A model generated the notes under the pieces. It ran no database searches and was not told the origin of the DNA. It saw only the letters and a list, made by a program, of their open reading frames with translations. Shown one piece after another: positions 1-64,000 of a DNA stretch of 64,000 nt. The position numbers and the translations under genes are program-made. Origin of the DNA: Bradymonas sediminis (GTDB taxonomy: Bacteria > Myxococcota_A > Bradymonadia > Bradymonadales > Bradymonadaceae); NCBI RefSeq assembly GCF_003258315.1, contig NZ_CP030032.1, positions 1,154,001 through 1,218,000 of the forward strand. The letters run 5' to 3'. How positions within the stretch are numbered: position 1 is the stretch's first letter; every line of letters begins with the position of its first letter.

Positions 1-12
1 CTTATTAACGGC

Positions 13-512
13 GTCGCGCATCGCAGGTCGTCAATGAGCGCAGGCGAAGCCGAAGCGTCGTCCCGCGCAGCGGGACCTGCATAGCCGGGGGTGATGCCCA
101 AATAGAGCGCAAACCATAGCCTGGCGCTCGCTTCCGAGAACGCCAAGACCAACGCAATCCGATGAGCCCCCGGAAGGCGTCGCAAATCATCCAACGCCGA
201 CATTACGCATCGTCGCAAATCATCCAATCCCACCGTTACGCATCGTCGCGCATCATCCAGCCCCACCGTTAAGCATCGTCACAAGCCATCCATTATTAAC
301 AGCGTCGAGTCGCGCATCGCAGGTCGTCAATGAGCGTAGGCGAAGCCGAAGCGTCGTCCCGCGTAGCGGGACCTGCATAGCCGGGGGTGACGCCCAAATA
401 GAGCGCAAACCCCCGCCTGGCTATGGCTTCCGAGAACGCCAAGACCAACGCAAACCGATGAGCCCCCGGAAGGCGTCGCGCATCATCCAACGCCGACATT
501 ACGCATCGTCGC
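13..512. repeat. Duplicated ~200-bp intergenic segment (copies at ~13-214 and ~309-512)
   Basis: The block that begins with GTCGCGCATCGCAGG at 13 recurs at 309, an offset of 296 bp, and stays colinear for about 200 bp with scattered substitutions (for example around 110-135 versus 405-430). Each copy holds a short hairpin in which GTCCCGC pairs with GCGGGAC across a 3-nt loop (second copy near 356-372). Each copy runs directly into an array of the 33-bp repeat. Both strands stay open over long stretches, but the predicted peptides are repetitive and Arg/Cys-rich, so I read this as non-coding repeat DNA, perhaps a small mobile or REP-like family. Confidence 0.85.
179..292. repeat. Degenerate array of the 33-bp tandem repeat (about 3.4 units)
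   Basis: Units start at 179, 212, 245 and 278, exactly 33 bp apart. They match the better-conserved array at 475-689 but differ at several positions (for example CAAATC in place of GCGCATC, and CCCACCGTT in place of CGCCGACATT). The array lies immediately before the second copy of the larger duplicated segment. The divergence suggests this is the older array. Confidence 0.8.
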
Positions 513-689
513 GCATCATCCAACCCCGACATTACGCATCGTCGCGCATCATCCAACGCCGACATTACGCATCGTCGCGCATCATCCAACGCCGACATTA
601 CGCATCATCGCGCATCATCCAACGCCGACATTACGCATCGTCGCGCATCATCCAACGCCGACATTACGCATCGTCGCGCATCATCCAAC
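475..689. repeat. 33-bp tandem repeat array, six full units plus a partial seventh
   Basis: Unit starts are 475, 508, 541, 574, 607, 640 and 673 (the last stops after about 17 nt). The unit reads GTCGCGCATCATCCAACGCC, followed by GACATTACGCATC. Only single-base differences separate the units (CCCC for CGCC near 524; A for G at 607). Because 33 is a multiple of three, both strands stay open as an 11-residue periodic peptide, which explains the spurious reading frames here. There are no unique spacers between units, so this is not a CRISPR array. Confidence 0.92.
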
Positions 690-963
690 ATTAACGACCA
701 ACGCGAACCGAAGAGCCCTCGGAAAGCGCCAGACCGAATACTCTCTCCCACCAGCGTATTAAATTCCTTCCCAACCCCATTGCGCAATCACACCACACGC
801 AGAAAACTCATCGACACAACATTTCGCGTTGTGGCTTCGCTGTACGCCCGAGATTTGCTAGAACCATGGGACCGTCGAGACGACCGATCCGATTCGGCTT
901 AAAGCGCGACGTTTTTTAACCAACGACTTTCATTAAAGAAACGACCAGAAGAGGATAGCACGC
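690..963. other. Intergenic leader region upstream of the tol-pal cluster
   Basis: No credible gene. The region contains a short inverted repeat CACAAC(815-820)/GTTGTG(828-833). A purine-rich stretch with AGAGGA lies just before 964 and probably serves as the tolQ ribosome binding site. The tol-pal promoter should lie here, but I cannot assign convincing -35/-10 boxes. Confidence 0.5.
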
Positions 964-1713
964 ATGTGGGACGCAATATGGGTTCAACTTGTCACCGCGC
1001 AGGCGGACGCGACCGCGCACAAGGGCATCTTTGACATCTTGATGGACACCAATAGTTGGGTGGTCATCGCGGTGTTGGTATTGTTGGCGGTCCTCAGCCT
1101 GATGTCCTGGTATATCATCGGCTATAAGTGGTTTTATCTGCGCAGCGTTCATAAGGAGTCGTTGAAATTTCTGGAGGTCTTCTGGGAATCCAAGCGCCTG
1201 GACAATATTTTTCAGTCGGCCGAGCAATTCCCGAAGGCGCCGGTGAGCCAGGTCTTTAAGGCCGGGTATATCGAGCTGTCGAAGCTCAAAAAACGCGACC
1301 AGAGCGACGGGTCGGCCAAGTCCGGCGACCCGATGCGCGTGCAGCTCAGCGGCATCGAGAACGTCGACCGCTCGCTGCGCCGCGCGACCTCCACCGAGAT
1401 GACCCAGCTCGAGGCGATGGTGCCGTTTTTGGCCACCGTCGGCTCCACCGCTCCCTTTATCGGGCTCTTTGGGACGGTTTGGGGAATTATGGAGGCCTTC
1501 GTCAATATTAACTCCGCGGGCGCGGCCGGGCTGGACGTGGTCGCCGGGCCTATCGCCGAGGCGCTGATCGTCACGGCTGCGGGCCTTTTTGCCGCGATTC
1601 CCTCGGTTGTCTTTTATAATATTTTCGTCAATCGCATCCGCGTGCTGGGTGCCGAGATGGAGAATTTCTCCAGCGACTTTCTCAATATCGTGAAGCGTCA
1701 TTTCTTCGATTGA
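964..1713 (+). CDS. tolQ: TolQ, MotA/TolQ/ExbB proton-channel subunit
   Basis: The 249-residue inner-membrane protein has the TolQ/ExbB layout. A first membrane helix lies near residues 30-55 (SWVVIAVLVLLAVLSLMSWY), followed by a long cytoplasmic loop. Two C-terminal helices follow: one in the segment around TVGSTAPFIGLFGTVWGIM and one around EALIVTAAGLFAAIPSVVFY. In the family, TolQ and TolR form the proton-driven stator that energises TolA and outer-membrane constriction at division. The gene is first of tolQ-tolR-tolA-tolB-pal, all in one direction with short gaps. That context favours TolQ over ExbB. The ATG at 964 has an AGAGGA-like ribosome site. Confidence 0.95.
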   Translation: MWDAIWVQLVTAQADATAHKGIFDILMDTNSWVVIAVLVLLAVLSLMSWYIIGYKWFYLRSVHKESLKFLEVFWESKRLDNIFQSAEQFPKAPVSQVFKAGYIELSKLKKRDQSDGSAKSGDPMRVQLSGIENVDRSLRRATSTEMTQLEAMVPFLATVGSTAPFIGLFGTVWGIMEAFVNINSAGAAGLDVVAGPIAEALIVTAAGLFAAIPSVVFYNIFVNRIRVLGAEMENFSSDFLNIVKRHFFD

Positions 1714-1761
1714 AGACGTTTGGCTCGATTGGACCTAAGTTGACTGCAGGAGAGATAAATC

Positions 1762-2277
1762 ATGGCAATGAGTGGCAATCGCGGACCGGGCGGCATGCTC
1801 GCCGAGATCAACGTGACCCCCATGGTCGACGTGATGTTGGTGTTGCTGATCATCTTTATGGTGACCGCGCCGATGATCGATAAGACCGAAGAAGACAAGC
1901 GCAAGGTAGACCTCGAGCTGCCGGTGACGCGGGATAACCCGAACCAGATCAACCCCGAGGATAGCGATAAGATGATCCTGGAGATCTCGCGCGACCTGAA
2001 GGTCCATATCGGCGAGACCCTGGTGGTGGATTGTTCGGCCCAGCTTGAGGGCAGTGAGAAGACGCGGTTTGAGCCCTGCTTTGACGAGATCGAGCTGAAG
2101 CTCGGCGCCAACCAGAAGCTCCAAGACGAGGGTGAGATTTATCTTTTGGCCGACACCGAGATTCCCTACGGTTTCGTCGTCGGGACCATGGCCCGCATTA
2201 AGAAGGCCGGGATCGACAAATTGGGCATGGTCACCAATCCGGAGTATCTCACCGATGACGCCGATCCCGAGGAGTGA
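1762..2277 (+). CDS. tolR: TolR, ExbD/TolR-family stator subunit
   Basis: This 171-residue protein has a single N-terminal membrane helix. The helix carries the family's proton-relay aspartate in the motif NVTPMVDVMLVLLIIFMV (about residues 14-31). A periplasmic domain follows, including IYLLADTEIPYGFVV near 132-146, which fits the TolR/ExbD fold. It pairs with TolQ and works on TolA. AGGAGAG lies about 8 nt upstream of the ATG at 1762. A second ATG two codons later is possible. The protein is somewhat longer than the ~140-residue E. coli TolR, because of an insert with two cysteines around residues 93-110. Confidence 0.94.
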   Translation: MAMSGNRGPGGMLAEINVTPMVDVMLVLLIIFMVTAPMIDKTEEDKRKVDLELPVTRDNPNQINPEDSDKMILEISRDLKVHIGETLVVDCSAQLEGSEKTRFEPCFDEIELKLGANQKLQDEGEIYLLADTEIPYGFVVGTMARIKKAGIDKLGMVTNPEYLTDDADPEE

Positions 2278-2286
2278 GCCAAGCGC

Positions 2287-3120
2287 GTGAACTATTCCAA
2301 TAATCAAATCGACGGGGGCACCAGATCGCTCGGGCGCGCGCGGCCTGCGGGCGAGCGCAAGATGCAGGTCATCGGGTTTTTGACGACCTTCGCGCTGCAC
2401 GCCACGATCGTTGGCGGTATCATCTACGGGGCTTATGCGACGCCCGAAGAGGACGCGGTCGACGCGCCGGTGATGATGGAGTTTCAGAACGTCGAGCTGC
2501 TCGCCCTGGGCGAAAAGAAGCCGCCAAACCAGCTCCCGCGCGTCGCCAATCCGGCGCCGCCCGAGGTCAAGGAGAAGTCGGTCAACCTGGCAAAACCGGC
2601 CGAAGAGCCGCCGCCCAAAGTCGAAGAGAAGCAGCCCGAGGCGAAACCCCAAAAGCAGGAGTCGCGGCGCAATAAATTGCTCGACGACCTCCAGGAGCTC
2701 AATAACCCGAACCGCCCCACCAACGACGAGGTCCCCGAGGGGAGCGCCGACGGGGTGGCCAGCGGCACGGTGTCGGACGCCGCGATGGCCAATATGATGA
2801 ATACCTACCAGGTGCGGCTGCTCGAGGCGCTGGGCAAATATTGGCGGGTGCCGAGCACGCTGACCCACGAAGAAATAAACGCGCTGGCGGGCAAGGTTGC
2901 TGTGTATGTGCGCCTGTCCGAGGGCGGGCATATCGTGTCTTTTCGGTTCACGACCAAGAGCGATAACGCGCAATTTGACGCCAGCATCGAGCGACTTCTG
3001 CGCCGCTTCGAGGTCAGCGGGGGGCGCAAGCTCCCGATGCCCGAGGCGCCGGAGGTGCGCGACGCCGTGCTGCGCCAGGGGCTCAATCTGCGCAATTGGA
3101 AGGCCGTCACAGGCAAATGA
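2287..3120 (+). CDS. tolA: TolA-like protein, TonB/TolA C-terminal domain
   Basis: This is a type II membrane protein of 277 residues. A short cytoplasmic start is followed by a membrane helix at about residues 28-50. A Pro/Glu/Lys-rich periplasmic linker spans about 78-130, and a TonB/TolA-type C-terminal domain spans about 175-270 (MMNTYQVRLLEALGKYWRVP, then VYVRLSEGGHIVSFRF). It should link TolQR to TolB/Pal across the periplasm. The linker is much shorter than the long helix of E. coli TolA, so the assignment rests on position between tolR and tolB. The start is GTG at 2287, nine bases after the tolR stop, with GAGGAG inside the end of tolR. Confidence 0.85.
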   Translation: MNYSNNQIDGGTRSLGRARPAGERKMQVIGFLTTFALHATIVGGIIYGAYATPEEDAVDAPVMMEFQNVELLALGEKKPPNQLPRVANPAPPEVKEKSVNLAKPAEEPPPKVEEKQPEAKPQKQESRRNKLLDDLQELNNPNRPTNDEVPEGSADGVASGTVSDAAMANMMNTYQVRLLEALGKYWRVPSTLTHEEINALAGKVAVYVRLSEGGHIVSFRFTTKSDNAQFDASIERLLRRFEVSGGRKLPMPEAPEVRDAVLRQGLNLRNWKAVTGK

Positions 3121-3216
3121 TCTTCGCTTCATTTAATTGAATAGAATCCGGCATTGATTCGCCCAAACCCTGAAGTTGATTCATGGATGCGAACCCATCG
3201 CCGACCCAGGAAATAT

Positions 3217-4569
3217 ATGAAAGCCTTATTGAGAACGACTCTTTTGCTGTGCGTGATGAGCGCGCTTTTGTTCAGCCCCGCCGCCTTCGCGCAGGACTCT
3301 GGCGCGAGCTCGCCGAACGCCGAGGCGGCGCCGGCGGACACCCGCGGCATCGACATCGACGTCACCCTCGGGGTCAAACGCAAGTTGATCCCGATGGCGA
3401 TTCCCAAGGCGTTGGAGCCCGGCGGGGATACCGGAAAGATTGCCCAGACCGTGCACGATACCCTGGCGCGCGATATGAAGTTGGCGGGCTTCTTTAAGGT
3501 TTTGGATGAGGGAAATTTCTTCTTCGACACCTCTCAGGAGGGCATGGGCGCGTCGGCCATCGGGTTTAGCAACTGGTTTAATGTGGGCGCTCAGGGCTTG
3601 ATTAAGTCCTCGGTGCGCACCAACGGCGACCAGGTCGTGCTCGACCTGCGCCTCTACCTGGTCGAGGAGGGCAAGCCCGCGCGTCTGGATTGGAAGGGCG
3701 GCTCGTTCTCCAAGGACGAGTACATCAAGCAAGTCCACGCCTTCGCCAACGAGGTGCTCAAATATTATACCGGCAAGCCGGGCATCTTCGGCTCGCGCAT
3801 CGCGTATGTGCGCCAGCAAAAGCGAAACAAGCAGATCTATGCGATGCGCCTGGGCGAAGAGGGCGTCGCCAAGATTACCAATAATAACTCCATCAATATG
3901 CTCCCCTCGTTTGGGCCCGGCGGCGCTATTTATTATACCAGCTACCAGGCCGGTAACCCGGACCTCTGGGTGTATGAGGGCGGCAAGTCGCGCAAGCTCT
4001 CGTCGGTGCGCGGCCAAAATACCGGGGCGGATTATTGCAATGGCAAGCTCGCGCTGACGCTGTCGAAGGACGGCAGCAATAGCGATATCTATCTGATTGA
4101 CCCGAGCAGCGGCAAAATCGCGCAGCGCCTCACTGACCATTGGGCGATCGACACCAGCCCCTCGTGGAGCCCGGATTGCTCCAAGATCGCGTTCACCTCG
4201 GGGCGCTCGGGCGGCCCGCAGATCTACGTGATGAACGCCGACGGCAGCAATCAGCGCCGCCTGACCTATCAGGGAAGCTATAACACTCAGCCAAGCTGGT
4301 CGCCGTCGGGTAACCTGATCGCCTTCTCGGCGCGTGATGAGCGCGGCGCCTTCGACATCTTCACGGTGAACCTGGAGGGGAGCATCGAGCGGCTGACCCA
4401 GGACCAGGGCAACAACTCCGACCCCGCGTTTAGCCCGGATGGGCGCTATCTGGTCTTTATCAGCGACCGCGGCGGCAAGGGAAAGCGCGTGTGGATGATG
4501 ACCGCAGACGGCGAAGTTCAGAACGCGATCACCGAGGGCTCCGGCTACCAATCGCCGGCCTGGGAATGA
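3217..4569 (+). CDS. tolB: TolB, periplasmic beta-propeller of the Tol-Pal system
   Basis: The product is a 450-residue periplasmic protein. I chose the ATG at 3217 because AGGA lies 7 nt upstream and the result is a normal signal peptide ending in SPAAFAQ. An earlier in-frame start at 3154 would bury it. The N-terminal domain covers about residues 40-190. A C-terminal propeller of PD40/WD40-like repeats follows, visible as repeated SPSWSPDCSKIAFTS, QPSWSPSGNLIAFSA and DPAFSPDGRYLVFIS. TolB binds Pal and TolA and helps relocate Pal to division sites. Position in the cluster and the repeats make the call firm. Confidence 0.95.
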   Translation: MKALLRTTLLLCVMSALLFSPAAFAQDSGASSPNAEAAPADTRGIDIDVTLGVKRKLIPMAIPKALEPGGDTGKIAQTVHDTLARDMKLAGFFKVLDEGNFFFDTSQEGMGASAIGFSNWFNVGAQGLIKSSVRTNGDQVVLDLRLYLVEEGKPARLDWKGGSFSKDEYIKQVHAFANEVLKYYTGKPGIFGSRIAYVRQQKRNKQIYAMRLGEEGVAKITNNNSINMLPSFGPGGAIYYTSYQAGNPDLWVYEGGKSRKLSSVRGQNTGADYCNGKLALTLSKDGSNSDIYLIDPSSGKIAQRLTDHWAIDTSPSWSPDCSKIAFTSGRSGGPQIYVMNADGSNQRRLTYQGSYNTQPSWSPSGNLIAFSARDERGAFDIFTVNLEGSIERLTQDQGNNSDPAFSPDGRYLVFISDRGGKGKRVWMMTADGEVQNAITEGSGYQSPAWE

Positions 4570-4631
4570 CCGAATTGGTGGATTGATTCAGCGCTATTAA
4601 GCATAATAATTTCTAAATTTGAGCAGGCTAT

Positions 4632-5351
4632 ATGAGCTATTCTAATCGAGTCAAAATCGTGGTGACCGGTTTGGCGCTTCTTATCGGGAGCGGCTGCGCG
4701 AGCGTGCCGACCGATGAGATGTCGGCAGCCCAGCAGGCAATCCTGGACGCGCGCGGCGTCAAGGATTGCGCCAGTGAGAAATTCCTCGCCGCCCAGCGCC
4801 TTTTGGAGGAGGCCGAGAAGTTGGTCGACCAGGAGAAATACGACGAGGCCAAGCGCAAGGCGAAGGCCGCCGAGAAGATCGCCATCGAGGCTAAAAAAGA
4901 GGGCGAGCTGAATTGGGATGATTGCCAGCGCCGCGCCGAGTTGGCGCGCCAGGCGGCCAACGCCGATAAGAATGCCAAGGACAACGAAGACGACGGGCGC
5001 GACGCGCAGCCCGAGGAGAAATACACGCTCGGCACGGTGTATTTCGAATACGATAGCGCCGGGCTTAGCGATAGCGCGCGCTCGGTGCTCGCCGAGAACG
5101 TGAAGTGGATGAAGCAGAATAAGGAGCGCACCGTGACGCTGGAGGGGCATACCGATGAGCGCGGAACCCCCGAATATAATCTGTCTCTTGGGGAGAGCCG
5201 CGCCCGCCAGGTAAAGTCCTATTTGAAGCAATTGGGCGTCGACGAGAACCGCCTGTATATCCTGTCCTATGGCGAGGAGATGCCCGCCGCCTACGGCTCG
5301 ACGGCCAGCGATTATGCAAAGAATCGCCGCGTTGAGTTCGTGCCGAAATAA
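4632..5351 (+). CDS. pal: Pal, peptidoglycan-associated OmpA-family lipoprotein
   Basis: The 239-residue lipoprotein has a signal peptide and lipobox LIGSGC (Cys at about residue 22). An alpha-helical Glu/Lys/Ala-rich segment spans about residues 45-120. A C-terminal OmpA-like domain follows, with TVYFEYDSAGLSDSA, LEGHTDERGTPEYN and AKNRRVEFVPK. The Asp in GHTDERG and the Arg in NRRVEF are the usual diaminopimelate-binding residues. The helical insert is not present in E. coli Pal (173 residues). It may act as a spacer through a thicker periplasm. Last of the canonical tol-pal genes. Confidence 0.95.
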   Translation: MSYSNRVKIVVTGLALLIGSGCASVPTDEMSAAQQAILDARGVKDCASEKFLAAQRLLEEAEKLVDQEKYDEAKRKAKAAEKIAIEAKKEGELNWDDCQRRAELARQAANADKNAKDNEDDGRDAQPEEKYTLGTVYFEYDSAGLSDSARSVLAENVKWMKQNKERTVTLEGHTDERGTPEYNLSLGESRARQVKSYLKQLGVDENRLYILSYGEEMPAAYGSTASDYAKNRRVEFVPK

Positions 5352-5385
5352 TGGCGCCGAAGGTTTTTTTCTGGAGTGATGCGGT

Positions 5386-6375
5386 TTGGACCTACACGCG
5401 AAAGACGCCGATGAATCGGGCGCGAATATGATGACCCGAGGCGACGCGATCGCGGCGCTGTCGGATGCGCTGGAGATGCCGGTCATCGCGGTGGTCGCCG
5501 GGTGGCTGGGCGACCGGCGGGTGGACCTTGGCGAGGAGGCCCTGCGGGCGTTTTTGCATGTCTTCGACGCCGAGATGGCCGCCTGGAAAGAGGCTACGGG
5601 CAAGGGGGATGAGGTCGCCATCTATCTGGTGGGGCGCGGCGGTTATCCAGAGTTCGCCCAGGGCCTCGCGCGCGCGCTGCGCGGGCGCGGGGTGCACGCG
5701 ACGGCGGTGATCCCCGAGCAGATTAACGGCACGTTTGCGCTGGCCGCGCTTGGGATGGAGCAGCGATTGATGCACCCCTACGCGGCCATTGGCGCCTACG
5801 ATTGCCCGGCGCTTCGTGGGGCGCGCGGAGCGCCGGACGCTGACACGCTCCGCGAGCTTGAGGTCTTCCACAAATTAGAGAGCAGCGCGGCGTTTATCAA
5901 CGCGGATTTGCTTCCTCCCAGGGAGTTGGTCGCGATCGCGCATCAGCGCCGCCAGGCGCGCCACGCCCGGCAGTTGCTGGGCCGGCTGTTGGGCGAAGAG
6001 AAGCCGAAGTTGCCGGTGGACCCGGGCGCGCATAGCAGCGTGGCGTCCGAGCTCAGCATGCGAACGCTCGGGGCTCACCTGGCGCTTTGCGCCGAAGAGC
6101 TCGGCGACCTTGGCGTCTCGACCGTCGTGGCGTCGCCGGCCCAGGCGGAGCTTATCTGGCGGCTCTTCGAATTCTACGAAGAGGAGTTCCAGGTGCTTCA
6201 TCCCGCGGTGCCCCGCTATACAAAGTCGGGCATCGGCGACGAGGTTGAGTTCGCCCCGGCGATGGAGATGACTGGCGCGGTCATTGAGGGCGGCCAGGAA
6301 AAATTTGTCTATGAATTAGATACCGGGCGACCCGACCCCGAATCCGGCATGCTCGACGGGAACTGGCGTTGGTAG
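5386..6375 (+). CDS. ClpP/SDH-proteinase-fold protein, probably without catalytic serine
   Basis: The 329-residue protein follows pal by 34 nt and is probably cotranscribed with it. Residues ~70-145 resemble the serine dehydrogenase proteinase/ClpP-crotonase fold: VAIYLVGRGGYPEFAQGLAR, then HATAVIPEQINGTFALAALG, then MHPYAAIGAYD. Active relatives have a Ser-Gly-Gly-Thr turn where this protein has INGT, so the usual nucleophile seems to be missing. No signal peptide is seen, so a cytoplasmic location is likely. The TTG start at 5386 is chosen for GGAG nine bases upstream. An ATG at 5428 is the alternative. The role with Tol-Pal is unknown. Confidence 0.7.
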   Translation: MDLHAKDADESGANMMTRGDAIAALSDALEMPVIAVVAGWLGDRRVDLGEEALRAFLHVFDAEMAAWKEATGKGDEVAIYLVGRGGYPEFAQGLARALRGRGVHATAVIPEQINGTFALAALGMEQRLMHPYAAIGAYDCPALRGARGAPDADTLRELEVFHKLESSAAFINADLLPPRELVAIAHQRRQARHARQLLGRLLGEEKPKLPVDPGAHSSVASELSMRTLGAHLALCAEELGDLGVSTVVASPAQAELIWRLFEFYEEEFQVLHPAVPRYTKSGIGDEVEFAPAMEMTGAVIEGGQEKFVYELDTGRPDPESGMLDGNWRW

Positions 6376-6562
6376 CGAATCGCGCGAGATCGCGCTCTGA
6401 GGGCGATTATCGGTGCCTTTCGATCGAAAGAACCGACTATTTCGCGCTTTTCTTTGCCGGTTTCTTTTCGCGCGTTGTTAATTCCTCTCAAATCCCCTAT
6501 GCTAAGTACACGTCTTGAAAAGCAACCTACCTCGCACCCCTCTAAATTAATTTCAATTTGTC

Positions 6563-6591
6563 TTGACCAGCGTGAAATTCTCCATTAATAA
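6563..6591 (+). promoter_or_regulatory. Sigma-70-type promoter of tRNA-Leu
   Basis: TTGACC (6563-6568) and TAATAA (6586-6591) are separated by 17 nt, close to the sigma-70 consensus. The tRNA begins about 45 nt after the expected transcription start. Confidence 0.65.
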
Positions 6592-6642
6592 CGCATCTCC
6601 GTTGGGCGGTTTAGAAGTTTGAAACCCCTCGATGACACTCTT

Positions 6643-6725
6643 GCCGGAGTGGCGGAATGGTAGACGCGTCGGATTCAAAATCCGATGTTCGGAAGAATGT
6701 GTGGGTTCGAGTCCCACCTCCGGTA
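6643..6725 (+). tRNA. tRNA-Leu (CAA)
   Basis: The 7-bp acceptor stem is GCCGGAG (6643-6649) with CTCCGGT (6718-6724, one G-T pair) and discriminator A6725. The anticodon loop TTCAAAA (6674-6680) gives anticodon CAA. There is a long type II variable arm before the T arm GTGGG-TTCGAGT-CCCAC (6701-6717). CCA is not encoded. A promoter lies upstream and a terminator follows, so this is a single-tRNA unit. Confidence 0.96.
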
Positions 6726-6746
6726 CTTGAAAGAAATCGCAACAGC

Positions 6747-6780
6747 AAAAGCCTTCTTAGAAATTCTAAGAAGGCTTTTT
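6747..6780 (+). terminator. Rho-independent terminator after tRNA-Leu
   Basis: AAAGCCTTCTTAG pairs with CTAAGAAGGCTTT across a short AAATT loop, followed by a T run. It ends the tRNA transcript. Confidence 0.9.
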
Positions 6781-6818
6781 CGTGTGAGAGAATATCGCTC
6801 GCGCGAAGGGCTTGCGAG

Positions 6819-7580
6819 TTATCTGGGGCGCTTCGCCTCTTTTAGCTTCTGTTTTTTCTCGGAGATAACTTCGCTAAAGCCGTAGGCCAGGATGCCGGCG
6901 GGCATGGCGAAGAAGCCCACGCCGGTGAGCGCGACCAACCCGCCGATGATCCTGCCGGCGGTGGTGACGGGGGTGACGTCGCCGTAGCCCACGGTGGTCA
7001 TGGTCATAACCGCCCACCACATCGACTCGGGGATGCTCGAAAACGCCTCCGGTTGCGTGGGGTGCTCGGCGTAATAGATCATGCCGGAGGCCATCACCAA
7101 CATCAGCACCGAGATCAGCGCGACCGAGAAAAGTTCCTCGCGCTTGCGGCGCAAGACCTCGATGATCAGCGATAGCGCGGTGGAGTGTCGGGTGAGCTTG
7201 AGGATTCGAATCAGGCGGAAGCTGCGCGCGAAGCGAAGGTCCAGCGGGCCCGTAAAATAGCCCGGGGCCACCGCCATCAGGTCGATGAGCATCAGCGGGT
7301 GGAAGATAAATTTAACCCGGCCCCAGAATGGGTCCTCCAGGCGCTCGGCGACGCACCAGACCCTCAGGATATACTCGACGCTAAAGAGAACGACCGAGAG
7401 GCGCTCGATCGCGACAAAGGCCGCGTCATAGGCCTGCAACTCGGGCATGGTGCTCAGCATCAGCGCAATAATATTGATGGTGATAAGCGTGGCCAGGCCG
7501 TATTCGACGATCTGGGGGCCCAGAGTGTCAGCGTGGTCATCTTCGAGAAGATAATAGAACTGACGCCGGAGTTTTTTCAC
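6819..7580 (-). CDS. Voltage-gated-type six-helix potassium channel
   Basis: This inner-membrane ion channel of about 253 residues has six membrane helices. An S4-like charged helix (RFARSFRLIRILKLTRHS) precedes the pore. The selectivity filter TTVGYGD is at about residues 195-201, followed by the last pore helix. The C-terminus ends soon after S6, so there is no RCK or cyclic-nucleotide domain. I chose GTG at 7580 because AAGGG lies 7 nt upstream. An upstream in-frame TTG at 7676 would add 32 residues without a clear ribosome site. Family knowledge supports K+ selectivity; the gating stimulus is not evident. The gene is convergent with the tRNA unit. Confidence 0.88.
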   Translation of the reverse strand: MKKLRRQFYYLLEDDHADTLGPQIVEYGLATLITINIIALMLSTMPELQAYDAAFVAIERLSVVLFSVEYILRVWCVAERLEDPFWGRVKFIFHPLMLIDLMAVAPGYFTGPLDLRFARSFRLIRILKLTRHSTALSLIIEVLRRKREELFSVALISVLMLVMASGMIYYAEHPTQPEAFSSIPESMWWAVMTMTTVGYGDVTPVTTAGRIIGGLVALTGVGFFAMPAGILAYGFSEVISEKKQKLKEAKRPR

Positions 7581-7794
7581 GAATAGACCCTTGAGGTGCG
7601 AGAGCTGGAGAGAGCGCGGCGATTCTAACGGAGTGTTTTCGACAGAACCAGACGCGTCGAGCAGAAATCGGCTCAACCGGGCCGCTCGCCCCGGGGCGTG
7701 GGGCGGCAGCTTCGCCGTGGTTTCATTCTGACCGGGATCAATTATACTCGGCGCGGCTCACTATTTTTTTTGCAACTCGCCCGTGGGAGTTAAG

Positions 7795-8079
7795 ATGCGT
7801 TTGAAATTAATCGTCCTCGCCATTGGCGCCGCGATCGCCGTGTATGCGCTTATATTCGGGAGCCAAGCGCTCTCGAAGCTGTCGAAATACCGCACGTCGA
7901 CGACGATATCGCAGAGCGAGGAGCCCGCCGATGTGGGACCGACGCGCGAGATTCCGACCATCGTGAATACCGGAATTGGCGGGATTAATAAGAGCCTATC
8001 CGGCATGAAGGATAACGTTCAGAATACGGTCGACGAGCGCCAGGAACGGCTCGACGAGCAGATCGAGATCGCGAAATAA
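7795..8079 (+). CDS. Small single-span membrane protein of unknown function
   Basis: A 94-residue protein with one N-terminal hydrophobic helix (LKLIVLAIGAAIAVYALIF) and a polar remainder. The C-terminal end, rich in Asn, Asp, Glu and Gln, is probably helical (NVQNTVDERQERLDEQIEIAK region). The ATG at 7795 follows GGGAG by 5 nt; the GTG at 7783 is less likely. I do not recognise the family. It is divergent from the potassium channel and 68 nt before the next gene. Confidence 0.65.
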   Translation: MRLKLIVLAIGAAIAVYALIFGSQALSKLSKYRTSTTISQSEEPADVGPTREIPTIVNTGIGGINKSLSGMKDNVQNTVDERQERLDEQIEIAK

Positions 8080-8147
8080 TACGGCGCCCGGCCGGCGTTT
8101 TTTGGCTGACTATTGAGATTTTATTGCTTTGAGGAGTTCGGACTAAG

Positions 8148-8735
8148 ATGAGCGTGATAACGATTGACCGTGACGAAATAAATCGCCAATTAAGTGAAAT
8201 CGAAGACGCTCAGCGTGAGCGCGAGCACCGGGGCGATATGCGCCGGCGCCGCGCGGTTCAGGGGTTGGCGGCGGTCGGGCTGTTGAGCGAGGCGGCGCGC
8301 GAGGCCTATCGGCGCGAAGTCTTGCCGTCGCTGCCGTCGGCGCGATTTCTTTTGGAGAGCGCGCACCCACGCAGCAGCGAGGCGGATCGCCGGGCGGGCG
8401 CGGCCATCCTGGACGCGTACCGCTGGAAGACCACGATGCGCCCGTCCCGGGAGTCGCTGCATCGCTCCGCGCCGATCACGTCTTCGCACGCGGCGACCAT
8501 CGCGCTGAGCGCGGCAGGCGGGGAGCGTCGGGCCGATGAGAGCCCGTGGATCTCCATCGCGAGCGCGGGGTTCTCGGCGATTCGCGCGGTCGCCGTCGGC
8601 CGCCAGGTGCTCGAAGATATCGAAGACGGTCACCTCGACGTGTTCACCACGCTCAACGCCGTGGCCAGCATCGCCGCGGTCCCGCTGACCATGCCCGAAG
8701 CGATGCGCGCGATGCGTGGACTTTTGGCACGCTAA
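8148..8735 (+). CDS. Hypothetical protein, 195 residues
   Basis: I do not recognise this family. The N-terminal half is charged and Arg-rich, with an acidic-basic helix near residues 5-45. The C-terminal ~65 residues contain two moderately hydrophobic segments (WISIASAGFSAIRAVAVG and FTTLNAVASIAAVPLTMP), possibly a membrane-associated hairpin, joined by LEDIEDGHLDVF. Codon use matches the neighbours. GAGGAG lies 13-18 nt upstream of the ATG at 8148, a loose spacing. Confidence 0.6.
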   Translation: MSVITIDRDEINRQLSEIEDAQREREHRGDMRRRRAVQGLAAVGLLSEAAREAYRREVLPSLPSARFLLESAHPRSSEADRRAGAAILDAYRWKTTMRPSRESLHRSAPITSSHAATIALSAAGGERRADESPWISIASAGFSAIRAVAVGRQVLEDIEDGHLDVFTTLNAVASIAAVPLTMPEAMRAMRGLLAR

Positions 8736-8804
8736 GTGCTTTATTAATGCCCGTGTATTTCGTTTGTTAAGCGTTCAGTTGCAGAAATTTTTAGGGAATT
8801 GAAA

Positions 8805-9281
8805 ATGAGTGTAAAAAAATGGCTTTTGTCGTTCGCCTGCGCCGCGACTCTTATGGGGATTTCGACGAGCGCATTTGCCGCCGATTTTAAACCCTTTACG
8901 CCGGTCAAAAATGTATGCCCTGAGTGCGTGCAGCCGAAAGCCGACGAGATGAAGCTCAACGACGGCCAGGCAATTCGCGGCACCGTGGTCGCCGAAAATG
9001 TCGATTTTTATGTGTTTCTTCGCTACGGCGAGGTCCGCGCGATTCCGAAGTCGGCCGTCGCAAATATCGTCTGGGCCAACGGCTCGAAGCCCGCGGGGCT
9101 CGACCGCTACGAGCAAGTTCTGCTGAAGAACGGCCATGTCCTCTCGGGCACCATCATCAACGATAGCCAGGAGCCGCCGCTGTACGAAGTCAAAGCCTCG
9201 TTCGCGAACGTGACGATCATGGCGGCCAAAGATCAGGTCAAGAAAGCCTATCGAAACGGTCAGGAAATCGAAGTTAAATAA
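8805..9281 (+). CDS. Secreted protein with CPEC motif, unknown function
   Basis: The 158-residue protein has a clear signal peptide ending in TSAFAA near residue 25, then CPEC near residue 38. The remainder is compact with two similar beta-rich segments, DGQAIRGTVVAENVDFYVF and NGHVLSGTIINDSQ, followed by a second half ending in Lys. The internal similarity suggests a duplicated small domain. I see no enzyme motif. The ATG at 8805 follows AGGGA by 7 nt; a TTG two codons earlier is less likely. Probably periplasmic. Confidence 0.7.
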   Translation: MSVKKWLLSFACAATLMGISTSAFAADFKPFTPVKNVCPECVQPKADEMKLNDGQAIRGTVVAENVDFYVFLRYGEVRAIPKSAVANIVWANGSKPAGLDRYEQVLLKNGHVLSGTIINDSQEPPLYEVKASFANVTIMAAKDQVKKAYRNGQEIEVK

Positions 9282-9308
9282 TCGAGCGCTTTGACCGCGT
9301 TTGATATG

Positions 9309-9346
9309 GCAAAAGCCGGCCGCCCATTGGGGCAGCCGGCTTTTGC
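9309..9346. terminator. Bidirectional terminator between secreted protein gene and miaE
   Basis: AAAAGCCGGC (9311-9320) pairs with GCCGGCTTTT (9335-9344), with T or A tracts on both sides. It can serve the two convergent genes. Confidence 0.9.
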
Positions 9347-9375
9347 TTTCTATTCGCGCTGGCGTCAGGCGCCAC

Positions 9376-9954
9376 TCACCAACTATGCAGCCGCGCCTGT
9401 TTCGTGGTGCTCTGGAGTGCTTCGACCTCGGCGCTGGCCAATTCATCCAGGCGGGTCTTCACCGCGTCGTGGCCGAAATAACGCCGGGCCAGGTCGGTGT
9501 AGACGGTATAATGGCGCGCCTCGGATTCAAATAATTGCCCGTAGTAGGCGGCCAGCGGGGCGTCCTTGACCCGCTCGGAGAGGATCTTGAAGCGCTCGGC
9601 GCTGCGCGCCTCGATGAGCGCGGCGACGATCAGCCGGTCGAGCAGGCGCTGCGGCTCTTGTTTGCGCACCTTGCCCACCAGGGTGGTGGCGTAGTCCGCA
9701 GCCTCCAGCCTGATCAGCTCGATGCCGCGCTCGGCGAGGATGCCGAGCATCTGCTCGAAATGGCGCATCTCCTCGCGCACGATGGGGCTCAGGGTCATGG
9801 GCAGATCGGGGCGCCCGGTATAGCGAAAGATCATGCTCAGCGCGGTGGAGGCGGCGCGTTTTTCGAGATGGGCATGATCGACCAGCACCAGATGAAGGTC
9901 GTCTTCGATGCGGTCAAACCAGCCCGGGTCCGTTGGAGCGGCGAGATGAAGCAT
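9376..9954 (-). CDS. miaE: MiaE, tRNA-(2-methylthio-N6-isopentenyl)adenosine hydroxylase
   Basis: The 192-residue protein matches the MiaE diiron ferritin-like fold. Its iron-ligand helices read DHAHLEKRAASTALSM (about residues 25-40), REEMRHFEQML (about 58-70), EARSAERFKIL (about 110-125) and ESEARHYTVY (about 140-152). MiaE uses O2 to hydroxylate the isopentenyl group at A37 of tRNAs that read U-initial codons. The number of residues and the two EXXH-like pairs fit an active enzyme. AGGCC lies about 7 nt upstream of the ATG at 9954. Confidence 0.92.
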   Translation of the reverse strand: MLHLAAPTDPGWFDRIEDDLHLVLVDHAHLEKRAASTALSMIFRYTGRPDLPMTLSPIVREEMRHFEQMLGILAERGIELIRLEAADYATTLVGKVRKQEPQRLLDRLIVAALIEARSAERFKILSERVKDAPLAAYYGQLFESEARHYTVYTDLARRYFGHDAVKTRLDELASAEVEALQSTTKQARLHSW

Positions 9955-10106
9955 AAGATTGGCCTGCGAGCAGCAAAAAAGATGAAATGAACGACGGGAA
10001 ATAAGGAATCGCGGAGTATCGAAGCTCCGCGTTGCGATCCTCGTTTAGACTTTTGCCAACACAATGTATAGTGCGTCGGCAAACGTCACTCGCGCAGGAT
10101 GATATC

Positions 10107-10727
10107 ATGACGACCGAACAGAATGACCCGAAGAATCGCCTGGCCGACGACCGTCGAAGCTCCGTTCGCGTGCGCAGTTTACTGCCGTGCGCGGTGCGGG
10201 TGGTTGAGGCCGATAAGATCGACGCCGTCGAGGCGCGCATCCTGGACATGGCGGTCGCCGAGTCCGAGGGGGCCTTGCAAGATACGATCGATTGGAGCGA
10301 GCGCAGCGACGAGCTGCCGCGCGAGGTCGTCTTTATGCTCAACGAGGTGCGCGCGCTGCGCCAGCAGTTGACCGAGATTCACCGCCTCGTTGAGCGAAGC
10401 GGGCAGGGCGCGCTGAAGTCGCGCTGGGTCACGGTCAATGACCGCGGCTTTCACTACATCCGAGAAGCCGACGAGCCGCGCTTTGAGGTCGGGGATTTCG
10501 TCGAATTCAAATTGCGCATCCCCAGCATTCACAACCCCGACGTGCTCGCCCTTGGCGAGGTCGTGCGGGTCGAGGAGACCGAGGATGGGGAGTCGACGGC
10601 GGTGAAGTTTCGGGCGATCTCGGAGCTGCATAAAAAGGCGATTCTTCGCTACGCGATGCGTCGCGAACGCCAACTGGTTCGCAGCCAAAAACTGCCGATA
10701 TTTCGCGACGATGGTTCATTCGAATAA
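10107..10727 (+). CDS. PilZ-like domain protein
   Basis: This 206-residue soluble protein has an N-terminal RRSSVRVRSLLPCAVRVV (about residues 16-34). That resembles the RxxxR start of PilZ domains, which bind c-di-GMP. A helical linker follows (EVVFMLNEVRALRQQLTEIHRLVER), then a beta-rich second half with FEVGDFVEFKLRIPS and TAVKFRAISELHKKAILRYAMRRER, typical of the C-terminal end of PilZ proteins. The arrangement is that of split or long PilZ proteins seen in deltaproteobacteria. The ATG at 10107 follows AGGA by 7 nt. c-di-GMP binding is inferred, not shown. Confidence 0.72.
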   Translation: MTTEQNDPKNRLADDRRSSVRVRSLLPCAVRVVEADKIDAVEARILDMAVAESEGALQDTIDWSERSDELPREVVFMLNEVRALRQQLTEIHRLVERSGQGALKSRWVTVNDRGFHYIREADEPRFEVGDFVEFKLRIPSIHNPDVLALGEVVRVEETEDGESTAVKFRAISELHKKAILRYAMRRERQLVRSQKLPIFRDDGSFE

Positions 10728-10852
10728 ATGAACCTAATGACGTTGAAACTCGCGGCGTTTTGCGTCACCATTAAGGCGTCTTAGGAAAATCATCTGAAGC
10801 GAAGATAACATTGTTTTCAGCAACTTAATTAACTTCCGTCATTGGATAAGAA

Positions 10853-13105
10853 ATGCGCTCATATACCTCGATATACGCCTGGTTATTCTCATTGCTTTTG
10901 GTCGCCTCCGTGGGGTGCGGCCGAGACGCCGCCGAGGATGTCTGCAGTGAGACGGACCCGTGTCCGGGAGACCTGGTTTGCGTCGAGGGCGCGTGTTTTG
11001 ACCCGGGCGACGGGGAGGACGGCGGTCTCGAGGATGCCGACGATGTTGAGGACGGGTTTGTTGATGACGCCGAAGTCGACGGCGGCCCCGACCAGCCGGA
11101 TGTCATCGAGGTGGCCTGCGAGACCGACCGGGATTGCCCGGCCGCGCAACTCTGTGCCGAAGATCTCTGCATCGACCGCCCCGAGTGCCTCATCGATAAC
11201 GATTGCGGCGATGACGAGATCTGCCTGGGCGGCAGTTGCACCTATTCGCCGGAGTGCGACGCCGATAGCGCGTGCGCGGAAGGCTATGAATGTGTGGGTG
11301 GGCAATGCTTTGAGGAGGTCTGTCGCGGCCCGAATGATTGCGCCGATGGTGAGCTATGTGACGGCGGGGAGTGCGTCACGCCGCCCAGCGTGACCTCGTG
11401 TTTTGTGGCCTCCCAAACCCTGAGCGTGTCGCGCAACCAGCGCATTCCGTTGCAGGCATTCGCCATGGACGCCGACGGCGAGGGCCTGGCCGCAACGTTT
11501 ATATGGACCTCCAGCGACCCCTCCGTCGCCACCATCGCCGCCAATCATCAGAGCGCGCTTGGCGCCGGCGGCACCGGCAGCACCACCTTGAGCGCCCAGA
11601 CCGCTTCGGGCGTGGCCTGTGAGGGGGCGATTGAGCTGGTCGGCGAGAGCGAAGTCGCCGTCGGCGACCTTCGCGTTCGCATCTTTGACGAAGAGACCGG
11701 CGCGCCCGTGGTGGGCGCCGAGGTCGTGATCGCCGGACAAGTTGTGACGACCGATGCGACCGGCGTTGCTGGCCTCGACATGCCGGATGGCGGCTATAGT
11801 CTGTCGGTGTTCGCCGAAGAATATAATTATATCACGATCAACGGTCTGAGCACGGCAGATGTTCGCATCCCGCTTTCGAAGCGCGCTGGCAGCGGTCCGG
11901 TGGGCGGCTTCACCGGTAACTTCGACCTGAGCCGCATCAACTCCAGCGGGGACGTGAACCTGGGACTCGCCGGGGCGAGCATCGCCGGCGGGTTGCTCAA
12001 CCTGAACCTGCAGAGTCTCCTGGGCGAGCCCTTTATGTCGGAGGTTTCGATCCCCGGCATGGGCGCCAGTGAGCTGCCGCTGCCCGGTGGATTGGTGATT
12101 CACGGGCAGGTGTTCGGCTTTGACCTTGATATTAAGCAAAAATATTACGCCACCGCGTCCACGGGCGCGCGCCTGGGGTGGGGCCTGGCCGGCAAAGTGC
12201 CGGGCATGGAGCTTTTCGGCCTGATCCAAGGAGGCGGCGGGGCGGCCGATATGCTGACGACCTTGCTGCCGCTATTCAGCCGCTTCGACCACGCCAACCG
12301 TCCGTTGAACCTCAACGCGATGCCGCGCGTGGCCGACGTCAACGATATCAACGGCAACGGCGACACCAGCGATATGATTCCGAATTACGACGCCTTCCCC
12401 GAAGTCGCGCTGCGCCCGGGCGTCAAGCAGGTGTTGGCCAGCGAAATCAACGTGTCGAACTTCCCCGAGATGACCAACGGCCCGGCTTCGGTCGCCGTAT
12501 TGGTCGCCGGCACGCTGCTTGAAGGCCCCGGCTTTGTGCCGCTGGGAATCAGCGCGACCGCCGACGAAGACGAAGATGGTCGCCCGGATAATCGTCGCCT
12601 GACCATGGCGCCGCCCTACGGCTCGCTGAGCGGCGGACGTCACGCGGTGATCGCCATCGCGTTTGAGCCGAGCGAAGTCGGATTTGAAGACGGTATTTCG
12701 TTGCCCGATGAGTTCTCGGTGGCCCTGTGGAATGGCCAATCGCTGCCCGGCAGGGTAGCTTTGGGCGCGTTCCCGGACGCGTCGACCGCCACGCTCGACC
12801 CGGCCGCGCGCACGCTGAGCGTGCAGGCAGACGCGGGCCCGCTCTTCCGCGTGCGCATGGTTGGTCAAGAGAGGTCCTGGGATGTCTGGTCGGTCGGACC
12901 GGCCGGCACGCAGGGCCAATTTACCCACGAGATTTCACTGCCCGAGCCCACCAACGGGCGCGAGGACCTGATGCAAACCGGCGAGGTTTTTATTGACGCA
13001 ATCGCCGCAGAAATTACGATGAACGAGTTAGTCAGCGCCACAGGAATCGGGCTCAACCGAGCCGGCCTGGTCTCCACACGGTTCAACCGCACTAAATTAA
13101 ACTGA
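10853..13105 (+). CDS. Large Cys-rich lipoprotein with Dickkopf-like repeats and Ig-like/CarboxypepD-like domains
   Basis: The 750-residue predicted lipoprotein has its lipobox Cys near residue 22 (VASVGC). The N-terminal part (about 30-180) has repeated DC-C-C units such as CETDRDCPAAQLCAEDLC and CRGPNDCADGELCDGGEC, separated by an Asp/Glu-rich linker. Next comes a bacterial Ig-like 2 segment (WTSSDPSVATIAANHQ) and a carboxypeptidase-regulatory-like domain (DEETGAPVVGAEVVI to DGGYSLSV). The C-terminal ~400 residues are beta-rich with no family I recognise. A surface or periplasmic structural or adhesive role is inference. The ATG at 10853 starts a normal signal peptide. Confidence 0.8.
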   Translation: MRSYTSIYAWLFSLLLVASVGCGRDAAEDVCSETDPCPGDLVCVEGACFDPGDGEDGGLEDADDVEDGFVDDAEVDGGPDQPDVIEVACETDRDCPAAQLCAEDLCIDRPECLIDNDCGDDEICLGGSCTYSPECDADSACAEGYECVGGQCFEEVCRGPNDCADGELCDGGECVTPPSVTSCFVASQTLSVSRNQRIPLQAFAMDADGEGLAATFIWTSSDPSVATIAANHQSALGAGGTGSTTLSAQTASGVACEGAIELVGESEVAVGDLRVRIFDEETGAPVVGAEVVIAGQVVTTDATGVAGLDMPDGGYSLSVFAEEYNYITINGLSTADVRIPLSKRAGSGPVGGFTGNFDLSRINSSGDVNLGLAGASIAGGLLNLNLQSLLGEPFMSEVSIPGMGASELPLPGGLVIHGQVFGFDLDIKQKYYATASTGARLGWGLAGKVPGMELFGLIQGGGGAADMLTTLLPLFSRFDHANRPLNLNAMPRVADVNDINGNGDTSDMIPNYDAFPEVALRPGVKQVLASEINVSNFPEMTNGPASVAVLVAGTLLEGPGFVPLGISATADEDEDGRPDNRRLTMAPPYGSLSGGRHAVIAIAFEPSEVGFEDGISLPDEFSVALWNGQSLPGRVALGAFPDASTATLDPAARTLSVQADAGPLFRVRMVGQERSWDVWSVGPAGTQGQFTHEISLPEPTNGREDLMQTGEVFIDAIAAEITMNELVSATGIGLNRAGLVSTRFNRTKLN

Positions 13106-13137
13106 GTCAATCTGTGAAAATAGATCGTCTGTCCGAC

Positions 13138-13160
13138 CCCGCCAGCACCTCGCTGGCGGG
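13138..13160 (+). terminator. GC-rich hairpin downstream of Cys-rich lipoprotein gene
   Basis: CCCGCCAGC (13138-13146) pairs perfectly with GCTGGCGGG (13152-13160) across a 5-nt loop. No T tract follows, so it is either a weak terminator or an RNA-protecting stem. Its position argues against starting the next gene at the upstream GTG (13114). Confidence 0.55.
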
Positions 13161-13230
13161 CGTTGTGGTATCTAAACGCCCCGCCGAGTCGAATCTTCAG
13201 GCACGAATTCAACCCTCTTTACAGTCTTCC

Positions 13231-15780
13231 ATGAAAAATACGTCATCGAATTTGTGGCGGCTCGGGCTCTTGTCCGCGACCGTCTGCGGGATGCTCGCGG
13301 GCACTGGATGCAGCGCGCAATCGACGGATACCCGTCAGAAATCCGAGTCTCAGGGGCTCGCCACGAGCGCCGCGAACTCCAGCGCGCCCAAGGCCGGTGA
13401 GGCCGCCGCGAAGGCGGAGCCGGAGAAGCCGAAGATCGCGCCTGCGCTGCCCGCCCTTGAGGGCGCGCATTTCTCGGTTTTCGATCTTCTGGTGAACCGT
13501 CCGCTGGCGCATCGAATCGCGTTCGCAGACCGCGCGCCGACCCTGTTGGTCGACGCGAACACGCCCGATTTTATGCGCTATATTCACGGCAACCACACCA
13601 AAGATTGGATGCTCGGGACCACGCTCGACAAGCAGACCGCCGCGGCGATTAAGGCGCGAAACGCGAGCCTCTGGCTGCCGACGCTGCGCCCGGATGTCGA
13701 GCAGCAATTACGCCTGAAGGTCTTCAACCCGGCGCAGTGGCAGAATACGCTGACGGTCAAGGTGAACGGTCAGGCGCTCGAGCCGGCCAGTCTGGCCGAG
13801 GGCTGGCAAGAGGTGACGATTACGGTGCCGGCGGATTCCAAGGTCCGCGGTGATAGCCAGATTGACCTCTCGTTCTCGAATATGGGTCGCATTAACGGAC
13901 AGCTGTCCGGCGGTGCGATTGCCTGGGTGGCGCTCGGAGCGGCGCTGCCGGATGAGGCGGCCGCGGCCGAGAAGGCGCCGGCCGAAGGCGACGCCGAGGA
14001 TAAAGGCGCCAAGCAGGATGAGGTGGCCGATTCGGCGGCGCAGGCCGGGAGCGGAAGCGCGGGCGGGGGCGAAGGTGCCACGCCAGCGCCGGATGAGGAG
14101 GAGGCTGAGGAGGCGGTCGAGGCGGTGTCTATGGCCGCGGCCGCGCTCGAAAAACACTCGTCGATGCCGCTGGCTCAGGATAAGCTGACGCTGGACGCCG
14201 AGACCGGCATGGCCTGGTATATTTGGGTGCCCAAGAAAGGCCAGCTCTCGCTGGACCTTCACGCTCCCGAAGAGTGCGGCGTTGAACTCGAACTCTATAT
14301 CGAGGACCCCGCGGCGAAGACCGGCGTGAAGAAGGCGACCTCGGTGGCCCGCAACCTCGTCAAAGCGCGCGGCACCGAGCAGAAGACCGCCATCGACCTT
14401 TCCGAGTGGTCCGAGCAAATCGCGCGCGTCGAGCTGCGCGGCAGCGACGGGTGTGACGCCGGCGAGCAGGTCGAGATTCGCGAGGCTTCGCTGGTAATGC
14501 CGGGTGAGCGACCGGCTGTGCCGACGGGCGTCAAACCCCCGGAGCGCATCATCATGTGGGTCATCGACACCCTGCGCGCCGACTATTTGCCCCTCGGGTT
14601 TGAGACCGACGTGCAGGCCCCGAACCTGGTCAAATTGGCCGAGGAGGGCGCCTATTTCACCACGGCTTATGTGCAGGGCAACGAGTCACGCACCAGCCAC
14701 GCCGCGCTGTTTACCGGGCAATATCCGAGCCGAAACGGCCTGGTCGGCAAGGGCATTTTGCACCCGCGTCATTACCTCTTCTCCGAGGCCGTTCAGGACC
14801 ACGGCTATAAGACCGCGATTCACGTGGCCAACGGCTATGTCTCCAAAAACGGCGGCTTCGCCCAGGGCTGGAATCACTACGTCAACAACCTGCGCGAGGG
14901 CTGGGGCATCAAGGGCGAAGACATCGCCCGGCACGGCCTGGATTGGGCGAAGAAGAACTCCGAGGACCCCTTTCTTCTGTACCTCGGCACCATCGACCCG
15001 CACGTGACCTACCGCGCGCATAAGGGCATCACCGAGCTCTATGACACCAAGCCCTATAGTGGCCGCTACGGTCGCTATATCTCGGGCCAGGACCTCGGCG
15101 CCATCAAGGGCGGTCGCGCGGTCAGCGAGCGCGACAAAGAGCGCATTATCAACCTGTATAAGGGCGAAATTACCTATAATGATCAGGCGTTTGGGGAGCT
15201 TCGCGCCGGGCTCGAAGAGGCCGGTCTGTGGGAGGGAACCATGGTGATTGTCACCTCCGACCACGGCGAGGAATTCTGGGAGCACGGCAGCGTCGGGCAC
15301 GGCCATAACGTCCACCAGGAGTTGGTGAACGTGCCGCTGATTGTCTATTATCCGCCGCTGATCAACAAGAATAGCGTGGTCACCGCGGGCGTGGACGTCA
15401 TCGACGTCTATCCGACGATTCTCGACGCGCTCGGGGCCAAGCGCCCCGATGATTTGCAGGGTAAGAGCGTGATTCCGCTGACCCATCACGTCCAGGGGGA
15501 CTACCCCGAGCCGGCCGTGGCGACCCAATATAAGATCCACTACGCGATGCAGATGAAGCAGTGGAAATTATACCTGAAGCGGGGCACCTATGAGTTATAC
15601 GACCGAAACGCCGACCCGCTGGAGCTCAAAAACGTCGCCGAGCAACACCCGCTGGCCAGTCGCTGGACCCTGGACTCGATGGGGTATTTCCGCGCGCACC
15701 GAGAGCGCTGGAATAAGGAGACCTGGGGAGTTGCTAGCAACCTGAAGCCTGGGTTTGTTGATCATATATCTGCGGAGTGA
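13231..15780 (+). CDS. Alkaline-phosphatase-superfamily (sulfatase-like) lipoprotein
   Basis: About 849 residues. I place the start at the ATG 13231, which gives a normal lipoprotein signal with lipobox LAGTGC; an in-frame GTG at 13114 would add 39 residues spanning a hairpin. An Ala/Glu-rich linker separates an N-terminal beta-rich region from the C-terminal sulfatase domain. That domain shows the metal-site start IIMWVIDTLRADYLP, ESRTSHAALFTGQYPSRNG at the nucleophile position, and VIVTSDHGEEFWEHG. The classical Cys/Ser-x-Pro-x-Arg signature is altered (SRTSH), so sulfate-ester specificity is uncertain; it could be a phospho- or phosphoglycerol-type enzyme. It probably acts in the periplasm or on the cell surface. 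The next gene is coupled. Confidence 0.82.
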   Translation: MKNTSSNLWRLGLLSATVCGMLAGTGCSAQSTDTRQKSESQGLATSAANSSAPKAGEAAAKAEPEKPKIAPALPALEGAHFSVFDLLVNRPLAHRIAFADRAPTLLVDANTPDFMRYIHGNHTKDWMLGTTLDKQTAAAIKARNASLWLPTLRPDVEQQLRLKVFNPAQWQNTLTVKVNGQALEPASLAEGWQEVTITVPADSKVRGDSQIDLSFSNMGRINGQLSGGAIAWVALGAALPDEAAAAEKAPAEGDAEDKGAKQDEVADSAAQAGSGSAGGGEGATPAPDEEEAEEAVEAVSMAAAALEKHSSMPLAQDKLTLDAETGMAWYIWVPKKGQLSLDLHAPEECGVELELYIEDPAAKTGVKKATSVARNLVKARGTEQKTAIDLSEWSEQIARVELRGSDGCDAGEQVEIREASLVMPGERPAVPTGVKPPERIIMWVIDTLRADYLPLGFETDVQAPNLVKLAEEGAYFTTAYVQGNESRTSHAALFTGQYPSRNGLVGKGILHPRHYLFSEAVQDHGYKTAIHVANGYVSKNGGFAQGWNHYVNNLREGWGIKGEDIARHGLDWAKKNSEDPFLLYLGTIDPHVTYRAHKGITELYDTKPYSGRYGRYISGQDLGAIKGGRAVSERDKERIINLYKGEITYNDQAFGELRAGLEEAGLWEGTMVIVTSDHGEEFWEHGSVGHGHNVHQELVNVPLIVYYPPLINKNSVVTAGVDVIDVYPTILDALGAKRPDDLQGKSVIPLTHHVQGDYPEPAVATQYKIHYAMQMKQWKLYLKRGTYELYDRNADPLELKNVAEQHPLASRWTLDSMGYFRAHRERWNKETWGVASNLKPGFVDHISAE

Positions 15781-15785
15781 ACTCA

Positions 15786-16790
15786 ATGAGTTCGAATGAG
15801 AACGGAAGCAACGGAGCGCCTGGTGATCTAGGGATGGGTGCCCTCGGGAGAATGTCCGAGGAGCGCCCGCTCGACGCCTTATTGCCGGAGTTAAATAAGT
15901 CGCGTCGCCAAAAGAGCGAGCCCATCGACGCCTCCGCGGTGCACCCGCGGGTGCTCGAGGTCACGCTCGAAGATAGTTGGGAGTGGACCCTGGGCGCCTG
16001 GTCTGACCCGGGCGCGCGGGCCCTGGATAAGCTGCTGCGCGAGCTGATTCAGGTGACCGTCCTGGCCGAGCTGAGTAAGTCGCCGGATAATAAGACGGCC
16101 GCGCGCAACTTTGAGAAGATGCGCCTGCTCGTGTTCGCGCCGATGTCGGCCGAGAGCCAGAAGGTCATCGAGGAGATCGGGTTTTCGAAGATCGATTTCG
16201 CCCCGGACCAATACGCCGAGCGGATCAACGCCTGGCGAGACGAGGCGCGCGCAGCCGGGCTGACGCCCTCGCCGCGCCCGAGCGCGGTCTATGTGATGGA
16301 TATCTCGCGGGTGGACCCGGTGATCGCCAACAACCTGTTGACCATCCAGGCGGAGATGACCAAGAAGTTGGCGGGTGAGTTCTGGGGGCAGACCCCCGGC
16401 GGCCCCTCACGCCTTATGGCGACCTATTTGCGCCAATATTTGAACGCCTCGGTGACCCCGAATCGCAAGGGTCTCCACGAGTTGGAACTATTTATCGTCC
16501 AGGACAAACAGAATTGTCTGCGCTGGATTGACCCGTCGATTTTTCAGGCCTTATGCGATTTTATCGGCGTGATCCTGCGCGCGGTCCACGATTTGGACGT
16601 GCAGTGGGGCGTGTGCACGCCGGATTCTTCGGGCTTTGCGTCGCCGCCGGTTTTTCGGGTGAAGAGAAAGGACGGATATAAGATCGTGCCGGTCTCTTTG
16701 CACCTGCTTAATTGGTGCGTGATGCCGCGCGGTGAGGAGGCGCCGTCGCTGGCGGAGTCGGTCGACGCGCTCGCGCGTGAGTTGAAATAG
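15786..16790 (+). CDS. Unknown protein translationally coupled to the sulfatase-like gene
   Basis: I do not recognise this 334-residue protein. The N-terminal 60 residues are low-complexity and polar. The rest has mixed alpha/beta character, with blocks such as MRLLVFAPMSAESQKVIEEI, PSAVYVMDISRVDPVIANNL and LDVQWGVCTPDSSGF. No signal peptide or membrane helix is seen, so it is probably cytoplasmic. The ATG lies 5 nt after the sulfatase stop. CGGAG overlaps the sulfatase end about 8 nt before it, which suggests coupled expression. A GTG overlapping the stop (15777) is less likely. Confidence 0.7.
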   Translation: MSSNENGSNGAPGDLGMGALGRMSEERPLDALLPELNKSRRQKSEPIDASAVHPRVLEVTLEDSWEWTLGAWSDPGARALDKLLRELIQVTVLAELSKSPDNKTAARNFEKMRLLVFAPMSAESQKVIEEIGFSKIDFAPDQYAERINAWRDEARAAGLTPSPRPSAVYVMDISRVDPVIANNLLTIQAEMTKKLAGEFWGQTPGGPSRLMATYLRQYLNASVTPNRKGLHELELFIVQDKQNCLRWIDPSIFQALCDFIGVILRAVHDLDVQWGVCTPDSSGFASPPVFRVKRKDGYKIVPVSLHLLNWCVMPRGEEAPSLAESVDALARELK

Positions 16791-16856
16791 GCGGGCGGGG
16801 CGGCCTCAGGCCGGGGCATGGCGCAGCGAATTTTAGGACTATGACAGGAGCTTTTG

Positions 16857-18101
16857 ATGAACACCAAAGCACGTCGCGTCTCGTTTAAGGGCGCGCATGG
16901 CCTCACCCTGGACGCTCGCCTGCAAACTCCCGCCGATGTTGAGCCCAGCGCCTACGCCTTGCTGGCGCATTGTTTTAGCTGCAGCAAGGACCTCACCGCC
17001 CTGGTGCGTCTGAGTAAGCACCTGGCCGCCAAGGGCATCGCGGTGCTGCGATTTGACTTCACGGGGCTGGGCAATTCGGAGGGGGATTTTGCCAATACCA
17101 ACTTCTCTTCCAACGTCGAAGACCTGGTGGCCGCGGCCGATTTTTTGAGGGCCGAATTCGAGGCGCCGACGCTGCTGATCGGGCATAGCTTTGGGGGAAC
17201 CGCGGTGCTCAAAGCCGCGCCCCAGATCCCCGAAGTGCGCGGGGTTTGCACCATCGCGGCGCCCTTTGACCCGGCGCATATCCTCGACTCGATCCGGGTC
17301 GACATCGACGCGGTCGAAGCCCAGGGCGTGGCGACTGTGAATATCGGCGGCCGCCCGTTTCAGATTCAGCGCCAATTCCTCGATGACGTGCGCGACGCAC
17401 AGCTCGCCGAGGATATCGCGGCCTTCGACGGCGGCCTGCTGGTGATGCATAGCCCGCAGGACCGCGTCATCGATATTCGAAACGCCGAGCAGATCTTCGA
17501 GGCGGCATCTTACCCAAAGAGTTTCGTGACGCTGGACGGCGCGAGTCATCTTTTGCGCGGCGCTGAGCACGGGCAATTCGCGGGCGAAATGCTGGCGACC
17601 TGGGCGGACCTGTATATCGACCGGGCGCAGCCGGCCGAGGCGACCGGCGAAGATAGCGAGCCGGACACGGTGCTCGTCGAGCAAACCGACGAGGGGCTCT
17701 ATGTCAATCGTGTGGTCCTGGGGCGGCATCAATTTTGGGTCGATGAGCCGCTGAGCATGGGCGGGGACGACGCGGGGCCGGACCCCTACGGTCTGGTGTG
17801 CGCCGCTCTGGGCGCCTGCACGTCGATGACCCTGCGTATGTACGCCGACCGCAAGGAGTGGCCGCTTGAGCACGTTCAGGTAAAGGTTCGCCACGCGAAG
17901 GTCAGCGCCGATGGCGCTGCGGATAACAAGCGCGGCGCACAGGTGGATAAATTTAGCCGAGAGATTCGCCTCCGCGGGGACCTGGACGCCGCGCAGCGCG
18001 CGCGTCTGGTCGAAATCGCGAACCGCTGCCCGGTGCATCGAACGCTGACCCGCGAGAATATCATCGAGACCGAATTGTTGGAGTTTCCAGACGCGCAATA
18101 A
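16857..18101 (+). CDS. Alpha/beta-hydrolase - OsmC fusion protein
   Basis: This 414-residue cytoplasmic protein has two domains. Residues ~10-260 form an alpha/beta hydrolase with nucleophile elbow LLIGHSFGGTAVL, an oxyanion-side segment LLAHCFSCSKDL, an acid in MHSPQDRVID and a His in LDGASHLLRG. Residues ~285-414 form an OsmC/Ohr-like domain with YGLVCAALGACTSMTLRMYA and NRCPVHRTL, the two redox cysteines that reduce organic hydroperoxides in the family. This fusion is known in bacteria; its substrate is not settled. AGGAG lies 6 nt before the ATG at 16857. Confidence 0.9.
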   Translation: MNTKARRVSFKGAHGLTLDARLQTPADVEPSAYALLAHCFSCSKDLTALVRLSKHLAAKGIAVLRFDFTGLGNSEGDFANTNFSSNVEDLVAAADFLRAEFEAPTLLIGHSFGGTAVLKAAPQIPEVRGVCTIAAPFDPAHILDSIRVDIDAVEAQGVATVNIGGRPFQIQRQFLDDVRDAQLAEDIAAFDGGLLVMHSPQDRVIDIRNAEQIFEAASYPKSFVTLDGASHLLRGAEHGQFAGEMLATWADLYIDRAQPAEATGEDSEPDTVLVEQTDEGLYVNRVVLGRHQFWVDEPLSMGGDDAGPDPYGLVCAALGACTSMTLRMYADRKEWPLEHVQVKVRHAKVSADGAADNKRGAQVDKFSREIRLRGDLDAAQRARLVEIANRCPVHRTLTRENIIETELLEFPDAQ

Positions 18102-18125
18102 TCTGCGCGCCTGAGCCCCGCTGAG

Positions 18126-20618
18126 TTACGCGGTCGCGCGCATGATGCCGAACCCGAGCAGGGTGAGCAGTGCGACCGAGATGATGGTGATGAGCACGGC
18201 GAGCCCGTTGGGCAGGCGTTGGTGCTCATCGGGGACTTTGCCGGTGTAGAGGCCGCGGTCGGTGCTCAGGAAGAAGTAGCCGCCTTGCACCGAGATATTG
18301 TGGATGTCGGCGCGGTCAATGCCCCGGCGCTTGGGCCAATTCAACTGATAATTGCGAAAGCTCGGGCGTTCCTGCTCGGTGTCGGTGACCAACACCAGAT
18401 AGGTGGTCTGGAAGCTCTCGACGATGAGCAGATGTTTGTCGTCGATAAGCTCGTATAGAAGGATCTCACCGTCGCTCCAGGGGCCGCGCAGGTCGCGCCA
18501 GGAGCTTCCGCCGTCCAGGGACCGCGCGAAGCGGTTTCGATGCGCCATAAAGACATTTTCGGGGGATAAACTCGGGTTGTGCGCCAGGAAGACGTCGCTG
18601 GGGCGCGGGCCGCGCTCAAGGCTGGAGACCGCGTGCCAGGTCTCGCCGTTATTATAGGATCGCCATAATTGTGTCGGCGCCGAGGGGTTCAGGCCGCGCG
18701 TTACCAGATAGATGCGCTCGCCGACTTCGGTGGTGAAGTTCGAGATATAGGAGCCCTCAAGCGCGCTCTCGAAGGCCGGGTTCAGGGCGAGCGATGTCCA
18801 TGAGACCCCGGAGTCCAGCGAGGTCAGTGGGCCGCGGTGGGCGGACCAGGCGTAGACCTGAGGGTTATCCGGGTGGGCTTCGATGGCGACGATGGCCCGC
18901 GGGGGCAAATCCATGCCGCGAAAACGCGGGGCGCGAAACGCGGTGGCGCCCGTGGGGGCGGAGGGCGCGGCCTGTGAGACGCTCGATTTACCGCTGGTTT
19001 CAAGGCGCACGATGGCGCCGGTGGTGGTGCCGCTGAGGATGGCGCCGCTGTCGTGCTCGACGCGAATCGCGGTGATGGCGCGCGGTTGCAGCATCTGCCA
19101 TTGGCCGCTCTCGGGGCGTCCGGCGAGGCGGTAGAGCCCGGCGTCGGTGCCGAGCAAAAAGGCGTCGCTTTCGTCGGCGCCGATATCTGATGCGCGGGTG
19201 GCGCGCAGCTCGTCGTTGATGTTCTGCCAGGTCTTGCCGCGGTCTAGGGAGCGCAGCACCCCGGCGCCGTTGGTGGCGGCCCAGACGCGGTCGTGTTTGC
19301 GGCTATAGGCGAAGTCGACGACGCCGCGAAGGTCAAGGTCAGGGGGGCGCACTTCGGTGAACTTCTCGCCCAAATCGTCGCTTCGATAGATCGCGCCGTC
19401 TTCCAGGGCGAGCAGCAGCGTCGCGGGGTGGTCCGGGGTGGCGGCCAGCACCTGCAATGCCTGGCCCTGGGTGTCATCCTGGGTCAGGGAATACCAGGTG
19501 AGGCGGTTCCAGGTCTTGCCGTCATCTTCGCTCTTGAACAGCCCTTCGGAGGTCAGGATGAGCACCAGGTTGGTGCCCGGCACGGTCGCCAGTTGGGAGT
19601 CGGCGCCGTCGAGCACCGCGACTTCCTTAAACTTCGGCTCGCCCGCGTCACGTCGGTAAATATGGAGGCGCTCGCGAAGCATCGTGAGCATCTCGTAGGG
19701 GCGCTGGGGGGCGGCCGGAAGGTAGTGGCGCAGCATATACGGCAGCTTGGTGCGATTGGAGTCGTCGTCGAGCTGGGCGCCGCGCAGGGAGATATTCTCC
19801 CAGAGCTCCTCGGGCTGGGCGTCCGCGCGCAGGGGCGCGTCGGCCGGGAGTTTGAGCTTCCACAGGTTATTCGCGCCCATCAGGTAGAACCCGAGCTCGC
19901 CGGTATTGACGAAGCGCAGGTGCGCCGGGTTGGGCCTAAGGGTGGGCTCAGCCGGCGGTTGGGTCTCGTCGGTCGGCCCATCGGGCGCCGGTTGATCGCT
20001 GGGTGGACGCTCGTCCTGGGTATCTGAGCCGGCGTCTGGGGCGTCGCTGGTCTCGGGCTCGTCGGGGGGATCTTCGGGCTGGGCCGCGATGATGGGCAGC
20101 GGCGTTCGGCTCCAGGTGCGACCGAGGTCTTCGCTGGTCAAAAACTCCTGGGTGCCGGTCTCCGAGACGCCCGGGGCAAGCCAGAGGCGGGAGTCATGGG
20201 CGGTAAATAATTCGGAGGGGCGAAAGTTGAGCGCGCGCCGCGCGGGCGTCAACGCCTCGTCATTGGGCTGGCCCAGGCGTTGCTGGCGCAGCGCATCTTG
20301 TGAGCGCGGCTGGATATGCTCCCAGGCGCCGCGGTCGCTGTGGTGGATAAATAGGCCGGCGTGGGAGGGCGCGACGAGGCTTGGCTCCGGGTCACCGTCG
20401 AGCACGGCGACGGTATAGACAGAGCCACCCTCGGGCATCGGAACCCGCTGCAGGTCGATGCTGCTGCGCTCCTCGACGCAACCGGCCAGGAAGCCGGCAA
20501 TCAGCAACGCGAGGAGCAGTGACGCGCGCCAGGGACGGCGCGCATGCGGCGCGGCGGACGCGTCCCGAGGAGGAACACGCCCGCCGTGGGTCGGCGGGTT
20601 TGCGCAGGTGGGAATCAT
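18126..20618 (-). CDS. BNR/Asp-box repeat lipoprotein (sortilin/Vps10-like propeller)
   Basis: The 830-residue predicted lipoprotein has lipobox FLAGC near residue 47. A Pro/Asp/Glu-rich insert lies around residues 190-240. Many Asp-box-type repeats of the form S-x-D-x-G-x-T-W follow (SEDLGRTWSR, SEDDGKTWNRL, SDDLGEKFTEV, SLDRGKTWQNI, SYNNGETWHAV, SLDGGSSWRDL), indicating one or two beta-propellers. A hydrophobic segment close to the C-terminus (AVLITIISVALLTLLGFGIM) could be a second membrane anchor. The ATG overlaps the stop of the upstream OmpA-like gene (ATGA, 20615-20618), so the two are translationally coupled. Function unknown; probably a surface-binding scaffold. Confidence 0.85.
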   Translation of the reverse strand: MIPTCANPPTHGGRVPPRDASAAPHARRPWRASLLLALLIAGFLAGCVEERSSIDLQRVPMPEGGSVYTVAVLDGDPEPSLVAPSHAGLFIHHSDRGAWEHIQPRSQDALRQQRLGQPNDEALTPARRALNFRPSELFTAHDSRLWLAPGVSETGTQEFLTSEDLGRTWSRTPLPIIAAQPEDPPDEPETSDAPDAGSDTQDERPPSDQPAPDGPTDETQPPAEPTLRPNPAHLRFVNTGELGFYLMGANNLWKLKLPADAPLRADAQPEELWENISLRGAQLDDDSNRTKLPYMLRHYLPAAPQRPYEMLTMLRERLHIYRRDAGEPKFKEVAVLDGADSQLATVPGTNLVLILTSEGLFKSEDDGKTWNRLTWYSLTQDDTQGQALQVLAATPDHPATLLLALEDGAIYRSDDLGEKFTEVRPPDLDLRGVVDFAYSRKHDRVWAATNGAGVLRSLDRGKTWQNINDELRATRASDIGADESDAFLLGTDAGLYRLAGRPESGQWQMLQPRAITAIRVEHDSGAILSGTTTGAIVRLETSGKSSVSQAAPSAPTGATAFRAPRFRGMDLPPRAIVAIEAHPDNPQVYAWSAHRGPLTSLDSGVSWTSLALNPAFESALEGSYISNFTTEVGERIYLVTRGLNPSAPTQLWRSYNNGETWHAVSSLERGPRPSDVFLAHNPSLSPENVFMAHRNRFARSLDGGSSWRDLRGPWSDGEILLYELIDDKHLLIVESFQTTYLVLVTDTEQERPSFRNYQLNWPKRRGIDRADIHNISVQGGYFFLSTDRGLYTGKVPDEHQRLPNGLAVLITIISVALLTLLGFGIMRATA

Positions 20619-22411
20619 TCGTCGACGCTGTCCTCACCCGTGAGGATGGTGAACTCGACGCGTCGGTTATTCGCGCGACCTTCCGCGGTGTCGTTGGTGT
20701 CGATCGGGGTGGACGGGCCGTAGCCCTTGGCCGTGAGGCGCGAGGGCGCGATGCCCTTGTCGATCAGGTATTTGCGTACGCTGTCGGCGCGCTGCTGGCT
20801 GAGCTTATCGTTGAAGGCTTTGCGGCCTCGACTGTCGGTATGTCCCTCGATGCGCAGCGCCTCGATATGCGGGTGGTCTTCGAGCACTTCCACGACCTCG
20901 TTGAGGATGTCGAAGCTATCGGGGCGAATCGTCGCCTTCGACGTCTCGAAGTGAACCTTGTCGATGATGACGATCTTATCCTTGGTGACCACGACCTTGC
21001 GGCCCGGGTCCGGGCAGCCGTTTCGTTCCGGCACGCCGAACTCATCGGGGCAATCGTCCTGGTCGTCCGGGATGCCGTCGCCGTCGCGGTCGGGCGGGCA
21101 GCCGTTATATTCGGCCACGCCGGGGACGTCGGGGCAATCGTCGTCGCGGTCCAAAATGCCGTCGCCGTCGCGGTCCGGAAGCTCAAGAACCGGCGGGCCA
21201 TCGTCGCCGAAGTCGTCTTCGGGGCAGCCGTCGGTCATCACGCGCGTTCCGGGCGGGGTATTCGGGCAGCGGTCGACGCTATCCGGCACGCCGTCACCGT
21301 CGCTGTCGGGTTCGGGGCAGCCGTTTTCGCTCGGGCTTCCGTCCGGGCAGGGGCTGGTGCGCCCGTCAAAGGCCGGCGATTTATAGTCCATCGACCACTC
21401 GCCGCCGTAGACCCAGTAGCCACCCAGGCCGACGAAGAGGCGAAGGTCAGGCGTGCCGACGCCGTTGGTCAGCCCGGAGCCGCCGCCGGCGGTCAACGTC
21501 CAATTGTCAGTGATCGCGTAGCGTCCGGCGAGCTTAATCTCGGCGGGGACTTCGCCGTTTCGAAGCGCGCGGCCCTTTTCGGCCAGGCTTACCGCGCCGT
21601 CGATCTCGAGAATCGCGTCGAGTTCACGCATGAACACCGGCACGCTGAGCGCCGCGCCCCACAGGAATTCGTCGCCGATGGTCGCATCACGAAAGGTCTC
21701 CTTCATCGGGCGATAGCGATACCCGAGGTTGGCGCCCACGCGCATGCCTCGCCAGATGAAATAGTCGGCCGCGGCCAGGACTTCGCCGCCCACGCCAGCG
21801 TCGCTGGTCAGCGTGTTTTGGGTCGCGATCGGGGCGTATAAGGAGCCTACCAGCGCCAGGCCGACCAGCTCATCGCGGGGATCAAGGATTTGGTATTTGG
21901 CCGACAGGCGCCAGTCGTTGATGCCCATAATCGACAGGTCCGTGGAGTCCTCGGAGCCTGGCGGGAGGATGGGTTGCAGGCCCTGGCTTGCCTGGAAGAC
22001 CGTGACGGGGATGAGCAGGCCGACCTCGAAGCGGTCGAACAGGCCGACGCTTCCCAGCAGGGAGAGCGTGGTCTGGGCGTCGACCGTCTCGCTATAGCGC
22101 GCGCCGCGCGCGGCGAGCTGCAGCGGGTTGTCGGCGAAGTCCAGGTAGAAGCTTGCGTCCCACTCCAGATGTTTGGCGATGCCGGAGCTATACACGTTCA
22201 GAAAGTCAGCCGGGCCGGGGGCCGGGCGGAATCGCTGCAGTTGGATATCGGGAAGATCGAGGTCCTGGGCCTGAGCGGTCTCGGCGAAGAATCCGACGCT
22301 CAGCGCCGCCAATGCCGAAAATACGCCGGCCATGCGGCGCATCTTTGTCGCGTTAAATGACCAAGAGTCGGCGGGGTTCTCCGGCGAAGGTTGCTGCGTG
22401 GGTTTCGTCAT
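20615..22411 (-). CDS. OmpA-family outer-membrane protein with thrombospondin type 3 repeats
   Basis: The 598-residue protein has a signal peptide ending in ETAQAQ near residue 49. An N-terminal beta-barrel-like domain covers about residues 60-340. A Cys/Asp-rich calcium-binding linker of three thrombospondin type 3 repeats follows (DSDGDGVPDSVDRCP, DRDGDGILDRDDDCP, DRDGDGIPDDQDDCP). The C-terminal OmpA domain (about 480-598) has RIEGHTDSRGRKAFNDKLSQ and ANNRRVEF, the peptidoglycan-binding Asp and Arg positions. It should tether the outer membrane to peptidoglycan. AGGA lies 7 nt before the ATG. It is coupled to the downstream BNR lipoprotein. Confidence 0.92.
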   Translation of the reverse strand: MTKPTQQPSPENPADSWSFNATKMRRMAGVFSALAALSVGFFAETAQAQDLDLPDIQLQRFRPAPGPADFLNVYSSGIAKHLEWDASFYLDFADNPLQLAARGARYSETVDAQTTLSLLGSVGLFDRFEVGLLIPVTVFQASQGLQPILPPGSEDSTDLSIMGINDWRLSAKYQILDPRDELVGLALVGSLYAPIATQNTLTSDAGVGGEVLAAADYFIWRGMRVGANLGYRYRPMKETFRDATIGDEFLWGAALSVPVFMRELDAILEIDGAVSLAEKGRALRNGEVPAEIKLAGRYAITDNWTLTAGGGSGLTNGVGTPDLRLFVGLGGYWVYGGEWSMDYKSPAFDGRTSPCPDGSPSENGCPEPDSDGDGVPDSVDRCPNTPPGTRVMTDGCPEDDFGDDGPPVLELPDRDGDGILDRDDDCPDVPGVAEYNGCPPDRDGDGIPDDQDDCPDEFGVPERNGCPDPGRKVVVTKDKIVIIDKVHFETSKATIRPDSFDILNEVVEVLEDHPHIEALRIEGHTDSRGRKAFNDKLSQQRADSVRKYLIDKGIAPSRLTAKGYGPSTPIDTNDTAEGRANNRRVEFTILTGEDSVDE

Positions 22412-22522
22412 GGGGCGTCCTGAACGTGTATTAAAACAATAATTATTTATTCGTCGAACCAGTGCGCTATTCGTGTCTATTTTGGCGTCGAGCGAGCCTG
22501 CGCTCGGCTTATGCGTTGATTT

Positions 22523-25500
22523 CTACGATTTTGTATCCGATTGCAAGGCGCGCAGCGCGCGGCGCGCAGGGTCCAAGCCGGCGGGCGGCTCCTCTTCATC
22601 CTGAACAAGCGCGATGGCCTCGGCGAAGATGGGGCGGGCCAGGTCGGGGCGCTCAAGCTTATTGGCGTAGAGCGTGGCGGCTTCGTTCAGAATTTCGAAC
22701 CTCGCGTGCGGGTCGAGCAGCAATTCGGCGTAGGACTCGAGATCTTGTGCCAAAGCCTGGGATTTGTCGAGGGTGCGGTCGAGCGCGACGCGCCGCTCCA
22801 GCGCGTCGACATGCTCGGGCCACAGGGCGAACGCGCTGCCCCACAGCCCCCAGGCCTGCTCCAGGTCGACCAGATCTTGCTCGACGATATGCGCCGCGTC
22901 GGCCACGATTTGGCTGGCGGGAACGCGCACCGCCGAGCTGATGGTCTCGGGGTCGAGCTGAATCATGGCGTCGACGCTGACGCCCTCGGGCTGGCCGATG
23001 AGCAGGCCGAATTCGCGGCCCAGGCTCTCGATATATCCGGCCCAATCCTCGGTCGCCGCCTGGCATTGCTTGATGGCGTCGAGCGCGATGGAGTCGCCCG
23101 GCGCGGCCTTTAAGACGTTCTCGAAATGCCCCTTGGCGGCGTCGGCCTTGCCGAGCTTGTCGAGCAGCAGGCGCGCGAGGTCGCGCTCCATCTCGATGGC
23201 GTCGAGCCCGCCGCCGGCGACCTTGAGCACCGACTTGTAGTGGCGCGCCGCGCGCTCATAATCATCGAGGGTATAAGCGATTTGTCCGAGCAAGCGGTGC
23301 GCCGCCTCGTTCTGCGGGTCGCTTTGCAGCACTTCGGCCAGCCACTTCCGTGCCTCCCCTGCGCGCCCTTCAAGCTCGCCATCTTCGCCCGGCGTATCGG
23401 GCGTCTCATCCCAGATAAGCTGAGCAATAATAAGGCGATAGGTGATCTTCATCTCGGCCGAGTCGGCGTTCTCAAGGCGCGTGTTGAGGATGCGGATTCG
23501 CTCGGAGAGCGCGCCGCATTCCTCGTAAATCGCCTCCAAAGTGGTCAGCAGGGTGGGCTGGGAGCCGAGGCCGTCGGGGTCCTCGTCGCGCACCCGCTCC
23601 AGGTGGCGCCGCGCGGTCTGCGCGTCCTCGAGGTCATAATAATAGAGCTCCCCGAGCTCCAGGCTCACGCGCATCAACTCGGCCTGCTCGAGCACGATGT
23701 CGTCGTCTGCGTCGAAGTGCGACGCGATGAGCTCGTCGAGCGTGTCGGCCAGGCGCATCGGGTTGTCGAGCGAGCGCGCTTCGGCGATCTGCTCGCGAAT
23801 CATCTGCTCGGGCGAAAGCTCGGCGTCGGATTCGGTGGTGTCGGCTGTGTCGCTTGGGTCCTCGGCTGCGGATTGCTGTGCCGCGCGCTCGGCCTTTTTG
23901 GCCAGGAAAAGCTCGCGATATTTGGCGCGGAAGTCATCGAGGTTTGGCTCCTCGGGCTTGGCCGATTGCGAAGATGCCGATGTCGACTTGTCTGCCTCAA
24001 GTTGCTCCGAGGTGGGCGGAAGCAACTTGCGGGTGAGCGCGTCGGCTCTCGAGAACTCGGGCGCCTCGCCGGTGCTCTGGGTCCCCACAATGGGCTCGGT
24101 GAATTCGGCCGCGAGCGATTCATCCTTGGCCTGCGCGTCGAGCTCGGGCGACGGCGTCGGGGTGTCGAAGATCTGCGCGTAGGGGTCAATCTCGAGGGCG
24201 CGGTTGACGTGTGTTTCGGCCGCAGCGTCGCGCCCGCGCTCTTGATAGATGCGCGCGATCTGGCGATGCGCGTCGACCAGACGGGCCTTCGGAGAGATGC
24301 CCGTGCGCGAGTCCGGCGCGATCCAATCGGAGGAGCCCGGCGCGAGATGCTCGGCCTGCTCGACCTCTTTCTCGAGCAGCGGAATCGCGAGGAGCCAATA
24401 GTCGGTGGCTTCGGTAAGTTGTTCGCGCTCGGTGCATAATTTGGCGGCCAATTCGAGCAAGTCGGCGTGGGTGCGCTCGGATTCGGTGTCGGCTTCGGAG
24501 AAGTCGGCGCCGTCCCACAGGGCCAGCGCGCGCCGGCAGGTCATCAGCGCCTGCTCGAGGTCTCGAAGTTCGTCGCTCCACAGACGCGCCACCCGATAGA
24601 GCAAGCGCGCCGCGCGTCTGGGATGCCCGCTGGCCTCGGCCGCGCGCGCCGCCGACCCGAAGGTCTTGAGCGCCCGCAGGGGTTCGGCGCCCACCACATA
24701 GCTCTCGCCCAGGGTGTTGAGCGCGTCGAGTTCGGTCGGGTCCAGGCGAAGCACCTTCTCCAAATAGATGCGCGATTCGCGCAACTCATCGCCCTGAGAG
24801 GCCATCGCATCCGGGGCCGCCGCGCGTTGAGCCGCGTCGCGCTCCATGAGCAAATTGGCGAGCTGGAGGTAGGTGTTTTTAAGGGCGTCGCGATCGGTAT
24901 ACACGCCGGTGAGGCGTTTGAGGACTTCCTCAAGGCCGGCCGCGTCGTTGAGCTGGGTATAGAGTTCGCGCAGCTTCTCCAGGGCGATGCGGTTTCGCGG
25001 CGAGACGCGCAAGATTTCGCGCAGGTGTGCGCAGGCGTCGCTGGGTCGCTCGACGCTGACATGCTCGGCGAGGCTTAGCTGGGCGAGGATCCAATCGGGC
25101 GTCTCGCCGCGGTCGCGCAGGGCGTTGGCCAGGCGCTCGAAGTGATAAATCACCTGCGCGCGTTGGTCACCTCGGGCCGGCGATAGCAGGGCGAGCGTGG
25201 GTCTGGCGAGCATGGCGCGCATATCGGCGCGGTGGTCGTGTTCGAGCTCGCGGCAGATCGCCTCGGCCTCGGCCAGGTGCGCCGGCGTGGGCGTGGCGAG
25301 CAGGCAATCGAGCGTGCGCGAGACGAGTTCGGAGTGCAGGCCGTAGACGTCGCGGTAGCCCGACAGCGTCTGCATGGCCTGGCGAATTTGCCCGTCGAAG
25401 AGCGCCTGGTCGGCGTGCACAAACAGGTCTTTGGCCTCATAGGCACCGAGCGCGCGCGCGCCCTCGCGGGTCTGGGTGAGCTGGAACTCGTCGCGAGGAT

Positions 25501-26245
25501 TTGCCGAGCCGTTGGAGTGCGCCATGCGCCAATCGGCGTCGCGGGTGCCGGCGCGAATCGTCAACAAACCCGGGCGGATACGCGCGCCATCGAGGACGAC
25601 GTCCGACAGGTTCGGCAACTTCCAACCCACATGAGCAAAGATATGGAGTAAGATGAGTTTGAGCGGGCGAAAGCTCAGGATATCGCCCGCCACGCCGACC
25701 GTGAATGATTGGCCGCGCCCCGGCGGGCGCAAAAGGTCGGTGTTGAGCAGGCCGGTCAATAATTCGAACGCGACCAGGCGCGCCGGGAAGGGCAGCGGCC
25801 CGTAGGCGCGGTAGTCATAGAGGGAGAGGTGGATCTCATCGACGCGCGCAGGCTCCGGCGGGATAAGCGCCGCCCGAAAGCTCACATACGCATCCGCTCC
25901 CATCGCCTGCACGCGCACGCTGATATGCACCGCGTCGGCCAAGAATCGGACCTGCAAATCTTGGAAGCGGTCGAGCTGCGCGGCCGCCTGGCGAAGTAAA
26001 TCGCCCAGGCCGACCTCGGAGATGCCCAGCTCAATCTCGCGCACCAGGCAACGGGTGTTGCGAAAGCGGTCGAGCCCGCCGCGCGCGTCGAAGGGAAACG
26101 CCAGGTCTGGAATCTCCATGCGCAGCATTTCGAGCGTGATCCAATCGCTTAATCGCTCATGATTCGCCCAGAGGTAGCCTCGCCCGTACATAAAGTCGAG
26201 GTTGAGGCCCAGCGGATTTGTCGGTTCGGAATTCGAAGACTGCAT
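22523..26245 (-). CDS. Giant tetratricopeptide-repeat protein
   Basis: The 1240-residue soluble protein has an N-terminal ~280-residue region of no family I recognise (start LGLNLDFMYGRGYLWANHERL). The rest consists of helical TPR-type repeats, for example LRLDPTELDALNTLGESYVV, VLQSDPQNEAAHRLLGQIAY and YERAARHYKSVLKVA. A Ser/Glu/Lys-rich linker sits around residues 700-800. There is no signal peptide. The start is the ATG 8 nt after the upstream gene's stop, with no clear ribosome site of its own, consistent with coupling. A scaffold role is inferred. Cytoplasmic location is likely. Confidence 0.82.
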   Translation of the reverse strand: MQSSNSEPTNPLGLNLDFMYGRGYLWANHERLSDWITLEMLRMEIPDLAFPFDARGGLDRFRNTRCLVREIELGISEVGLGDLLRQAAAQLDRFQDLQVRFLADAVHISVRVQAMGADAYVSFRAALIPPEPARVDEIHLSLYDYRAYGPLPFPARLVAFELLTGLLNTDLLRPPGRGQSFTVGVAGDILSFRPLKLILLHIFAHVGWKLPNLSDVVLDGARIRPGLLTIRAGTRDADWRMAHSNGSANPRDEFQLTQTREGARALGAYEAKDLFVHADQALFDGQIRQAMQTLSGYRDVYGLHSELVSRTLDCLLATPTPAHLAEAEAICRELEHDHRADMRAMLARPTLALLSPARGDQRAQVIYHFERLANALRDRGETPDWILAQLSLAEHVSVERPSDACAHLREILRVSPRNRIALEKLRELYTQLNDAAGLEEVLKRLTGVYTDRDALKNTYLQLANLLMERDAAQRAAAPDAMASQGDELRESRIYLEKVLRLDPTELDALNTLGESYVVGAEPLRALKTFGSAARAAEASGHPRRAARLLYRVARLWSDELRDLEQALMTCRRALALWDGADFSEADTESERTHADLLELAAKLCTEREQLTEATDYWLLAIPLLEKEVEQAEHLAPGSSDWIAPDSRTGISPKARLVDAHRQIARIYQERGRDAAAETHVNRALEIDPYAQIFDTPTPSPELDAQAKDESLAAEFTEPIVGTQSTGEAPEFSRADALTRKLLPPTSEQLEADKSTSASSQSAKPEEPNLDDFRAKYRELFLAKKAERAAQQSAAEDPSDTADTTESDAELSPEQMIREQIAEARSLDNPMRLADTLDELIASHFDADDDIVLEQAELMRVSLELGELYYYDLEDAQTARRHLERVRDEDPDGLGSQPTLLTTLEAIYEECGALSERIRILNTRLENADSAEMKITYRLIIAQLIWDETPDTPGEDGELEGRAGEARKWLAEVLQSDPQNEAAHRLLGQIAYTLDDYERAARHYKSVLKVAGGGLDAIEMERDLARLLLDKLGKADAAKGHFENVLKAAPGDSIALDAIKQCQAATEDWAGYIESLGREFGLLIGQPEGVSVDAMIQLDPETISSAVRVPASQIVADAAHIVEQDLVDLEQAWGLWGSAFALWPEHVDALERRVALDRTLDKSQALAQDLESYAELLLDPHARFEILNEAATLYANKLERPDLARPIFAEAIALVQDEEEPPAGLDPARRALRALQSDTKS

Positions 26246-26253
26246 GCGCGCCG

Positions 26254-26730
26254 TCAGTCCGGATTAGATAGATGCTCGTTGGCCGAGGCGAGCTGAGTAA
26301 GTTCTTTGAGTCCGGCGTCGGCCTGTGCCGCGAGTTTGGCATCTTCGCGCCGCTCGGCGAGCGCTGCGATGCTCATCCAGGCCATCGAGCGCAGCGCGGG
26401 CGGGGCCGGGTCGGATTTGGCCACCCGCGTCCAATCGCGAATCGCCGTGGCCTCACGTCCCAGCACACGCTCACATTCGGCCCGCGAGAGCATCGAGAGC
26501 GCCTGAAACGGCGCGTCGCTTGTGCGTGACGCGCGTCGAAAGCCGTGTGTCGCGCCCTCAATATCGCCCGCCTGAAGCAGGCGTAGCGCCCTGAAAAAGT
26601 CGAGCCTTTCGTACGTTATCGACCCCAACGCCAAGCCCTGTTCTACCTGCTCACCGAGGGATTGCAAATAGGAATCCGAAGCGTGGGCCTCGCGCGAGTC
26701 TTCGGCGTCATGATTCGTGGATTTAGACAT
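26254..26730 (-). CDS. Small TPR-like helical protein, operon partner of the giant TPR gene
   Basis: The protein has 158 residues and is probably all-helical. Repeated patterns such as YERLDFFRALRLLQAGDIEG and APFQALSMLSRAECERVLGR resemble degenerate TPRs. I use the ATG at 26730, with GGAG about 11 nt upstream. An in-frame extension to 26865 would add residues with unlike composition and would cross a REP-like repeat region. It ends 8 nt before the 1240-residue TPR gene and is probably cotranscribed with it. No catalytic motif. Confidence 0.68.
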   Translation of the reverse strand: MSKSTNHDAEDSREAHASDSYLQSLGEQVEQGLALGSITYERLDFFRALRLLQAGDIEGATHGFRRASRTSDAPFQALSMLSRAECERVLGREATAIRDWTRVAKSDPAPPALRSMAWMSIAALAERREDAKLAAQADAGLKELTQLASANEHLSNPD

Positions 26731-26848
26731 GATCGTGTTGCTCCAGGCAAAAAGAAGGGCCGGGTACAACATGGTTTGGCCGAAGTCGGAGCGCAGATAA
26801 TACGCGGGGGCGTCGCGCTTGTAAACTCGGGCGCGGTTCGGCGGCCAG

Positions 26849-26917
26849 ACCTTCAAGGCTGGCAAGAAATGATGAAACCAAATCAGTCCGGAGCCAGACC
26901 TTCAAGGTCTGGCAAGA
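26849..26917. repeat. Pair of REP-like palindromic repeats
   Basis: GCCAGACCTTCAAGGCTGGC at about 26849 and GCCAGACCTTCAAGGTCTGG at about 26893 are near-identical direct copies about 44 bp apart. Both are followed by CAAGAAA. The second copy is a clean hairpin (CCAGACC/GGTCTGG, 7 bp). They lie between a minus-strand terminator and the TPR operon start. Confidence 0.75.
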
Positions 26918-26922
26918 AACGC

Positions 26923-26960
26923 AAAACGCCCCTCCGGCGCCAAAGCCTGAGGGGCGTTTT
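26923..26960. terminator. Strong terminator downstream of the 27-kb barrel gene
   Basis: AAAACGCCCCTC (26923-26934) pairs with GAGGGGCGTTTT (26949-26960), with A/T tracts on both ends. It terminates the minus-strand gene that ends at 26984. Confidence 0.9.
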
Positions 26961-26983
26961 GAAGATGTTATATCAAAGCAAAC

Positions 26984-27775
26984 TTACCACTGACCGCCCA
27001 GCGACACGCCGCCGAAGAAATAGTCGTAGAAGCCGACTTCGAGCTTGGCGATGGCGTGCTCGCCGATATTAAAGCGCAGGCCGCCGGTGACGTTGAGCAC
27101 GGGGATGACCGGCGGGACGCTTTCCTCGACCTTGCGGCTGCTCTGGTCGATGGAGTTGGGGTGGGGTTCGCCGTCGGGGCCGAAGCAATCGTCGGAGGCG
27201 AAGCCGTCGCTGCCGCCGAGGCTCGCCTCACAGGCCGAGCCGGAGGCGGCGTCGTAGCGCACGATCTCGCCCATCACCACGCCCAGGCCGATGCCGCCGC
27301 CGACATACGGTGATACCCATTTCTGGGCGTCCCAATACCAATAGCCGGAGACGACCAGCGACAATAGTTGCAGGTCGACCTCGGTATAGTCGGCGTTGTT
27401 GGCGGGGTCGTCATTCTCCAGCCAGAATTGGCTGGGCATGCTCAGATCGGCGTATTCGATGGCGGTGCTGATCTCGTAGGCGTCGACTTTTCGCCACACG
27501 AACTCCAGGCCGTAGGCCAGGTTGGGGCCGTCGTCCCAGTGGCTGGCGTGCTCTTCGTAAAAGGCGCCCAAGAGCCAGTCGGGCACGACGATCGCGCGCA
27601 TGCGCGGGGCGATATAGAACTCGTTCTTTTTGCCCCGGTCGAAGCTGATCTCGTTATTTCCGTCGACTTGTTGGGCGCGGGCGGTGTTCGGCGCGAGAAC
27701 CCCAACGCCGGCCATGATCAAAAGGGCAACCAGCCAGCGCATCGACGTCTGAAAATCGTCCCGTACATTCCTCAT
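26984..27775 (-). CDS. Outer-membrane beta-barrel protein, unknown function
   Basis: The 263-residue exported protein has a signal peptide ending in ARAQQ near residue 34. Alternating hydrophobic beta-strand segments run through the body (EFYIAPRMRAIVVPDWLLG, LLSLVVSGYWYW, PYVGGGIGLGVVMGEIV) and the protein ends in GVSLGGQW, an aromatic terminus typical of barrels. A loop near residues 180-215 holds two cysteines (SACEASLGG, DDCFGPDGE), probably a disulfide. GTGGAG is about 6 nt before the ATG at 27775. A GTG four codons earlier is less likely. A promoter and terminator flank it, so it is a monocistronic unit. Confidence 0.8.
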   Translation of the reverse strand: MRNVRDDFQTSMRWLVALLIMAGVGVLAPNTARAQQVDGNNEISFDRGKKNEFYIAPRMRAIVVPDWLLGAFYEEHASHWDDGPNLAYGLEFVWRKVDAYEISTAIEYADLSMPSQFWLENDDPANNADYTEVDLQLLSLVVSGYWYWDAQKWVSPYVGGGIGLGVVMGEIVRYDAASGSACEASLGGSDGFASDDCFGPDGEPHPNSIDQSSRKVEESVPPVIPVLNVTGGLRFNIGEHAIAKLEVGFYDYFFGGVSLGGQW

Positions 27776-27833
27776 GAGGCACTCCACTCAATTTAAGATA
27801 AGATGATCGCATCCAATATATTCAGTCGGATGC

Positions 27834-27862
27834 AGTATAGTGCGCTTATCAGGGCGGAGCAA
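27834..27862 (-). promoter_or_regulatory. Sigma-70-type promoter for the beta-barrel gene
   Basis: Read on the minus strand, TTGCTC (27862-27857) and TATACT (27839-27834) are 17 nt apart. The expected start leaves a ~50-nt leader before the ATG at 27775. Confidence 0.5.
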
Positions 27863-27880
27863 TTTTTCGCGGCGCGAGGC

Positions 27881-29638
27881 TTATTGGACCTCAACGGGCA
27901 TATTGCGTTGGGTGGTGTAGCCGTCGCCAAGTTGGCCGTCGTCGTTGTTGCCCCAGCACCACAGGCTGCCGTCGAGTTTGGTGGCGCAGGTATGCTCGCT
28001 GCCCGCGCTGACGTGCAGGGCGTTCGAGAACCCGGTGACCTTTCGCGGCGAGAGTTGGTTGCCGCCGCCGCCGTTGCCGAGCTGGCCGCGTCCGTTATTG
28101 CCCCAGCAATACAGGTCGTCGTCGGTGCTCACCGCGCAGGTATGCGCGTCGCCGGCGGCGATTTGGCGGGCCTTCCAGATCGCGGGGACACGCTTGGCGA
28201 TGGTGCTGCCGTCCGGGCCGCCGTGGCCGAGTTGGCCGCTATTTCCGCGGCCCCAGCACCAGATCTGGCCGGAGTTCAGGATGGCGCAGGCGTGCTCTTT
28301 GCCGGCGGCGAGGTCGATGACGTCGATCAACGTCGAGCGCTCGCCGTTTCTAACGGTCTGAGGGGTCGAGGAGCCGACGGTGTTCCCCAGCGGCGCGCCC
28401 CAGCAGGAGACGGTGTGATTGGCCAGGCGTGCGCAGGTAAAATAGTCCCCCGCGACGACCTGCTCGGCGGTGATAATCCCGGTGGCGCCGACCGGTTGGC
28501 GCGAGTTTGCGGTGCTGCCATTGCCAAGTTGGCCCTGCGCGCCCAGGCCCCAGCAGCCGACCTGACCGTTGCTGCGCACCAGGCAGGAGTGCGAGCGCCC
28601 GGCGGCGATGTCGATGATGTCGGTATACGCGGTCGCCTGGACGGGCATATTGCGCGACGTGTAGGTTCTGTCGCCCAGTTGGCCGACTGTATTATATCCC
28701 CAGCACCAGGCGCGCCCGTCCTGCTGCAGGGCGCAGGTATGGTGGGCGCCGGCGTCGATATGCGTGGCGCTGCTGAGCATCGAGACCTGAACGGGGGTTC
28801 GCGACGTGCTGTTCGTGCCGTTGCCCAACTCACCGGTGGTGCCGACGCCCCAACATTCGACCCGACCGCTTGAGAGCAGGGCGCAGTTGTGGAAGGCGGC
28901 CGCGGCGGCCTGGTGATAGCCGCTATTGGCGCAGCGATTTTGCACGCAGGTGTCCGAGGTGCTCGGGCAGAGGCCGCAATCATCGGTGACGCCGTTCCAG
29001 GTCACGCTGCCGCACTCTGCTGACTTTTCTTCGCAAAGGTTTACGACGCATTGACCCGCGTCGCAGACCTCGCCGGCGCCGGTGCAGACGCCGCATTGCG
29101 CGTTGACACCGTTCATGCTGGTGGCGCCGCATTCCACCGCGTTGGCGTCGCAGATGCTGACGCATTCGCCCGCCACGCACACCATCTCAAGCCCGCATCC
29201 GCCGGGGCACTCCTCGCCCGTGGTGTCGGGTTGCTGGGTGTCGGGTTCGGTTGTCGTGTCCTGCCCGGTTGTGTCTTCGCCCGTTGCATCTGGGCTGGTT
29301 GTGTCTGGGCTGGTTGTGTCTGGGCCGGCATCCGGCGTGGTGTCGGCGCTCACCCCGTCGTCGGGCGAGCCCGTGTCTTGTGCATCTTCGACGGTGTTTG
29401 CGTCGAGGTCCCCTACATCTTTTCCCGTGTCGCTGCCGCCGTTATTTCCCGCGTCGAGGTCCGAGGCGTCGCGGTCTTCAATGGTGCCGTCGGTGGTCGC
29501 GTTCGGGTCAATTTCGCCGCTGGCGCAGGCGCTCAATAAGAGCGTGCCGGTGAATAAAACCAGCAAGATCAACCGCGCAGATGCGCTTCGCCCGGACACG
29601 TCGGGGGTCGGGGTCAGATTTGAAGAATTGGAATGCAC
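27881..29638 (-). CDS. RCC1-repeat lipoprotein with Asp/Thr-rich stalk
   Basis: The 585-residue predicted lipoprotein has lipobox LLSAC near residue 38. A long stalk rich in Asp, Thr and Pro follows (about 40-145, repeats of TSPD and similar). A Cys-rich module spans about 145-235 (CPGGCGLEMVCVAGECV; CGATSMNGVNAQCGVC). The C-terminal ~340 residues are RCC1-type repeats with the recurring pattern HTCAL...G.VWCWG...GQLG (RVECWGVGTTGELGNGT, RAWCWGYNTVGQLGDRT, RLYCWGNNGRGQLGNGG and similar), giving a seven-bladed-type propeller. It is probably surface-exposed. RCC1 lipoproteins of this form are abundant in myxobacteria and relatives. Ligand unknown. Confidence 0.9.
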   Translation of the reverse strand: MHSNSSNLTPTPDVSGRSASARLILLVLFTGTLLLSACASGEIDPNATTDGTIEDRDASDLDAGNNGGSDTGKDVGDLDANTVEDAQDTGSPDDGVSADTTPDAGPDTTSPDTTSPDATGEDTTGQDTTTEPDTQQPDTTGEECPGGCGLEMVCVAGECVSICDANAVECGATSMNGVNAQCGVCTGAGEVCDAGQCVVNLCEEKSAECGSVTWNGVTDDCGLCPSTSDTCVQNRCANSGYHQAAAAAFHNCALLSSGRVECWGVGTTGELGNGTNSTSRTPVQVSMLSSATHIDAGAHHTCALQQDGRAWCWGYNTVGQLGDRTYTSRNMPVQATAYTDIIDIAAGRSHSCLVRSNGQVGCWGLGAQGQLGNGSTANSRQPVGATGIITAEQVVAGDYFTCARLANHTVSCWGAPLGNTVGSSTPQTVRNGERSTLIDVIDLAAGKEHACAILNSGQIWCWGRGNSGQLGHGGPDGSTIAKRVPAIWKARQIAAGDAHTCAVSTDDDLYCWGNNGRGQLGNGGGGNQLSPRKVTGFSNALHVSAGSEHTCATKLDGSLWCWGNNDDGQLGDGYTTQRNMPVEVQ

Positions 29639-29902
29639 GGGACGGCCTCATTTATATAAGCGATTTTGCATCAATAAGCGGGATATGCGCTGCGATGCGT
29701 ATCTCTATCGGAATCGGTTTCTTAATTCAATATCAACAGGATACACCATAAATTATGAGCATTGCCAGGTGCCATAAAGGCGCAACGCCCTAGACTTTTG
29801 GCGCGGCGCCTGCATACAATCCGCCCATGTTTTGGCGCGCGTCTTTGACGCGGTGCGCCTTTTTTTATTTCTAAATCCATCTTCTATTTTAAGACGTTGC
29901 CC

Positions 29903-31450
29903 ATGCTTCACGAACCGGGTTCATCCTATAAGCTGCCGACTGAGCAGCTCCCCGCAGACCAGACCGTGCTCTCGGAGCGCCGTGAGGGCGAGACGGCGTT
30001 GGCGTTTATGCGCCGGCGCCTGGCCGAGCGGGGCTGGCTGGTGCCGCTTCTGCTCTTTGTCGCCGCGGCCATCGTCTTCTCGCTATTTGCCTGGGAGCGC
30101 GTCAAGAAGCCGTCGACGGACCCGCATTTCGCGTATCTTGCCAATACCTATAACTCGATGATCGCGGCCAAGGTTGGCGGCGAGGGCTCCGAGGCGGCGA
30201 AGCGCCGCGAGGGCAAATACCCCTTCGAGTTGGACCGCAAGCCGCCGCATCGAAACGATTGGGCGAGCTGGTGGGAGCTTGAGACGCGGGACGGCGAGCA
30301 ATTTCGCGGCATCTGGTTGGACAAGCAGGGCACCGGGCGCTTTAAGACCCTCGACGGAAAGATCGTCTTTTTGGAGCGCTCAACTCTCAATCATCGGGAG
30401 CGAAAGCAGCGCTATTTTATGTCCTTTCCGCCGGGGCCCTCGGTGCTGATGATGCCGCTGGCGGCGGTGTGGGGCTATCAGGTCAATGATGTGCTCTTCA
30501 CCATCTTCTTCGCCGCGCTCAACGTGATGTTGATGTATATCCTGCTGCGCAAATTATCCGTCGGCGGGCGAAGCGGGCGGGCGCGCGACGATAACCTGTG
30601 GCTCACGGTGCTGTTCGGGTTCGGGACGGTGCATCTGTGGACGGCGGTGCTCGGGCAGGTGTGGTTCACGGCGTTGATCGTCGGGCTGACCTTCGCGCTG
30701 CTCTATATTTTGTGCGCGATTGACGCAAAGCACCCGTTCTGGGCGGGGCTCTTTTTGGCGATGGCCTTCGCGACGCGCACGCCGCTGCTGTTTACCTGCG
30801 TCTTCTTCTTCGCGTTTGTGTTCTTTCCCGGCGGCAAATGGCGCAAGGACGATTGGCCCGGAGCGTTCAAAAAGCTCGCGCTTTTCTGCGCGCCATGCCT
30901 GGTCATTGGGCTGAGCCTTCTGTGGATGAACGCGATTCGATTCGAGTCACTCAGCGAATTTGGCCATACGTACCTGGCCGCCGGCGGCCTCAAGCGCATC
31001 CAGCAATACGGCCTTTTTAACATCCATTTCTTGTCGAAGAACCTCTCGGCGATGCTCACGCTCTTGCCGCGTTTTCAGCCCGAGGCGCCGTTCATCGTCG
31101 TCAGCAAGCACGGCATGAGCATGTTGTTGAGCACCCCGGTGTTCTTCTATCTATTTATGCCCGAGGCGCGCGAGTCCCAGCAGGATAAGTTCTGGTACCG
31201 CCTGCTCTGGGGGACGGTCGCGGTCACCGCGCTGCCCGGGTTGTTCTACCAGAACACCGGCTACGCCCAATACGGCTTCCGATTCGCCCTGGATTATATG
31301 CCCTATCTGATCCTGATCCTGGCGGTCGGGCGCCGACCCTTGAGCCGACTCTTTAAGTTCTTGGTGCTCGTTGGCATCCTGGTGAACGCGTTTGGCGCGG
31401 TGACCTTTAAGCGTTTCGAGCAATTCTTTAGCGAAGACTTTTTCGTTTAA
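29903..31450 (+). CDS. Polytopic membrane protein, GT-C-like glycosyltransferase candidate
   Basis: The 515-residue inner-membrane protein has a cytoplasmic N-terminus and a first helix at about residues 45-68 (VPLLLFVAAAIVFSLFAW). A large periplasmic loop beginning VKKPSTDPHFAYLANTYN follows, then about nine more helices. An acidic Asp early in the first periplasmic loop and the overall helix plan resemble GT-C enzymes that use polyprenyl-linked sugars. There is no decisive motif, so the call is tentative. The ATG at 29903 has a weak ribosome site; a TTG two codons upstream is possible. It heads a likely three-gene operon with the next two genes. Confidence 0.65.
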   Translation: MLHEPGSSYKLPTEQLPADQTVLSERREGETALAFMRRRLAERGWLVPLLLFVAAAIVFSLFAWERVKKPSTDPHFAYLANTYNSMIAAKVGGEGSEAAKRREGKYPFELDRKPPHRNDWASWWELETRDGEQFRGIWLDKQGTGRFKTLDGKIVFLERSTLNHRERKQRYFMSFPPGPSVLMMPLAAVWGYQVNDVLFTIFFAALNVMLMYILLRKLSVGGRSGRARDDNLWLTVLFGFGTVHLWTAVLGQVWFTALIVGLTFALLYILCAIDAKHPFWAGLFLAMAFATRTPLLFTCVFFFAFVFFPGGKWRKDDWPGAFKKLALFCAPCLVIGLSLLWMNAIRFESLSEFGHTYLAAGGLKRIQQYGLFNIHFLSKNLSAMLTLLPRFQPEAPFIVVSKHGMSMLLSTPVFFYLFMPEARESQQDKFWYRLLWGTVAVTALPGLFYQNTGYAQYGFRFALDYMPYLILILAVGRRPLSRLFKFLVLVGILVNAFGAVTFKRFEQFFSEDFFV

Positions 31451-31476
31451 TCATCGATGAGTTTAAAGGAGCGAGA

Positions 31477-31782
31477 ATGACGACGTCTGCCGATAAAGCG
31501 AAGCAAGAGCCGCCCGGACTGATGTCCTCCAGCCCGGTCGGAGCGCTGGCGCTCCTGGCCGTGGGGACCGGTTTTATCGCGCTGGTTTCGCTGGGCGTGG
31601 AGGTCTGGACTGGGCAGGCCCTGGCCAAAACCTTCGACCTGGGCGTGCCCTTTATCAGCGCGCCGCTGGGCGTCGGGACCGTCATCATGGCGGCGTTGAC
31701 CGCCAAGAATAGCCCGAAATTCGCGCTCCCCTCGATCATCTGCGGCGCCCTTTATTGGTTGATCTTCATGCTCGCCGCCTGA
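31477..31782 (+). CDS. Small membrane protein, unknown
   Basis: The 101-residue protein has about three hydrophobic segments (VGALALLAVGTGFIALVSLG, PLGVGTVIMAALTA and IICGALYWLIFMLAA) separated by short polar turns. AAGGAG lies about 7 nt before the ATG. It sits 26 nt after the GT-C-like gene and 38 nt before the pseudouridine synthase gene. I do not recognise the family. Confidence 0.7.
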   Translation: MTTSADKAKQEPPGLMSSSPVGALALLAVGTGFIALVSLGVEVWTGQALAKTFDLGVPFISAPLGVGTVIMAALTAKNSPKFALPSIICGALYWLIFMLAA

Positions 31783-31820
31783 AATTCTGCCCGGCCCGCC
31801 TACGCCTTAGGACCTCTTCG

Positions 31821-32699
31821 ATGATTCCCAGACGCCTCGATAAATACCTCGCCGACGCAACCAATATGTCGCGCCGCGAGGTCTATCTGGCCTGGGATGC
31901 CGAGCGCATTGAGGTGCGACCCAGCGAGGCGCCCTGGGGCGATGATTACGAGCCGTGGAGCCTGATCTTCGCCGAAGATACGGTTCTATTGGACGGCGAG
32001 CCGCTGGAGCTGCGCGAGCCGCAACATTATTTCGCCTTTCATAAACCCGAGGGGGTGCTGACCGCGGTGAGCGACCCGCACGACCGCCTTTGCCTGGCGC
32101 CCTGGTTGGCCAAGCTCCCGCCGTCCATCTTTCCGGTGGGGCGCCTCGACCGGCCGACCACCGGCTTTTTGCTGCTCACCGACGACGGGAACCTGAGCTT
32201 CTGCCTGCTGCGGCCGTGGTTTGGCGTCCCCAAGGAATATCACCTGCGGGTGCGCGGGCGCGTGCTGCCCGACGATGAGCGCATCGAGATGTTGCTGGCG
32301 GGGGTCGATATCGGCGATGGGAAAGACCCGGCGACCGCGCTCAAGGTCGAGGTGCTGGCAGATCAAATCGCCTCAGATCCGCGCATCGGCTCCGAGACGC
32401 TGCTGTCGGTGGTGGTGGATGAGGGGCGAAATCGCATGGTGCGCCGGATGGCGCGCGGCGTGGGGTTTAAGCTCGAGCATCTGCATCGCCCGCGCATCGG
32501 CCCGGTCGAGATGGGCGAGGTCGCGCCGGGGGAGTGGCGCCGGCTGAGCGAAGACGAGGTCGACGCGCTGTGGGATGCATGCGGCGGGCGAGCAGACGCG
32601 CGAAAGCGCCATATCGCCGCGCTCGGGCGCCACGCCGAGACCTGGCGCGCCGAGGGGCGCCCGCATCATCGGCTCGAGCGCTGGCTTGAGAATCTCTAA
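31821..32699 (+). CDS. RsuA/RluB-type pseudouridine synthase
   Basis: The 292-residue enzyme has an N-terminal S4-like RNA-binding start (RRLDKYLADATNMSRREVY). The catalytic core has FPVGRLDRPTTGFLLLTDDG, whose Asp is the nucleophilic aspartate of the family, and a later DEGRNRMVRRMARGVG. It should isomerise a uridine in rRNA, but the exact target (16S versus 23S) cannot be set from sequence alone. A basic C-terminal tail of ~40 residues is extra. AGGA is 8 nt before the ATG at 31821. An upstream in-frame start (31755) would overlap the previous gene. Confidence 0.88.
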   Translation: MIPRRLDKYLADATNMSRREVYLAWDAERIEVRPSEAPWGDDYEPWSLIFAEDTVLLDGEPLELREPQHYFAFHKPEGVLTAVSDPHDRLCLAPWLAKLPPSIFPVGRLDRPTTGFLLLTDDGNLSFCLLRPWFGVPKEYHLRVRGRVLPDDERIEMLLAGVDIGDGKDPATALKVEVLADQIASDPRIGSETLLSVVVDEGRNRMVRRMARGVGFKLEHLHRPRIGPVEMGEVAPGEWRRLSEDEVDALWDACGGRADARKRHIAALGRHAETWRAEGRPHHRLERWLENL

Positions 32700-32734
32700 G
32701 CCATCGGCGCGTCGATAATGCGGGCTGGCGCAGA

Positions 32735-33583
32735 TTATTCAGCCACGAGTTGGCAAGTTCCCTGCACACATTTCGGCTCGCCTTCCAGCGGCGCGCAGTC
32801 AACCACGGCGCAGATCGCCTCCCACTCCTGGCCGCAGGAGGTGCGGGCCGCGAACGCGTCGATTTGCCCGATTACCTCGGCGCCTTCTTCATTCACAAAA
32901 TGTGCGCCGCAGCAATTCGGCAGGCTGGCGACCACCATGCACTCGTCATCCTGCTGGCAGGAGACCTGTTCGGGGCGCGGATTTTGGTAGATCTCAGCGA
33001 TGTCATCGCAGGTCGCGTCGACGCAATAGCCGGTACGATCTTCTTCGGGGGTCCGCACGCAGAGGCCGTCGCCGCAATCGGCGTCAGCTTCGCATATAAC
33101 CGCGGCGCACTCGTCGCCGGTGCAGCCACATTGCGGTTCGGGCTCATTGAAGGGGCCGGCGGGGCAGTTGCCGATGGTCGCGAGCTCGCTCTCGCGGATG
33201 CATTGGCCGCGCGAAGACCCGCAATAAAAGGGCACGCAGGCGTCGTCGCCGCAGGTCTCCGCCGGGGCTTCCTTGCATTCACAGGTGTCGCAGCCCTGCG
33301 CATCCTTTTTGAATCCGTTCGGGCACTCCACGTCACATTGAATGACCGGGCATTCACGGGACTCGGTGCAGGAATCGCCGCTTCGGTCGATCGCGACGCC
33401 TTCGCACAGCGCCAGCGCCGGGCAGGCGTAGGTCACGCCGTCCTCGCCGCAGACCGATTCCAGCCCGTTCTCGCAGAATTTTTCGACGGTGCAGGTTTGC
33501 CCCGACTCGTTGTCTTGCAGCTCAATGCAGCCGCTCAAAAACAGCGCACAGGCTGTCAATAATACGCAGATGATTTGTTTCAT
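32735..33583 (-). CDS. Cys-rich lipoprotein with Kazal- and antistasin-like modules
   Basis: The 282-residue predicted lipoprotein has lipobox LFLSGC near residue 18 and more than 25 cysteines. CENGLESVCGEDGVTYACP (about residues 30-48) resembles a Kazal protease-inhibitor module. CDVECPNGFKKDAQGCDTCEC (about 70-92) has the antistasin spacing. Further Cys-rich modules (CGCTGDECAAVICEADADCG) and a C-terminal CCGAHFVN-type region follow. Kazal and antistasin modules inhibit serine proteases in animals; the activity here is inferred. I chose the ATG at 33583 because it starts a clean lipoprotein signal. The longer frame to 33967 antisense-overlaps the next gene. Confidence 0.78.
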   Translation of the reverse strand: MKQIICVLLTACALFLSGCIELQDNESGQTCTVEKFCENGLESVCGEDGVTYACPALALCEGVAIDRSGDSCTESRECPVIQCDVECPNGFKKDAQGCDTCECKEAPAETCGDDACVPFYCGSSRGQCIRESELATIGNCPAGPFNEPEPQCGCTGDECAAVICEADADCGDGLCVRTPEEDRTGYCVDATCDDIAEIYQNPRPEQVSCQQDDECMVVASLPNCCGAHFVNEEGAEVIGQIDAFAARTSCGQEWEAICAVVDCAPLEGEPKCVQGTCQLVAE

Positions 33584-33824
33584 TTGGATGACCTTTATTT
33601 TATTTATGCCACTCATCGAATAGTCTTCTGGTCTATAGAGCGTAAACAATGTCAAAATACAACGCCAGTGATTCCCGTTGACCGCGGGTTCCATCCAAAA
33701 AGAATGAAGTTGTATTGAATGAATTGGCGTGTGGGGGCGTCGAACCCGTGCAGCCGTATCGTAATCGATGCAATTTTTGTCATCAATGAACTCAGCTAAA
33801 TTATCGTTCGACCGGAGATTACCG

Positions 33825-34433
33825 ATGCTTTCCCCCAATAAATACATGCTTAAGGCGCTCGTCGTGTCCGCTATCCTCTTCGCCGCGAATTCGGCGTTCG
33901 CCGGGACCGGTTCGGTCGCGACGATGGATGACCCCACGCATATTATGAGCGTGACCTTCTCCCCCATTCACCTGGTGAACCCGGTCGTCGAGATCACCGC
34001 CGAGTTCAAAGCCCATGAGCAGTGGGGTTTAGCGTTGGTTGGCGGGGCGGGGCAGGTCACGGCGAAGGACGATATCCTCGGCGACGTGGACTTTTCGGTC
34101 TGGGAGGTCGGCGGCCAGCTTCGCTATTATGTGCTCGGTGATTTCGACCATGGCATGCAGATCGGCGGCGAGATTCTGTACGTCAACGTCTCCAACGATG
34201 AGATTGACACGTCGGAGGGCCGCTTCAGCGGTACCGGCGAAGGATTGGGCGTTGGACCTTTTCTTGGTTATAAATTAGCAACCAAAGTGGGATTTACTGT
34301 GGACGCCCAACTCGGTATTCAACGCACGTTTCTTCAGGCCGAGGCGGAACATACCGCCAGCGGAACGAGCGCCGAAGAAGAAGACCGTGATTGGGGCCCG
34401 ATCGTCAATCTAAACGTCGGTTGGTCTTTCTAA
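33825..34433 (+). CDS. Small outer-membrane beta-barrel protein
   Basis: The 202-residue exported protein has a signal peptide ending in NSAFAG near residue 26. Alternating beta segments follow (PVVEITAEFKAHEQWGLALV, SVWEVGGQLRYYVLGDF, MQIGGEILYVNV, VGFTVDAQLGIQRTF) and it ends in IVNLNVGWSF with a C-terminal Phe, the outer-membrane insertion signal. The size suggests an eight-stranded barrel. CGGAG lies 7 nt before the ATG at 33825; an upstream in-frame ATG at 33768 has no ribosome site. Function unknown. Confidence 0.82.
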   Translation: MLSPNKYMLKALVVSAILFAANSAFAGTGSVATMDDPTHIMSVTFSPIHLVNPVVEITAEFKAHEQWGLALVGGAGQVTAKDDILGDVDFSVWEVGGQLRYYVLGDFDHGMQIGGEILYVNVSNDEIDTSEGRFSGTGEGLGVGPFLGYKLATKVGFTVDAQLGIQRTFLQAEAEHTASGTSAEEEDRDWGPIVNLNVGWSF

Positions 34434-34494
34434 GTCGGGTCCGTGAGGATCCGGGTTCAAGGCCATCATTTTCAACTTATCTCGATGAGCAACT

Positions 34495-35397
34495 ATGGAA
34501 CCGGATCCGAGCACGACCCCGCCCGAGAAACTTGGGCCTCCCTGGACAATTCTGAAGATCCTGCGCTGGACGACGCATTTCTTCGAGACCAAGAAGGTCT
34601 CGGAGAGCGCGCGCCTCGACTCTGAATTGCTCCTGGCCAAGGTGCTCAATTTTGAGCGCATGAAATTATATACCCATTTTGATCGCCCCATGAGCGAAGA
34701 CGAATTGGGCGAGTATCGCGCGCTGATCAAAAGGCGCGCCTCGGGTGAGCCGGTCGCGTATATTCTGGGGAGCAAGGGATTCTGGGAGATCGACCTCAAG
34801 GTCGACTCCCGCGTCCTGATCCCGCGCCCCGAGACCGAGATTTTGGTCGAAGAATGCCTCAAACGCCTCGATAAAGACGCCGACGCCCGGGTCATCGACG
34901 TCGGCACCGGCAGCGGCGCCATCGCGCTCTCGCTGGCGGACGCGCGCCCCAATATCCGCGTCGCGGCCACCGATATCTCCCCGGACGCCCTGGCGCTCGC
35001 CCAAGAGAACGCGGCGGCGCTCGAGCTCGCCGAGCGGGTGGAGTTCTTCGAGGGTGACCTGCTCGAGAACGTCCGCGCCGACTTCTTTCCCTGCCACATT
35101 ATTGTCAGCAATCCGCCCTATATCGGCGAAGATGAGCGCGATGATATTATGGTCGACGTCAAGGGTTTTGAGCCCGAGTTCGCGCTCTTCTCGGGCGCCG
35201 ACGGCCTCGATGTGATTCGTCGCCTGGTCCCGGCGAGCTTCGATGCGTTGGAATCGGGCGGGCATTTTCTGTGCGAGATTGGGTATCAGCAGGGCGAGGC
35301 GGTGGAGAATATCTTAAAAGCTGCGGGCTTCGTTGAGACATCGATTCGCCAGGACTACGCGCGCCTCGACCGAGTCGTGATGGGCCAAAAGCCCTGA
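34495..35397 (+). CDS. prmC: PrmC, release-factor glutamine N5-methyltransferase
   Basis: The 300-residue enzyme has an N-terminal helical domain (SARLDSELLLAKVLNFERMK) and a class I methyltransferase domain. SAM-binding motif I is VIDVGTGSGAIALSLA (about residues 133-148), and the catalytic IVSNPPYIGEDE (about 204-215) is the NPPY that holds the substrate glutamine. It methylates the GGQ glutamine of RF1/RF2. Usually prfA is adjacent; it is not here. No strong ribosome site is visible before the ATG. A terminator follows. Confidence 0.94.
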   Translation: MEPDPSTTPPEKLGPPWTILKILRWTTHFFETKKVSESARLDSELLLAKVLNFERMKLYTHFDRPMSEDELGEYRALIKRRASGEPVAYILGSKGFWEIDLKVDSRVLIPRPETEILVEECLKRLDKDADARVIDVGTGSGAIALSLADARPNIRVAATDISPDALALAQENAAALELAERVEFFEGDLLENVRADFFPCHIIVSNPPYIGEDERDDIMVDVKGFEPEFALFSGADGLDVIRRLVPASFDALESGGHFLCEIGYQQGEAVENILKAAGFVETSIRQDYARLDRVVMGQKP

Positions 35398-35428
35398 GCG
35401 GGTAAGTCGCTGATATTTTTAGGTAATT

Positions 35429-35464
35429 AAGCCCGCGGTGACACTCGTCAGCGTGGGCTTTTTT
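35429..35464. terminator. Terminator between prmC and the GT4 pair
   Basis: AAGCCCGCG pairs with CGTGGGCTT across ~14 nt and is followed by TTTT. It ends prmC and may also serve the convergent glycosyltransferase gene. Confidence 0.8.
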
Positions 35465-35477
35465 GCGTCAACGCGGC

Positions 35478-36620
35478 TCATTCGCCCAGCACCTGGGTGT
35501 AGACGCCCAACGTCTTCGCCGCCGTCTTCGGCCAGTTAAACTGCGCCGCCCGCGCATAGCCGTCTTCGATCAGGCGCTCGCGAAGTTTCGAGTCTTCGAG
35601 CACCCGGCGCATCGCGCGCGCCAGGTCCCCGGTATGATTCGGGTTAAATAATATCGCGGCGCGTTGGGCGATGCTGCGCATGGGCTCCAGGTCGCTGACC
35701 AGCGTCGGGATGCCCATGGCCATGGCTTCCAGGATGGGGAGGCCGAAGCCCTCGACGAGCGAGGGAAAGACGAAGAGGCGGGCGTGCCCCAAGGTGCTTC
35801 GCAGCTCGGCGTCGCTGAGGATGCCGGCCAGGGTGATATGCTGGGCGACCTCGGAATCCCGAACCTGTGGCGCCAGGTCGGCGCAGTTGCCGATGAGGAC
35901 CAGGTGGCCCTGGTCCAGGGTGGGGCGCACCCGGGCGAAGGCGTCGATGAGGCGGTCGAGGTTTTTATAGGGCTTGGCGTTGCCGATGGCGACGATATAC
36001 GGGGTGTCGGCGCTGGGCAGGCCGAGCTTTTGGTGCTCGGGCGGCGCGGCCGGGGTTTGAAAGTCGTCGGAGACCCCGTGGGAGATGAGGCTGAACTGGT
36101 CGGGGCGCAGCCAGGGGGTGGCGCGCTGGGCGGTGGGCTCGGAGATGCAGATGACGTGGTCGGCGGATTTCAGGCTGTGCGGAATCGCCAGCGAGGCGAA
36201 TGCCCGGATGGTCTCGGCCTTTAGCCAGGTGGGCTGGGATTGGTGGGGGTGGTCGATCCAGACCAGGTCGTGGAGGGTGACGACGACCTTCGCTCCGGGC
36301 GCGGCGCGGCGGATGGCAAACGGCGAGATATGAAAGAGGTTATGATAGATATCGGGCGCGCCGACCTCTTTAAAGACCTTTCGCAGGGTATGCGCGCCGC
36401 AGGCGAAGTTCTCCAGGCTGTCGATCGCCGGGTCGACAAAGACCTCGCGCAGCGCGAAGCCGGGGACGTCGATGGGGGTGCGGTTTGAGGTGTGGCGGAT
36501 GACGACGAATTCGTGCTCGGGCGCCTGGCGCAGCAGCTCGGGGATGAGGCTGAGCGCGTAGCGGGCGACGCCGGCGGGCTGGGCGGTGATATTTCGGGCG
36601 TCGAGATAGATGCGCGCCAT
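35478..36620 (-). CDS. Glycosyltransferase family 4 (GT-B fold), second of a pair
   Basis: The 380-residue cytoplasmic or membrane-associated enzyme begins RIYLDARNITAQPAGVARYA, typical of GT4 mannosyl/rhamnosyl-type transferases. Its donor-binding domain has YIVAIGNAKPYKNLDRLIDAF and FVFPSLVEGFGLPILEAMAMG, the EGFGLPxLEAM motif holding the catalytic Glu pair. It probably adds a sugar from a nucleotide-sugar to an envelope glycan. It lies 48 nt after a similar GT4 gene and is likely cotranscribed with it. Confidence 0.9.
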   Translation of the reverse strand: MARIYLDARNITAQPAGVARYALSLIPELLRQAPEHEFVVIRHTSNRTPIDVPGFALREVFVDPAIDSLENFACGAHTLRKVFKEVGAPDIYHNLFHISPFAIRRAAPGAKVVVTLHDLVWIDHPHQSQPTWLKAETIRAFASLAIPHSLKSADHVICISEPTAQRATPWLRPDQFSLISHGVSDDFQTPAAPPEHQKLGLPSADTPYIVAIGNAKPYKNLDRLIDAFARVRPTLDQGHLVLIGNCADLAPQVRDSEVAQHITLAGILSDAELRSTLGHARLFVFPSLVEGFGLPILEAMAMGIPTLVSDLEPMRSIAQRAAILFNPNHTGDLARAMRRVLEDSKLRERLIEDGYARAAQFNWPKTAAKTLGVYTQVLGE

Positions 36621-36668
36621 AATTCGGTCGGGGGCGGGGGAGCGATGAGTTTGAATAAAGAGCGAAAA

Positions 36669-37919
36669 CTATTGTTTAAGAAGTTGACGGTAGACGTCGA
36701 GCGTGGCGCGGCCGCAGGCTTGCCATGTGAAGTTGGCGGCGTGCTTGAGGCCGCGGCTTCGCTGCTCCTCCCAGGCGGCCGTGTCGTCGAAAAGAAGGCG
36801 CAGCGCCCGGGCGATTTCGGCCGGTGACTCCGGGTCGACGGTGAGCGCGCCGGGGCCGGCGACCTCGTTGGGGGCGCCGCGATTCGAGGTCACCACCGGC
36901 GTGCCGCAGGCCATCGCCTCGAGCGCCGGCAGGCCAAACCCCTCGTAGATAGACGGAAACAAGAAGGCATGCGCCATGCTATAGAGCGCGTGTAATTCGT
37001 CGAGGCTGATATGCTCAAGAGTGATGATGCGCGAGGCGACGTCCGGGTCGGCCATCAATTGGTGCAGGCGCGAGGCGGGGCCGCGGGTGAGGCGGCGGAC
37101 CAGGACGAAATAGACGTCCGGGTCGTGGCGAAACGCCTCGATAAACCCGGCCAGCGCGCCGGCGTGATTCTTATAGGGCGTGCCCTGGCCGACCACCAGA
37201 ACAAAGCGGCTCTTGGGCGCCAGCCACTTCGACAACCGCGGCCAGCCCTCCTCGGGGGGCATCGGATGAAAGGCCGCGTCGATCCCATTATAGGTGACGT
37301 CGACGCGCCCGCGCATCGCGGGGAAATAATCTTCGATGGCCTGGCGCGAGGTCTCCGAGACCGTCAAAATATGGTCGGCCTGCGCGGCCGAGCGCGGGAT
37401 CAATTGCTCGTAAAAGGTGCCGGTGACGACCTTTCGCCAGGCGCTGTCGGTGCAATAGTTTTTGTCCAGCAGCCACATAATATCATGCAGCGTGAAGACG
37501 CTCGGCACCGGAAGGTCCGCCGGCAGGATATTAAAGGGCGAATGGAAGAGGTCGACCCCCTTGAAGGCGCCTTCTTTCTCGAGGATGCGCGGCATCACAA
37601 AGCGGGTGCGCAGCGAGTTGGGCGCGGCCGGGTAGGTCTGGCAGGTCACCCGCGGGTCGTCGAAGGGCTTCGGGCGCGTCGGGTGCGTGATGAGCTTGAG
37701 CCGAAGCCCGGTGTCCTGGGCGAGGAGCTGCTCGATGAGGTGGTGGGTATAGCGGCCGATGCCGCTGGGCTCATCGCTGATATAGCGCGCGTCGAGCATC
37801 ACGCAGGCGTTGGTATGGGTGATTTCGACGGGCGTGGATGGGTTGCGGGACAAATCGGTCACCGGGGGACTAGGATGAGGGAGCACGAGTTGGGATTGAG
37901 CGGATTCGCCAAAAAGCAT
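36669..37919 (-). CDS. Glycosyltransferase family 4 (GT-B fold), first of a pair
   Basis: Up to 416 residues. The body begins MLDARYISDEPSGIGRYTHH and contains VLVVGQGTPYKNHAGALAGF and FLFPSIYEGFGLPALEAMAC, the GT4 donor-site motif with EGFGLPALEAM. About 40 residues lie upstream of the first conserved block. Starts at 37919 and at 37800 both lack an obvious ribosome site, so the N-terminus is uncertain. It resembles its neighbour 35478-36620 in architecture, which suggests duplication and sequential sugar additions. Divergent from the MMPL exporter gene. Confidence 0.88.
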   Translation of the reverse strand: MLFGESAQSQLVLPHPSPPVTDLSRNPSTPVEITHTNACVMLDARYISDEPSGIGRYTHHLIEQLLAQDTGLRLKLITHPTRPKPFDDPRVTCQTYPAAPNSLRTRFVMPRILEKEGAFKGVDLFHSPFNILPADLPVPSVFTLHDIMWLLDKNYCTDSAWRKVVTGTFYEQLIPRSAAQADHILTVSETSRQAIEDYFPAMRGRVDVTYNGIDAAFHPMPPEEGWPRLSKWLAPKSRFVLVVGQGTPYKNHAGALAGFIEAFRHDPDVYFVLVRRLTRGPASRLHQLMADPDVASRIITLEHISLDELHALYSMAHAFLFPSIYEGFGLPALEAMACGTPVVTSNRGAPNEVAGPGALTVDPESPAEIARALRLLFDDTAAWEEQRSRGLKHAANFTWQACGRATLDVYRQLLKQ

Positions 37920-38054
37920 AAAGAGATGGCGGCGACCTAGAATCGCATTCGAGTCCGTCAGCGAAACGTAGTATAGACATGCAGCCGCGCCGGGAGGCCT
38001 CGGCGAGCGTATATTAGTCGGGTTAACTGGCTGTGCAAGCCCAGAGATTTAATT

Positions 38055-40694
38055 ATGACATCTTTTATGAAGCGCTTTATCGCCTTCTTTATCGGTCGCG
38101 TCATCGCGCCCCATTATTGGGCTGTTTCGGCGATTAGTATTCTTTTGAGCGTGCTCTCGGTCTGGGTGATCGCGACGCAGGCCAATATTAATAGTGATTT
38201 TAAGGCGCTATTGCCGACCACCTCGGCCGCCTACCAGGCGATGGATGAGGTCGGCGGGCGGGTTGGCAGTGGCTCGGCGCTCTTTGTCGTCGTCGACTCC
38301 CCCGACACCGAGGCCAATAAGCGCTTCGCCGAAGTCTACGCCAACACCCTGCGCGAGCTGCCCGACGTGGCGCTGGCGCATTATCATAATGACAAGAGTT
38401 TTTTCGAGAAGAATAAACTCCTCTACCTCGACAAAGAGGACCTGAGTGGGCTGCGCGAGCGCATCGCCGACAAGATTAAGGATGCCAAGCGCAAGGCCAA
38501 TCCGCTCTTCGTGTCGCTGGGTTTTGACGACGATGAGGAAGACGACGCGCTGCTCAATACCAGCGAGTTAGAGGAGAAATATTCCAACCTATCCCAGAAC
38601 TCCTATAAAGAATATTTGATCAGCGACGACGGCTATTCGCTCACCATCGTGGTGCGTTTCGTCGAGTCTTCGACCGACCTGGCCTCCACTGAGCAGCTCA
38701 TCGCGCGGGTGCAGCAGGTGGGCGCCGACCTTGAGCCGGCCAAATATCACCCCGAGATGAAGCTCGAGTACGGCGGTGGGCTGATCAACCGTCAGGCTGA
38801 GTATAGCTCGATCGTCGATGATATTAAGACCTCGGCCTGGTCGACGATTATCGGGCTCTTCCTGGTCATCGGCCTGTATTTCCGCCGGGTGCGCGCGGTC
38901 TTCTTCGTGCTCGCCCCGCTCATCATGGGCGTGGCGTGGACGCTGGCGTTTAGCTTCTGGTTCTTCGGGGAGCTGACGACGGTGGCGACGTTTATCTTCG
39001 CGGTGCTGCTCGGGCTGGGGATTGACTATAGCATCCATTTTCTCAACGAATACGATATCTATCGGCGCAAGGGCTTTGAGCCCGTGGACGCGCTGGTCGA
39101 GTGTTTCGGGACCACCGGGCGGGCGACCGTCATCGGCGGCGTGTCGACGATGGTCACCTTCGTGGTGCTGGCGTTTGCGCAATTTCGCGGGCTGAGCCAA
39201 TTCGGTCAGGTCGCGAGCATCGGTATTGTCTGCACGCTCATCGCGATGCTGGTGGTGCTGCCGGCGATGATCTTGACGGTGCATCGCATCCTTCCCTACG
39301 ACCCGCCTCTGGGCGAAAAAGATGAGGCGGCGTCGATGCTGTCACCTGCGTATTGGGTTGACGAGGTGCGGGCGAAGCCGCTGGCGCCGGTGTTTTTGGG
39401 GATCGCGCTGCTGATAAGCGTCTTCGCCGGGTACCAATTGCAGAATGTCGAATTTGAGGAGAACTTCCGTGTTATCGGCAAGATGCAGCTGCCCTGGCAG
39501 GGCGAAAGTGAGCGGGAGGCTGCGACAAAGCAGGCCGAGAAACTGGCCAAGCGCCAGGCTCGCCTCACCGAGCGCCGCGCCCGCGCGGTGCGCGAGGCGG
39601 TCGACCCCGAGACCTATATCGCGCCGCGTGAGCAGAAGAGCGTGGGCGATAAATACACCAGCGCGACCAGCGGCATGCGCTCCTCGACGCCGACGCTTTT
39701 GCTCTTTGACGAAGAGGACCAGGCCCGCGAAGTCTACGAATATATGGCCGAGCAGCACGCTAATGGCGAGCTCGACGCGGTGCGCTCGGTCTCGGCGATC
39801 TACTCCTTTGTGCCCGGGACCATCGCCGAACAAGAGGAGCGAATGGTCGAAATTAACGCGATTCGCGAGCTGCTCGAGGATGACGATATCTCGTTTTTGA
39901 AGGCCGACGAGCGAAAGCGCATTGATGAGATGCGCGACAGCCTCGACGTCAAACCCTTCACCGCCCACGACCTGCCTGATTGGACCAAGCGCCTCTTCAA
40001 AGAAGCCGGCGACCAGGCCAAGGCGCCGGACCCCGGCGAGGAGTTCGCCTTCGGGTATTTGATCTACGTCAACGAGTCCATCGACAGCATGAAGGGCGAG
40101 CAGGCGCGGCGATTTTTGGGGCAAATGGAGGACGTTAAAGAGGCCACCCAGGTCGACTTTAGGGTCGGCAGCCAGTCCTATATTTATATCGCGATGCTCG
40201 ACCAGATTAAGACCGACGGCCTGCGCATGATGAGCATCGCGCTGCTGATGACGCTGCTGGTGTTGATGTGGGGCTTTGGCAATCCGCTGCGCGCGCTCTA
40301 CGCGCTCTTGCCGGTGCTCATCGGGATGTTCTGGATGTTGGGCGTGGCCGGGTTTATCGGGCTGAACCTCGACTTCTTTAACGTCATCATCATCCCGGTG
40401 CTCATCGGCGCCGGGGTCGACGACGGGGTGCATTTCTACGCGCATTATCGGGCGCAGGGGCGTGGTTCGGTGGGGGCTGTGATGAAATCGCTGGGCGGGG
40501 CGTTGGTGATGACCACCATTACCTCGGCGATTGGCTTTATGGGACTGGCGGTGACCGACTACGGCGGGTTGAAGTCCATGGGGTATTTGGCCATCATTGG
40601 GCTGAGCATGACCCTATTGGGCACGATGCTCGTCTTGCCGGCGATCTTATGGTTGGCCGAGAAATATGATATTCATTGGCTTGCGCAGGACTGA
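38055..40694 (+). CDS. MMPL/RND-superfamily exporter
   Basis: The 879-residue inner-membrane protein has the RND duplication. A helix at residues ~15-38 is followed by a periplasmic domain. A six-helix block carries GLGIDYSIHFLNEY (about residue 325). A second helix and periplasmic domain come next, then a second block carries GAGVDDGVHFYAHY (about 790). The charged pairs in these loops are the proton-relay positions of MMPL/HpnN-type lipid transporters. A Lys/Arg/Glu-rich coiled segment sits near residue 495. It lacks TolC-docking hairpins, so hydrophobic-lipid export is more likely than drug efflux. Cargo is unknown. Confidence 0.9.
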   Translation: MTSFMKRFIAFFIGRVIAPHYWAVSAISILLSVLSVWVIATQANINSDFKALLPTTSAAYQAMDEVGGRVGSGSALFVVVDSPDTEANKRFAEVYANTLRELPDVALAHYHNDKSFFEKNKLLYLDKEDLSGLRERIADKIKDAKRKANPLFVSLGFDDDEEDDALLNTSELEEKYSNLSQNSYKEYLISDDGYSLTIVVRFVESSTDLASTEQLIARVQQVGADLEPAKYHPEMKLEYGGGLINRQAEYSSIVDDIKTSAWSTIIGLFLVIGLYFRRVRAVFFVLAPLIMGVAWTLAFSFWFFGELTTVATFIFAVLLGLGIDYSIHFLNEYDIYRRKGFEPVDALVECFGTTGRATVIGGVSTMVTFVVLAFAQFRGLSQFGQVASIGIVCTLIAMLVVLPAMILTVHRILPYDPPLGEKDEAASMLSPAYWVDEVRAKPLAPVFLGIALLISVFAGYQLQNVEFEENFRVIGKMQLPWQGESEREAATKQAEKLAKRQARLTERRARAVREAVDPETYIAPREQKSVGDKYTSATSGMRSSTPTLLLFDEEDQAREVYEYMAEQHANGELDAVRSVSAIYSFVPGTIAEQEERMVEINAIRELLEDDDISFLKADERKRIDEMRDSLDVKPFTAHDLPDWTKRLFKEAGDQAKAPDPGEEFAFGYLIYVNESIDSMKGEQARRFLGQMEDVKEATQVDFRVGSQSYIYIAMLDQIKTDGLRMMSIALLMTLLVLMWGFGNPLRALYALLPVLIGMFWMLGVAGFIGLNLDFFNVIIIPVLIGAGVDDGVHFYAHYRAQGRGSVGAVMKSLGGALVMTTITSAIGFMGLAVTDYGGLKSMGYLAIIGLSMTLLGTMLVLPAILWLAEKYDIHWLAQD

Positions 40695-40736
40695 CCCGCG
40701 CCTTTAAATAATATACTTATGCACGCAGGTTTTAAG

Positions 40737-42278
40737 ATGCGTCGTTCCGAATTTTATCGCGCTGGCTCTTTGGTGTTTTTAGGTGCTTGTCTTGCGGCGA
40801 GTGCTGCGCTGGTCGGGTGTGGTGAGGAGCGAAATCAAGAACCCACGGTCCGCATTTCGGCGAGCAGCCTTGCCACCGTGCAGGGCGAATCGGTCACGAT
40901 TGATGGGTCCGAGAGTTCGGACCCCGACGGGGACCCGCTGCGTTTTTATTGGGAGCTGAGCGCGCCGGAGGGGAGCGCGGTTCAATTCGACGACCTGCGC
41001 ACCGAGACCGTCACCTTTGTCGCCGACGTGGCCGGCTCTTATACCGTGAGCCTGAGCGTGAGCGATGGGGAGTTTCGCACCGACCCCGAGAGCGTCACGA
41101 TTGAGGCATCCTCGGGCGTCGTCGAAGAGGGCGCGCCGGTCGCAAAGACCGGCGCCGACCGCACCGTCGAGCTGGGCGCTGAGGTGCTGCTTGATGGCAG
41201 CGACTCGACCGACCCCGAGGGCGCAGCGCTGACCTACGCCTGGACGCTCAGCAGCTCGCCAAGCGGCAGCAGCGCGGCGCTCAGCGACGCGACGTCGGTG
41301 CAGGCGAGGTTCACGCCAGATAAGGTCGGCGACTATCATGTGTCACTGAAGGTCTCGAACGGGACCTATACCAGCGCGCCGGCGCAGGTCGTCATTAGCG
41401 CCGTCGAAGAGATCAACGAGTTCGCCCCCATCGCCGATGCGGGCGCTGACCAGCAGGGCGCGGTGGGCACGCCGGTGAACCTCGACGGCAGCGGCTCGAG
41501 CAACCCGAACGGGTCTGACGCAGACCTGCGTTATTTCTGGACCTTCCAGAGTCAGCCCGAGAATAGCGGGGTCATCGCGATCAACCGCCCCTCCAGCCCC
41601 GACGCCTGGTTTTTGCCCGACGCCGAGGGCACCTACGTGCTGCGCCTGGAGGTGCGCGACGCCGAGGAGAACCTGTCCACCGACACCGTTTCGATTGAGA
41701 TTGAGCGACTCCCGAGCGACGTGACGCTGATGATCTCGGGCTATCTGCAGGGCTCCAGCCAGAATAAGGCGGTCTCGCTGTATAACTTTGGCTCGGCCCC
41801 GGTCGACCTGACGCGGGTGCGCTTCTGCATCTTCGCCAACGATGAGGTGACAAGTTGCAGCTATGACGCGGCGATCACGCGCACCATCTCTACCCACCCC
41901 GACGGCACCGACATGCTCGGCGCGGGCGAGGTGCTCACGATCTGTGAGGGGCGCGTGAGCTTGCCCGGCTTTGTCGCCGACGATTGCGACCGCTCCCAGG
42001 GCACTTATCTGGCCAATCTAAACGGCGATGATCGTTTTCTCATCTACGAGAATACCGACGGAAACGAGGCATTTACCGGCGTCGACCTGGTCATCGACGC
42101 CTTCGGCCAGACCGCGATGCAGCCTGCCGATACCATCTGGAAGGACAAGACATTTTTGCGCTGCAACTTCGACCTCTATGACGGCGCCGCCCCCTTTGCG
42201 GCAGCCGACTATTTTAATGTCCGAAGCAAGGATTTCATCACCGGCTTTGCCGATGCGCCGAGCGAAGGCTGTGATTGA
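40737..42278 (+). CDS. PKD-domain lipoprotein with lamin-tail-like C-terminus
   Basis: The 513-residue predicted lipoprotein has lipobox ALVGC near residue 28. Three PKD-like domains follow, each with the GSxSSDPDG-type start ([60 protein letters not shown]) and the [10 protein letters not shown] strand. The last ~180 residues begin [20 protein letters not shown] and resemble lamin-tail-type domains of secreted proteins ([13 protein letters not shown]). The ATG at 40737 is preferred over 40719 because CAGG lies just upstream. Surface or periplasmic role is unknown. Confidence 0.82.
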
Positions 42279-42302
42279 TCCGTTGTGAGGGCTATGAATG
42301 CG

Positions 42303-42325
42303 ACGCGCGCCCCAGGGGCGCGCGT
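42303..42325 (+). terminator. GC-rich hairpin between PKD and amidase lipoprotein genes
   Basis: GCGCGCCCC pairs with GGGGCGCGC directly after the PKD gene stop, followed by a broken T tract (GTTGTTTCT). It is a moderate terminator or attenuator. Confidence 0.6.
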
Positions 42326-42349
42326 TGTTTCTCTGAAGGGTATATTTTG

Positions 42350-44599
42350 ATGATGGCGACGCGGTATTTATTGGGCAGAGCGTTCTTTGTGGTGGCGAGC
42401 TGCGCCTTGTTGGTGGTGGGCTGCTCGGACGCTCCCATCGACGAGCCGGTGAGCCCGAATCAGCAATGCGCTGGCTCGGCGGGGCCGGACGACCTTGATA
42501 CCGACGGCGATGGCGCGCCGGACGATTGCGATAATTGTCCCTATATTGCCAATACCGACCAGGCCGACGGTGATTTCGATGGGGTCGGTGACCGCTGCGA
42601 TGATGACCGCGACGGCGATGGGATTGATAACGAGATCGACAACTGCCCGGATATCTATAATCCGGACCAGAGAGATAGCGATCGTGATGGTGTGGGCGAT
42701 GTGTGCGAGCGCTGCCCGGACGGCGAAGACCTGCGCGATAGCGACGGCGACGGGATCGCGGATTGCTTTGATAATTGTCCGAGCGTCGCGAATCCCGACC
42801 AGATCGACACCGATGGCGACGGGGTGGGGGACGCCTGCGACAATTGCATCCCGGTGCCAAATGCTGGCCAGGCGGACCGCAGCGGGGATGGGATAGGCGA
42901 TGCCTGCATCCCAACCGCGCAGCGTGTTTTTGACCCCGAAGAGGCGAGCATCGCGGACATTCATCGCACGATTCTCGCCAAGAAGATGACCTGCGAAGCG
43001 ATCGTCGACGCGCATCTGCAACGGATCGCGCGGTATGACCTCGACGTCAGCGAGGGCGCGCCGATCAACGCCTTTGTGATGTTTAACGAGAGCGTGCGTG
43101 AGCAAGCGCGCGCGCTCGACGCCCAATTCGCCGAGACAAATTCGCTGGTGGGCCCGCTTCATTGCGTGCCGATTGGGGTGAAGACGAACTTTGACTCCAG
43201 CGACACCACCACCACGAACGGGTCGCTTGCGCTGGTCGGAACGCGCGCTCCAGACGACGGTTTTGCGCTGGCCCAGATGCGTGAGCGAGGCGCGTTGCTC
43301 GTCGGCACCACCGGAATGGACGAGTTCGCCGGCGGGGTCCACGGCATCGGTGGGCGCCACGGGAAGACGGGCAATGCCTACAACACCGCGACGAACTCGG
43401 GCGGCTCGAGCGCAGGCAGCGGGGCGGCGGTCGCGGCGGGTTTTTTGGTCGGGGCAACGGGCACCGATAATTGCGGCTCGCTGTCGATCCCGGCGGCCTA
43501 TCACGGCCTGGTGACGATGCGCTCCACCCACGAATTGGTGAGCGTTGACGGCATCTTCCCCAGCAACCCGCTGGACGTGGTCGCCGGGCCGCTCGCCCGA
43601 AGTGTGCGAGATATGGCGGTGTTGCTCGATGCGATGGCGGCCGCGAATCCTGGTGATGCTCGTCAGAATCATCCGCGCTGGGCGCGACCGGATTCCTATA
43701 CCGATCATCTCAACCCGAACGGGCTGCGCGGGCGTCGGATCGGCATCTTACGTCGACTCTCAGCCGAGACCGACGACTGGTACCGGGATCCGTTTGAGGG
43801 CGGCGACGCCGCGACCCACCGAACCTGGACCAGGGCAATTGAGGATATGCGCCGGCTCGGCGCGGAGGTTGTCGAAAATGTGCGGCTCCCGGAATTCTTG
43901 CCGTCTCGCTACGGCGCGGGGTTTGTCGTTCATGTCGACGCGTACCTAAAGGGCGTCGACTCTCCGGTGAAGAATTTCGCTCAAATCTGTGAGGAGGAGC
44001 GCTTCTCCAAATCGACCTATTCGAGCGTGGAGGCGTGTATGGAGCGCAATGAGTCTGGGTACGCCTATCCGAACGGGTCGCTCGATAAGGGGCGCAACGC
44101 CTACGCCTTCAACCGGGCGCATGTCACGCATGTGATGGACCTTTTGGACCTCGACGCGTTGGTCTACCCGGCCGACGCCACCGGCGCCGCGCATCGCTTT
44201 GCAGCGCAGCCAAATTGCCTGGCGACATCCGCCTCGGGACTGCCGGCGGTCGTGGTCCCCGTTGGGGAATCCACCGGCCGGGTGAAGCTGCCGATTGGGA
44301 TGATGATCATGGGGCGCGAGTTCGACGAGCCCAGCCTCATCGAGATGGTGTATGCCTTTGAGCAGGGAACGGGTTGGCGCCGCCCGCCGCAGCTGCACGC
44401 GGCGAGTGAACCGGAAGATGTCCCGCGGCTCGACCTGCAGGCGGCCAATGACCTGCGCCTCGCCCTGGCCGAAGCCGCATTTGAGCAGGTGCTCGCCGGG
44501 CAGAATAAATTCGACCTCTACCCGGAGCGCTTCCGCCAGATCGCTCGGGAAGTCTTGCAGGAGGCGGGCGCCGTTCATCTTCTTGGTCCCGCCGAATAG
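42350..44599 (+). CDS. Lipoprotein with thrombospondin type 3 repeats and amidase-signature domain
   Basis: About 749 residues. A lipoprotein signal (Cys near residue 25, LVVGC) is followed by four to five Asp-rich thrombospondin type 3 repeats at about residues 45-190 ([59 protein letters not shown]). The C-terminal ~550 residues are an amidase-signature domain. Its catalytic residues appear as Lys278 in PIGVKTNFD, Ser353 in [10 protein letters not shown] and Ser377 in [12 protein letters not shown]. The spacings of 75 and 24 equal those of FAAH. It should hydrolyse amides at the cell surface or in the periplasm. GAAGGG precedes the ATG at 42350. The substrate is unknown. Confidence 0.9.
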
Positions 44600-44646
44600 C
44601 GCCCAGATAAGACGCTTGGCGGTAGTCCGAGTGGTCCCCAAAACGC

Positions 44647-44690
44647 AATAAATCCGCGAGCGCCCACATGGGCGACTTCGCGGATTTATT
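44647..44690. terminator. Bidirectional terminator, 13-bp perfect inverted repeat
   Basis: AATAAATCCGCGA (44647-44659) and TCGCGGATTTATT (44678-44690) are perfectly complementary. It separates the convergent amidase and Asp/Thr-linker lipoprotein genes. Confidence 0.92.
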
Positions 44691-44741
44691 ATATGCGTGT
44701 CGGGTCATCCTGCTGCGAGGATGCGCCGATTTGGCTCAGGC

Positions 44742-45461
44742 TTATTGGACCGTGATTTCGAGGCGATAGTCGCCGTCGGTTCCCGTGACATCGCCATCGA
44801 CGATCAGGAAATGGCTCTCGCCGCCGGGGACCAGGACGTTTGTCAGGCGGACCGCGTTATTGCTCTCCCGAAATTTGCTGCCCTCGGTGCACGCATCGAC
44901 GTTGCAGTCGGCGCGAACGTAGACGATCGGCAGATAGCCGGTTCCGATGGGCGTGACGAGTATCTCATAGGTCGTGTCACTCTGCGGGGCGAGCACAAAC
45001 ACCTCGTCGCCTCCGGACTGGCGCGCGTACGGGCAGTTGTCGCCAGTCGCGTTATAATTATTGCCAGCGCCTGCGGTTGAGCGTCCGGTGAGCACCGCGC
45101 CGCCGGTGACGTCGACGGCCTCCGCGCACGTCGCCCCCGTGGGCTCCTGTGAGGTGTCGGGTTCGGTCGTGATATCGGGCTCGGAGGTCGAGTCCGGCTC
45201 CGTGGCGGTGTCGCCGGCGTCGGGGACGGGTGAGGTTGTATCTGGCGTGTGGGCGTCCGGGGTCTGCGTGTCCGGCAGGTTTGAGGTGTCCCTGGGGGCG
45301 GTCGTGTCCTCGGTCGATTCGGTGTCTTGAGCGGTCGCGTCAACGCCTGCATCCGCATTGACCGAGTCGGCCACTGCGCCGTCTGCTGCGCAACCGACGA
45401 GCGTGGCGCAGGCGATGATGGTGATGAATCTGATAAGCGTTTTACTGCGCAAGGACGTCAT
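44742..45461 (-). CDS. Lipoprotein with Asp/Thr/Pro-rich stalk and small C-terminal domain
   Basis: The 239-residue predicted lipoprotein has lipobox TLVGC near residue 24. A stalk of about 85 residues is dominated by Asp, Thr, Pro and Glu (TPDTTSPVPDAGDTATEPD). A compact C-terminal domain of about 130 residues has two Cys pairs and a final beta strand (FLIVDGDVTGTDGDYRLEI), which looks like a pre-peptidase C-terminal-type beta-sandwich. The stalk resembles that of the RCC1 lipoprotein (27881-29638). It lies 48 nt after the CDP-alcohol phosphotransferase gene on the same strand. Confidence 0.78.
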   Translation of the reverse strand: MTSLRSKTLIRFITIIACATLVGCAADGAVADSVNADAGVDATAQDTESTEDTTAPRDTSNLPDTQTPDAHTPDTTSPVPDAGDTATEPDSTSEPDITTEPDTSQEPTGATCAEAVDVTGGAVLTGRSTAGAGNNYNATGDNCPYARQSGGDEVFVLAPQSDTTYEILVTPIGTGYLPIVYVRADCNVDACTEGSKFRESNNAVRLTNVLVPGGESHFLIVDGDVTGTDGDYRLEITVQ

Positions 45462-45509
45462 GCTCGGGGCTCTCTCAAAGAAGAATTGGAAATCAAAGCG
45501 CGCTCACGC

Positions 45510-46436
45510 CTACATCGTTCGTGAGCGAATCAGTACGACAATAAGCAGCGGCGTAAATGCGAAGGCTAAAATCGCCTGGGCGACCAAGAGAGCGCGCAGG
45601 TCGATGGCGGCCAGCGCGACCGAGGTATAGACAAAAAGCATATGCGTGCCCAGGCCCAGTAGCGCGGCCTGGCGCATCGTACCGCGATATTTGCGCCGGT
45701 AGGCCGCGGCTTCTTCCTCGGTGGGAAGTTTGGGCTCCAGGGCGCTCGGGTCGCCGGCCAGACGGTCTTTTACCGTCAAAAAGCCCAGATAGACCCGCAG
45801 CAGAAATCGCTCGAGCATACTGCCAGATTCGCGGGCTTGATCCAAATCTTTGAGGACCTCATCGCGGGTCTCAACCCCCGACGATGCGTCGGCCGTGGTG
45901 GAGGTGAGCGCTTGAAATTGGACTTTGACGTTGTCGTAGACGATGGTTCGAATCCAGGTCGTGATGCCTGCGACCACGGCGACGCCGAACCAGATGCTGC
46001 CAAAATGTTCCAAAATTCCCAGGCCGATCAACACATAGGCGGGCAACAAGACCAGGGCGTCGACTACGCCGTCGAGGATGCGCCCGACGCGCGAGCCGCC
46101 GCCGCGCGCGCGGGCGAGTTGGCCGTCGGCGCAGTCGAGGATGACCGAGGCGAAGAGGAAGAAGCCGGCGAGCACGAGCAGCAGTGAGTCGACCGGGATG
46201 GGGCCGAGCGCGACTTCGTCAAAGAGCGTGCCGAAGAACGACTGATAGAGGCAAAAGGAGCCAATCCAGCCGGCGGTCAGGCTCGAGACCGTAATCTGGT
46301 TGGGCGTGACGGGGGTCGACAGCGCGAGGGCGGTGACCGCCGCCGCCAAGGGGCGGTGGAATCGGCGGTCAACGCTCTCCTCAACGTCGTAGTCTTTGAA
46401 GGCGAGGGCGTCGCGGTAACGTGTTCGAAAGCTCAT
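45510..46436 (-). CDS. CDP-alcohol phosphatidyltransferase
   Basis: The 308-residue inner-membrane enzyme has the family signature DCADGQLARARGGGSRVGR followed by ILDGVVD. Together these give the D-G-x2-A-R-x8-G-x3-D-x3-D pattern that binds two metal ions and the CDP-alcohol. It transfers a phosphoalcohol from a CDP-alcohol to a second alcohol. About six membrane helices are visible, and a large cytoplasmic loop lies around residues 180-245. It lies 38 nt after a nucleotidyltransferase gene that could make its CDP-substrate. The acceptor and head group are unknown. Confidence 0.92.
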   Translation of the reverse strand: MSFRTRYRDALAFKDYDVEESVDRRFHRPLAAAVTALALSTPVTPNQITVSSLTAGWIGSFCLYQSFFGTLFDEVALGPIPVDSLLLVLAGFFLFASVILDCADGQLARARGGGSRVGRILDGVVDALVLLPAYVLIGLGILEHFGSIWFGVAVVAGITTWIRTIVYDNVKVQFQALTSTTADASSGVETRDEVLKDLDQARESGSMLERFLLRVYLGFLTVKDRLAGDPSALEPKLPTEEEAAAYRRKYRGTMRQAALLGLGTHMLFVYTSVALAAIDLRALLVAQAILAFAFTPLLIVVLIRSRTM

Positions 46437-46474
46437 GGCGCTCGTGTCGCGATGGGCCCATAGCCTGGGCCGCT

Positions 46475-47260
46475 CTAGTTGTTGGTGGGAGTCGAGTCTT
46501 CGGGGGTATCCTGCCAGCTCGCGTAGAGTTGGCGAGCGACTTCGAGGTCTTCGAGGGTGTCGATCTCGGTCCAGCTGCTGACCGGGATTTCGTGGGCGTA
46601 GAAGGGGTGCGCGTCGCCCATGATGTCGGCGAACATATCCTCATAATAGGAGTTCGCCCGCTCGTCCTCGCTCATCGCTTCAAGGCGCTCGCGAAGGACG
46701 TCATAGAAGTCCGCCGAGATAATCTGGACGCCCACGGATTCGCCTGCGCTCTTGGCTGGGTCGAGCCCCTTGCTCAGCGCGCTGACACGGTCATCCTCGC
46801 CGAGCTCGATCTTCATCTCTTCGGCGCCCATTTCTTCGGGGGAAATCATCGCGAGAATATTGCCGCGCGAGTCGGCGAGCAGATCCTTGAGCCAGCCGGA
46901 TTTGCGCACCAGGATATCGCCATCGCAGAGGATAAACGGGCGCCCGGCGACCGCCGGCAGCGCGCCTAAAAGCGAGGCGGCGTTATTGGTCTCGGAGTAA
47001 TTCGGGTTCGGGCAGAAGCTGACTTCCGGCAGGTTGGAGTGGCCGGCCACGCAGGAGCGAATCTTGGCCTCAAGATAGCCGGTGGCCAGCGCGACATGCT
47101 GGATGCCCTGCTCATGGAGTTGGCGCAGCAGACGAATCAGCAGCGGTACTCCGTTGATCTCGATCAGGCATTTGGGCTGCGTGTCGGTCAGCGGCCTGAG
47201 GCGGGCGCCGACGCCCGCGACTAATAGAATCGCATCGTGAATTTTTGCTTGCTCAGACAT
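46475..47260 (-). CDS. Sugar/alcohol-phosphate nucleotidyltransferase
   Basis: The 261-residue GT-A-fold enzyme begins AILLVAGVGARLRPLTDTQP, with the glycine-rich nucleotide loop and the conserved R-P-x-T-x-x-x-P-K. Further motifs are FILCDGDILV (metal-binding Asp) and VSSWTEIDTLEDLEVA. It resembles cytidylyltransferases such as LicC and inositol-1-phosphate cytidylyltransferase. With the downstream CDP-alcohol phosphotransferase it probably makes a CDP-alcohol that is then transferred to a lipid or osmolyte. The ATG at 47260 follows GAGGATC. An in-frame extension to 47293 is less likely. Confidence 0.85.
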   Translation of the reverse strand: MSEQAKIHDAILLVAGVGARLRPLTDTQPKCLIEINGVPLLIRLLRQLHEQGIQHVALATGYLEAKIRSCVAGHSNLPEVSFCPNPNYSETNNAASLLGALPAVAGRPFILCDGDILVRKSGWLKDLLADSRGNILAMISPEEMGAEEMKIELGEDDRVSALSKGLDPAKSAGESVGVQIISADFYDVLRERLEAMSEDERANSYYEDMFADIMGDAHPFYAHEIPVSSWTEIDTLEDLEVARQLYASWQDTPEDSTPTNN

Positions 47261-47401
47261 AATCGATCCTCGGGAAGAGAAATCCGCCAACAACGCACCT
47301 TCCTTAGCATATTAACGATTGAGATGGCAGCCCCTTGTATTGCCCGGAAAGCGCGCCTAAGTTGCTCGCTCGGGCGTGTGTATTTCCCTTTAACGAGCGC
47401 G

Positions 47402-47731
47402 ATGATGCAGAATGATTTGAAGCAAAAACGACTCTTTTATGGCCGGCTAATCGTCAGCGTCAGTCTCTACTGCGCGTTTCTCATCAGCAGCGTGATGGAG
47501 ACGTTGACCCGCACCACGGAGCCGCCGTCGCTCATCATCGGCGGGCTGCTGATCGGGGCGGTGTTGATCCTGCCGCGCAGCACGCGCCGCATGCAGCGCA
47601 GTGAGGGGGCGGGCGCCGACCCGACCTCGGCCGAGCAATTACAGCGCATCCATAAATGGCTGACCGGGGTGCGCTTAATCTACCTGCTGGGCGCCTTGAT
47701 TGTCTGGGTCGTGTTGCCCGCGATTATCTAA
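47402..47731 (+). CDS. Small two-helix membrane protein
   Basis: The 109-residue protein has two hydrophobic helices before the middle (LIVSVSLYCAFLISSVM and PPSLIIGGLLIGAVLIL), a basic-acidic loop, and a third helix at the end (LIYLLGALIVWVVLPAII). The upstream in-frame extension to 47237 lies antisense to the nucleotidyltransferase start and is unlikely to be translated. I do not recognise the family. A strong terminator follows. Confidence 0.65.
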   Translation: MMQNDLKQKRLFYGRLIVSVSLYCAFLISSVMETLTRTTEPPSLIIGGLLIGAVLILPRSTRRMQRSEGAGADPTSAEQLQRIHKWLTGVRLIYLLGALIVWVVLPAII

Positions 47732-47811
47732 ACGCCCCGCGTCGTCTGGGGGGCGGCGAGTGCAGCCATGCGCTGCGCGCTTTGGGCATCGGGGCATTGA
47801 TGACGGGCACG

Positions 47812-47849
47812 AAAAAGCCCCGAGCGCCTAAGGGCGGTCGGGGCTTTTT
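47812..47849. terminator. Bidirectional terminator
   Basis: AAAAAGCCCCGA (47812-47823) pairs with TCGGGGCTTTTT (47838-47849), with A and T tracts on both ends. It separates the small membrane protein and cspA. Confidence 0.93.
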
Positions 47850-47913
47850 CTGTCACCGTAGACTTTCAGCGGACCAGCCGCCTAGGTCTTCGGTGCGCGA
47901 TGCAATATATGGA

Positions 47914-48123
47914 TCAGACCTGAACCACGTTTGCAGCCTTGGGGCCTTTCGGTCCCTGCTCGACGTCAAATTCGACGGCGGCGTCTTCGGCGATGGTTTT
48001 GAATCCGTCCTGAGCAAGGGCGTTGAAGTGCAAGAACACGTCCTCGCCTCCATCATTACGCTCGATGAAGCCGTAGCCTTTGTCTTCGTTGAACCACTTC
48101 ACTTTACCTTGAATTTTCGACAT
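47914..48123 (-). CDS. cspA: Cold-shock protein (CspA family)
   Basis: The 69-residue single cold-shock domain has RNP-1 [10 protein letters not shown] and RNP-2 DVFLHFNAL, ending in [11 protein letters not shown]. It binds single-stranded RNA/DNA and melts RNA structure. AGAGGA precedes the ATG by 6 nt. The upstream region contains a 9-bp inverted repeat (48206-48227), and the leader may be long, as in other csp genes. Confidence 0.96.
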
Positions 48124-48205
48124 GCTGTTCCTCTTCCACTGATGCTGCTGTACATTAATCCCCGGAGTTAGGCGCGAAGGCCTTGACCTCGGAGTGCAAA
48201 TTTCA

Positions 48206-48227
48206 AATGTCCGAACCATCGGACATT
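48206..48227. promoter_or_regulatory. Palindromic candidate operator upstream of cspA
   Basis: AATGTCCGA (48206-48214) and TCGGACATT (48219-48227) form a perfect 9-bp inverted repeat around a 4-nt spacer. It lies about 80 nt upstream of cspA. It could be an operator or an RNA stem in a long leader. A partial copy of the half-site appears near 48250 (AAGTCCGAACC). Confidence 0.45.
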
Positions 48228-48512
48228 CACTTCTCTTGGATACGCCAGTTCAAGTCCGAACCGACCAATCTCATTCATGCCAAGCCAAAACCAGGGAAGT
48301 GTTGCATTCCAAGAACTCTGGGCGCTGCGTGAAAAAACCGGAAAGCAGGTGCTATAATCGGGCTTTCTTCGAGATATGCAGAAGGGTTAGGGGATTTCAA
48401 TCATCCGTTCAAAACCCTTCGACACGCCAAGCTCTAACAGGGGTGGGATGATAAAGCAAAGGCCAAAGGGCTTTGGGGCGAGAATAAATTTTGTGGGGCC
48501 GGAGCTGGGGAG

Positions 48513-48546
48513 AAAACGCCCATTGCAGGGCTTCCAGGGCGTTTTT
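48513..48546 (-). terminator. Terminator of the DUF971 gene
   Basis: AAAACGCCC (48513-48521) pairs with GGGCGTTTTT (48537-48546), about 70 nt beyond the gene stop on the minus strand. Confidence 0.78.
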
Positions 48547-48616
48547 CGGGTGTTTTGAGGCATGATTCGGGGCGATCCTCCCTCGAATAGGGAGGCCGCA
48601 AGCGCCGGTTTGGCGA

Positions 48617-48976
48617 TTATTTTTCCCAGGGTTTTTTCGGATGGGGCTCGTAATTCTCGAGGATCTCCTCGGGATGATCGATGAGCTCGCGCAGATATTC
48701 GAAGGAGTACACGCCGGTATTGTGCCCATCGCCCCAGGCGATGCAGGCGGCGTAATTGCCGACCTGGGTGATGTCGCTGACGACGATCTGTCGGTGGAAT
48801 CCGGGCGGGTTCCACTTCATCGGCCGACTGCCGTGCCCCTGGCAATGTGCGCAGGGGCAATAGCCGCGCAGCATCATCAAATCATAGTCGAAGGTCTTAT
48901 CATCGCTGAATTTGATGCGCAGGATATCTTTATCCTGAATATAATTGAATTCGGTGGGGTGCGGATAATAACTCAT
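48617..48976 (-). CDS. DUF971 domain protein
   Basis: The 119-residue protein is a single DUF971 domain (gamma-butyrobetaine hydroxylase N-terminal-like). Its zinc-site segment is LRGYCPCAHCQGHG and the conserved C-terminal core is IAWGDGHNTGVYSFEYLREL. The molecular role of stand-alone DUF971 proteins is not well established; some sit near iron-sulfur genes. The cysteines suggest zinc binding. The ATG starts directly after a short leader. Confidence 0.88.
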   Translation of the reverse strand: MSYYPHPTEFNYIQDKDILRIKFSDDKTFDYDLMMLRGYCPCAHCQGHGSRPMKWNPPGFHRQIVVSDITQVGNYAACIAWGDGHNTGVYSFEYLRELIDHPEEILENYEPHPKKPWEK

Positions 48977-49036
48977 CGCAAAATCCTCGTATCGAAAAGG
49001 GCGACCGGCGCGGGGGCGACGGGTCGCTCGGGTAGA

Positions 49037-51673
49037 TTAGTCGAACTCGTAGACGCGCTCCGGGCCGTATTTTTCGACCAGGGCGTCGACGCGTTTGAGC
49101 ATGGCGTCGCGTTGGCGCCAGAATAGTTGCAGGCGCCGGCGGGCGTTAAGGTTCGCGTTGGGGAAGAGAACCTCGTTGACGACCGCTGGGTCCAGCGCGC
49201 GAATCGCCGTGACCATGCTGTGGCTAAAGCGCGACGTCAACTCAAAACGCGGGGTCACCGTGATGCTCATGTCTTCGTCGGTGAACGCGGCGCCGTTATC
49301 GATGGAGATAAAGATGCCACTGCCGAATTGGTTATTTACGCCGTAATATTTTTCGGTGCTGCTGAAGCGGTCCCAATTCTGGGTGAGGAAATCAAAGACA
49401 AGCAGCGATGAGATCTGGCGCGCGATATCGCGGGTGCTCGCCTCGCCTTGGTCGGCGAGCAAGGTCGCGTGGAAGCGGCCTTCACCCAGGGTTTCGAAGG
49501 GAGCGAGCAACTCGGCATAGGGGATTTTGAGGTCATCGGGGTGAAAGCGAATATCGAGCAGGTCTTCGTAGACCTCGGTATATTCGATGGGCCACTCGAC
49601 GAAATGCGGCACCCAATCCTCCAGGGTGCCGTACATATAATCGCGCACGACGCCGTCGGGGCCGGCCTCGCGGACCCAGTGAATCGCGTCGAATCGGTCG
49701 GTATAGCTCGCCCGCCAATCGCCCTTGCCGGCGGTATAATAGGCCTCGAAATGGGCGCGGCTGATGCGCGCGGCGCGGTTTCGGGGCGCTTCGAAATGAC
49801 AGGGGACGACTTCGCAAAAATGGTAGGCCGCGAGCTCCCCGCGCCATCCCTGGCCCCACTCATCCTGCGCGGGCTTAAAGGATGACTTTCGATTGCCGGG
49901 GTGGGTGACCTTAAAGGAGATCGATCGCCCGCCGCCGAGGGGCGAAATCTTTTGGACCGGCTCGTTGACCGCGAGGGTGAGGGGCGCGGCATGCAGCGCC
50001 GGGTCCGCGGCAATCGCCTGGTTGAACGCCTCTTTAAGCTCGGGGCGCACGCCGTTGGCGAGCATCGCCTTGAGCACGACCTCGCGGGCCATCTTCGGGC
50101 GCTCGGCGGCGATGAGACCTTGCGAAAACTGAATCGCGCCGTGTGCGCGCGAGACCTCGGCGCGGGCGCGCGCCATCGCGATCTCGGCGCTCATATCGTC
50201 GGACTCGGTGGGCGCTGGAGTCGCGAGGGTGGGGCGCGTCTCGGGCGCGGGCTTCGACGCCGGGGCCGGTGGGGTGTTGTTATTGGCGCGCAGCAGGCCC
50301 GGCTGGAAGATCGCCAGGGCGAGCAACCCGAAGGCGATGCCGGTGAGGATGGCGATGAAGAGCCAGATCGGGCTGGGCATCCATGCGCGGGCTTGTCGCG
50401 CGGTGGGCGCAACCTCCTGGGGCGCTGCGGCTTTGGGCGCGGGCTGCTCGGGTGTGCGCGGTGCTTCGACTGTGCGCGCTGCTTCCAGTGCTTCGCGGGG
50501 CGGCGTCTCGGGCTCGCGCGCCCATTCGCCTGTGATGACCTGGGCGACCACCTCCTGGGTTTGCTGCAAGAGGATTTGGCGCACCTCGGGGTAGATTGGG
50601 TGGCGGCTCAGAGGAATCCAATGCCCCGACGCGGTGAGTAATTCGAGGGCATCCGCCCAGACACCGCTCTTGAGCATCATCGCGAGGCCGGGCTTGTCGA
50701 CCGGGTCATAGCGCAGCGCTTCGACCCGCAGCTCCCATGGGCCTTCGTGGTCGCTCTCGGCGAACTCCTGTTGTGTTGCCGCTTTCAGTGGCGCAGGGGT
50801 CTCGGGCTTGGATTCCGATGCGGGTGCCGAGTTGGGTGCGGGAGCCGCGCTAGGTTCAACTTCGGTGTCCGCCCTTGGCGCAATGGTCGCGTCCGAGTGC
50901 GATTGCTCTTGCGCGTCCTGGGTAAGCGCGGCGGCCAAGTCTTCGGTGAGGATGGGGAGGTACTCATCCAGCGGGGCCGGCGCTTCCTCCTGCGTCTCGA
51001 TCGTAGTCTCGCTTTGCGAGCGCTCTTCGGCCAATTTATGGCGAAGGCGCGCGCGCAATGAGTCGGCGGAGGAATCGGGCGAGGACGCGGGCGCTTCGTC
51101 GCGGCCGCTGGACTGAGCGGTCGGTCCGGCGGGTGGTCCCGGAGGCAGCGGGCTATCGAAGAGCGAACTCTCGCCAACATCTGTGATGTTTTTGAAGACG
51201 CGCCTGGGGCGCTCGGCGCTCGGCGCAACGGCGACCGATGGGGTCGACAGCACCGGGGCCGAGAAGTCGGTCAGCAGGCTCGACGTGACGCTCTTGGTGC
51301 GACTCTCCAGGGAGCGCGCGACGCCCGCGCGGTGCGTGGGCGTCGGCAGCTCGAAGAGCGTCGAAATCTCGGTGCGTTGCCAGCCAAAGCCCCCGCCTTC
51401 GGGGGTGTATGCGGGCGGAAACGGCGAGGACTTTGGTTGCTCGGGTGGCGCGCTGGCCTCGCCGGCTTCGGGATGGGTGAGGGGGGTGAAGTTCGGTCGA
51501 ATCTCTGAGCGGGTTGGGGCGACGTCGTATGGGAGCGGGGCAGCCTGGCGTCGACCCGGTCGCACCACGATCCACGCGCGGCAATTGGGGCAGGGGAGCG
51601 AATCGGGCAGAGCGATGCCCTCAACCGGCCGAAGCCGAAAGCGCTGCCTACAAGTGGGACATGAAATTTCGAT
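49037..51673 (-). CDS. Membrane-anchored FAM20/Four-jointed-like kinase with N-terminal zinc ribbon
   Basis: About 878 residues if translation starts at the ATC at 51673 (see separate entry). An MJ0042-type zinc ribbon has CPTC (Cys5, Cys8) and CPNC (Cys28, Cys31). A long Pro/Ser/Glu-rich disordered region follows, then a membrane helix near residues 436-455 (PSPIWLFIAILTGIAFGLLA). The C-terminal ~300 residues resemble FAM20-type kinases: Lys600 in SSFKPAQ, Glu613 in RGELAAYH, DFLTQNWDRFSS (catalytic Asp768) and IFISIDNGAAF (metal Asp792). The kinase would then face the periplasm. Substrate unknown. The kinase call is by motif order and local similarity only. Confidence 0.75.
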   Translation of the reverse strand: MEISCPTCRQRFRLRPVEGIALPDSLPCPNCRAWIVVRPGRRQAAPLPYDVAPTRSEIRPNFTPLTHPEAGEASAPPEQPKSSPFPPAYTPEGGGFGWQRTEISTLFELPTPTHRAGVARSLESRTKSVTSSLLTDFSAPVLSTPSVAVAPSAERPRRVFKNITDVGESSLFDSPLPPGPPAGPTAQSSGRDEAPASSPDSSADSLRARLRHKLAEERSQSETTIETQEEAPAPLDEYLPILTEDLAAALTQDAQEQSHSDATIAPRADTEVEPSAAPAPNSAPASESKPETPAPLKAATQQEFAESDHEGPWELRVEALRYDPVDKPGLAMMLKSGVWADALELLTASGHWIPLSRHPIYPEVRQILLQQTQEVVAQVITGEWAREPETPPREALEAARTVEAPRTPEQPAPKAAAPQEVAPTARQARAWMPSPIWLFIAILTGIAFGLLALAIFQPGLLRANNNTPPAPASKPAPETRPTLATPAPTESDDMSAEIAMARARAEVSRAHGAIQFSQGLIAAERPKMAREVVLKAMLANGVRPELKEAFNQAIAADPALHAAPLTLAVNEPVQKISPLGGGRSISFKVTHPGNRKSSFKPAQDEWGQGWRGELAAYHFCEVVPCHFEAPRNRAARISRAHFEAYYTAGKGDWRASYTDRFDAIHWVREAGPDGVVRDYMYGTLEDWVPHFVEWPIEYTEVYEDLLDIRFHPDDLKIPYAELLAPFETLGEGRFHATLLADQGEASTRDIARQISSLLVFDFLTQNWDRFSSTEKYYGVNNQFGSGIFISIDNGAAFTDEDMSITVTPRFELTSRFSHSMVTAIRALDPAVVNEVLFPNANLNARRRLQLFWRQRDAMLKRVDALVEKYGPERVYEFD

Positions 51674-51687
51674 CGTTTGCTGCTCCT
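51671..51687 (-). promoter_or_regulatory. Ribosome binding site with probable non-ATG start (ATC) of the FAM20-like kinase gene
   Basis: On the minus strand AGGAG (51687-51683) lies 9 nt before ATC at 51673-51671. That ATC is in frame with the zinc-ribbon cysteines and the kinase. The frame is bounded by a TAG six codons before the first Cys, and no ATG, GTG or TTG occurs between that stop and the first Cys. The first standard start is a GTG at 51571 or 51568, after the ribbon. Confidence 0.5.
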
Positions 51688-51795
51688 AGAACCAGGTCCT
51701 GGCGCGCAGCGTATCCCCCAAAGGCTGTTTTGTGAATTAAATCTTGCGCTAAAACCCGGGCGGTCTCGGTCGAGCTCGCCCGGGTTTTGGGAGAA

Positions 51796-53610
51796 TCAGA
51801 GGCGGTCGTGGATATCGTCGTAGACCGAGCAGAAGGGCTCCCACAGGTGTTGGTTCTCGCGGTCTTCGAGCACGTCGGCCTGCGGGCAGGATTCACCGGC
51901 GCTCCACTCAACCCAGGCGTCGCCCTGGCCGACCGACTCGGCGTAGGCGCGGAATCGCTCGTAGCCGTCGCCGCCCTCATCGCGCGCCATAAAGACGGTC
52001 ACGTCCTGGCAGGTGCCGCTCTCGGGGTCTTCCATATGATTGAGGTTATACTCCATGATCAGGTCGTACATCGCCGCGGTCGACGCGTTCCAGCAACAGG
52101 TCTTGGAGGCCGAGTAGACGAGCTCTGCGAAGACATAGTCTTCCAGTCTTCGGTAGCGACGGTCGATCTCTTCGGGCGTGATATTCATCTCGGCGCCCAG
52201 GTCATAGAGATCGCGGAAGGCGTCCTCGCGCCCGGTGCGCGCCGCGCAGCTCGACGGGTAGCTCTGAAGGTGTGCGCGCTTGGAGTTGATGACCTCGAGG
52301 ACCACGTCCATCTTTGCTTCGGTGTCCAACTCGCTGAGGAGCTCCTCGAAGCGCGCGGGGCGCTCAGACAGCTCGCTATGGTTATTCGAGTTGATGAAGG
52401 ATGCGCGGTCATTTGGCGGGACTACGTTGGTCCAGCGACCGTCGATATTGGTCGCCTGGCGCCAGCGCTTCAGCCCGCCACCGAAGGTTTCGTAGCCCGG
52501 GCCGCCGGTCTCATCCATCGTGAAATAGCGTTTGCTCGCCGGGGCGTCGTCCCATTTGGGCTGACGGCGCGGCATCGAGCCGCTGGCGAGCTCCGCTTCC
52601 AATTGCTTCATCTCCTGGCCGGCGACCTCCTGGGTGCCCAGGTCGCGGGTGCGCATCACCGCCAGGGCATGGCCGATGCCCCTGCGCTGCCAGCGCTCAA
52701 GCAGCATATCGCCGGCCTGCACGGCCTCGGGCGCCAGGTTAAAGGTGTTGACGGAGTCGGCCAGGTTGATGGAGCCGAAATAGGTCAACTGAAGGCGCAT
52801 AAAATAGCCGACGCGCTTATTGAGATAGATCTCGTCGAAATAAGCGCCGGCGTGTTTGGTCTCGCCGTCGGCCGATTCGAGCATGGGCTGGGCGTCGTCG
52901 AAGGAGCCGGGGATGCTCAGGCCTGCGAGTTTGGGGTCGCTCGGCCATTCGATCTCACCGTCGCGATAGGCCTGCGCCTGGCTGCTATAGTCGGCGTAGC
53001 GGGTCTTGAATTTCGGCATGTTGCCCCAGCGTCCGTCCGCGGTGCGCAGGCCGAAGTGCCCGAAATAAAGGCGTTTTCCACCATCGGTGGCTTCCATAAA
53101 ATAGGGCAGGCCGTACCAACTGGCGAAGGTGACGCGCAAAAAGATAAGGACCTCTGCGCATTCGAGCGCGGGCGCCGGCAGCGTCTTTCCCCAGGGCGTC
53201 GTGAGGGTAAACGTTTCGCCGTAACCAATGCTGTCGATGCGCTCAAAAGAGCTGATCCACGCGCGGTATTTTTCTTCCCAATCCAGGCCGCTGTTTTCGG
53301 GCCAGGCGATGCCTGCCTTGCGCGCCGCGGGGGTGTCGGTGTCGGTCCAGGCGTTGGTGACCTCCCAGACCGCGGTCGATGATTCATCGACCGAGACCGG
53401 AAGTCCGCGGCGACCGCTGGTCGAATCCAACTTGCCGGCGGGTTCGACCCAACCGGTATTTCCAAGCGTGGGTTTGCCGTTCTCATCGACCTCGCCGCCC
53501 TGTTCGAGCAGGTTGGGCTCCGACTGCGTCGCCTCGCCGCAGGCGGAGATGAGCAGGATTAGAATACTTAGGATCGCCAAAAGCGGCAGATATTTGGTTC
53601 GGTTTTGCAT
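51796..53610 (-). CDS. Lipoprotein with C-GD-H papain-like peptidase pattern
   Basis: The 604-residue predicted lipoprotein has lipobox LLISAC near residue 24. Three features in order resemble papain-like/NlpC-type folds: a Cys in ALECAEVLIFLRVTFASWYG (about residue 150), a GD in QAGDMLLERWQ (about 300) and a His in GIGHALAVMRT (about 315). The C-terminal half is helical with several Cys (SKTCCWNAS). Peptidase activity is a hypothesis only; the rest matches no family I know. I use the ATG at 53610 because the likely promoter (53669-53696) leaves a normal leader; 53652 would leave about 10 nt. Confidence 0.68.
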   Translation of the reverse strand: MQNRTKYLPLLAILSILILLISACGEATQSEPNLLEQGGEVDENGKPTLGNTGWVEPAGKLDSTSGRRGLPVSVDESSTAVWEVTNAWTDTDTPAARKAGIAWPENSGLDWEEKYRAWISSFERIDSIGYGETFTLTTPWGKTLPAPALECAEVLIFLRVTFASWYGLPYFMEATDGGKRLYFGHFGLRTADGRWGNMPKFKTRYADYSSQAQAYRDGEIEWPSDPKLAGLSIPGSFDDAQPMLESADGETKHAGAYFDEIYLNKRVGYFMRLQLTYFGSINLADSVNTFNLAPEAVQAGDMLLERWQRRGIGHALAVMRTRDLGTQEVAGQEMKQLEAELASGSMPRRQPKWDDAPASKRYFTMDETGGPGYETFGGGLKRWRQATNIDGRWTNVVPPNDRASFINSNNHSELSERPARFEELLSELDTEAKMDVVLEVINSKRAHLQSYPSSCAARTGREDAFRDLYDLGAEMNITPEEIDRRYRRLEDYVFAELVYSASKTCCWNASTAAMYDLIMEYNLNHMEDPESGTCQDVTVFMARDEGGDGYERFRAYAESVGQGDAWVEWSAGESCPQADVLEDRENQHLWEPFCSVYDDIHDRL

Positions 53611-53668
53611 CGTCGAAGACGCCTTTTGAGAATCACTGGGATTAGGTTTCATGATATAATTTTCGCAC

Positions 53669-53696
53669 ACTATAGTATGAACGATCACAAATCCAA
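53669..53696 (-). promoter_or_regulatory. Sigma-70-type promoter for the 51796-53610 lipoprotein gene
   Basis: Minus-strand TTGGAT (53696-53691) and TATAGT (53674-53669) are 16 nt apart. Transcription would start near 53662. Confidence 0.45.
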
Positions 53697-53919
53697 CGAT
53701 TGGGCCGGAAGGCGAGCTAGTACACAGTTCGGGAGGTTTTGAAAAGAGGTGTTTTTTGCGGAATTCTCTTGTTTTGCGTCGGGTTATGGCGTTTCGCGTA
53801 GGTTTTTAGCGGGGAAACGCGCATGGCGTCGAATCAGCGGCGATAGAATTTTCCGCCGAGTCGGTGCTCTGGCTGATCGTTTGGGGCCGACAGAAGGACA
53901 TCGGGAGTTGGAAAACCTG

Positions 53920-54618
53920 TTATTCGGCGCTTCCGCCTTCTTGTCGCTTCTTGAACCAGTTGTGAGGGAGGGCGCGTTGAAGTGGTGAGGGGCGGAGCGT
54001 CCAGTCGACCAGGCTGTCAGAGGGGGCTGAGATCGCCAGCGCCAGCGCGGAAAATAGAAGCATCATCACGCCGGAGAAGATGATGGGCCCGCTGAACGGG
54101 CCAGCCTGCGCGCGCGCGATGGCTTCGAGGAATGAGCCGGGCGCTTCGGGGTGGATATGAAGTTTGACCAGCCAGGAGCCGACCGTGAAGAGCAAGATAT
54201 AGAAATAATTTCGCCGAATGCGAAACCCAACCGCATTGAGCAGGCTGATGCGCGGCGTGCTATCGCCGAGGTGGTCTGCGAGTTCGGTCAGGTTCGCGTC
54301 GATGGCCTCATTATTCTCGCATTGATGCCCCGAGAGCGCTTCGGCAAATACATATTGCTGGAGAACGCGCACCCGGTGATGCCACATATTATAGACCTGG
54401 TAGCGCCGCGACTCCATAATGAGAAAGAACACGTCAATAAAGAGCACCGTCAGCAGCACAAAATGAGGGGTTTGCGGGTTGCTCAGCGAGAACGAGAGGA
54501 CGGCGGCGTTGGTGACGATCGCCCAGTTGGTGGTGATGTCGAGGCGTTGACGCCAGACGTCGGCGTGCGCGCTGGAGGCACGGTAGAAGTGGATAACGGC
54601 GGTGGACGGTTCCGACAT
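53920..54618 (-). CDS. DUF2270 integral membrane protein
   Basis: The 232-residue protein begins IHFYRASSAHADVWRQRLDI and TTNWAIVTNAAVLSFS, the conserved start of DUF2270 membrane proteins. Two helices follow, with the motif LIMESRRYQVYNMWHHRVRV between, and a C-terminal half has two further helices (YFYILLFTVGSWLVKLHI; IIFSGVMMLLFSALALAI). The function of the family is not established. No good ribosome site is visible before the ATG. Confidence 0.85.
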   Translation of the reverse strand: MSEPSTAVIHFYRASSAHADVWRQRLDITTNWAIVTNAAVLSFSLSNPQTPHFVLLTVLFIDVFFLIMESRRYQVYNMWHHRVRVLQQYVFAEALSGHQCENNEAIDANLTELADHLGDSTPRISLLNAVGFRIRRNYFYILLFTVGSWLVKLHIHPEAPGSFLEAIARAQAGPFSGPIIFSGVMMLLFSALALAISAPSDSLVDWTLRPSPLQRALPHNWFKKRQEGGSAE

Positions 54619-54862
54619 ATCTAGGCTTGGTTTAGGAGCAAGCTATCGACTTGCATGAACACGATTCAGCTTCCCTTCAATCTAGGCGCGCCCATACTTT
54701 TTCGAAGAGGGCGAATAGGGGGAGTGAAAGAAATAGCGCCCTGGCAGGTCCTCCGGGCGCGGTCATCGAGAAATTTGGCAACAAATAACGATAAGTTGCC
54801 GAAAACTATCGGGAGGGGACCAAGGGTGCGTCCCGGAACATAACCTGCGCAGGGAGATGGCG

Positions 54863-55438
54863 ATGCAACCGATTAATCGGCAGAGCGAGCAACCTCAGTT
54901 TCGGGACCTCAGCGCGCCCCATGAAGAGGCGTCCTTTGAGGATAGGTCGCGGGTGCGGGCCGCCATGGAGCGATTCGACTGGCTGCACGATGGGTTGCGC
55001 GATCAGGTACACGCGGCCGACGCCGCGGCGCTTGGGGAGGTCCTAAAGGATGACAACGCGCGCACCTCAAGTCAGGAGCGCGCGTTGACCCTGCTGGCCT
55101 TGCTGGGCAGCGCCCGGGCGGAGGCGCTGCTGGAGTGGTTCGACCCGCGCCAGGCGCATTGGCGCGTTCGGCTGCTTCATCGCATCGCGCGGCGCGAATG
55201 CGCCAGGCGGCGGGCCCGGCGAAGTCTTAATTGCGCGCAGGATTCGACGAATGACACGAGCGCCGAGGTGGCTTACGCCGTTTCGAATAGGGCGAGCACC
55301 GCCTCGGGCGGGCGTCCCAGGGCGGCTTTCTCGCCGGCGAGAACGACCGGGCGCTCGATGAGTGATGGGTGCTCACACATCGCCTCGATGAGGTCTTCGC
55401 GGTTGAGCGTGTCGTCGTCGAGATTAAGCAATGTATAG
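54863..55438 (+). CDS. Possible hypothetical protein overlapping the ArsC gene tail-to-tail
   Basis: The frame spans 191 codons. AGGGAG precedes the ATG at 54863 by 6 nt, and codon use is like the neighbours up to about 55260. The central part (SSQERALTLLALLGSARAEALLEW) looks like an alpha-helical HEAT-like turn. The last ~55 codons run antisense through the ArsC-type gene, which is unusual. I do not recognise a family. It may be a real gene that lost its stop, or an accidental frame. Confidence 0.42.
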   Translation: MQPINRQSEQPQFRDLSAPHEEASFEDRSRVRAAMERFDWLHDGLRDQVHAADAAALGEVLKDDNARTSSQERALTLLALLGSARAEALLEWFDPRQAHWRVRLLHRIARRECARRRARRSLNCAQDSTNDTSAEVAYAVSNRASTASGGRPRAAFSPARTTGRSMSDGCSHIASMRSSRLSVSSSRLSNV

Positions 55439-55629
55439 GCGTCCTCGCCGCGGCGCATCAACTCGCGCGGCTCCATGCCGAGTTGGGCGAGCACACGCGT
55501 TAGTTGGGCCGGCGTCGGCGGGTCTTCCCGGTATTTTCGCACGGTCAACGCAAGTCCGCGTTCCTGGAGTAATTCGAGGGTTTTTCGCGATTTGCTGCAG
55601 CGTGGGTAATGCCAGATTTCAATGTGCAT
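55273..55629 (-). CDS. ArsC/Spx-like thioredoxin-fold reductase
   Basis: The 118-residue protein has the arsenate-reductase (glutaredoxin-coupled) start IEIWHYPRCSKSRKTLELL, with the catalytic Cys in PRCSKS. It also has YREDPPTPAQL and the conserved LIERPVVLAGEKAALGRPPE, whose Arg-Pro stabilises the active site. It may reduce arsenate with glutathione/glutaredoxin, though some relatives act otherwise. AAGGA is about 7 nt before the ATG at 55629. An extension to 55695 has no ribosome site. Confidence 0.9.
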   Translation of the reverse strand: MHIEIWHYPRCSKSRKTLELLQERGLALTVRKYREDPPTPAQLTRVLAQLGMEPRELMRRGEDAYTLLNLDDDTLNREDLIEAMCEHPSLIERPVVLAGEKAALGRPPEAVLALFETA

Positions 55630-56046
55630 TTGCGTTCCTTTGATAGAAAATTTGGAGCCTTCCAGGCGCGTTTGCTGACGGGTCGTTGGAAGCATCAGAA
55701 AAACTTAAGCCGATATTGGCTCACAAAGAATAAGCAATAGATCGCGATGGTCAATTCACAGCGGTGGCCAATGGCAAAGAAGTTGCGAGCCCGGCGCGTC
55801 AGGCGCCGATATTTGGAATATATTTCATCTTTGGGGTTGTCATCGTCTTCGTCGCTATCATATTAGCGGGGAGCTGGTGATAGGCGTCGGGCACGACGGC
55901 CTGCCGGCAATCCGAAAAATAGCATGGTTGGTTTGTGAAGCGATGGCAGTTGTGCGACACGAGGGGCGTCGCCTAACTGCCGCGATGACGTCATGGCCAG
56001 CCAGTGGCCGTGATGGATAATTTTACCTTTTAGCCTCGTAATATAT
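55630..56046. other. Gene-less region upstream of the RapA-like gene
   Basis: About 400 bp with no credible gene. It is less GC-rich close to 56047 and should hold divergent promoters for the ArsC-type and RapA-like genes. I could not fix boxes. No strong repeat is seen. Confidence 0.5.
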
Positions 56047-59000
56047 ATGACTGTGATTCCTGTTGGCGCGTTGATTCGAAATCGAAAAGCACCCGAGCTT
56101 GGCTCGGGGCGCATCCTCAGCGAATTGGAGGGAGGCTTCGCCCGCGTTATTTTCGAGAACTCGGAAGACGTCCAAGACGTGCGCCTGGCGCATACTGACA
56201 TCGTGCGCCAGCCGCTGATTCCCGGCACGCGGGTTCGGGTGCAGAAGGGCGCGCGCGCCAGCGAGGCCGAGATTACCCGGGTGAAGTGGCCGGAGACGCC
56301 GCGAGACCTGTGCAGCTATGTGGTGCGCCAGCACGGGCTGGAAGAGGAGTTGCTTGAGTCGCAGGTGGCCCCGCTGGCCCCGGCGACCTCTTCGCCGGTC
56401 GACGCCCTCGGCGCGCTGCATTGGCGCGGGCCGTTTCGATTCTTTTCGCGCTGGGATATGCACCGCATGGTGTCGGGTTGGTACGAGGATTCCGAGGGGC
56501 TTCCCAGCACCATCGGCGCGCGTATTCAGCCGGCCTTGCACCACGCACACGCGGTACGCCGAGTCCTGTGGGACGGCACCTGCCGCTATTTTCTGGCCGA
56601 CGAAGATGTCCAGGCGCGCCTCTTTGAGGCGGCCATGGTCTATCAGCGCATGTGCGCGGCCGACGGCGCGCTGCGCGTGTTGGTGATCGCCCCGGGACGC
56701 CGCACGCATCGCTGGCAAAGTGAGCTGGAGCTACGATTCGGCAACCGCGATTTTGTGCGCATCGACGCCTCGCATCTTGACCTGAACCCACAGGACCGCT
56801 GGGGCGCGATTAGCCAGAATCAGCGCCTTATCATGTCGATGACTTGCTTCCAGCAATATCCGGAGCTGCTGGGCGAGCTGGTCCTCGGCGATATCTGGGA
56901 TCTTGTGATCATCGACGATATCCATCGTTTACGCGCGCAGGACCCGATTACCCAATGCCTCAGAGAATATAGCGCGAATATGACGAACCTCCTGTTGCTC
57001 GGCGCCTTGCCCGAGCAGGCTGATGCGCGCGCCTGGGAGCCGATTCTGTCGATTCTTCACGGGGAGTCGGTCGATGGGGATGTCGAAGATCCGCAGGCGC
57101 GCATCGACGCGTTGAGTGAGGTTTGGAGCGCCACCCTGCGGGCCCGCGATCTTCTGCGCGCCTCGGAGGACGAGGACGCGCTGGACGAGGCCCAGGCTTC
57201 GGAGGTCGCCGATGCGCTCGTCGCGCTGCTCGGCGACGATGAGTTCGTGGTTGAGAAAGCCGACGAGGTTCGCGACGCCGACCTCGACGCGCTCGGGCAG
57301 TTGGTTGGCTATCTGCAGCGCAATTATCGCCTCGAGCCCCGCGTGGTGCGCACGCGGCGCGAGCACCTCGAGAGCCAGGACGTCTTCTGGAGCGAACGCA
57401 GCGTCGAGACCCTCAACTATACCCCTGATTCGAGCGAGCAGGCGCTGGTCGAGCATCTGCAATCGCTGCCGCCGGCGAGCCCCTTGGACCCGCTTCAAAT
57501 GGCCCTTCGCGGGTATTATTATCAGGCCGCCGCGGGCTCGCCGGATCGCTTCTTTAGCATGCTCGAGGCGCGCCTCGACGCCCTCGACACCACCGCCGGC
57601 AAGGCCCATCAGGACCTGGCCATCTTCGATATCCTCGATATGGATTTGGGCCCGCGTGAGGAGCGACTTTTCCGCGAAAAGGTCATCGCGGGAGCCGGCG
57701 CGCTGCCCGAAGAGATTGTCTGGATCGTCGACGCGATGAGCCTGGTGGGGCAATGGCACGCGGATTCGGCCAGCGGGTGCGCGCGCTTTCAAGCCGCCGC
57801 AGGTTGGATGGAGGCACGCCTGGCCGAAGGAAGTTCGGCCGACTCCCCGTCAGATGATGACGAGGCGGAGGAGCAGAAACAGCGCGTATCTCCCAAGATG
57901 GTCGTCTATTGTGCCTCGGCCGAGATGGTCCGCGATGCCTGCGAGTTCTTCCGAAATCAATTCGGCGAAGCCCGCGTTGAGATGATTCACAGCGGCATGG
58001 CCAATGACGTCCAGAATGAGGCCGTGGAGTGCTTCGGCTACGACCGCGATTGTCGCGTCCTCGTTTGCGAGGAGACTGGCGCGCAGGGCCGTGACATCTC
58101 GGTTGCAGATGTCATCATTCATCTCACCCAGCCCTGGTCTGCGACCCGGGTCGAGCGCCGTATTTCACAGGTCGATACGGTCGGACGTGCGCAGGAATCG
58201 CCGATTCAATCGGTTGTCCTCGTCGGCCCTTCGCGTCACGAACAACTCTTACACCAACTTTATGCAGAGGACCTGGAGCTCTATAGTACGGCCTCGTTGG
58301 CGCATGAATATACGATCGCTGATGTTGACCTGCGACTCGGCCGCGCCGCATCCGGCGGACCCGAAGAACTCGAAGAGGTGATCGAGCTTCTCCGCGAGAG
58401 CCTGCTTCAAACGCTTTCGTCCGATGAGGTGGCCCCGGCGACCGCCGCCTACCAGGCGATCTTTGACCCCAGCGACCGACTCCTCGAAGAGGATGCTGAG
58501 TTTTGCGAACTGCTTGAATTTGTTGACGGAATCGCCGATTCGCTGCCGGTGCGCCACTGGGCCCGTATGCTCGGGATTCAGGACCATTCCGGCGGGCCGG
58601 GCGCGTTCGATTTTAAATGGCATTGGGCCAACGTTCGACGTGCGCTGGCAGGGTATCCGGTCGGCCCCGAAGACGTCGATATCCTCTTGCCCGAGGAGCA
58701 GGTCGGGATGCACACCGGCACATTTAGCCGAAAGCGGGCGCTTCGCAGCGAGGGGCTGGAGTTCTTTGGCCCGGGCCATCAATTCGTGGACGCGCTGGTC
58801 GAAGACGCGATGGTCGGCAACGCGCTGCCCGCTCCGGGGTTCGTCAGCGGCATGGAGTTATACGACGCCCAAGAGCATCAGGACGGGCGAAGCACCGTCT
58901 TCGCGCGTCGTCTGGGGCCCGAGAACCGCGGCAAGACGTTCCTGAATATCGTCTTCGCGGCGCGCCTGGACCGAAGCGCATGGGAAGGGCTCGATATGCC

Positions 59001-59493
59001 GCAGGGGCTTATTAACCGGGCGTATCGACACCTCTGGCCCGAGGCGCTCTCGGTGTCGGTCGAGATCGATCTCAAGGGGCGTCGCCAGCCGAAATTGGTC
59101 CAAGACCGCGCGCTGCTTCAGCGCATTGAGGGCAATTATCAGGGCCCCGAGGCCGACCAGAAGATCGAATACGAACTCTTTATCCAGGCCATCGAAGATG
59201 TCGCGCGCTTTCGCGAGACTCTCAATAGCGCCGTGTTGCTCGCCTCGACCAACCTCGCGGCGGAACGCGAGGGCCTGGTCGACGGGGCCGTGGCCGAGCT
59301 TGGCGATGACATCGCCGAAGAGATGGCCTTCTTGCGCACGCAGGTCGCGCGCAGCGACGACCCCGACAATTGCGAGGCGGCGTTGCAAATCGAGCTCTAC
59401 GAGCGTCTGCTCGAGAGCGTTCGTCTGGAGAAGCTCGATATCGACGCGATTGCGGTTATCGTCGCCGGCTCGCCGCAGATTTTGAGAGACTAG
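56047..59493 (+). CDS. RapA-like SNF2-family protein with degenerate ATPase motifs
   Basis: The 1148-residue protein aligns in order with RapA, the RNA-polymerase-recycling SNF2 ATPase. An N-terminal Tudor-like domain (PELGSGRILSELEGGFARVI) is followed by a pre-helicase block (IGARIQPALHHAHAVRRVL). In lobe 1 the Walker A position reads LADEDVQARL (183-192) instead of LADEVGLGKT, and the DEAH box reads DDIH (290-293). Lobe 2 has IHSGMANDVQNEAVECF, LVCEETGAQGRDISVADVII and, at motif VI, RRISQVDTVGR (704-714) in place of the arginine fingers. A RapA-type C-terminal domain (TFSRKRALRSEGLEFFGPGH) remains. It is probably unable to hydrolyse ATP and may still bind RNA polymerase. Confidence 0.85.
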   Translation: MTVIPVGALIRNRKAPELGSGRILSELEGGFARVIFENSEDVQDVRLAHTDIVRQPLIPGTRVRVQKGARASEAEITRVKWPETPRDLCSYVVRQHGLEEELLESQVAPLAPATSSPVDALGALHWRGPFRFFSRWDMHRMVSGWYEDSEGLPSTIGARIQPALHHAHAVRRVLWDGTCRYFLADEDVQARLFEAAMVYQRMCAADGALRVLVIAPGRRTHRWQSELELRFGNRDFVRIDASHLDLNPQDRWGAISQNQRLIMSMTCFQQYPELLGELVLGDIWDLVIIDDIHRLRAQDPITQCLREYSANMTNLLLLGALPEQADARAWEPILSILHGESVDGDVEDPQARIDALSEVWSATLRARDLLRASEDEDALDEAQASEVADALVALLGDDEFVVEKADEVRDADLDALGQLVGYLQRNYRLEPRVVRTRREHLESQDVFWSERSVETLNYTPDSSEQALVEHLQSLPPASPLDPLQMALRGYYYQAAAGSPDRFFSMLEARLDALDTTAGKAHQDLAIFDILDMDLGPREERLFREKVIAGAGALPEEIVWIVDAMSLVGQWHADSASGCARFQAAAGWMEARLAEGSSADSPSDDDEAEEQKQRVSPKMVVYCASAEMVRDACEFFRNQFGEARVEMIHSGMANDVQNEAVECFGYDRDCRVLVCEETGAQGRDISVADVIIHLTQPWSATRVERRISQVDTVGRAQESPIQSVVLVGPSRHEQLLHQLYAEDLELYSTASLAHEYTIADVDLRLGRAASGGPEELEEVIELLRESLLQTLSSDEVAPATAAYQAIFDPSDRLLEEDAEFCELLEFVDGIADSLPVRHWARMLGIQDHSGGPGAFDFKWHWANVRRALAGYPVGPEDVDILLPEEQVGMHTGTFSRKRALRSEGLEFFGPGHQFVDALVEDAMVGNALPAPGFVSGMELYDAQEHQDGRSTVFARRLGPENRGKTFLNIVFAARLDRSAWEGLDMPQGLINRAYRHLWPEALSVSVEIDLKGRRQPKLVQDRALLQRIEGNYQGPEADQKIEYELFIQAIEDVARFRETLNSAVLLASTNLAAEREGLVDGAVAELGDDIAEEMAFLRTQVARSDDPDNCEAALQIELYERLLESVRLEKLDIDAIAVIVAGSPQILRD

Positions 59494-59523
59494 TCTTAAC
59501 CGTTCGCCGAGATATGGGGCCCC

Positions 59524-60708
59524 TCAGGGCTTCATATCTCGGTAGGCATCGGGCGCGTAGTGGTGAATCGCCACGCCGATGAGCCGCGCAGAGGCCTGCT
59601 CGACCAGGAGGGTGTCGAGCGTCTGGTGCATGATTTGATAACCCTCCTGATAAAATGAAGTCGGGTCCGGCGCGATAGACTCCGGGCCGGTTTCAACCCC
59701 GATGAGCACCGGCACCTGGCTCCAGAGCGCCAGATTTTGCCTCACCCCACCCACGATTTGCTCGCCATCGTGCGCCCCATCGACGAACATGGGTTGGCCG
59801 CGCTGATTTTTGCGTGTGTCGAAATAATTGAGCACAACAAGATAGTCGAGAGGACCATCTGCGCGGTTCAGGAACTTGCGCATCGGCTGATTATACCGCG
59901 CGAAGTCGCTGCCGATATCGCTCGAGAGCGTAAGGCGCTGGCCTGTCTGAGCCTGGTAATCGTCCAGGATTTGGCGGCAGGAGGTCAGGATTTCTTTCCA
60001 GCGCTGCGTCCATTCGGCGTTATAGCCGCGGGGCAGGCGATGTTGCCACCATTGTCCGGCCCAGGGGCCGCGGGTAATTGTGTGAGGCTCAATATCGAGG
60101 TGTACCCCGGCGAAGCGCGCCTTCGGGTCTTCGCTGGCCAAATTGAAGGCGACCGTCTCGCGACAGCGTTGAACGGGGATCTGCGCGAGCTCATCGCTCG
60201 CCAGCCAGATCGCCTGGCCCGCCAGCAACTCCGTGGCGACGCCCTGCGCGCTCAGTCGGCCAAGAAGGCGCTGCAGGTGCGGGCGCGCGTCCTCGCCGAC
60301 CAGCGGATTGTATTGAACGGGTTGCGCTGCTTTGAGCGGGTCACCGGGCGCGTGGCCCTGCGCCGCGAAGAAGAGTCGGTTTATATTGCGCTTCGGCGCT
60401 CCGTGGGGCGCCGCGAGGAAGTCGAGCAACGCATCCTGCGCGCCCTCCCGGTTCTCAATGATCGCCTGGCTGCTGGGCGTTTCGTCCCATAGCCACAGCG
60501 CGCGGGTCTCCCGCTGGGTTAGGAATGCAGGGGCCGACAGCGCCGTCGGAGGCGCCGCGTTCAGGGATGTGGCGTTGAGCGGGGACGATATTTGGCCGCG
60601 ATCCGCGCAATAGATGCAAAACATCGCGACCGGCAGATAGAGCGCCAGGCATCCGAACATGCCCAGCCGGCGCGCGGGCGCGCCGTCTTCGGAGGGATTC
60701 TCAAGCAT
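59524..60708 (-). CDS. Membrane-anchored protein with glycoside-hydrolase-like barrel features
   Basis: The product has 394 residues and an N-terminal anchor helix (MFGCLALYLPVAMFCIYCAD). The body has alternating beta/alpha blocks suggestive of a TIM barrel: RALWLWDETPSSQAIIE, INRLFFAAQGHAPGD, FAGVHLDIEPHTI and LDYLVVLNYFDTR. Asp and Glu in HLDIEPH are at a position often catalytic in barrel glycosidases, but I cannot name the family. The ATG at 60708 follows GTGGACC; earlier in-frame starts extend to 60822 over a terminator region. Convergent with the RapA-like gene. Confidence 0.65.
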   Translation of the reverse strand: MLENPSEDGAPARRLGMFGCLALYLPVAMFCIYCADRGQISSPLNATSLNAAPPTALSAPAFLTQRETRALWLWDETPSSQAIIENREGAQDALLDFLAAPHGAPKRNINRLFFAAQGHAPGDPLKAAQPVQYNPLVGEDARPHLQRLLGRLSAQGVATELLAGQAIWLASDELAQIPVQRCRETVAFNLASEDPKARFAGVHLDIEPHTITRGPWAGQWWQHRLPRGYNAEWTQRWKEILTSCRQILDDYQAQTGQRLTLSSDIGSDFARYNQPMRKFLNRADGPLDYLVVLNYFDTRKNQRGQPMFVDGAHDGEQIVGGVRQNLALWSQVPVLIGVETGPESIAPDPTSFYQEGYQIMHQTLDTLLVEQASARLIGVAIHHYAPDAYRDMKP

Positions 60709-60826
60709 TTGGTCCACCCATTTCGTTGAATAATTTTCGAACGCGCGCACGCGTATAATAGCCGGCGAGGGGAAATCTAAACGCCGGATCAACGCGATGG
60801 GAGGGCGGGGGGCAGAAGGCATAAAA

Positions 60827-60863
60827 AAAGCGGGCGCGCCCTATCAAAGGGCGCGCCCGCTAA
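60827..60863 (-). terminator. Strong terminator of the Ala/Glu-rich lipoprotein gene
   Basis: AGCGGGCGCGCCC (60829-60841) pairs perfectly with GGGCGCGCCCGCT (60849-60861). On the minus strand it is followed by a run of seven T. Confidence 0.93.
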
Positions 60864-60926
60864 AACCGTTGGACGCGTGCGAGGGGCTAGCTTAAAGCCC
60901 GCGCACGTTGCGACTTCGGACCGTGA

Positions 60927-61541
60927 TTATTTGACGGTCGTCTGGCTTTTGAACGGTTTGCCGAGGAGCGAACCGTTGAACTGAACGCTTGCAGCGCCTT
61001 TGCGCACTTCACCCGTGACTTTGACGGACGATTTGCCAGCTTTGCCTTCAGCGGTGATTTTGTTGTCTTTCGACAGCTTGCCACGGAAGGGAACGCGGAT
61101 GTTGTTGCCTTCGCTCTTACCGGTGAGCGTTCCCGTGACGTCGTATTTGCTGGTGACGACGAGCTCAACAGCGCCGTCCTGCAGGCCGATGGCGCCAACG
61201 CTGCCTTTGAGGCGACCGACGTGTGCCGGCGTAGCGGGCTTCGGAGCCGGCTTTTTCGCTTCAGCGGCTTTCTCTTCGCCTTCGGCTTCAGCGGTTGCGT
61301 CGCCTTCTTCAGCGGCTTCACCGGCGTCGCCTTCAGCGGCTTCTTCGACGTCAGCTTCTTCAGCAGCTTCTTCTGCTTCCTCTTCAGCCTCTTCTTCGGC
61401 TTCTTCTTCAGCAGCTTCTTCTTCGGCGGCGACTTCGACAGCAGCTTCTTCGTCGACGGCCTCTTCCTGCTTTTTACAAGCCGGAATCATGAGACCAGCG
61501 GACATCAAGAGGACACAGAACATTTTAAGCGAAGACTTCAT
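60927..61541 (-). CDS. Ala/Glu-rich lipoprotein with beta-rich C-terminal domain
   Basis: The 204-residue predicted lipoprotein has lipobox MIPAC near residue 22. A 70-residue segment is almost entirely Ala and Glu (EEEAEEEAEEEAEEAAEEAD and similar), probably an extended helix or highly charged stalk. A Lys/Pro/Ala hinge follows. The C-terminal ~90-residue domain has regular short strands (GRLKGSVGAIGLQDGAVELV, NIRVPFRGKLSKDNKITAEG). GGAG lies 6 nt before the ATG at 61541; the ATG one codon earlier is closer than ideal. Function unknown. Confidence 0.82.
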   Translation of the reverse strand: MKSSLKMFCVLLMSAGLMIPACKKQEEAVDEEAAVEVAAEEEAAEEEAEEEAEEEAEEAAEEADVEEAAEGDAGEAAEEGDATAEAEGEEKAAEAKKPAPKPATPAHVGRLKGSVGAIGLQDGAVELVVTSKYDVTGTLTGKSEGNNIRVPFRGKLSKDNKITAEGKAGKSSVKVTGEVRKGAASVQFNGSLLGKPFKSQTTVK

Positions 61542-61602
61542 CATAAACTCCCTATTCAATAAATTAGGATAACTATATCGGCAGACTTTATTTTAAACGA
61601 AT

Positions 61603-61632
61603 GTATCATCTCCGATAAACATGCGGAGTCAA
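61603..61632 (-). promoter_or_regulatory. Possible promoter of the Ala/Glu-rich lipoprotein gene
   Basis: Minus-strand TTGACT (61632-61627) and TGATAC (61608-61603) are 18 nt apart. The -10 box is a weak match. Confidence 0.32.
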
Positions 61633-61808
61633 CTCCACTCCAAACTAAATGGCTTCGACACTTTTGCGTAATATCAAAAGTTCAGCGGATAGTAGAAATC
61701 CTCGATCTTATTGTCAATCAAAGCGCTATTCCACTGATCCTGCAAGCGCAGCATTCGCACGGACTCGGCGCAGATGCAACCCTGCGCGGGTCGGTTGAGG
61801 GGGATGGA

Positions 61809-63509
61809 TTAGAAATTTAGGCTCAGCCCGCCGCCAATCATCGCGCGTGTTGCGGGCACCAATAGGCCTGGAAACCCGTCGTCGAGCGCCACGCCCGGGG
61901 GCACTCCGAATTGGCCGCTCGCCGCCGCCGCGTCCAACACATCGGACGATATCGAGGGCACGCGCAAGCCAAGTCTAAACTCGCCGGGTTTGCCGTAAGT
62001 GATTGATGTGTAAGCGAAAACGCGCATGTAGGAGAGCACTCTGACGCTATAGTCCAGGCGGCTCAGGAACGAGAGATCACTCAGGTTTCCCAGCGTCGAG
62101 AAGGTAAATGTTGTGTCGTTCCAATCCCCGGGGCTCGGTGCCAGAGCGTAGAACGCCGCATAATGGCGGCCCGAATAAAGCGGGCGAAACGCTCCGTTGA
62201 GGATCATCCAGGGGTAGAGATCGGCGTCGGAATAACCGGCGCCATTGAAAAAATACTCGGCCCCCACATAGATCGTGTCCTCCTCGAGGATAGGAATACC
62301 GACTTCGGCGCCGACCAGGGCGCGCGGGATCCAATCGTCGGCGCGCGAGTAGCGCTCCGGTATTTGCAACTCGGCGATATTATCGAGGTCAATCCGCTCG
62401 AATTGGGTGAAGTTTGAGTCTCCGCGAAAGAACGGTGTCTCGACATTATGCAATAGGGTCGCGGCGGCGCGCAGGTCGAACCACCCCAGGGCGCTCGAGA
62501 TGTCCGCGCCGAGTTGCGTGGGCTTGTCTTTTTGGGCGGCGGCAGACAGCCCCACTTCGGTGGTGCCGAGCAGGAGTTCCGCGCGCCCTGCGGCGCCGAC
62601 CGTCTTCGGCGAGTCAGCCCCTCCGAGGTTCGCGATCGCGTAGAAATTCCATCCCTTGGACTCAATCGGAAGATGGAGCTTTAGAAGATCTACGCCGGTG
62701 CGCGCGTCGACCAGGGCCAGCGGGTCGCGCCGCTGCTCGAAGAGGAAGTCGTTGGGATACCAGAAGCGCCCGACCCCCCAGCGAAGGTGCTGGCGGCCGG
62801 CGGTGACGTAAATAGTGCGGGCGAGGTCGAATTTTATCCATAACTGGTCGAGTTCGGCGCGTAGCGCCTCGGCGCCAGCCCCGAATGGGTTGGTGCTCGG
62901 CGCGCCGGTGCCCGTGCCGCCGACGCCTGCCTCGGCCGAGGTCGTCGGTATATAGGTTAGGCGCGCGTCGGCGTAGACGCGCAGTCGGTTGCTTGGACGA
63001 GCGTCCAGGTAGACGTCAAATAAGTTGGGCTGGGTCAGTGGGAATTCGGCCGGGTCGCCGCTGTCGAGCACCGTATAATAGAGCTGGCTAAATAGGCTCC
63101 CGCCGATGTCGAGTGATTGCGCCTCGCGCGCGGCCAGGCGCGCCGAGAGTTCGTCGCCCAACTGACTGCTCGACGGCTCGCTGGCCACCTGGGCCGAGGG
63201 TATTGCGCCGCCTTCATCCCCGCCGAATATGGACGCCTCGCGCTCTTCGATGGGGTCTGAATCATCGGCGCCGAAGATCGCCGCCTCACGCGCGTCGATG
63301 GCGTCCATTTCGAAATCTTCCGCGTTATCGTCCTCTACATCCTCATCCACTTCTTCCTCGGCCTCATCCGCTTCGTCCTCGGGCTCGCCGAACATCGCGG
63401 CTTCGCGCGCCTCGATGCTCGAATCCTGCGCCTGGGCGGGCGTCGCCCAGGGCGTCAGCGCAGCGCAAATGCTGACGAAAAATAGTCTGCTCAGGGCGGG
63501 GCGAGTCAC
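61809..63509 (-). CDS. Outer-membrane beta-barrel protein with N-terminal REAxxFG repeats
   Basis: The 566-residue exported protein has a signal peptide ending in PAQAQ near residue 28. Three copies of an EAREAAMFG-type motif (residues 33-41, 72-80, 88-96) are separated by very acidic spacers, followed by a possible degenerate fourth near 127 (AAREAQSL). A beta-barrel starts around residue 135 (GGSLFSQLYYTVLDSGDPAEF) and continues with YVTAGRQHLRWGVGRFWYPN-type strands to a C-terminal Phe (GGGLSLNF). It lies 80 nt after a LolA-like gene on the same strand. Such pairs often accompany an MMPL exporter of hydrophobic compounds. Cargo unknown. Confidence 0.84.
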   Translation of the reverse strand: MTRPALSRLFFVSICAALTPWATPAQAQDSSIEAREAAMFGEPEDEADEAEEEVDEDVEDDNAEDFEMDAIDAREAAIFGADDSDPIEEREASIFGGDEGGAIPSAQVASEPSSSQLGDELSARLAAREAQSLDIGGSLFSQLYYTVLDSGDPAEFPLTQPNLFDVYLDARPSNRLRVYADARLTYIPTTSAEAGVGGTGTGAPSTNPFGAGAEALRAELDQLWIKFDLARTIYVTAGRQHLRWGVGRFWYPNDFLFEQRRDPLALVDARTGVDLLKLHLPIESKGWNFYAIANLGGADSPKTVGAAGRAELLLGTTEVGLSAAAQKDKPTQLGADISSALGWFDLRAAATLLHNVETPFFRGDSNFTQFERIDLDNIAELQIPERYSRADDWIPRALVGAEVGIPILEEDTIYVGAEYFFNGAGYSDADLYPWMILNGAFRPLYSGRHYAAFYALAPSPGDWNDTTFTFSTLGNLSDLSFLSRLDYSVRVLSYMRVFAYTSITYGKPGEFRLGLRVPSISSDVLDAAAASGQFGVPPGVALDDGFPGLLVPATRAMIGGGLSLNF

Positions 63510-63589
63510 GAGGGATACCTATGGGTTGAGGCCGCAAATTGGCAATAATATCAATGGGCTGCGGCTTTATTTAGAGGGTGTCCGGTGGG

Positions 63590-64000
63590 TCAGCGGCTTT
63601 TGCTCTCGAGCCATGCTTTGGTGAAGATATTACCGGGCAGCGGCTTAAGCGCGACGTCGCGGAAGACGATGGTGGTGCGGTTGCCCTTCTCGACCTCATC
63701 GAAGATGCGGATCTCTTTTGGGAAGTAGACCCAGTCCTTCTTCTCTTCGCTCTTGAGGCGGCTCCACTTGGGGTAATAGGTGGTGCGCATCAGGCGTCCA
63801 GACAGCGCGAATTCTTGCTGCTTCAGCACGTTTTTGCTCTTGGTGTCGAGCCATAATTCGATAATCGGGTAGGCGACATCGTTGCGGTCTTTGGCCTTAA
63901 GCTTGAGGTGATGGACCTCAAATTTACCGAGCTTCTCAACGCCCACAAAGCTCGGGACGAACTTTTTGGCGAGCTCCCACTCGTCGAAGTCGCTGCGCTG
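63590..64000 (-). CDS. LolA-like outer-membrane lipoprotein-sorting-type protein (5' end beyond window)
   Basis: Only the last ~136 residues lie in the window; the frame is open to its right edge (QRSDFDEWELAKKFV...). The segment has the COG outer-membrane lipoprotein-sorting pattern: KLGKFEVHHLKLKAK, YPIIELWLDTKSKNVLKQQ, MRTTYYPKWSRL, and PKEIRIFDEVEKGNRTTIVF. The fold carries hydrophobic cargo across the periplasm. It is followed by the REAxxFG barrel gene, consistent with a transport unit; an RND/MMPL exporter gene may lie just outside the window. Confidence 0.8.
   Translation of the reverse strand, partial: QRSDFDEWELAKKFVPSFVGVEKLGKFEVHHLKLKAKDRNDVAYPIIELWLDTKSKNVLKQQEFALSGRLMRTTYYPKWSRLKSEEKKDWVYFPKEIRIFDEVEKGNRTTIVFRDVALKPLPGNIFTKAWLESKSR

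Follow-up and report, generated by a model that had tools for sequence, protein, structure and literature searches.

FAM20C is the casein kinase of the Golgi, and FAM20A, a pseudokinase, is its activator. FAM20 has been presented as an animal family of which FAM20A is restricted to vertebrates (PMC7948968, PMC5865150), and four disulfides are conserved in animal FAM20A, FAM20B and FAM20C (PMC5865150). A structural and evolutionary study of Fam20 makes no mention of bacteria (PMC5865150), and in a recent survey of bacterial pseudokinases FAM20 appears only among the references (PMC12599244). In bacteria, the Bacillus spore-coat kinase CotH has been reported to be related to Fam20C (PMC12189002) and some families of Legionella have been grouped near FAM20 and CotH (PMC9758233); apart from distant CotH and these Legionella families, no mention of a bacterial FAM20 was found in the open-access papers that were searched. 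Database entries for bacterial proteins of this kind do exist, because the Pfam Fam20C model recognises some relatives in Myxococcota, and we found no description of them. In this work we describe a FAM20-like protein of Bradymonas sediminis. What is new is a family widespread in Myxococcota which includes lipoproteins above the Pfam Fam20C cut-off, the presence in 21 out of 21 genomes of the Bradymonas family of a kinase and a degenerate paralogue derived from one old duplication, and a cytoplasmic ribbon and GYF-like domain which resemble those of GltJ/AgmX, with MglA/MglB encoded as well.

The window analyzed, a stretch of 64,000 nucleotides from the closed 5.05-Mb genome of B. sediminis, carries the kinase gene on its minus strand at 49037..51673 (878 amino acids and a stop codon); the open frame given there by the first-pass annotation was confirmed, and the plus-strand reading is interrupted by seven stops. 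The window sequence contains no ATG, GTG or TTG in frame upstream of the zinc ribbon; a TAG stop lies five codons upstream of the ribbon, with AGGAG followed by ATC-GAA in between. Since there is no canonical codon ahead of the ribbon, and since the same AGGAGCA...ATC-GAA arrangement is present in the orthologue of genome G010, translation probably starts at the non-canonical ATC at 51673. This AGGAG followed by a probable ATC start is kept in two orthologues (window 51655-51692, minus strand, and L004 1366-1390). Automatic gene calling based on ATG, GTG and TTG would place the start at the GTG codon for residue 38, at the cost of the zinc ribbon.

From its N to its C terminus the protein, encoded throughout on the minus strand, is composed of an MJ0042-type zinc ribbon (51560..51673), a stretch rich in Pro, Ala and Ser (residues 46-305, 50759..51538) judged to be disordered from its composition (15% Pro, 14% Ala, 12% Ser), a weakly supported GYF-like domain (residues ~311-380, 50534..50743), a transmembrane helix (residues ~435-457, 50303..50371), four TPR-like helices of predicted periplasmic location (residues 490-556, 50006..50206), which are helices of the AlphaFold2 model and are matched by TPR models in some relatives, and a FAM20-like kinase domain (residues ~564-878, 49040..49984) identified by profile, AlphaFold2 model, Foldseek and VIA-align. 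Of the six cysteines in the whole protein, the ribbon holds four and the kinase domain the other two, Cys620 and Cys625.

All of the kinase motifs read in the first pass are present, namely SSFKPAQ with Lys600, RGELAAYH with Glu613, DFLTQNWDRF with Asp761, Asn766 and Asp768, and FISIDNGAAF with Asp792, which lies 24 residues past Asp768. The glycine-rich loop LGGGRS lies at 49922..49939 (minus strand, as are the following). The AlphaFold2 model and the homologues place Lys600 of SFKPAQ (49865..49882) in a strand corresponding to beta3 and Glu613 of RGELAAY (49823..49843) in a helix corresponding to alphaC, and invariance among homologues marks the catalytic loop DFLTQNWDRF (49364..49393, Asp768) and the metal-binding motif ISIDNGAAF (49283..49309, Asp792). 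No variation is seen among 65 homologues at Asp761, Leu763, Asn766, Asp768, Arg769 or Asp792; this, together with the presence of homologues in 20 out of 20 other genomes of the family, shows that the feature is more than chance. Modelling of residues 480-878 (pLDDT 93.2, pTM 0.91) predicts the Lys-Glu-Asp-Asp elements in kinase order: a strand carries Lys600 and the helix after it Glu613, Asp768 sits in a loop past a long helix, and Asp792 comes just past the following hairpin. In part of the Polyangia-type relatives (L083, L089, L074, L077 and others) the position of the catalytic Lys is an Arg (ALRVRS, AFRPRS) and the Asp motifs are kept.

The likeness to animal FAM20 kinases proposed in the first-pass annotation was borne out by profile search, Foldseek and VIA-align; no structure or profile of Four-jointed/FJX1 came up in the libraries searched. 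A profile of 65 sequences searched against the PDB returned six entries for FAM20, between 1.2e-14 and 1.2e-6, among them FAM20C (1.2e-14), zebrafish Fam20C (9.7e-13), FAM20A (3.7e-11), worm Fam20 (1.9e-10) and hydra Fam20 (1.2e-6); the next family was PI4KII-alpha at 0.2, with none else below. A profile of 30 rows also put FAM20 chains first (best 3.8e-5). A single-sequence search of the PDB with the kinase domain gave chance matches only (antibody chains), and a profile is thus required. By fold, the first 22 Foldseek matches of the modelled kinase domain were FAM20, as were the nine best entries in VIA-align (FAM20 Z 17.6-19.1; hydra Fam20 19.1, zebrafish Fam20C 18.3, FAM20A 18.3, worm 17.9). 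Type II PI4-kinases, CtkA and HipA share the atypical kinase fold (PI4KII-beta Z 16.2, CtkA 15.1, HipA 11.6) but score under FAM20 by both fold and sequence. CotH likewise remains apart, with Z 12.4 against 19.1 and no sequence match in the profile search; a DFG-like metal motif is reportedly missing from it, and it is not known to be membrane anchored.

A relation of the kinase domain to FAM20 is thus supported. The Bradymonas protein is like FAM20C and FAM20A in profile and in fold along the entire kinase domain, in the order of its Lys, Glu, Asp and Asp-Asn-Gly, in its extracytoplasmic placement (predicted here) and in the existence of an active-looking and a degenerate copy. It differs from these animal proteins in being bacterial, in being membrane anchored with a cytoplasmic half, and in lacking their four shared disulfides, Cys620 and Cys625 being the only cysteines of the kinase domain. 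Given the lack of these disulfides and a score for the window protein alone that stays under the cut-off of the Pfam Fam20C model (PF06702; 15.9 bits, cut-off 26.8), we use the term FAM20-like and do not assign it to FAM20A, FAM20B or FAM20C.

Fold scores were considered as a means of telling a protein from a glycan substrate, and they do not discriminate. A serious, if somewhat unlikely, alternative to a protein kinase is a FAM20B-like glycan or lipid kinase, which would phosphorylate an envelope sugar (capsule, LPS or peptidoglycan) and not a protein. FAM20B, a xylosylkinase, has the fold in common with the Bradymonas kinase and its activity has been proposed as the ancestral one in animals (PMC7948968, PMC5865150), and the next fold relatives after FAM20 are the PI4KII lipid kinases. 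Although the top single structural match is the sugar-bound hydra Fam20 (5xoo, Z 19.1), its lead over FAM20C is a Z gap of less than 1, which amounts to a tie, and by sequence FAM20C is ahead of it (1.2e-14 vs 1.2e-6). We know of no proteoglycan linker in these bacteria.

Homologues were found in all 21 of 21 genomes of the family to which B. sediminis belongs, as well as in several other families of the class, and with a wider profile 53 of 189 Myxococcota genomes were positive. A motif scan of one genome per species in 84,980 species, which used two motif patterns and is motif-dependent and non-exhaustive, gave 68 confirmed loci, all of them in records labelled Myxococcota, Deltaproteobacteria, unclassified Proteobacteria or unclassified bacteria; Lujinxingia vulgaris was among the relatives found in this way. 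A single-sequence scan of genome contigs did not find relatives. Myxococcota relatives above the Pfam Fam20C cut-off span 38-67 bits, with four lipoproteins (L145-L148) at 58-67 bits, and one of these four finds FAM20A, FAM20B and FAM20C at about 1e-15 by single-sequence search. Judged by sequence, members from other parts of the phylum approach animal FAM20 proteins even more closely than does the window kinase, and in Polyangia-type lipoproteins such as L147 one cysteine pair aligns with cysteines of FAM20A. Several of the Myxococcota proteins over the cut-off (L145-L148, L150-L152) have a lipobox. In two further loci (L056 6765-9005 and L055 7005-9089) a fusion joins the FAM20-like kinase domain with an FGE-sulfatase (formylglycine-generating enzyme-like) domain; in L056 a probable lipoprotein signal stands in front.

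Each of the 21 family genomes carries one canonical copy together with one or more degenerate copies; two of the canonical copies, located on short contigs, are visible only partially. The Lys, the Glu and both Asp are retained in the canonical copies, as is the glycine loop except in G019, whereas all 23 degenerate copies have lost the LGGG loop and show at least one change among the Lys, the Glu, the catalytic Asp and the metal Asp. The twin in the B. sediminis genome, which reads FEPAQ, RMAIA, NWDRF and TANMGAF, is encoded elsewhere in the genome (1866985-1870732) and does not adjoin the kinase gene. Degenerate copies form one clade in quick trees (97 in the full tree, 100 in a second tree which excluded long branches), and the subgroups of canonical and degenerate copies are largely mirrored, a pattern consistent with one old duplication inherited together. 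Most twins share the ribbon, the GYF-like domain and the helix. With its catalytic residues lost beside an active-looking kinase the paralogue has the character of a pseudokinase, and by analogy the pair recalls FAM20C with its activator FAM20A. The degenerate copies have lost various residues (glycine loop, Lys, Glu or Asp), in contrast to FAM20A, which is reported with a Gln in place of a Glu.

The same copies bear on a second alternative, that the kinase fold carries out another chemistry such as AMPylation or glutamylation, or has a purely structural or sensory role. Chemistry has changed in other kinase-fold families, which include a polyglutamylase and an AMPylase (PMC7948968), and the paralogues are evidence that a copy can persist once catalytic residues have been lost. 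However, the retention of Lys, Glu, Asp, Asp and the glycine loop in canonical copies (G019 excepted for the loop), when the paralogue has lost them, is what would be expected if phosphotransfer were selected in one copy only, and we hold this alternative to be improbable.

The first reading of the sequence had also proposed a type II membrane topology around a single helix at residues 436-455. The helix was found at residues ~435-457 with a hydropathy of 2.69, and its N side is the more positive family-wide, with 116 flanking Lys/Arg there, summed over 47 proteins, against 48 on the C side. Longer homologues have one hydrophobic helix ahead of the kinase region, many of the homologues read begin with a Sec signal or lipobox (e.g., LAGC, WGC, SAC) ahead of that region, and in some relatives such an export signal is the only membrane-directed segment. 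In the kinase domain Cys620 and Cys625 (49799..49816, minus strand) form a candidate disulfide: almost every copy in the class, whether canonical or degenerate, has both, and G014 (LSKLLPL) has lost the two together. The charge bias at the single helix, the exported relatives and this joint retention or loss of the cysteines make the predicted extracytoplasmic location of the kinase domain, which is also that of animal FAM20A, FAM20B and FAM20C, well supported. A cytoplasmic kinase, in which the hydrophobic segment would not be a type II anchor and the action would be HipA-like, inside the cell where ATP supply poses no problem, is very improbable: the location does rest on prediction, but relatives in which a lipobox or Sec signal is present and further transmembrane segments are absent, the cysteine pair and the VIA-align scores of HipA and CotH, well below FAM20, all argue against it.

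The N-terminal CxxC-CxxC ribbon recognised in the first pass (Cys5, Cys8, Cys28 and Cys31) scores above the TIGR02098 cut-off when taken in isolation, and with the ribbon profile TIGR02098 is matched in 23 of 25 members. Against the PDB, the ribbon of AgmX/GltJ, a protein of the Myxococcus xanthus motility complex, was among the two best matches and the better one over the full ribbon (7zok, E 0.0024). The 70-residue domain which follows the disordered stretch is conserved in 30 paralogues and orthologues and is modelled at moderate confidence (pLDDT 76.7) with the order strand-strand-helix-strand-strand-helix. The better matches of this model include GltJ 7z3c and other GYF domains, with weak scores (E 0.14, Z 4.2-4.6), Pfam GYF_2 gave weak matches in four of the 30 members, and the domain profile did not find a GYF chain among PDB sequences; we take a GYF-like nature as probable, not proven. 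GltJ has the same order as the Bradymonas kinase, in that a zinc ribbon at the N terminus is followed by a GYF-type domain and this by one helix, but the periplasmic part of the latter consists of TPR-like helices and the kinase. In Myxococcus the GltJ ribbon and GYF domain reportedly act with MglA. The B. sediminis genome encodes an MglA, which looked weak by the Arf profile alone but matches Myxococcus MglA at E 3.5e-80; MglA is present in 20 of the 21 family genomes, so that its co-occurrence is not discriminating. The B. sediminis mglA gene follows an MglB-like gene (L154 575-1881; G000:C1, around 521 kb). The first-pass suggestion of signalling from the cytoplasmic ribbon to phosphorylation in the envelope, which we infer only, is strengthened by how much the cytoplasmic half looks like that of GltJ/AgmX.

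The gene neighbourhood was examined for a conserved clue to the substrate and yielded none, since only G010 (L101) keeps the order lipoprotein, kinase, GBBH-like_N and the other orthologues share no neighbour. The putative lipoprotein upstream of the kinase in the window (51796-53688, minus strand; 630 amino acids) has no Pfam match. At 42275-44599 on the plus strand the window encodes a protein with a probable signal peptide, in which thrombospondin type 3 repeats precede an amidase domain. PADLOC gave no match to defence systems.

Taking together the relation to FAM20, the intact catalytic motifs, the predicted extracytoplasmic location, the universal pairing with one degenerate clade and the GltJ-like cytoplasmic half, we consider it probable that the protein is a type II inner-membrane, FAM20-like periplasmic kinase which has the degenerate paralogue as partner and is controlled from the cytoplasm through the ribbon and GYF-like domain. 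Its most likely activity would be the transfer, by Lys600, Glu613, Asp768 and Asp792 and with a divalent metal, of phosphate from ATP to hydroxyl groups on exported proteins (Ser/Thr) or on glycans of the envelope. The kinase would most likely work with the paralogue of the same plan as FAM20C does with FAM20A, and the cytoplasmic parts which the two share would probably act from the cytoplasmic side to position the pair or to switch it. The main difficulty for a periplasmic kinase is ATP, which is not known to be maintained in the Gram-negative periplasm. As the host bacteria prey on other bacteria (PMC7460792), ATP from lysed prey may be one source, a speculative one. A more far-reaching version of the reading appears unlikely as a whole: this would be a bacterial counterpart of FAM20C-FAM20A, in which an active kinase in the periplasm is joined by a pseudokinase subunit, the two being ribbon-GYF membrane proteins positioned by MglA at cell poles or prey contacts and phosphorylating envelope or secreted proteins, and with descent shared between animal FAM20 and the lipoprotein kinases of Myxococcota.

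If the probable reading of a periplasmic FAM20-like kinase with a degenerate partner is true, FAM20-type phosphorylation of secreted molecules occurs in bacteria too. A secreted or anchored bacterial FAM20-like family with an ancient pair of active-looking and degenerate copies would make extracytoplasmic phosphorylation in bacteria testable, both for its substrates and for its source of ATP, and such a bacterial pair would give simple systems for the study of pseudokinase activation. The existence of a bacterial FAM20-like family also bears on the origin of the animal secretory kinases.

Follow-up and report, generated by a model that had tools for sequence, protein, structure and literature searches.

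Full-length SNF2 proteins are usually regarded as ATP-driven motors. A gene of Bradymonas sediminis encodes a 1148-aa protein with the domain order and fold of one such motor, RapA, yet its ATP site has been rewritten, which raises the question of what a complete SNF2 protein is kept for when its motor is dead. The gene lies in a 64,000-nucleotide stretch of contig NZ_CP030032.1 (positions 1,154,001 to 1,218,000), here called the window; the host genome is a single contig of 5.05 Mb. We infer that the gene probably encodes a pseudo-ATPase descended from DpdE, now orphaned and retained as a scaffold that binds nucleic acid or protein without ATP.

Architecture and ATP-site motifs

The RapA-type architecture is found by profile and by predicted structure. 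A profile of the window protein and its four orthologues has E. coli RapA as its top PDB match (1e-39), collinear over residues 17-443, 609-781, 883-922 and 1008-1111, with the segments 883-922 and 1008-1111 individually weak. The AlphaFold2 model of the window protein (pLDDT 82.9, pTM 0.84) was built on 41 rows, comprising the protein itself, three other members and 37 viral SNF2 proteins; these 37 active rows bias the model's lobes toward the canonical fold. A first model from four rows (pLDDT 55.9) was dropped as poor. The five top Foldseek matches in the PDB are all RapA (6bog, 4.3e-36 over 1179 columns), and VIA-align places residues 113-1148 on RapA 107-968 (Z 22.0, rmsd 6.3, 833 aligned residues). 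The RapA architecture claimed in the first-pass annotation is present, as is the RapA fold.

Helicase_C is the sole Pfam domain above cut-off (45 bits) and, together with Foldseek and VIA-align, supports two RecA-like lobes of SNF2 type. Pfam RapA_C gives sub-cut-off matches in three of the five members, the window protein not among them, and Tudor_RapA has no match in the window protein. The N-terminal 110 residues form beta strands in the model and fall outside the VIA-align alignment; they look Tudor-like, to judge from the RapA profile match that begins at residue 17 and from their position. The N-terminal region also holds a conserved stretch, WRGPF...EDSEGLP..GAR.

Table 1. Features of the gene in window coordinates. 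Domain boundaries (residues 160, 341, 600 and 770) were placed by eye.
Feature	Residues	Coordinates	Strand	Remarks
Putative pseudo-DpdE/RapA-like SNF2 gene		56047..59493	+	ORF, 1148 aa
N-terminal region	1-160	56047..56526	+	beta-rich; Tudor-like by position
SNF2 core lobe 1	161-341	56527..57069	+	
Former Walker A (motif I), VQARL	188-192	56608..56622	+	
Former DEAH box (motif II), DDIH	290-293	56914..56925	+	
Helical insert separating the lobes	342-600	57070..57846	+	
Lobe 2	601-770	57847..58356	+	Pfam Helicase_C at 614-706
Degenerate motif VI (Q708, T711)	703-714	58153..58188	+	
RapA/DpdE-type C-terminal domains	771-1148	58357..59490	+	profile, Foldseek, VIA-align
GPENRGKT, chance GxxxxGKT match	957-964	58915..58938	+	absent from the other four members

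In an alignment of the five members and 14 other SNF2 proteins, V188 Q189 A190 R191 L192 lie ungapped under GLGKT, D290 D291 I292 H293 lie under DEAH, and motif VI carries Q708 and T711; the first-pass annotation had given these replacements and the coordinates of the reading frame exactly. The ATP-site residues of RapA are reported as K183, E281 and R599 (PMC8501970) and correspond to R191, D291 and T711 of the window protein. Across the five members, the Walker A lysine position is invariably arginine (RRRRR; Arg191 in the window protein), the catalytic glutamate is substituted in every case (DDGDQ), and the R599 column reads TQRRR. The former Gly-rich loop varies between members (VQA, AQA, AFD, PTD, PES), and at the seven best-conserved motif I columns none of the 35 cells is kept. 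The model has no phosphate-binding loop: the helix that follows the first strand starts at V188. Of the 485 cells in all 97 columns conserved among 11 RapA/DpdE-type rows, 277 are retained, and the C-terminal columns are mostly intact in all five members.

The earlier claim that every ATPase motif is replaced holds for motif I and the catalytic glutamate, both lost in 5/5, but goes too far elsewhere: P216, W223 and F231 of motif Ia persist in 5/5, and the arginine equivalent to R599 in 3/5. Other motor residues still present are H293 (5/5), D290 (4/5) and R705 (4/5). A different, intact Walker A could have overturned the pseudo-SNF2 reading, but GxxxxGK[ST] occurs just once, as GPENRGKT, which is non-conserved and sits in the C-terminal domain, so that reading stands. 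Walker A Lys and Walker B Glu, which together serve as the criterion for an SNF2 ATPase, are both absent from 5/5 members, and the protein is predicted to lack ATPase activity. It may nevertheless bind nucleotide, since some motor residues persist.

Orthologues, ancestry and constraint

An orthologue search of 57 genomes (the host and its relatives) yielded four other full-length members: G010 (two segments, 60 and 63% identity), G015 (41%), G003 (38%) and G035 (29%); together these orthologues span about 27-61% identity to the window protein. All five genes are free of internal stops and are open across two families. Carriers number 4 of the 21 genomes in the family and, at 1e-20, 5 of 377 in a sample drawn from a larger phylum and scored for two candidates per genome. 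A scan of genome contigs, limited to genomes with matches to two short clade peptides, returned three loci, all of the same genes already found.

The five members form one clade in a careful 26-row tree (100/100) and in a 47-row tree (100 SH-aLRT), and this clade groups with DpdE in both (100/98 and 98 SH-aLRT). The G035 member is on a long branch and DpdE_Paeni is unplaced, so the clade is either sister to DpdE or just inside it. Motif loss is confined to this clade. A census took 98 chosen search loci without a motif filter, some of them overlapping one gene: 96 had a match, 14 of these belonged to the clade's five genes and none of the 14 has G[LA]GKT, two lacked residues at the column, and the other SNF2 loci keep G[LA]GKT in 80 of 80 cases. 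The census is preferred on this point because the unnamed L-rows and nine named rows of the 47-row tree were selected by the GKT pattern; the 37 viral rows were found by GKT-bearing patterns, and an intact motif in them proves nothing. The simplest account is that the ATPase motifs were lost once, in the clade's common ancestor.

Family models give the same affinity. DpdE is described as an SNF2 protein of 7-deazapurine DNA restriction operons (PMC11888242), and its NCBIfam model (NF041062) is the top match of the window protein at 187.9 bits against a cut-off of 500 (protein 18-1140, model 10-1046). RapA (NF003426) is second at 94.5 bits against a cut-off of 576. The other four members score 73.6, 243.1, 167.3 and 209.4 bits on the DpdE model (cut-off 500), and the top three PADLOC models are all DpdE. 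Judged by family models and trees, the nearest branch is DpdE, not RapA. The designation as a RapA homologue is thus sound for fold and architecture and misplaced for family, although both models are matched below cut-off.

Several DpdE and RapA relatives were recorded alongside. DpdE hits over cut-off (L041-L045) have GLGKT in 5/5. Four DpdE loci with intact GLGKT, L041, L042, L043 and L046 (genomes G017, G014, G019 and G002), belong to one genus; the first three exceed the DpdE cut-off, and the G002 copy is a 501-aa piece at a contig end. DpdA was not found in these four genomes, which places their DpdE outside dpd islands. The G019 protein has DQVH in place of DEAH, and a radical-SAM gene, QueE-like by eye with a sub-cut-off Pfam match, lies just upstream of the G002 copy (L114:8289-8993). 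A Trichormus variabilis plasmid carries a DpdE with a degenerate motif VI (L071:6004-9309); the 12.7-kb stretch around it, which extends about 6 kb before the gene and 3.4 kb beyond it, has no further dpd annotation. Full-length DpdE-like proteins occur on two IMG/VR viral contigs (L118 and L119; 36% and 28% identity to G017 DpdE). The phylum also has an active RapA-like family, mostly of about 770-820 aa (L086, L087, L088, L094, L106, L012, L019), which occurs in two genomes of the window host's family; the one member scored reached 338.8 bits on the RapA model, below cut-off.

Selection was compared within the clade. For the window gene against G010, pN is 0.267, pS 0.652 and pN/pS 0.41; for G015 against G003 the values are 0.367, 0.622 and 0.59, with pS near saturation, which makes the ratio a weak measure here. 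Among the five members, 42 of 154 columns are invariant in the N-terminal region (27%), the best-conserved part of the clade, against 18/170 in lobe 1 (11%), 15/173 in the insert, 9/146 in lobe 2 (6%) and 53/314 in the C-terminal domains (17%). Five DpdE proteins have 17/148 (11%), 47/151 (31%), 13/182, 13/140 (9%) and 31/329 (9%) in the same order. The lobes hold 20% of invariant columns in the clade versus 50% in these five DpdE, which were picked from eight rows for similar divergence; with all eight rows, the motor share is 0.65. Constraint has shifted off the motor and onto the terminal domains, and the protein is being retained, though not for its motor.

Genomic setting and possible roles

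The upstream neighbour is a divergent ArsC-family gene and the downstream neighbour a convergent gene without a Pfam match, which leaves the gene without an apparent operon partner. For five neighbours (at 48620, 49040, 51799, 53923 and 55276, all on the minus strand), orthologues with 54-69% identity lie next to the G010 copy. In the nine flanking proteins, Pfam recognises only DUF2270, ArsC (with a sub-threshold glutaredoxin match) and a sub-threshold Nop14. One of the neighbours, at 51799-53688, is a 630-aa lipoprotein-like protein without a Pfam match that is 68% identical to its G010 counterpart. At 60927-61559, a lipoprotein-like ORF with a long Glu/Ala-rich low-complexity stretch is overlapped by a long ORF on the opposite strand.

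A surrounding dpd island was rejected: Pfam finds no dpd family among the nine neighbouring proteins, and none of the five carrier genomes has DpdA in a search that was positive in 2/2 genomes with dpd islands. By PADLOC, the G366 island contains DpdA, DpdB and DpdC, and the G115 island contains DpdF. A mobile or phage origin was also rejected: phages gave no match, viral contigs gave 66 pattern stretches but no relatives, and plasmids gave no match of full length. Band_7 (flotillin-type) and NfeD/YqiJ-like genes lie near the G035 pseudo-DpdE (L037:13849-17189) and near the active G017 DpdE (L073:12714-14547). A link through this cluster was dropped; the two Band_7 proteins are unmatched at 1e-4, and the membrane proteins share a weak 62-residue match. 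The G003 member adjoins an acetate kinase fused to a phosphate propanoyltransferase (PTAC; L036:5812-7653).

The preferred reading builds on a motif loss shared by a single clade, on an architecture and an open frame that have both been kept, and on constraint that has moved to the terminal domains. An SNF2 motor of the DpdE branch, no longer part of a 7-deazapurine restriction cluster, would have been inherited vertically, would have lost ATP binding and hydrolysis once, in the clade ancestor, and would afterwards have been retained for binding by its N-terminal Tudor-like region and RapA-type C-terminal domains. The protein would most likely be a clamp or scaffold that needs no ATP, sits on double-stranded DNA or on a complex containing nucleic acid, and recruits or regulates a partner; it presumably binds nucleic acid, and such a partner presumably exists, although the genes around it in the window point to no candidate. 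The two fused RecA lobes would be a passive nucleic-acid-gripping frame, and the N-terminal region and C-terminal domains would provide the surfaces for docking. A fuller proposition is possible but falls somewhat short of probable: that a complete RapA/DpdE-type SNF2 motor became a fuel-free structural factor, with the Walker A lysine fixed as arginine and the terminal domains as its conserved working part, and that, encoded on its own in the chromosome, it binds nucleic acid or a complex of transcription or replication.

The pocket could instead have been remodelled into a nucleotide sensor, free of a P-loop, that uses Arg191 and the retained Asp and His to switch conformation without hydrolysis. 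This is unlikely. The invariant arginine at the Walker A position and the persistence of H293, D290 and R705 fit such a sensor, but the Gly-rich loop is gone and variable, the model puts a helix at the loop site, and conservation of the lobes is low.

The first-pass annotation proposed that an inactive RapA acts on RNA polymerase, perhaps antagonising an active RapA elsewhere in the genome. RapA is indeed the top PDB match by sequence profile and by fold, and the N-terminal region and C-terminal domains are the best-conserved parts. Against a polymerase role, the protein is nearer DpdE than RapA, the flap-tip patch given for RapA in PMC8501970 is mostly polar in the clade (hydrophobic in 4/30 cells), and the ZBD and alpha/beta contact residues given there are mostly unpreserved. 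This comparison uses one RapA reference row and is partly weak because the lobe 2 alignment at 540-541 is gappy; the flap-tip patch is poorly kept in DpdE also. No RapA over the curated cut-off (576 bits), and hence none to antagonise, was found in any of the five carrier genomes. The host genome has four other SNF2-rel hits; the three that were scanned have the SCO1167 helicase, DrmD and PLD anti-phage helicase models as top matches, all below cut-off. A polymerase role is accordingly quite unlikely.

A defence role, as the sensing half of an antiphage system with its effector elsewhere in the genome or as a decoy for DpdE/DISARM-type helicases, would suit the patchy distribution and the description of the sister family DpdE as a restriction-operon protein (PMC11888242). 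It is nonetheless improbable: Pfam recognises no defence genes among the nine flanking proteins, the neighbourhood is common to the window and G010, plasmids carry no full-length match, and phages and viral contigs carry none at all. Gene decay, or a local mutation in an otherwise active protein, would account for motif positions that differ between members and for lobe identity below that of the termini, but is very improbable, because the reading frame is open in 5/5 genomes across two families, the termini are strongly conserved, GC3 is ordinary (0.755 versus 0.745-0.787 in five neighbours), as the first-pass annotation had judged from codon use, and the four orthologues share the loss of GKT and DEAH, which excludes the local mutation that it had named as a possible refutation.

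Comparison with known systems

A motor-dead clade with stronger constraint on its flanks than on its lobes would reveal which functions of RapA/DpdE-type proteins need binding alone. The scaffold proposed here would be a separation-of-function variant made by nature, with which one could ask what is recognised by the Tudor-like and C-terminal domains of RapA, DpdE and BrxHII. No description of a full-length motor-dead RapA or DpdE was found in the open-licence literature searched.

DpdE is the top full-length family match, the sister in the tree, and equal in architecture and length; the window protein differs in scoring below the DpdE cut-off, in having lost the ATPase motifs, and in its host genome, which is without DpdA. 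RapA (HepA), the RNA polymerase recycling ATPase, shares the domain order and fold and is the top solved-structure match. The window protein is set apart from it by a score far below cut-off, the missing Tudor_RapA match, the dead motor, and polymerase contact residues that seem mostly not preserved in the clade.

BrxHII, the type 3 BREX helicase, has a RapA-like architecture as described in PMC12839542, with a Tudor-like domain, an SNF2 core, and inactive REase-like and alpha+beta C-terminal domains. It is reported there as a helicase within a BREX operon, whereas the window gene is stand-alone and its product motor-dead.

The nearest parallel is DndH. Its SWI2/SNF2 domain is inactive, and a conserved arginine there is proposed to mediate DNA binding (PMC10853773); BREX PglZ is likewise reported to have an inactive SWI2/SNF2 domain (PMC12839542). 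The DndH proposal makes the conservation of Arg191 noteworthy by analogy and worth testing, although Arg191 lies in the other lobe. In all three cases an SNF2-derived module of a prokaryotic protein is without its ATP-site residues. In DndH and PglZ, as those two papers describe them, this module consists of one second-lobe domain embedded in a larger defence protein, whereas the window protein stands alone with both lobes and all RapA-type flanks.
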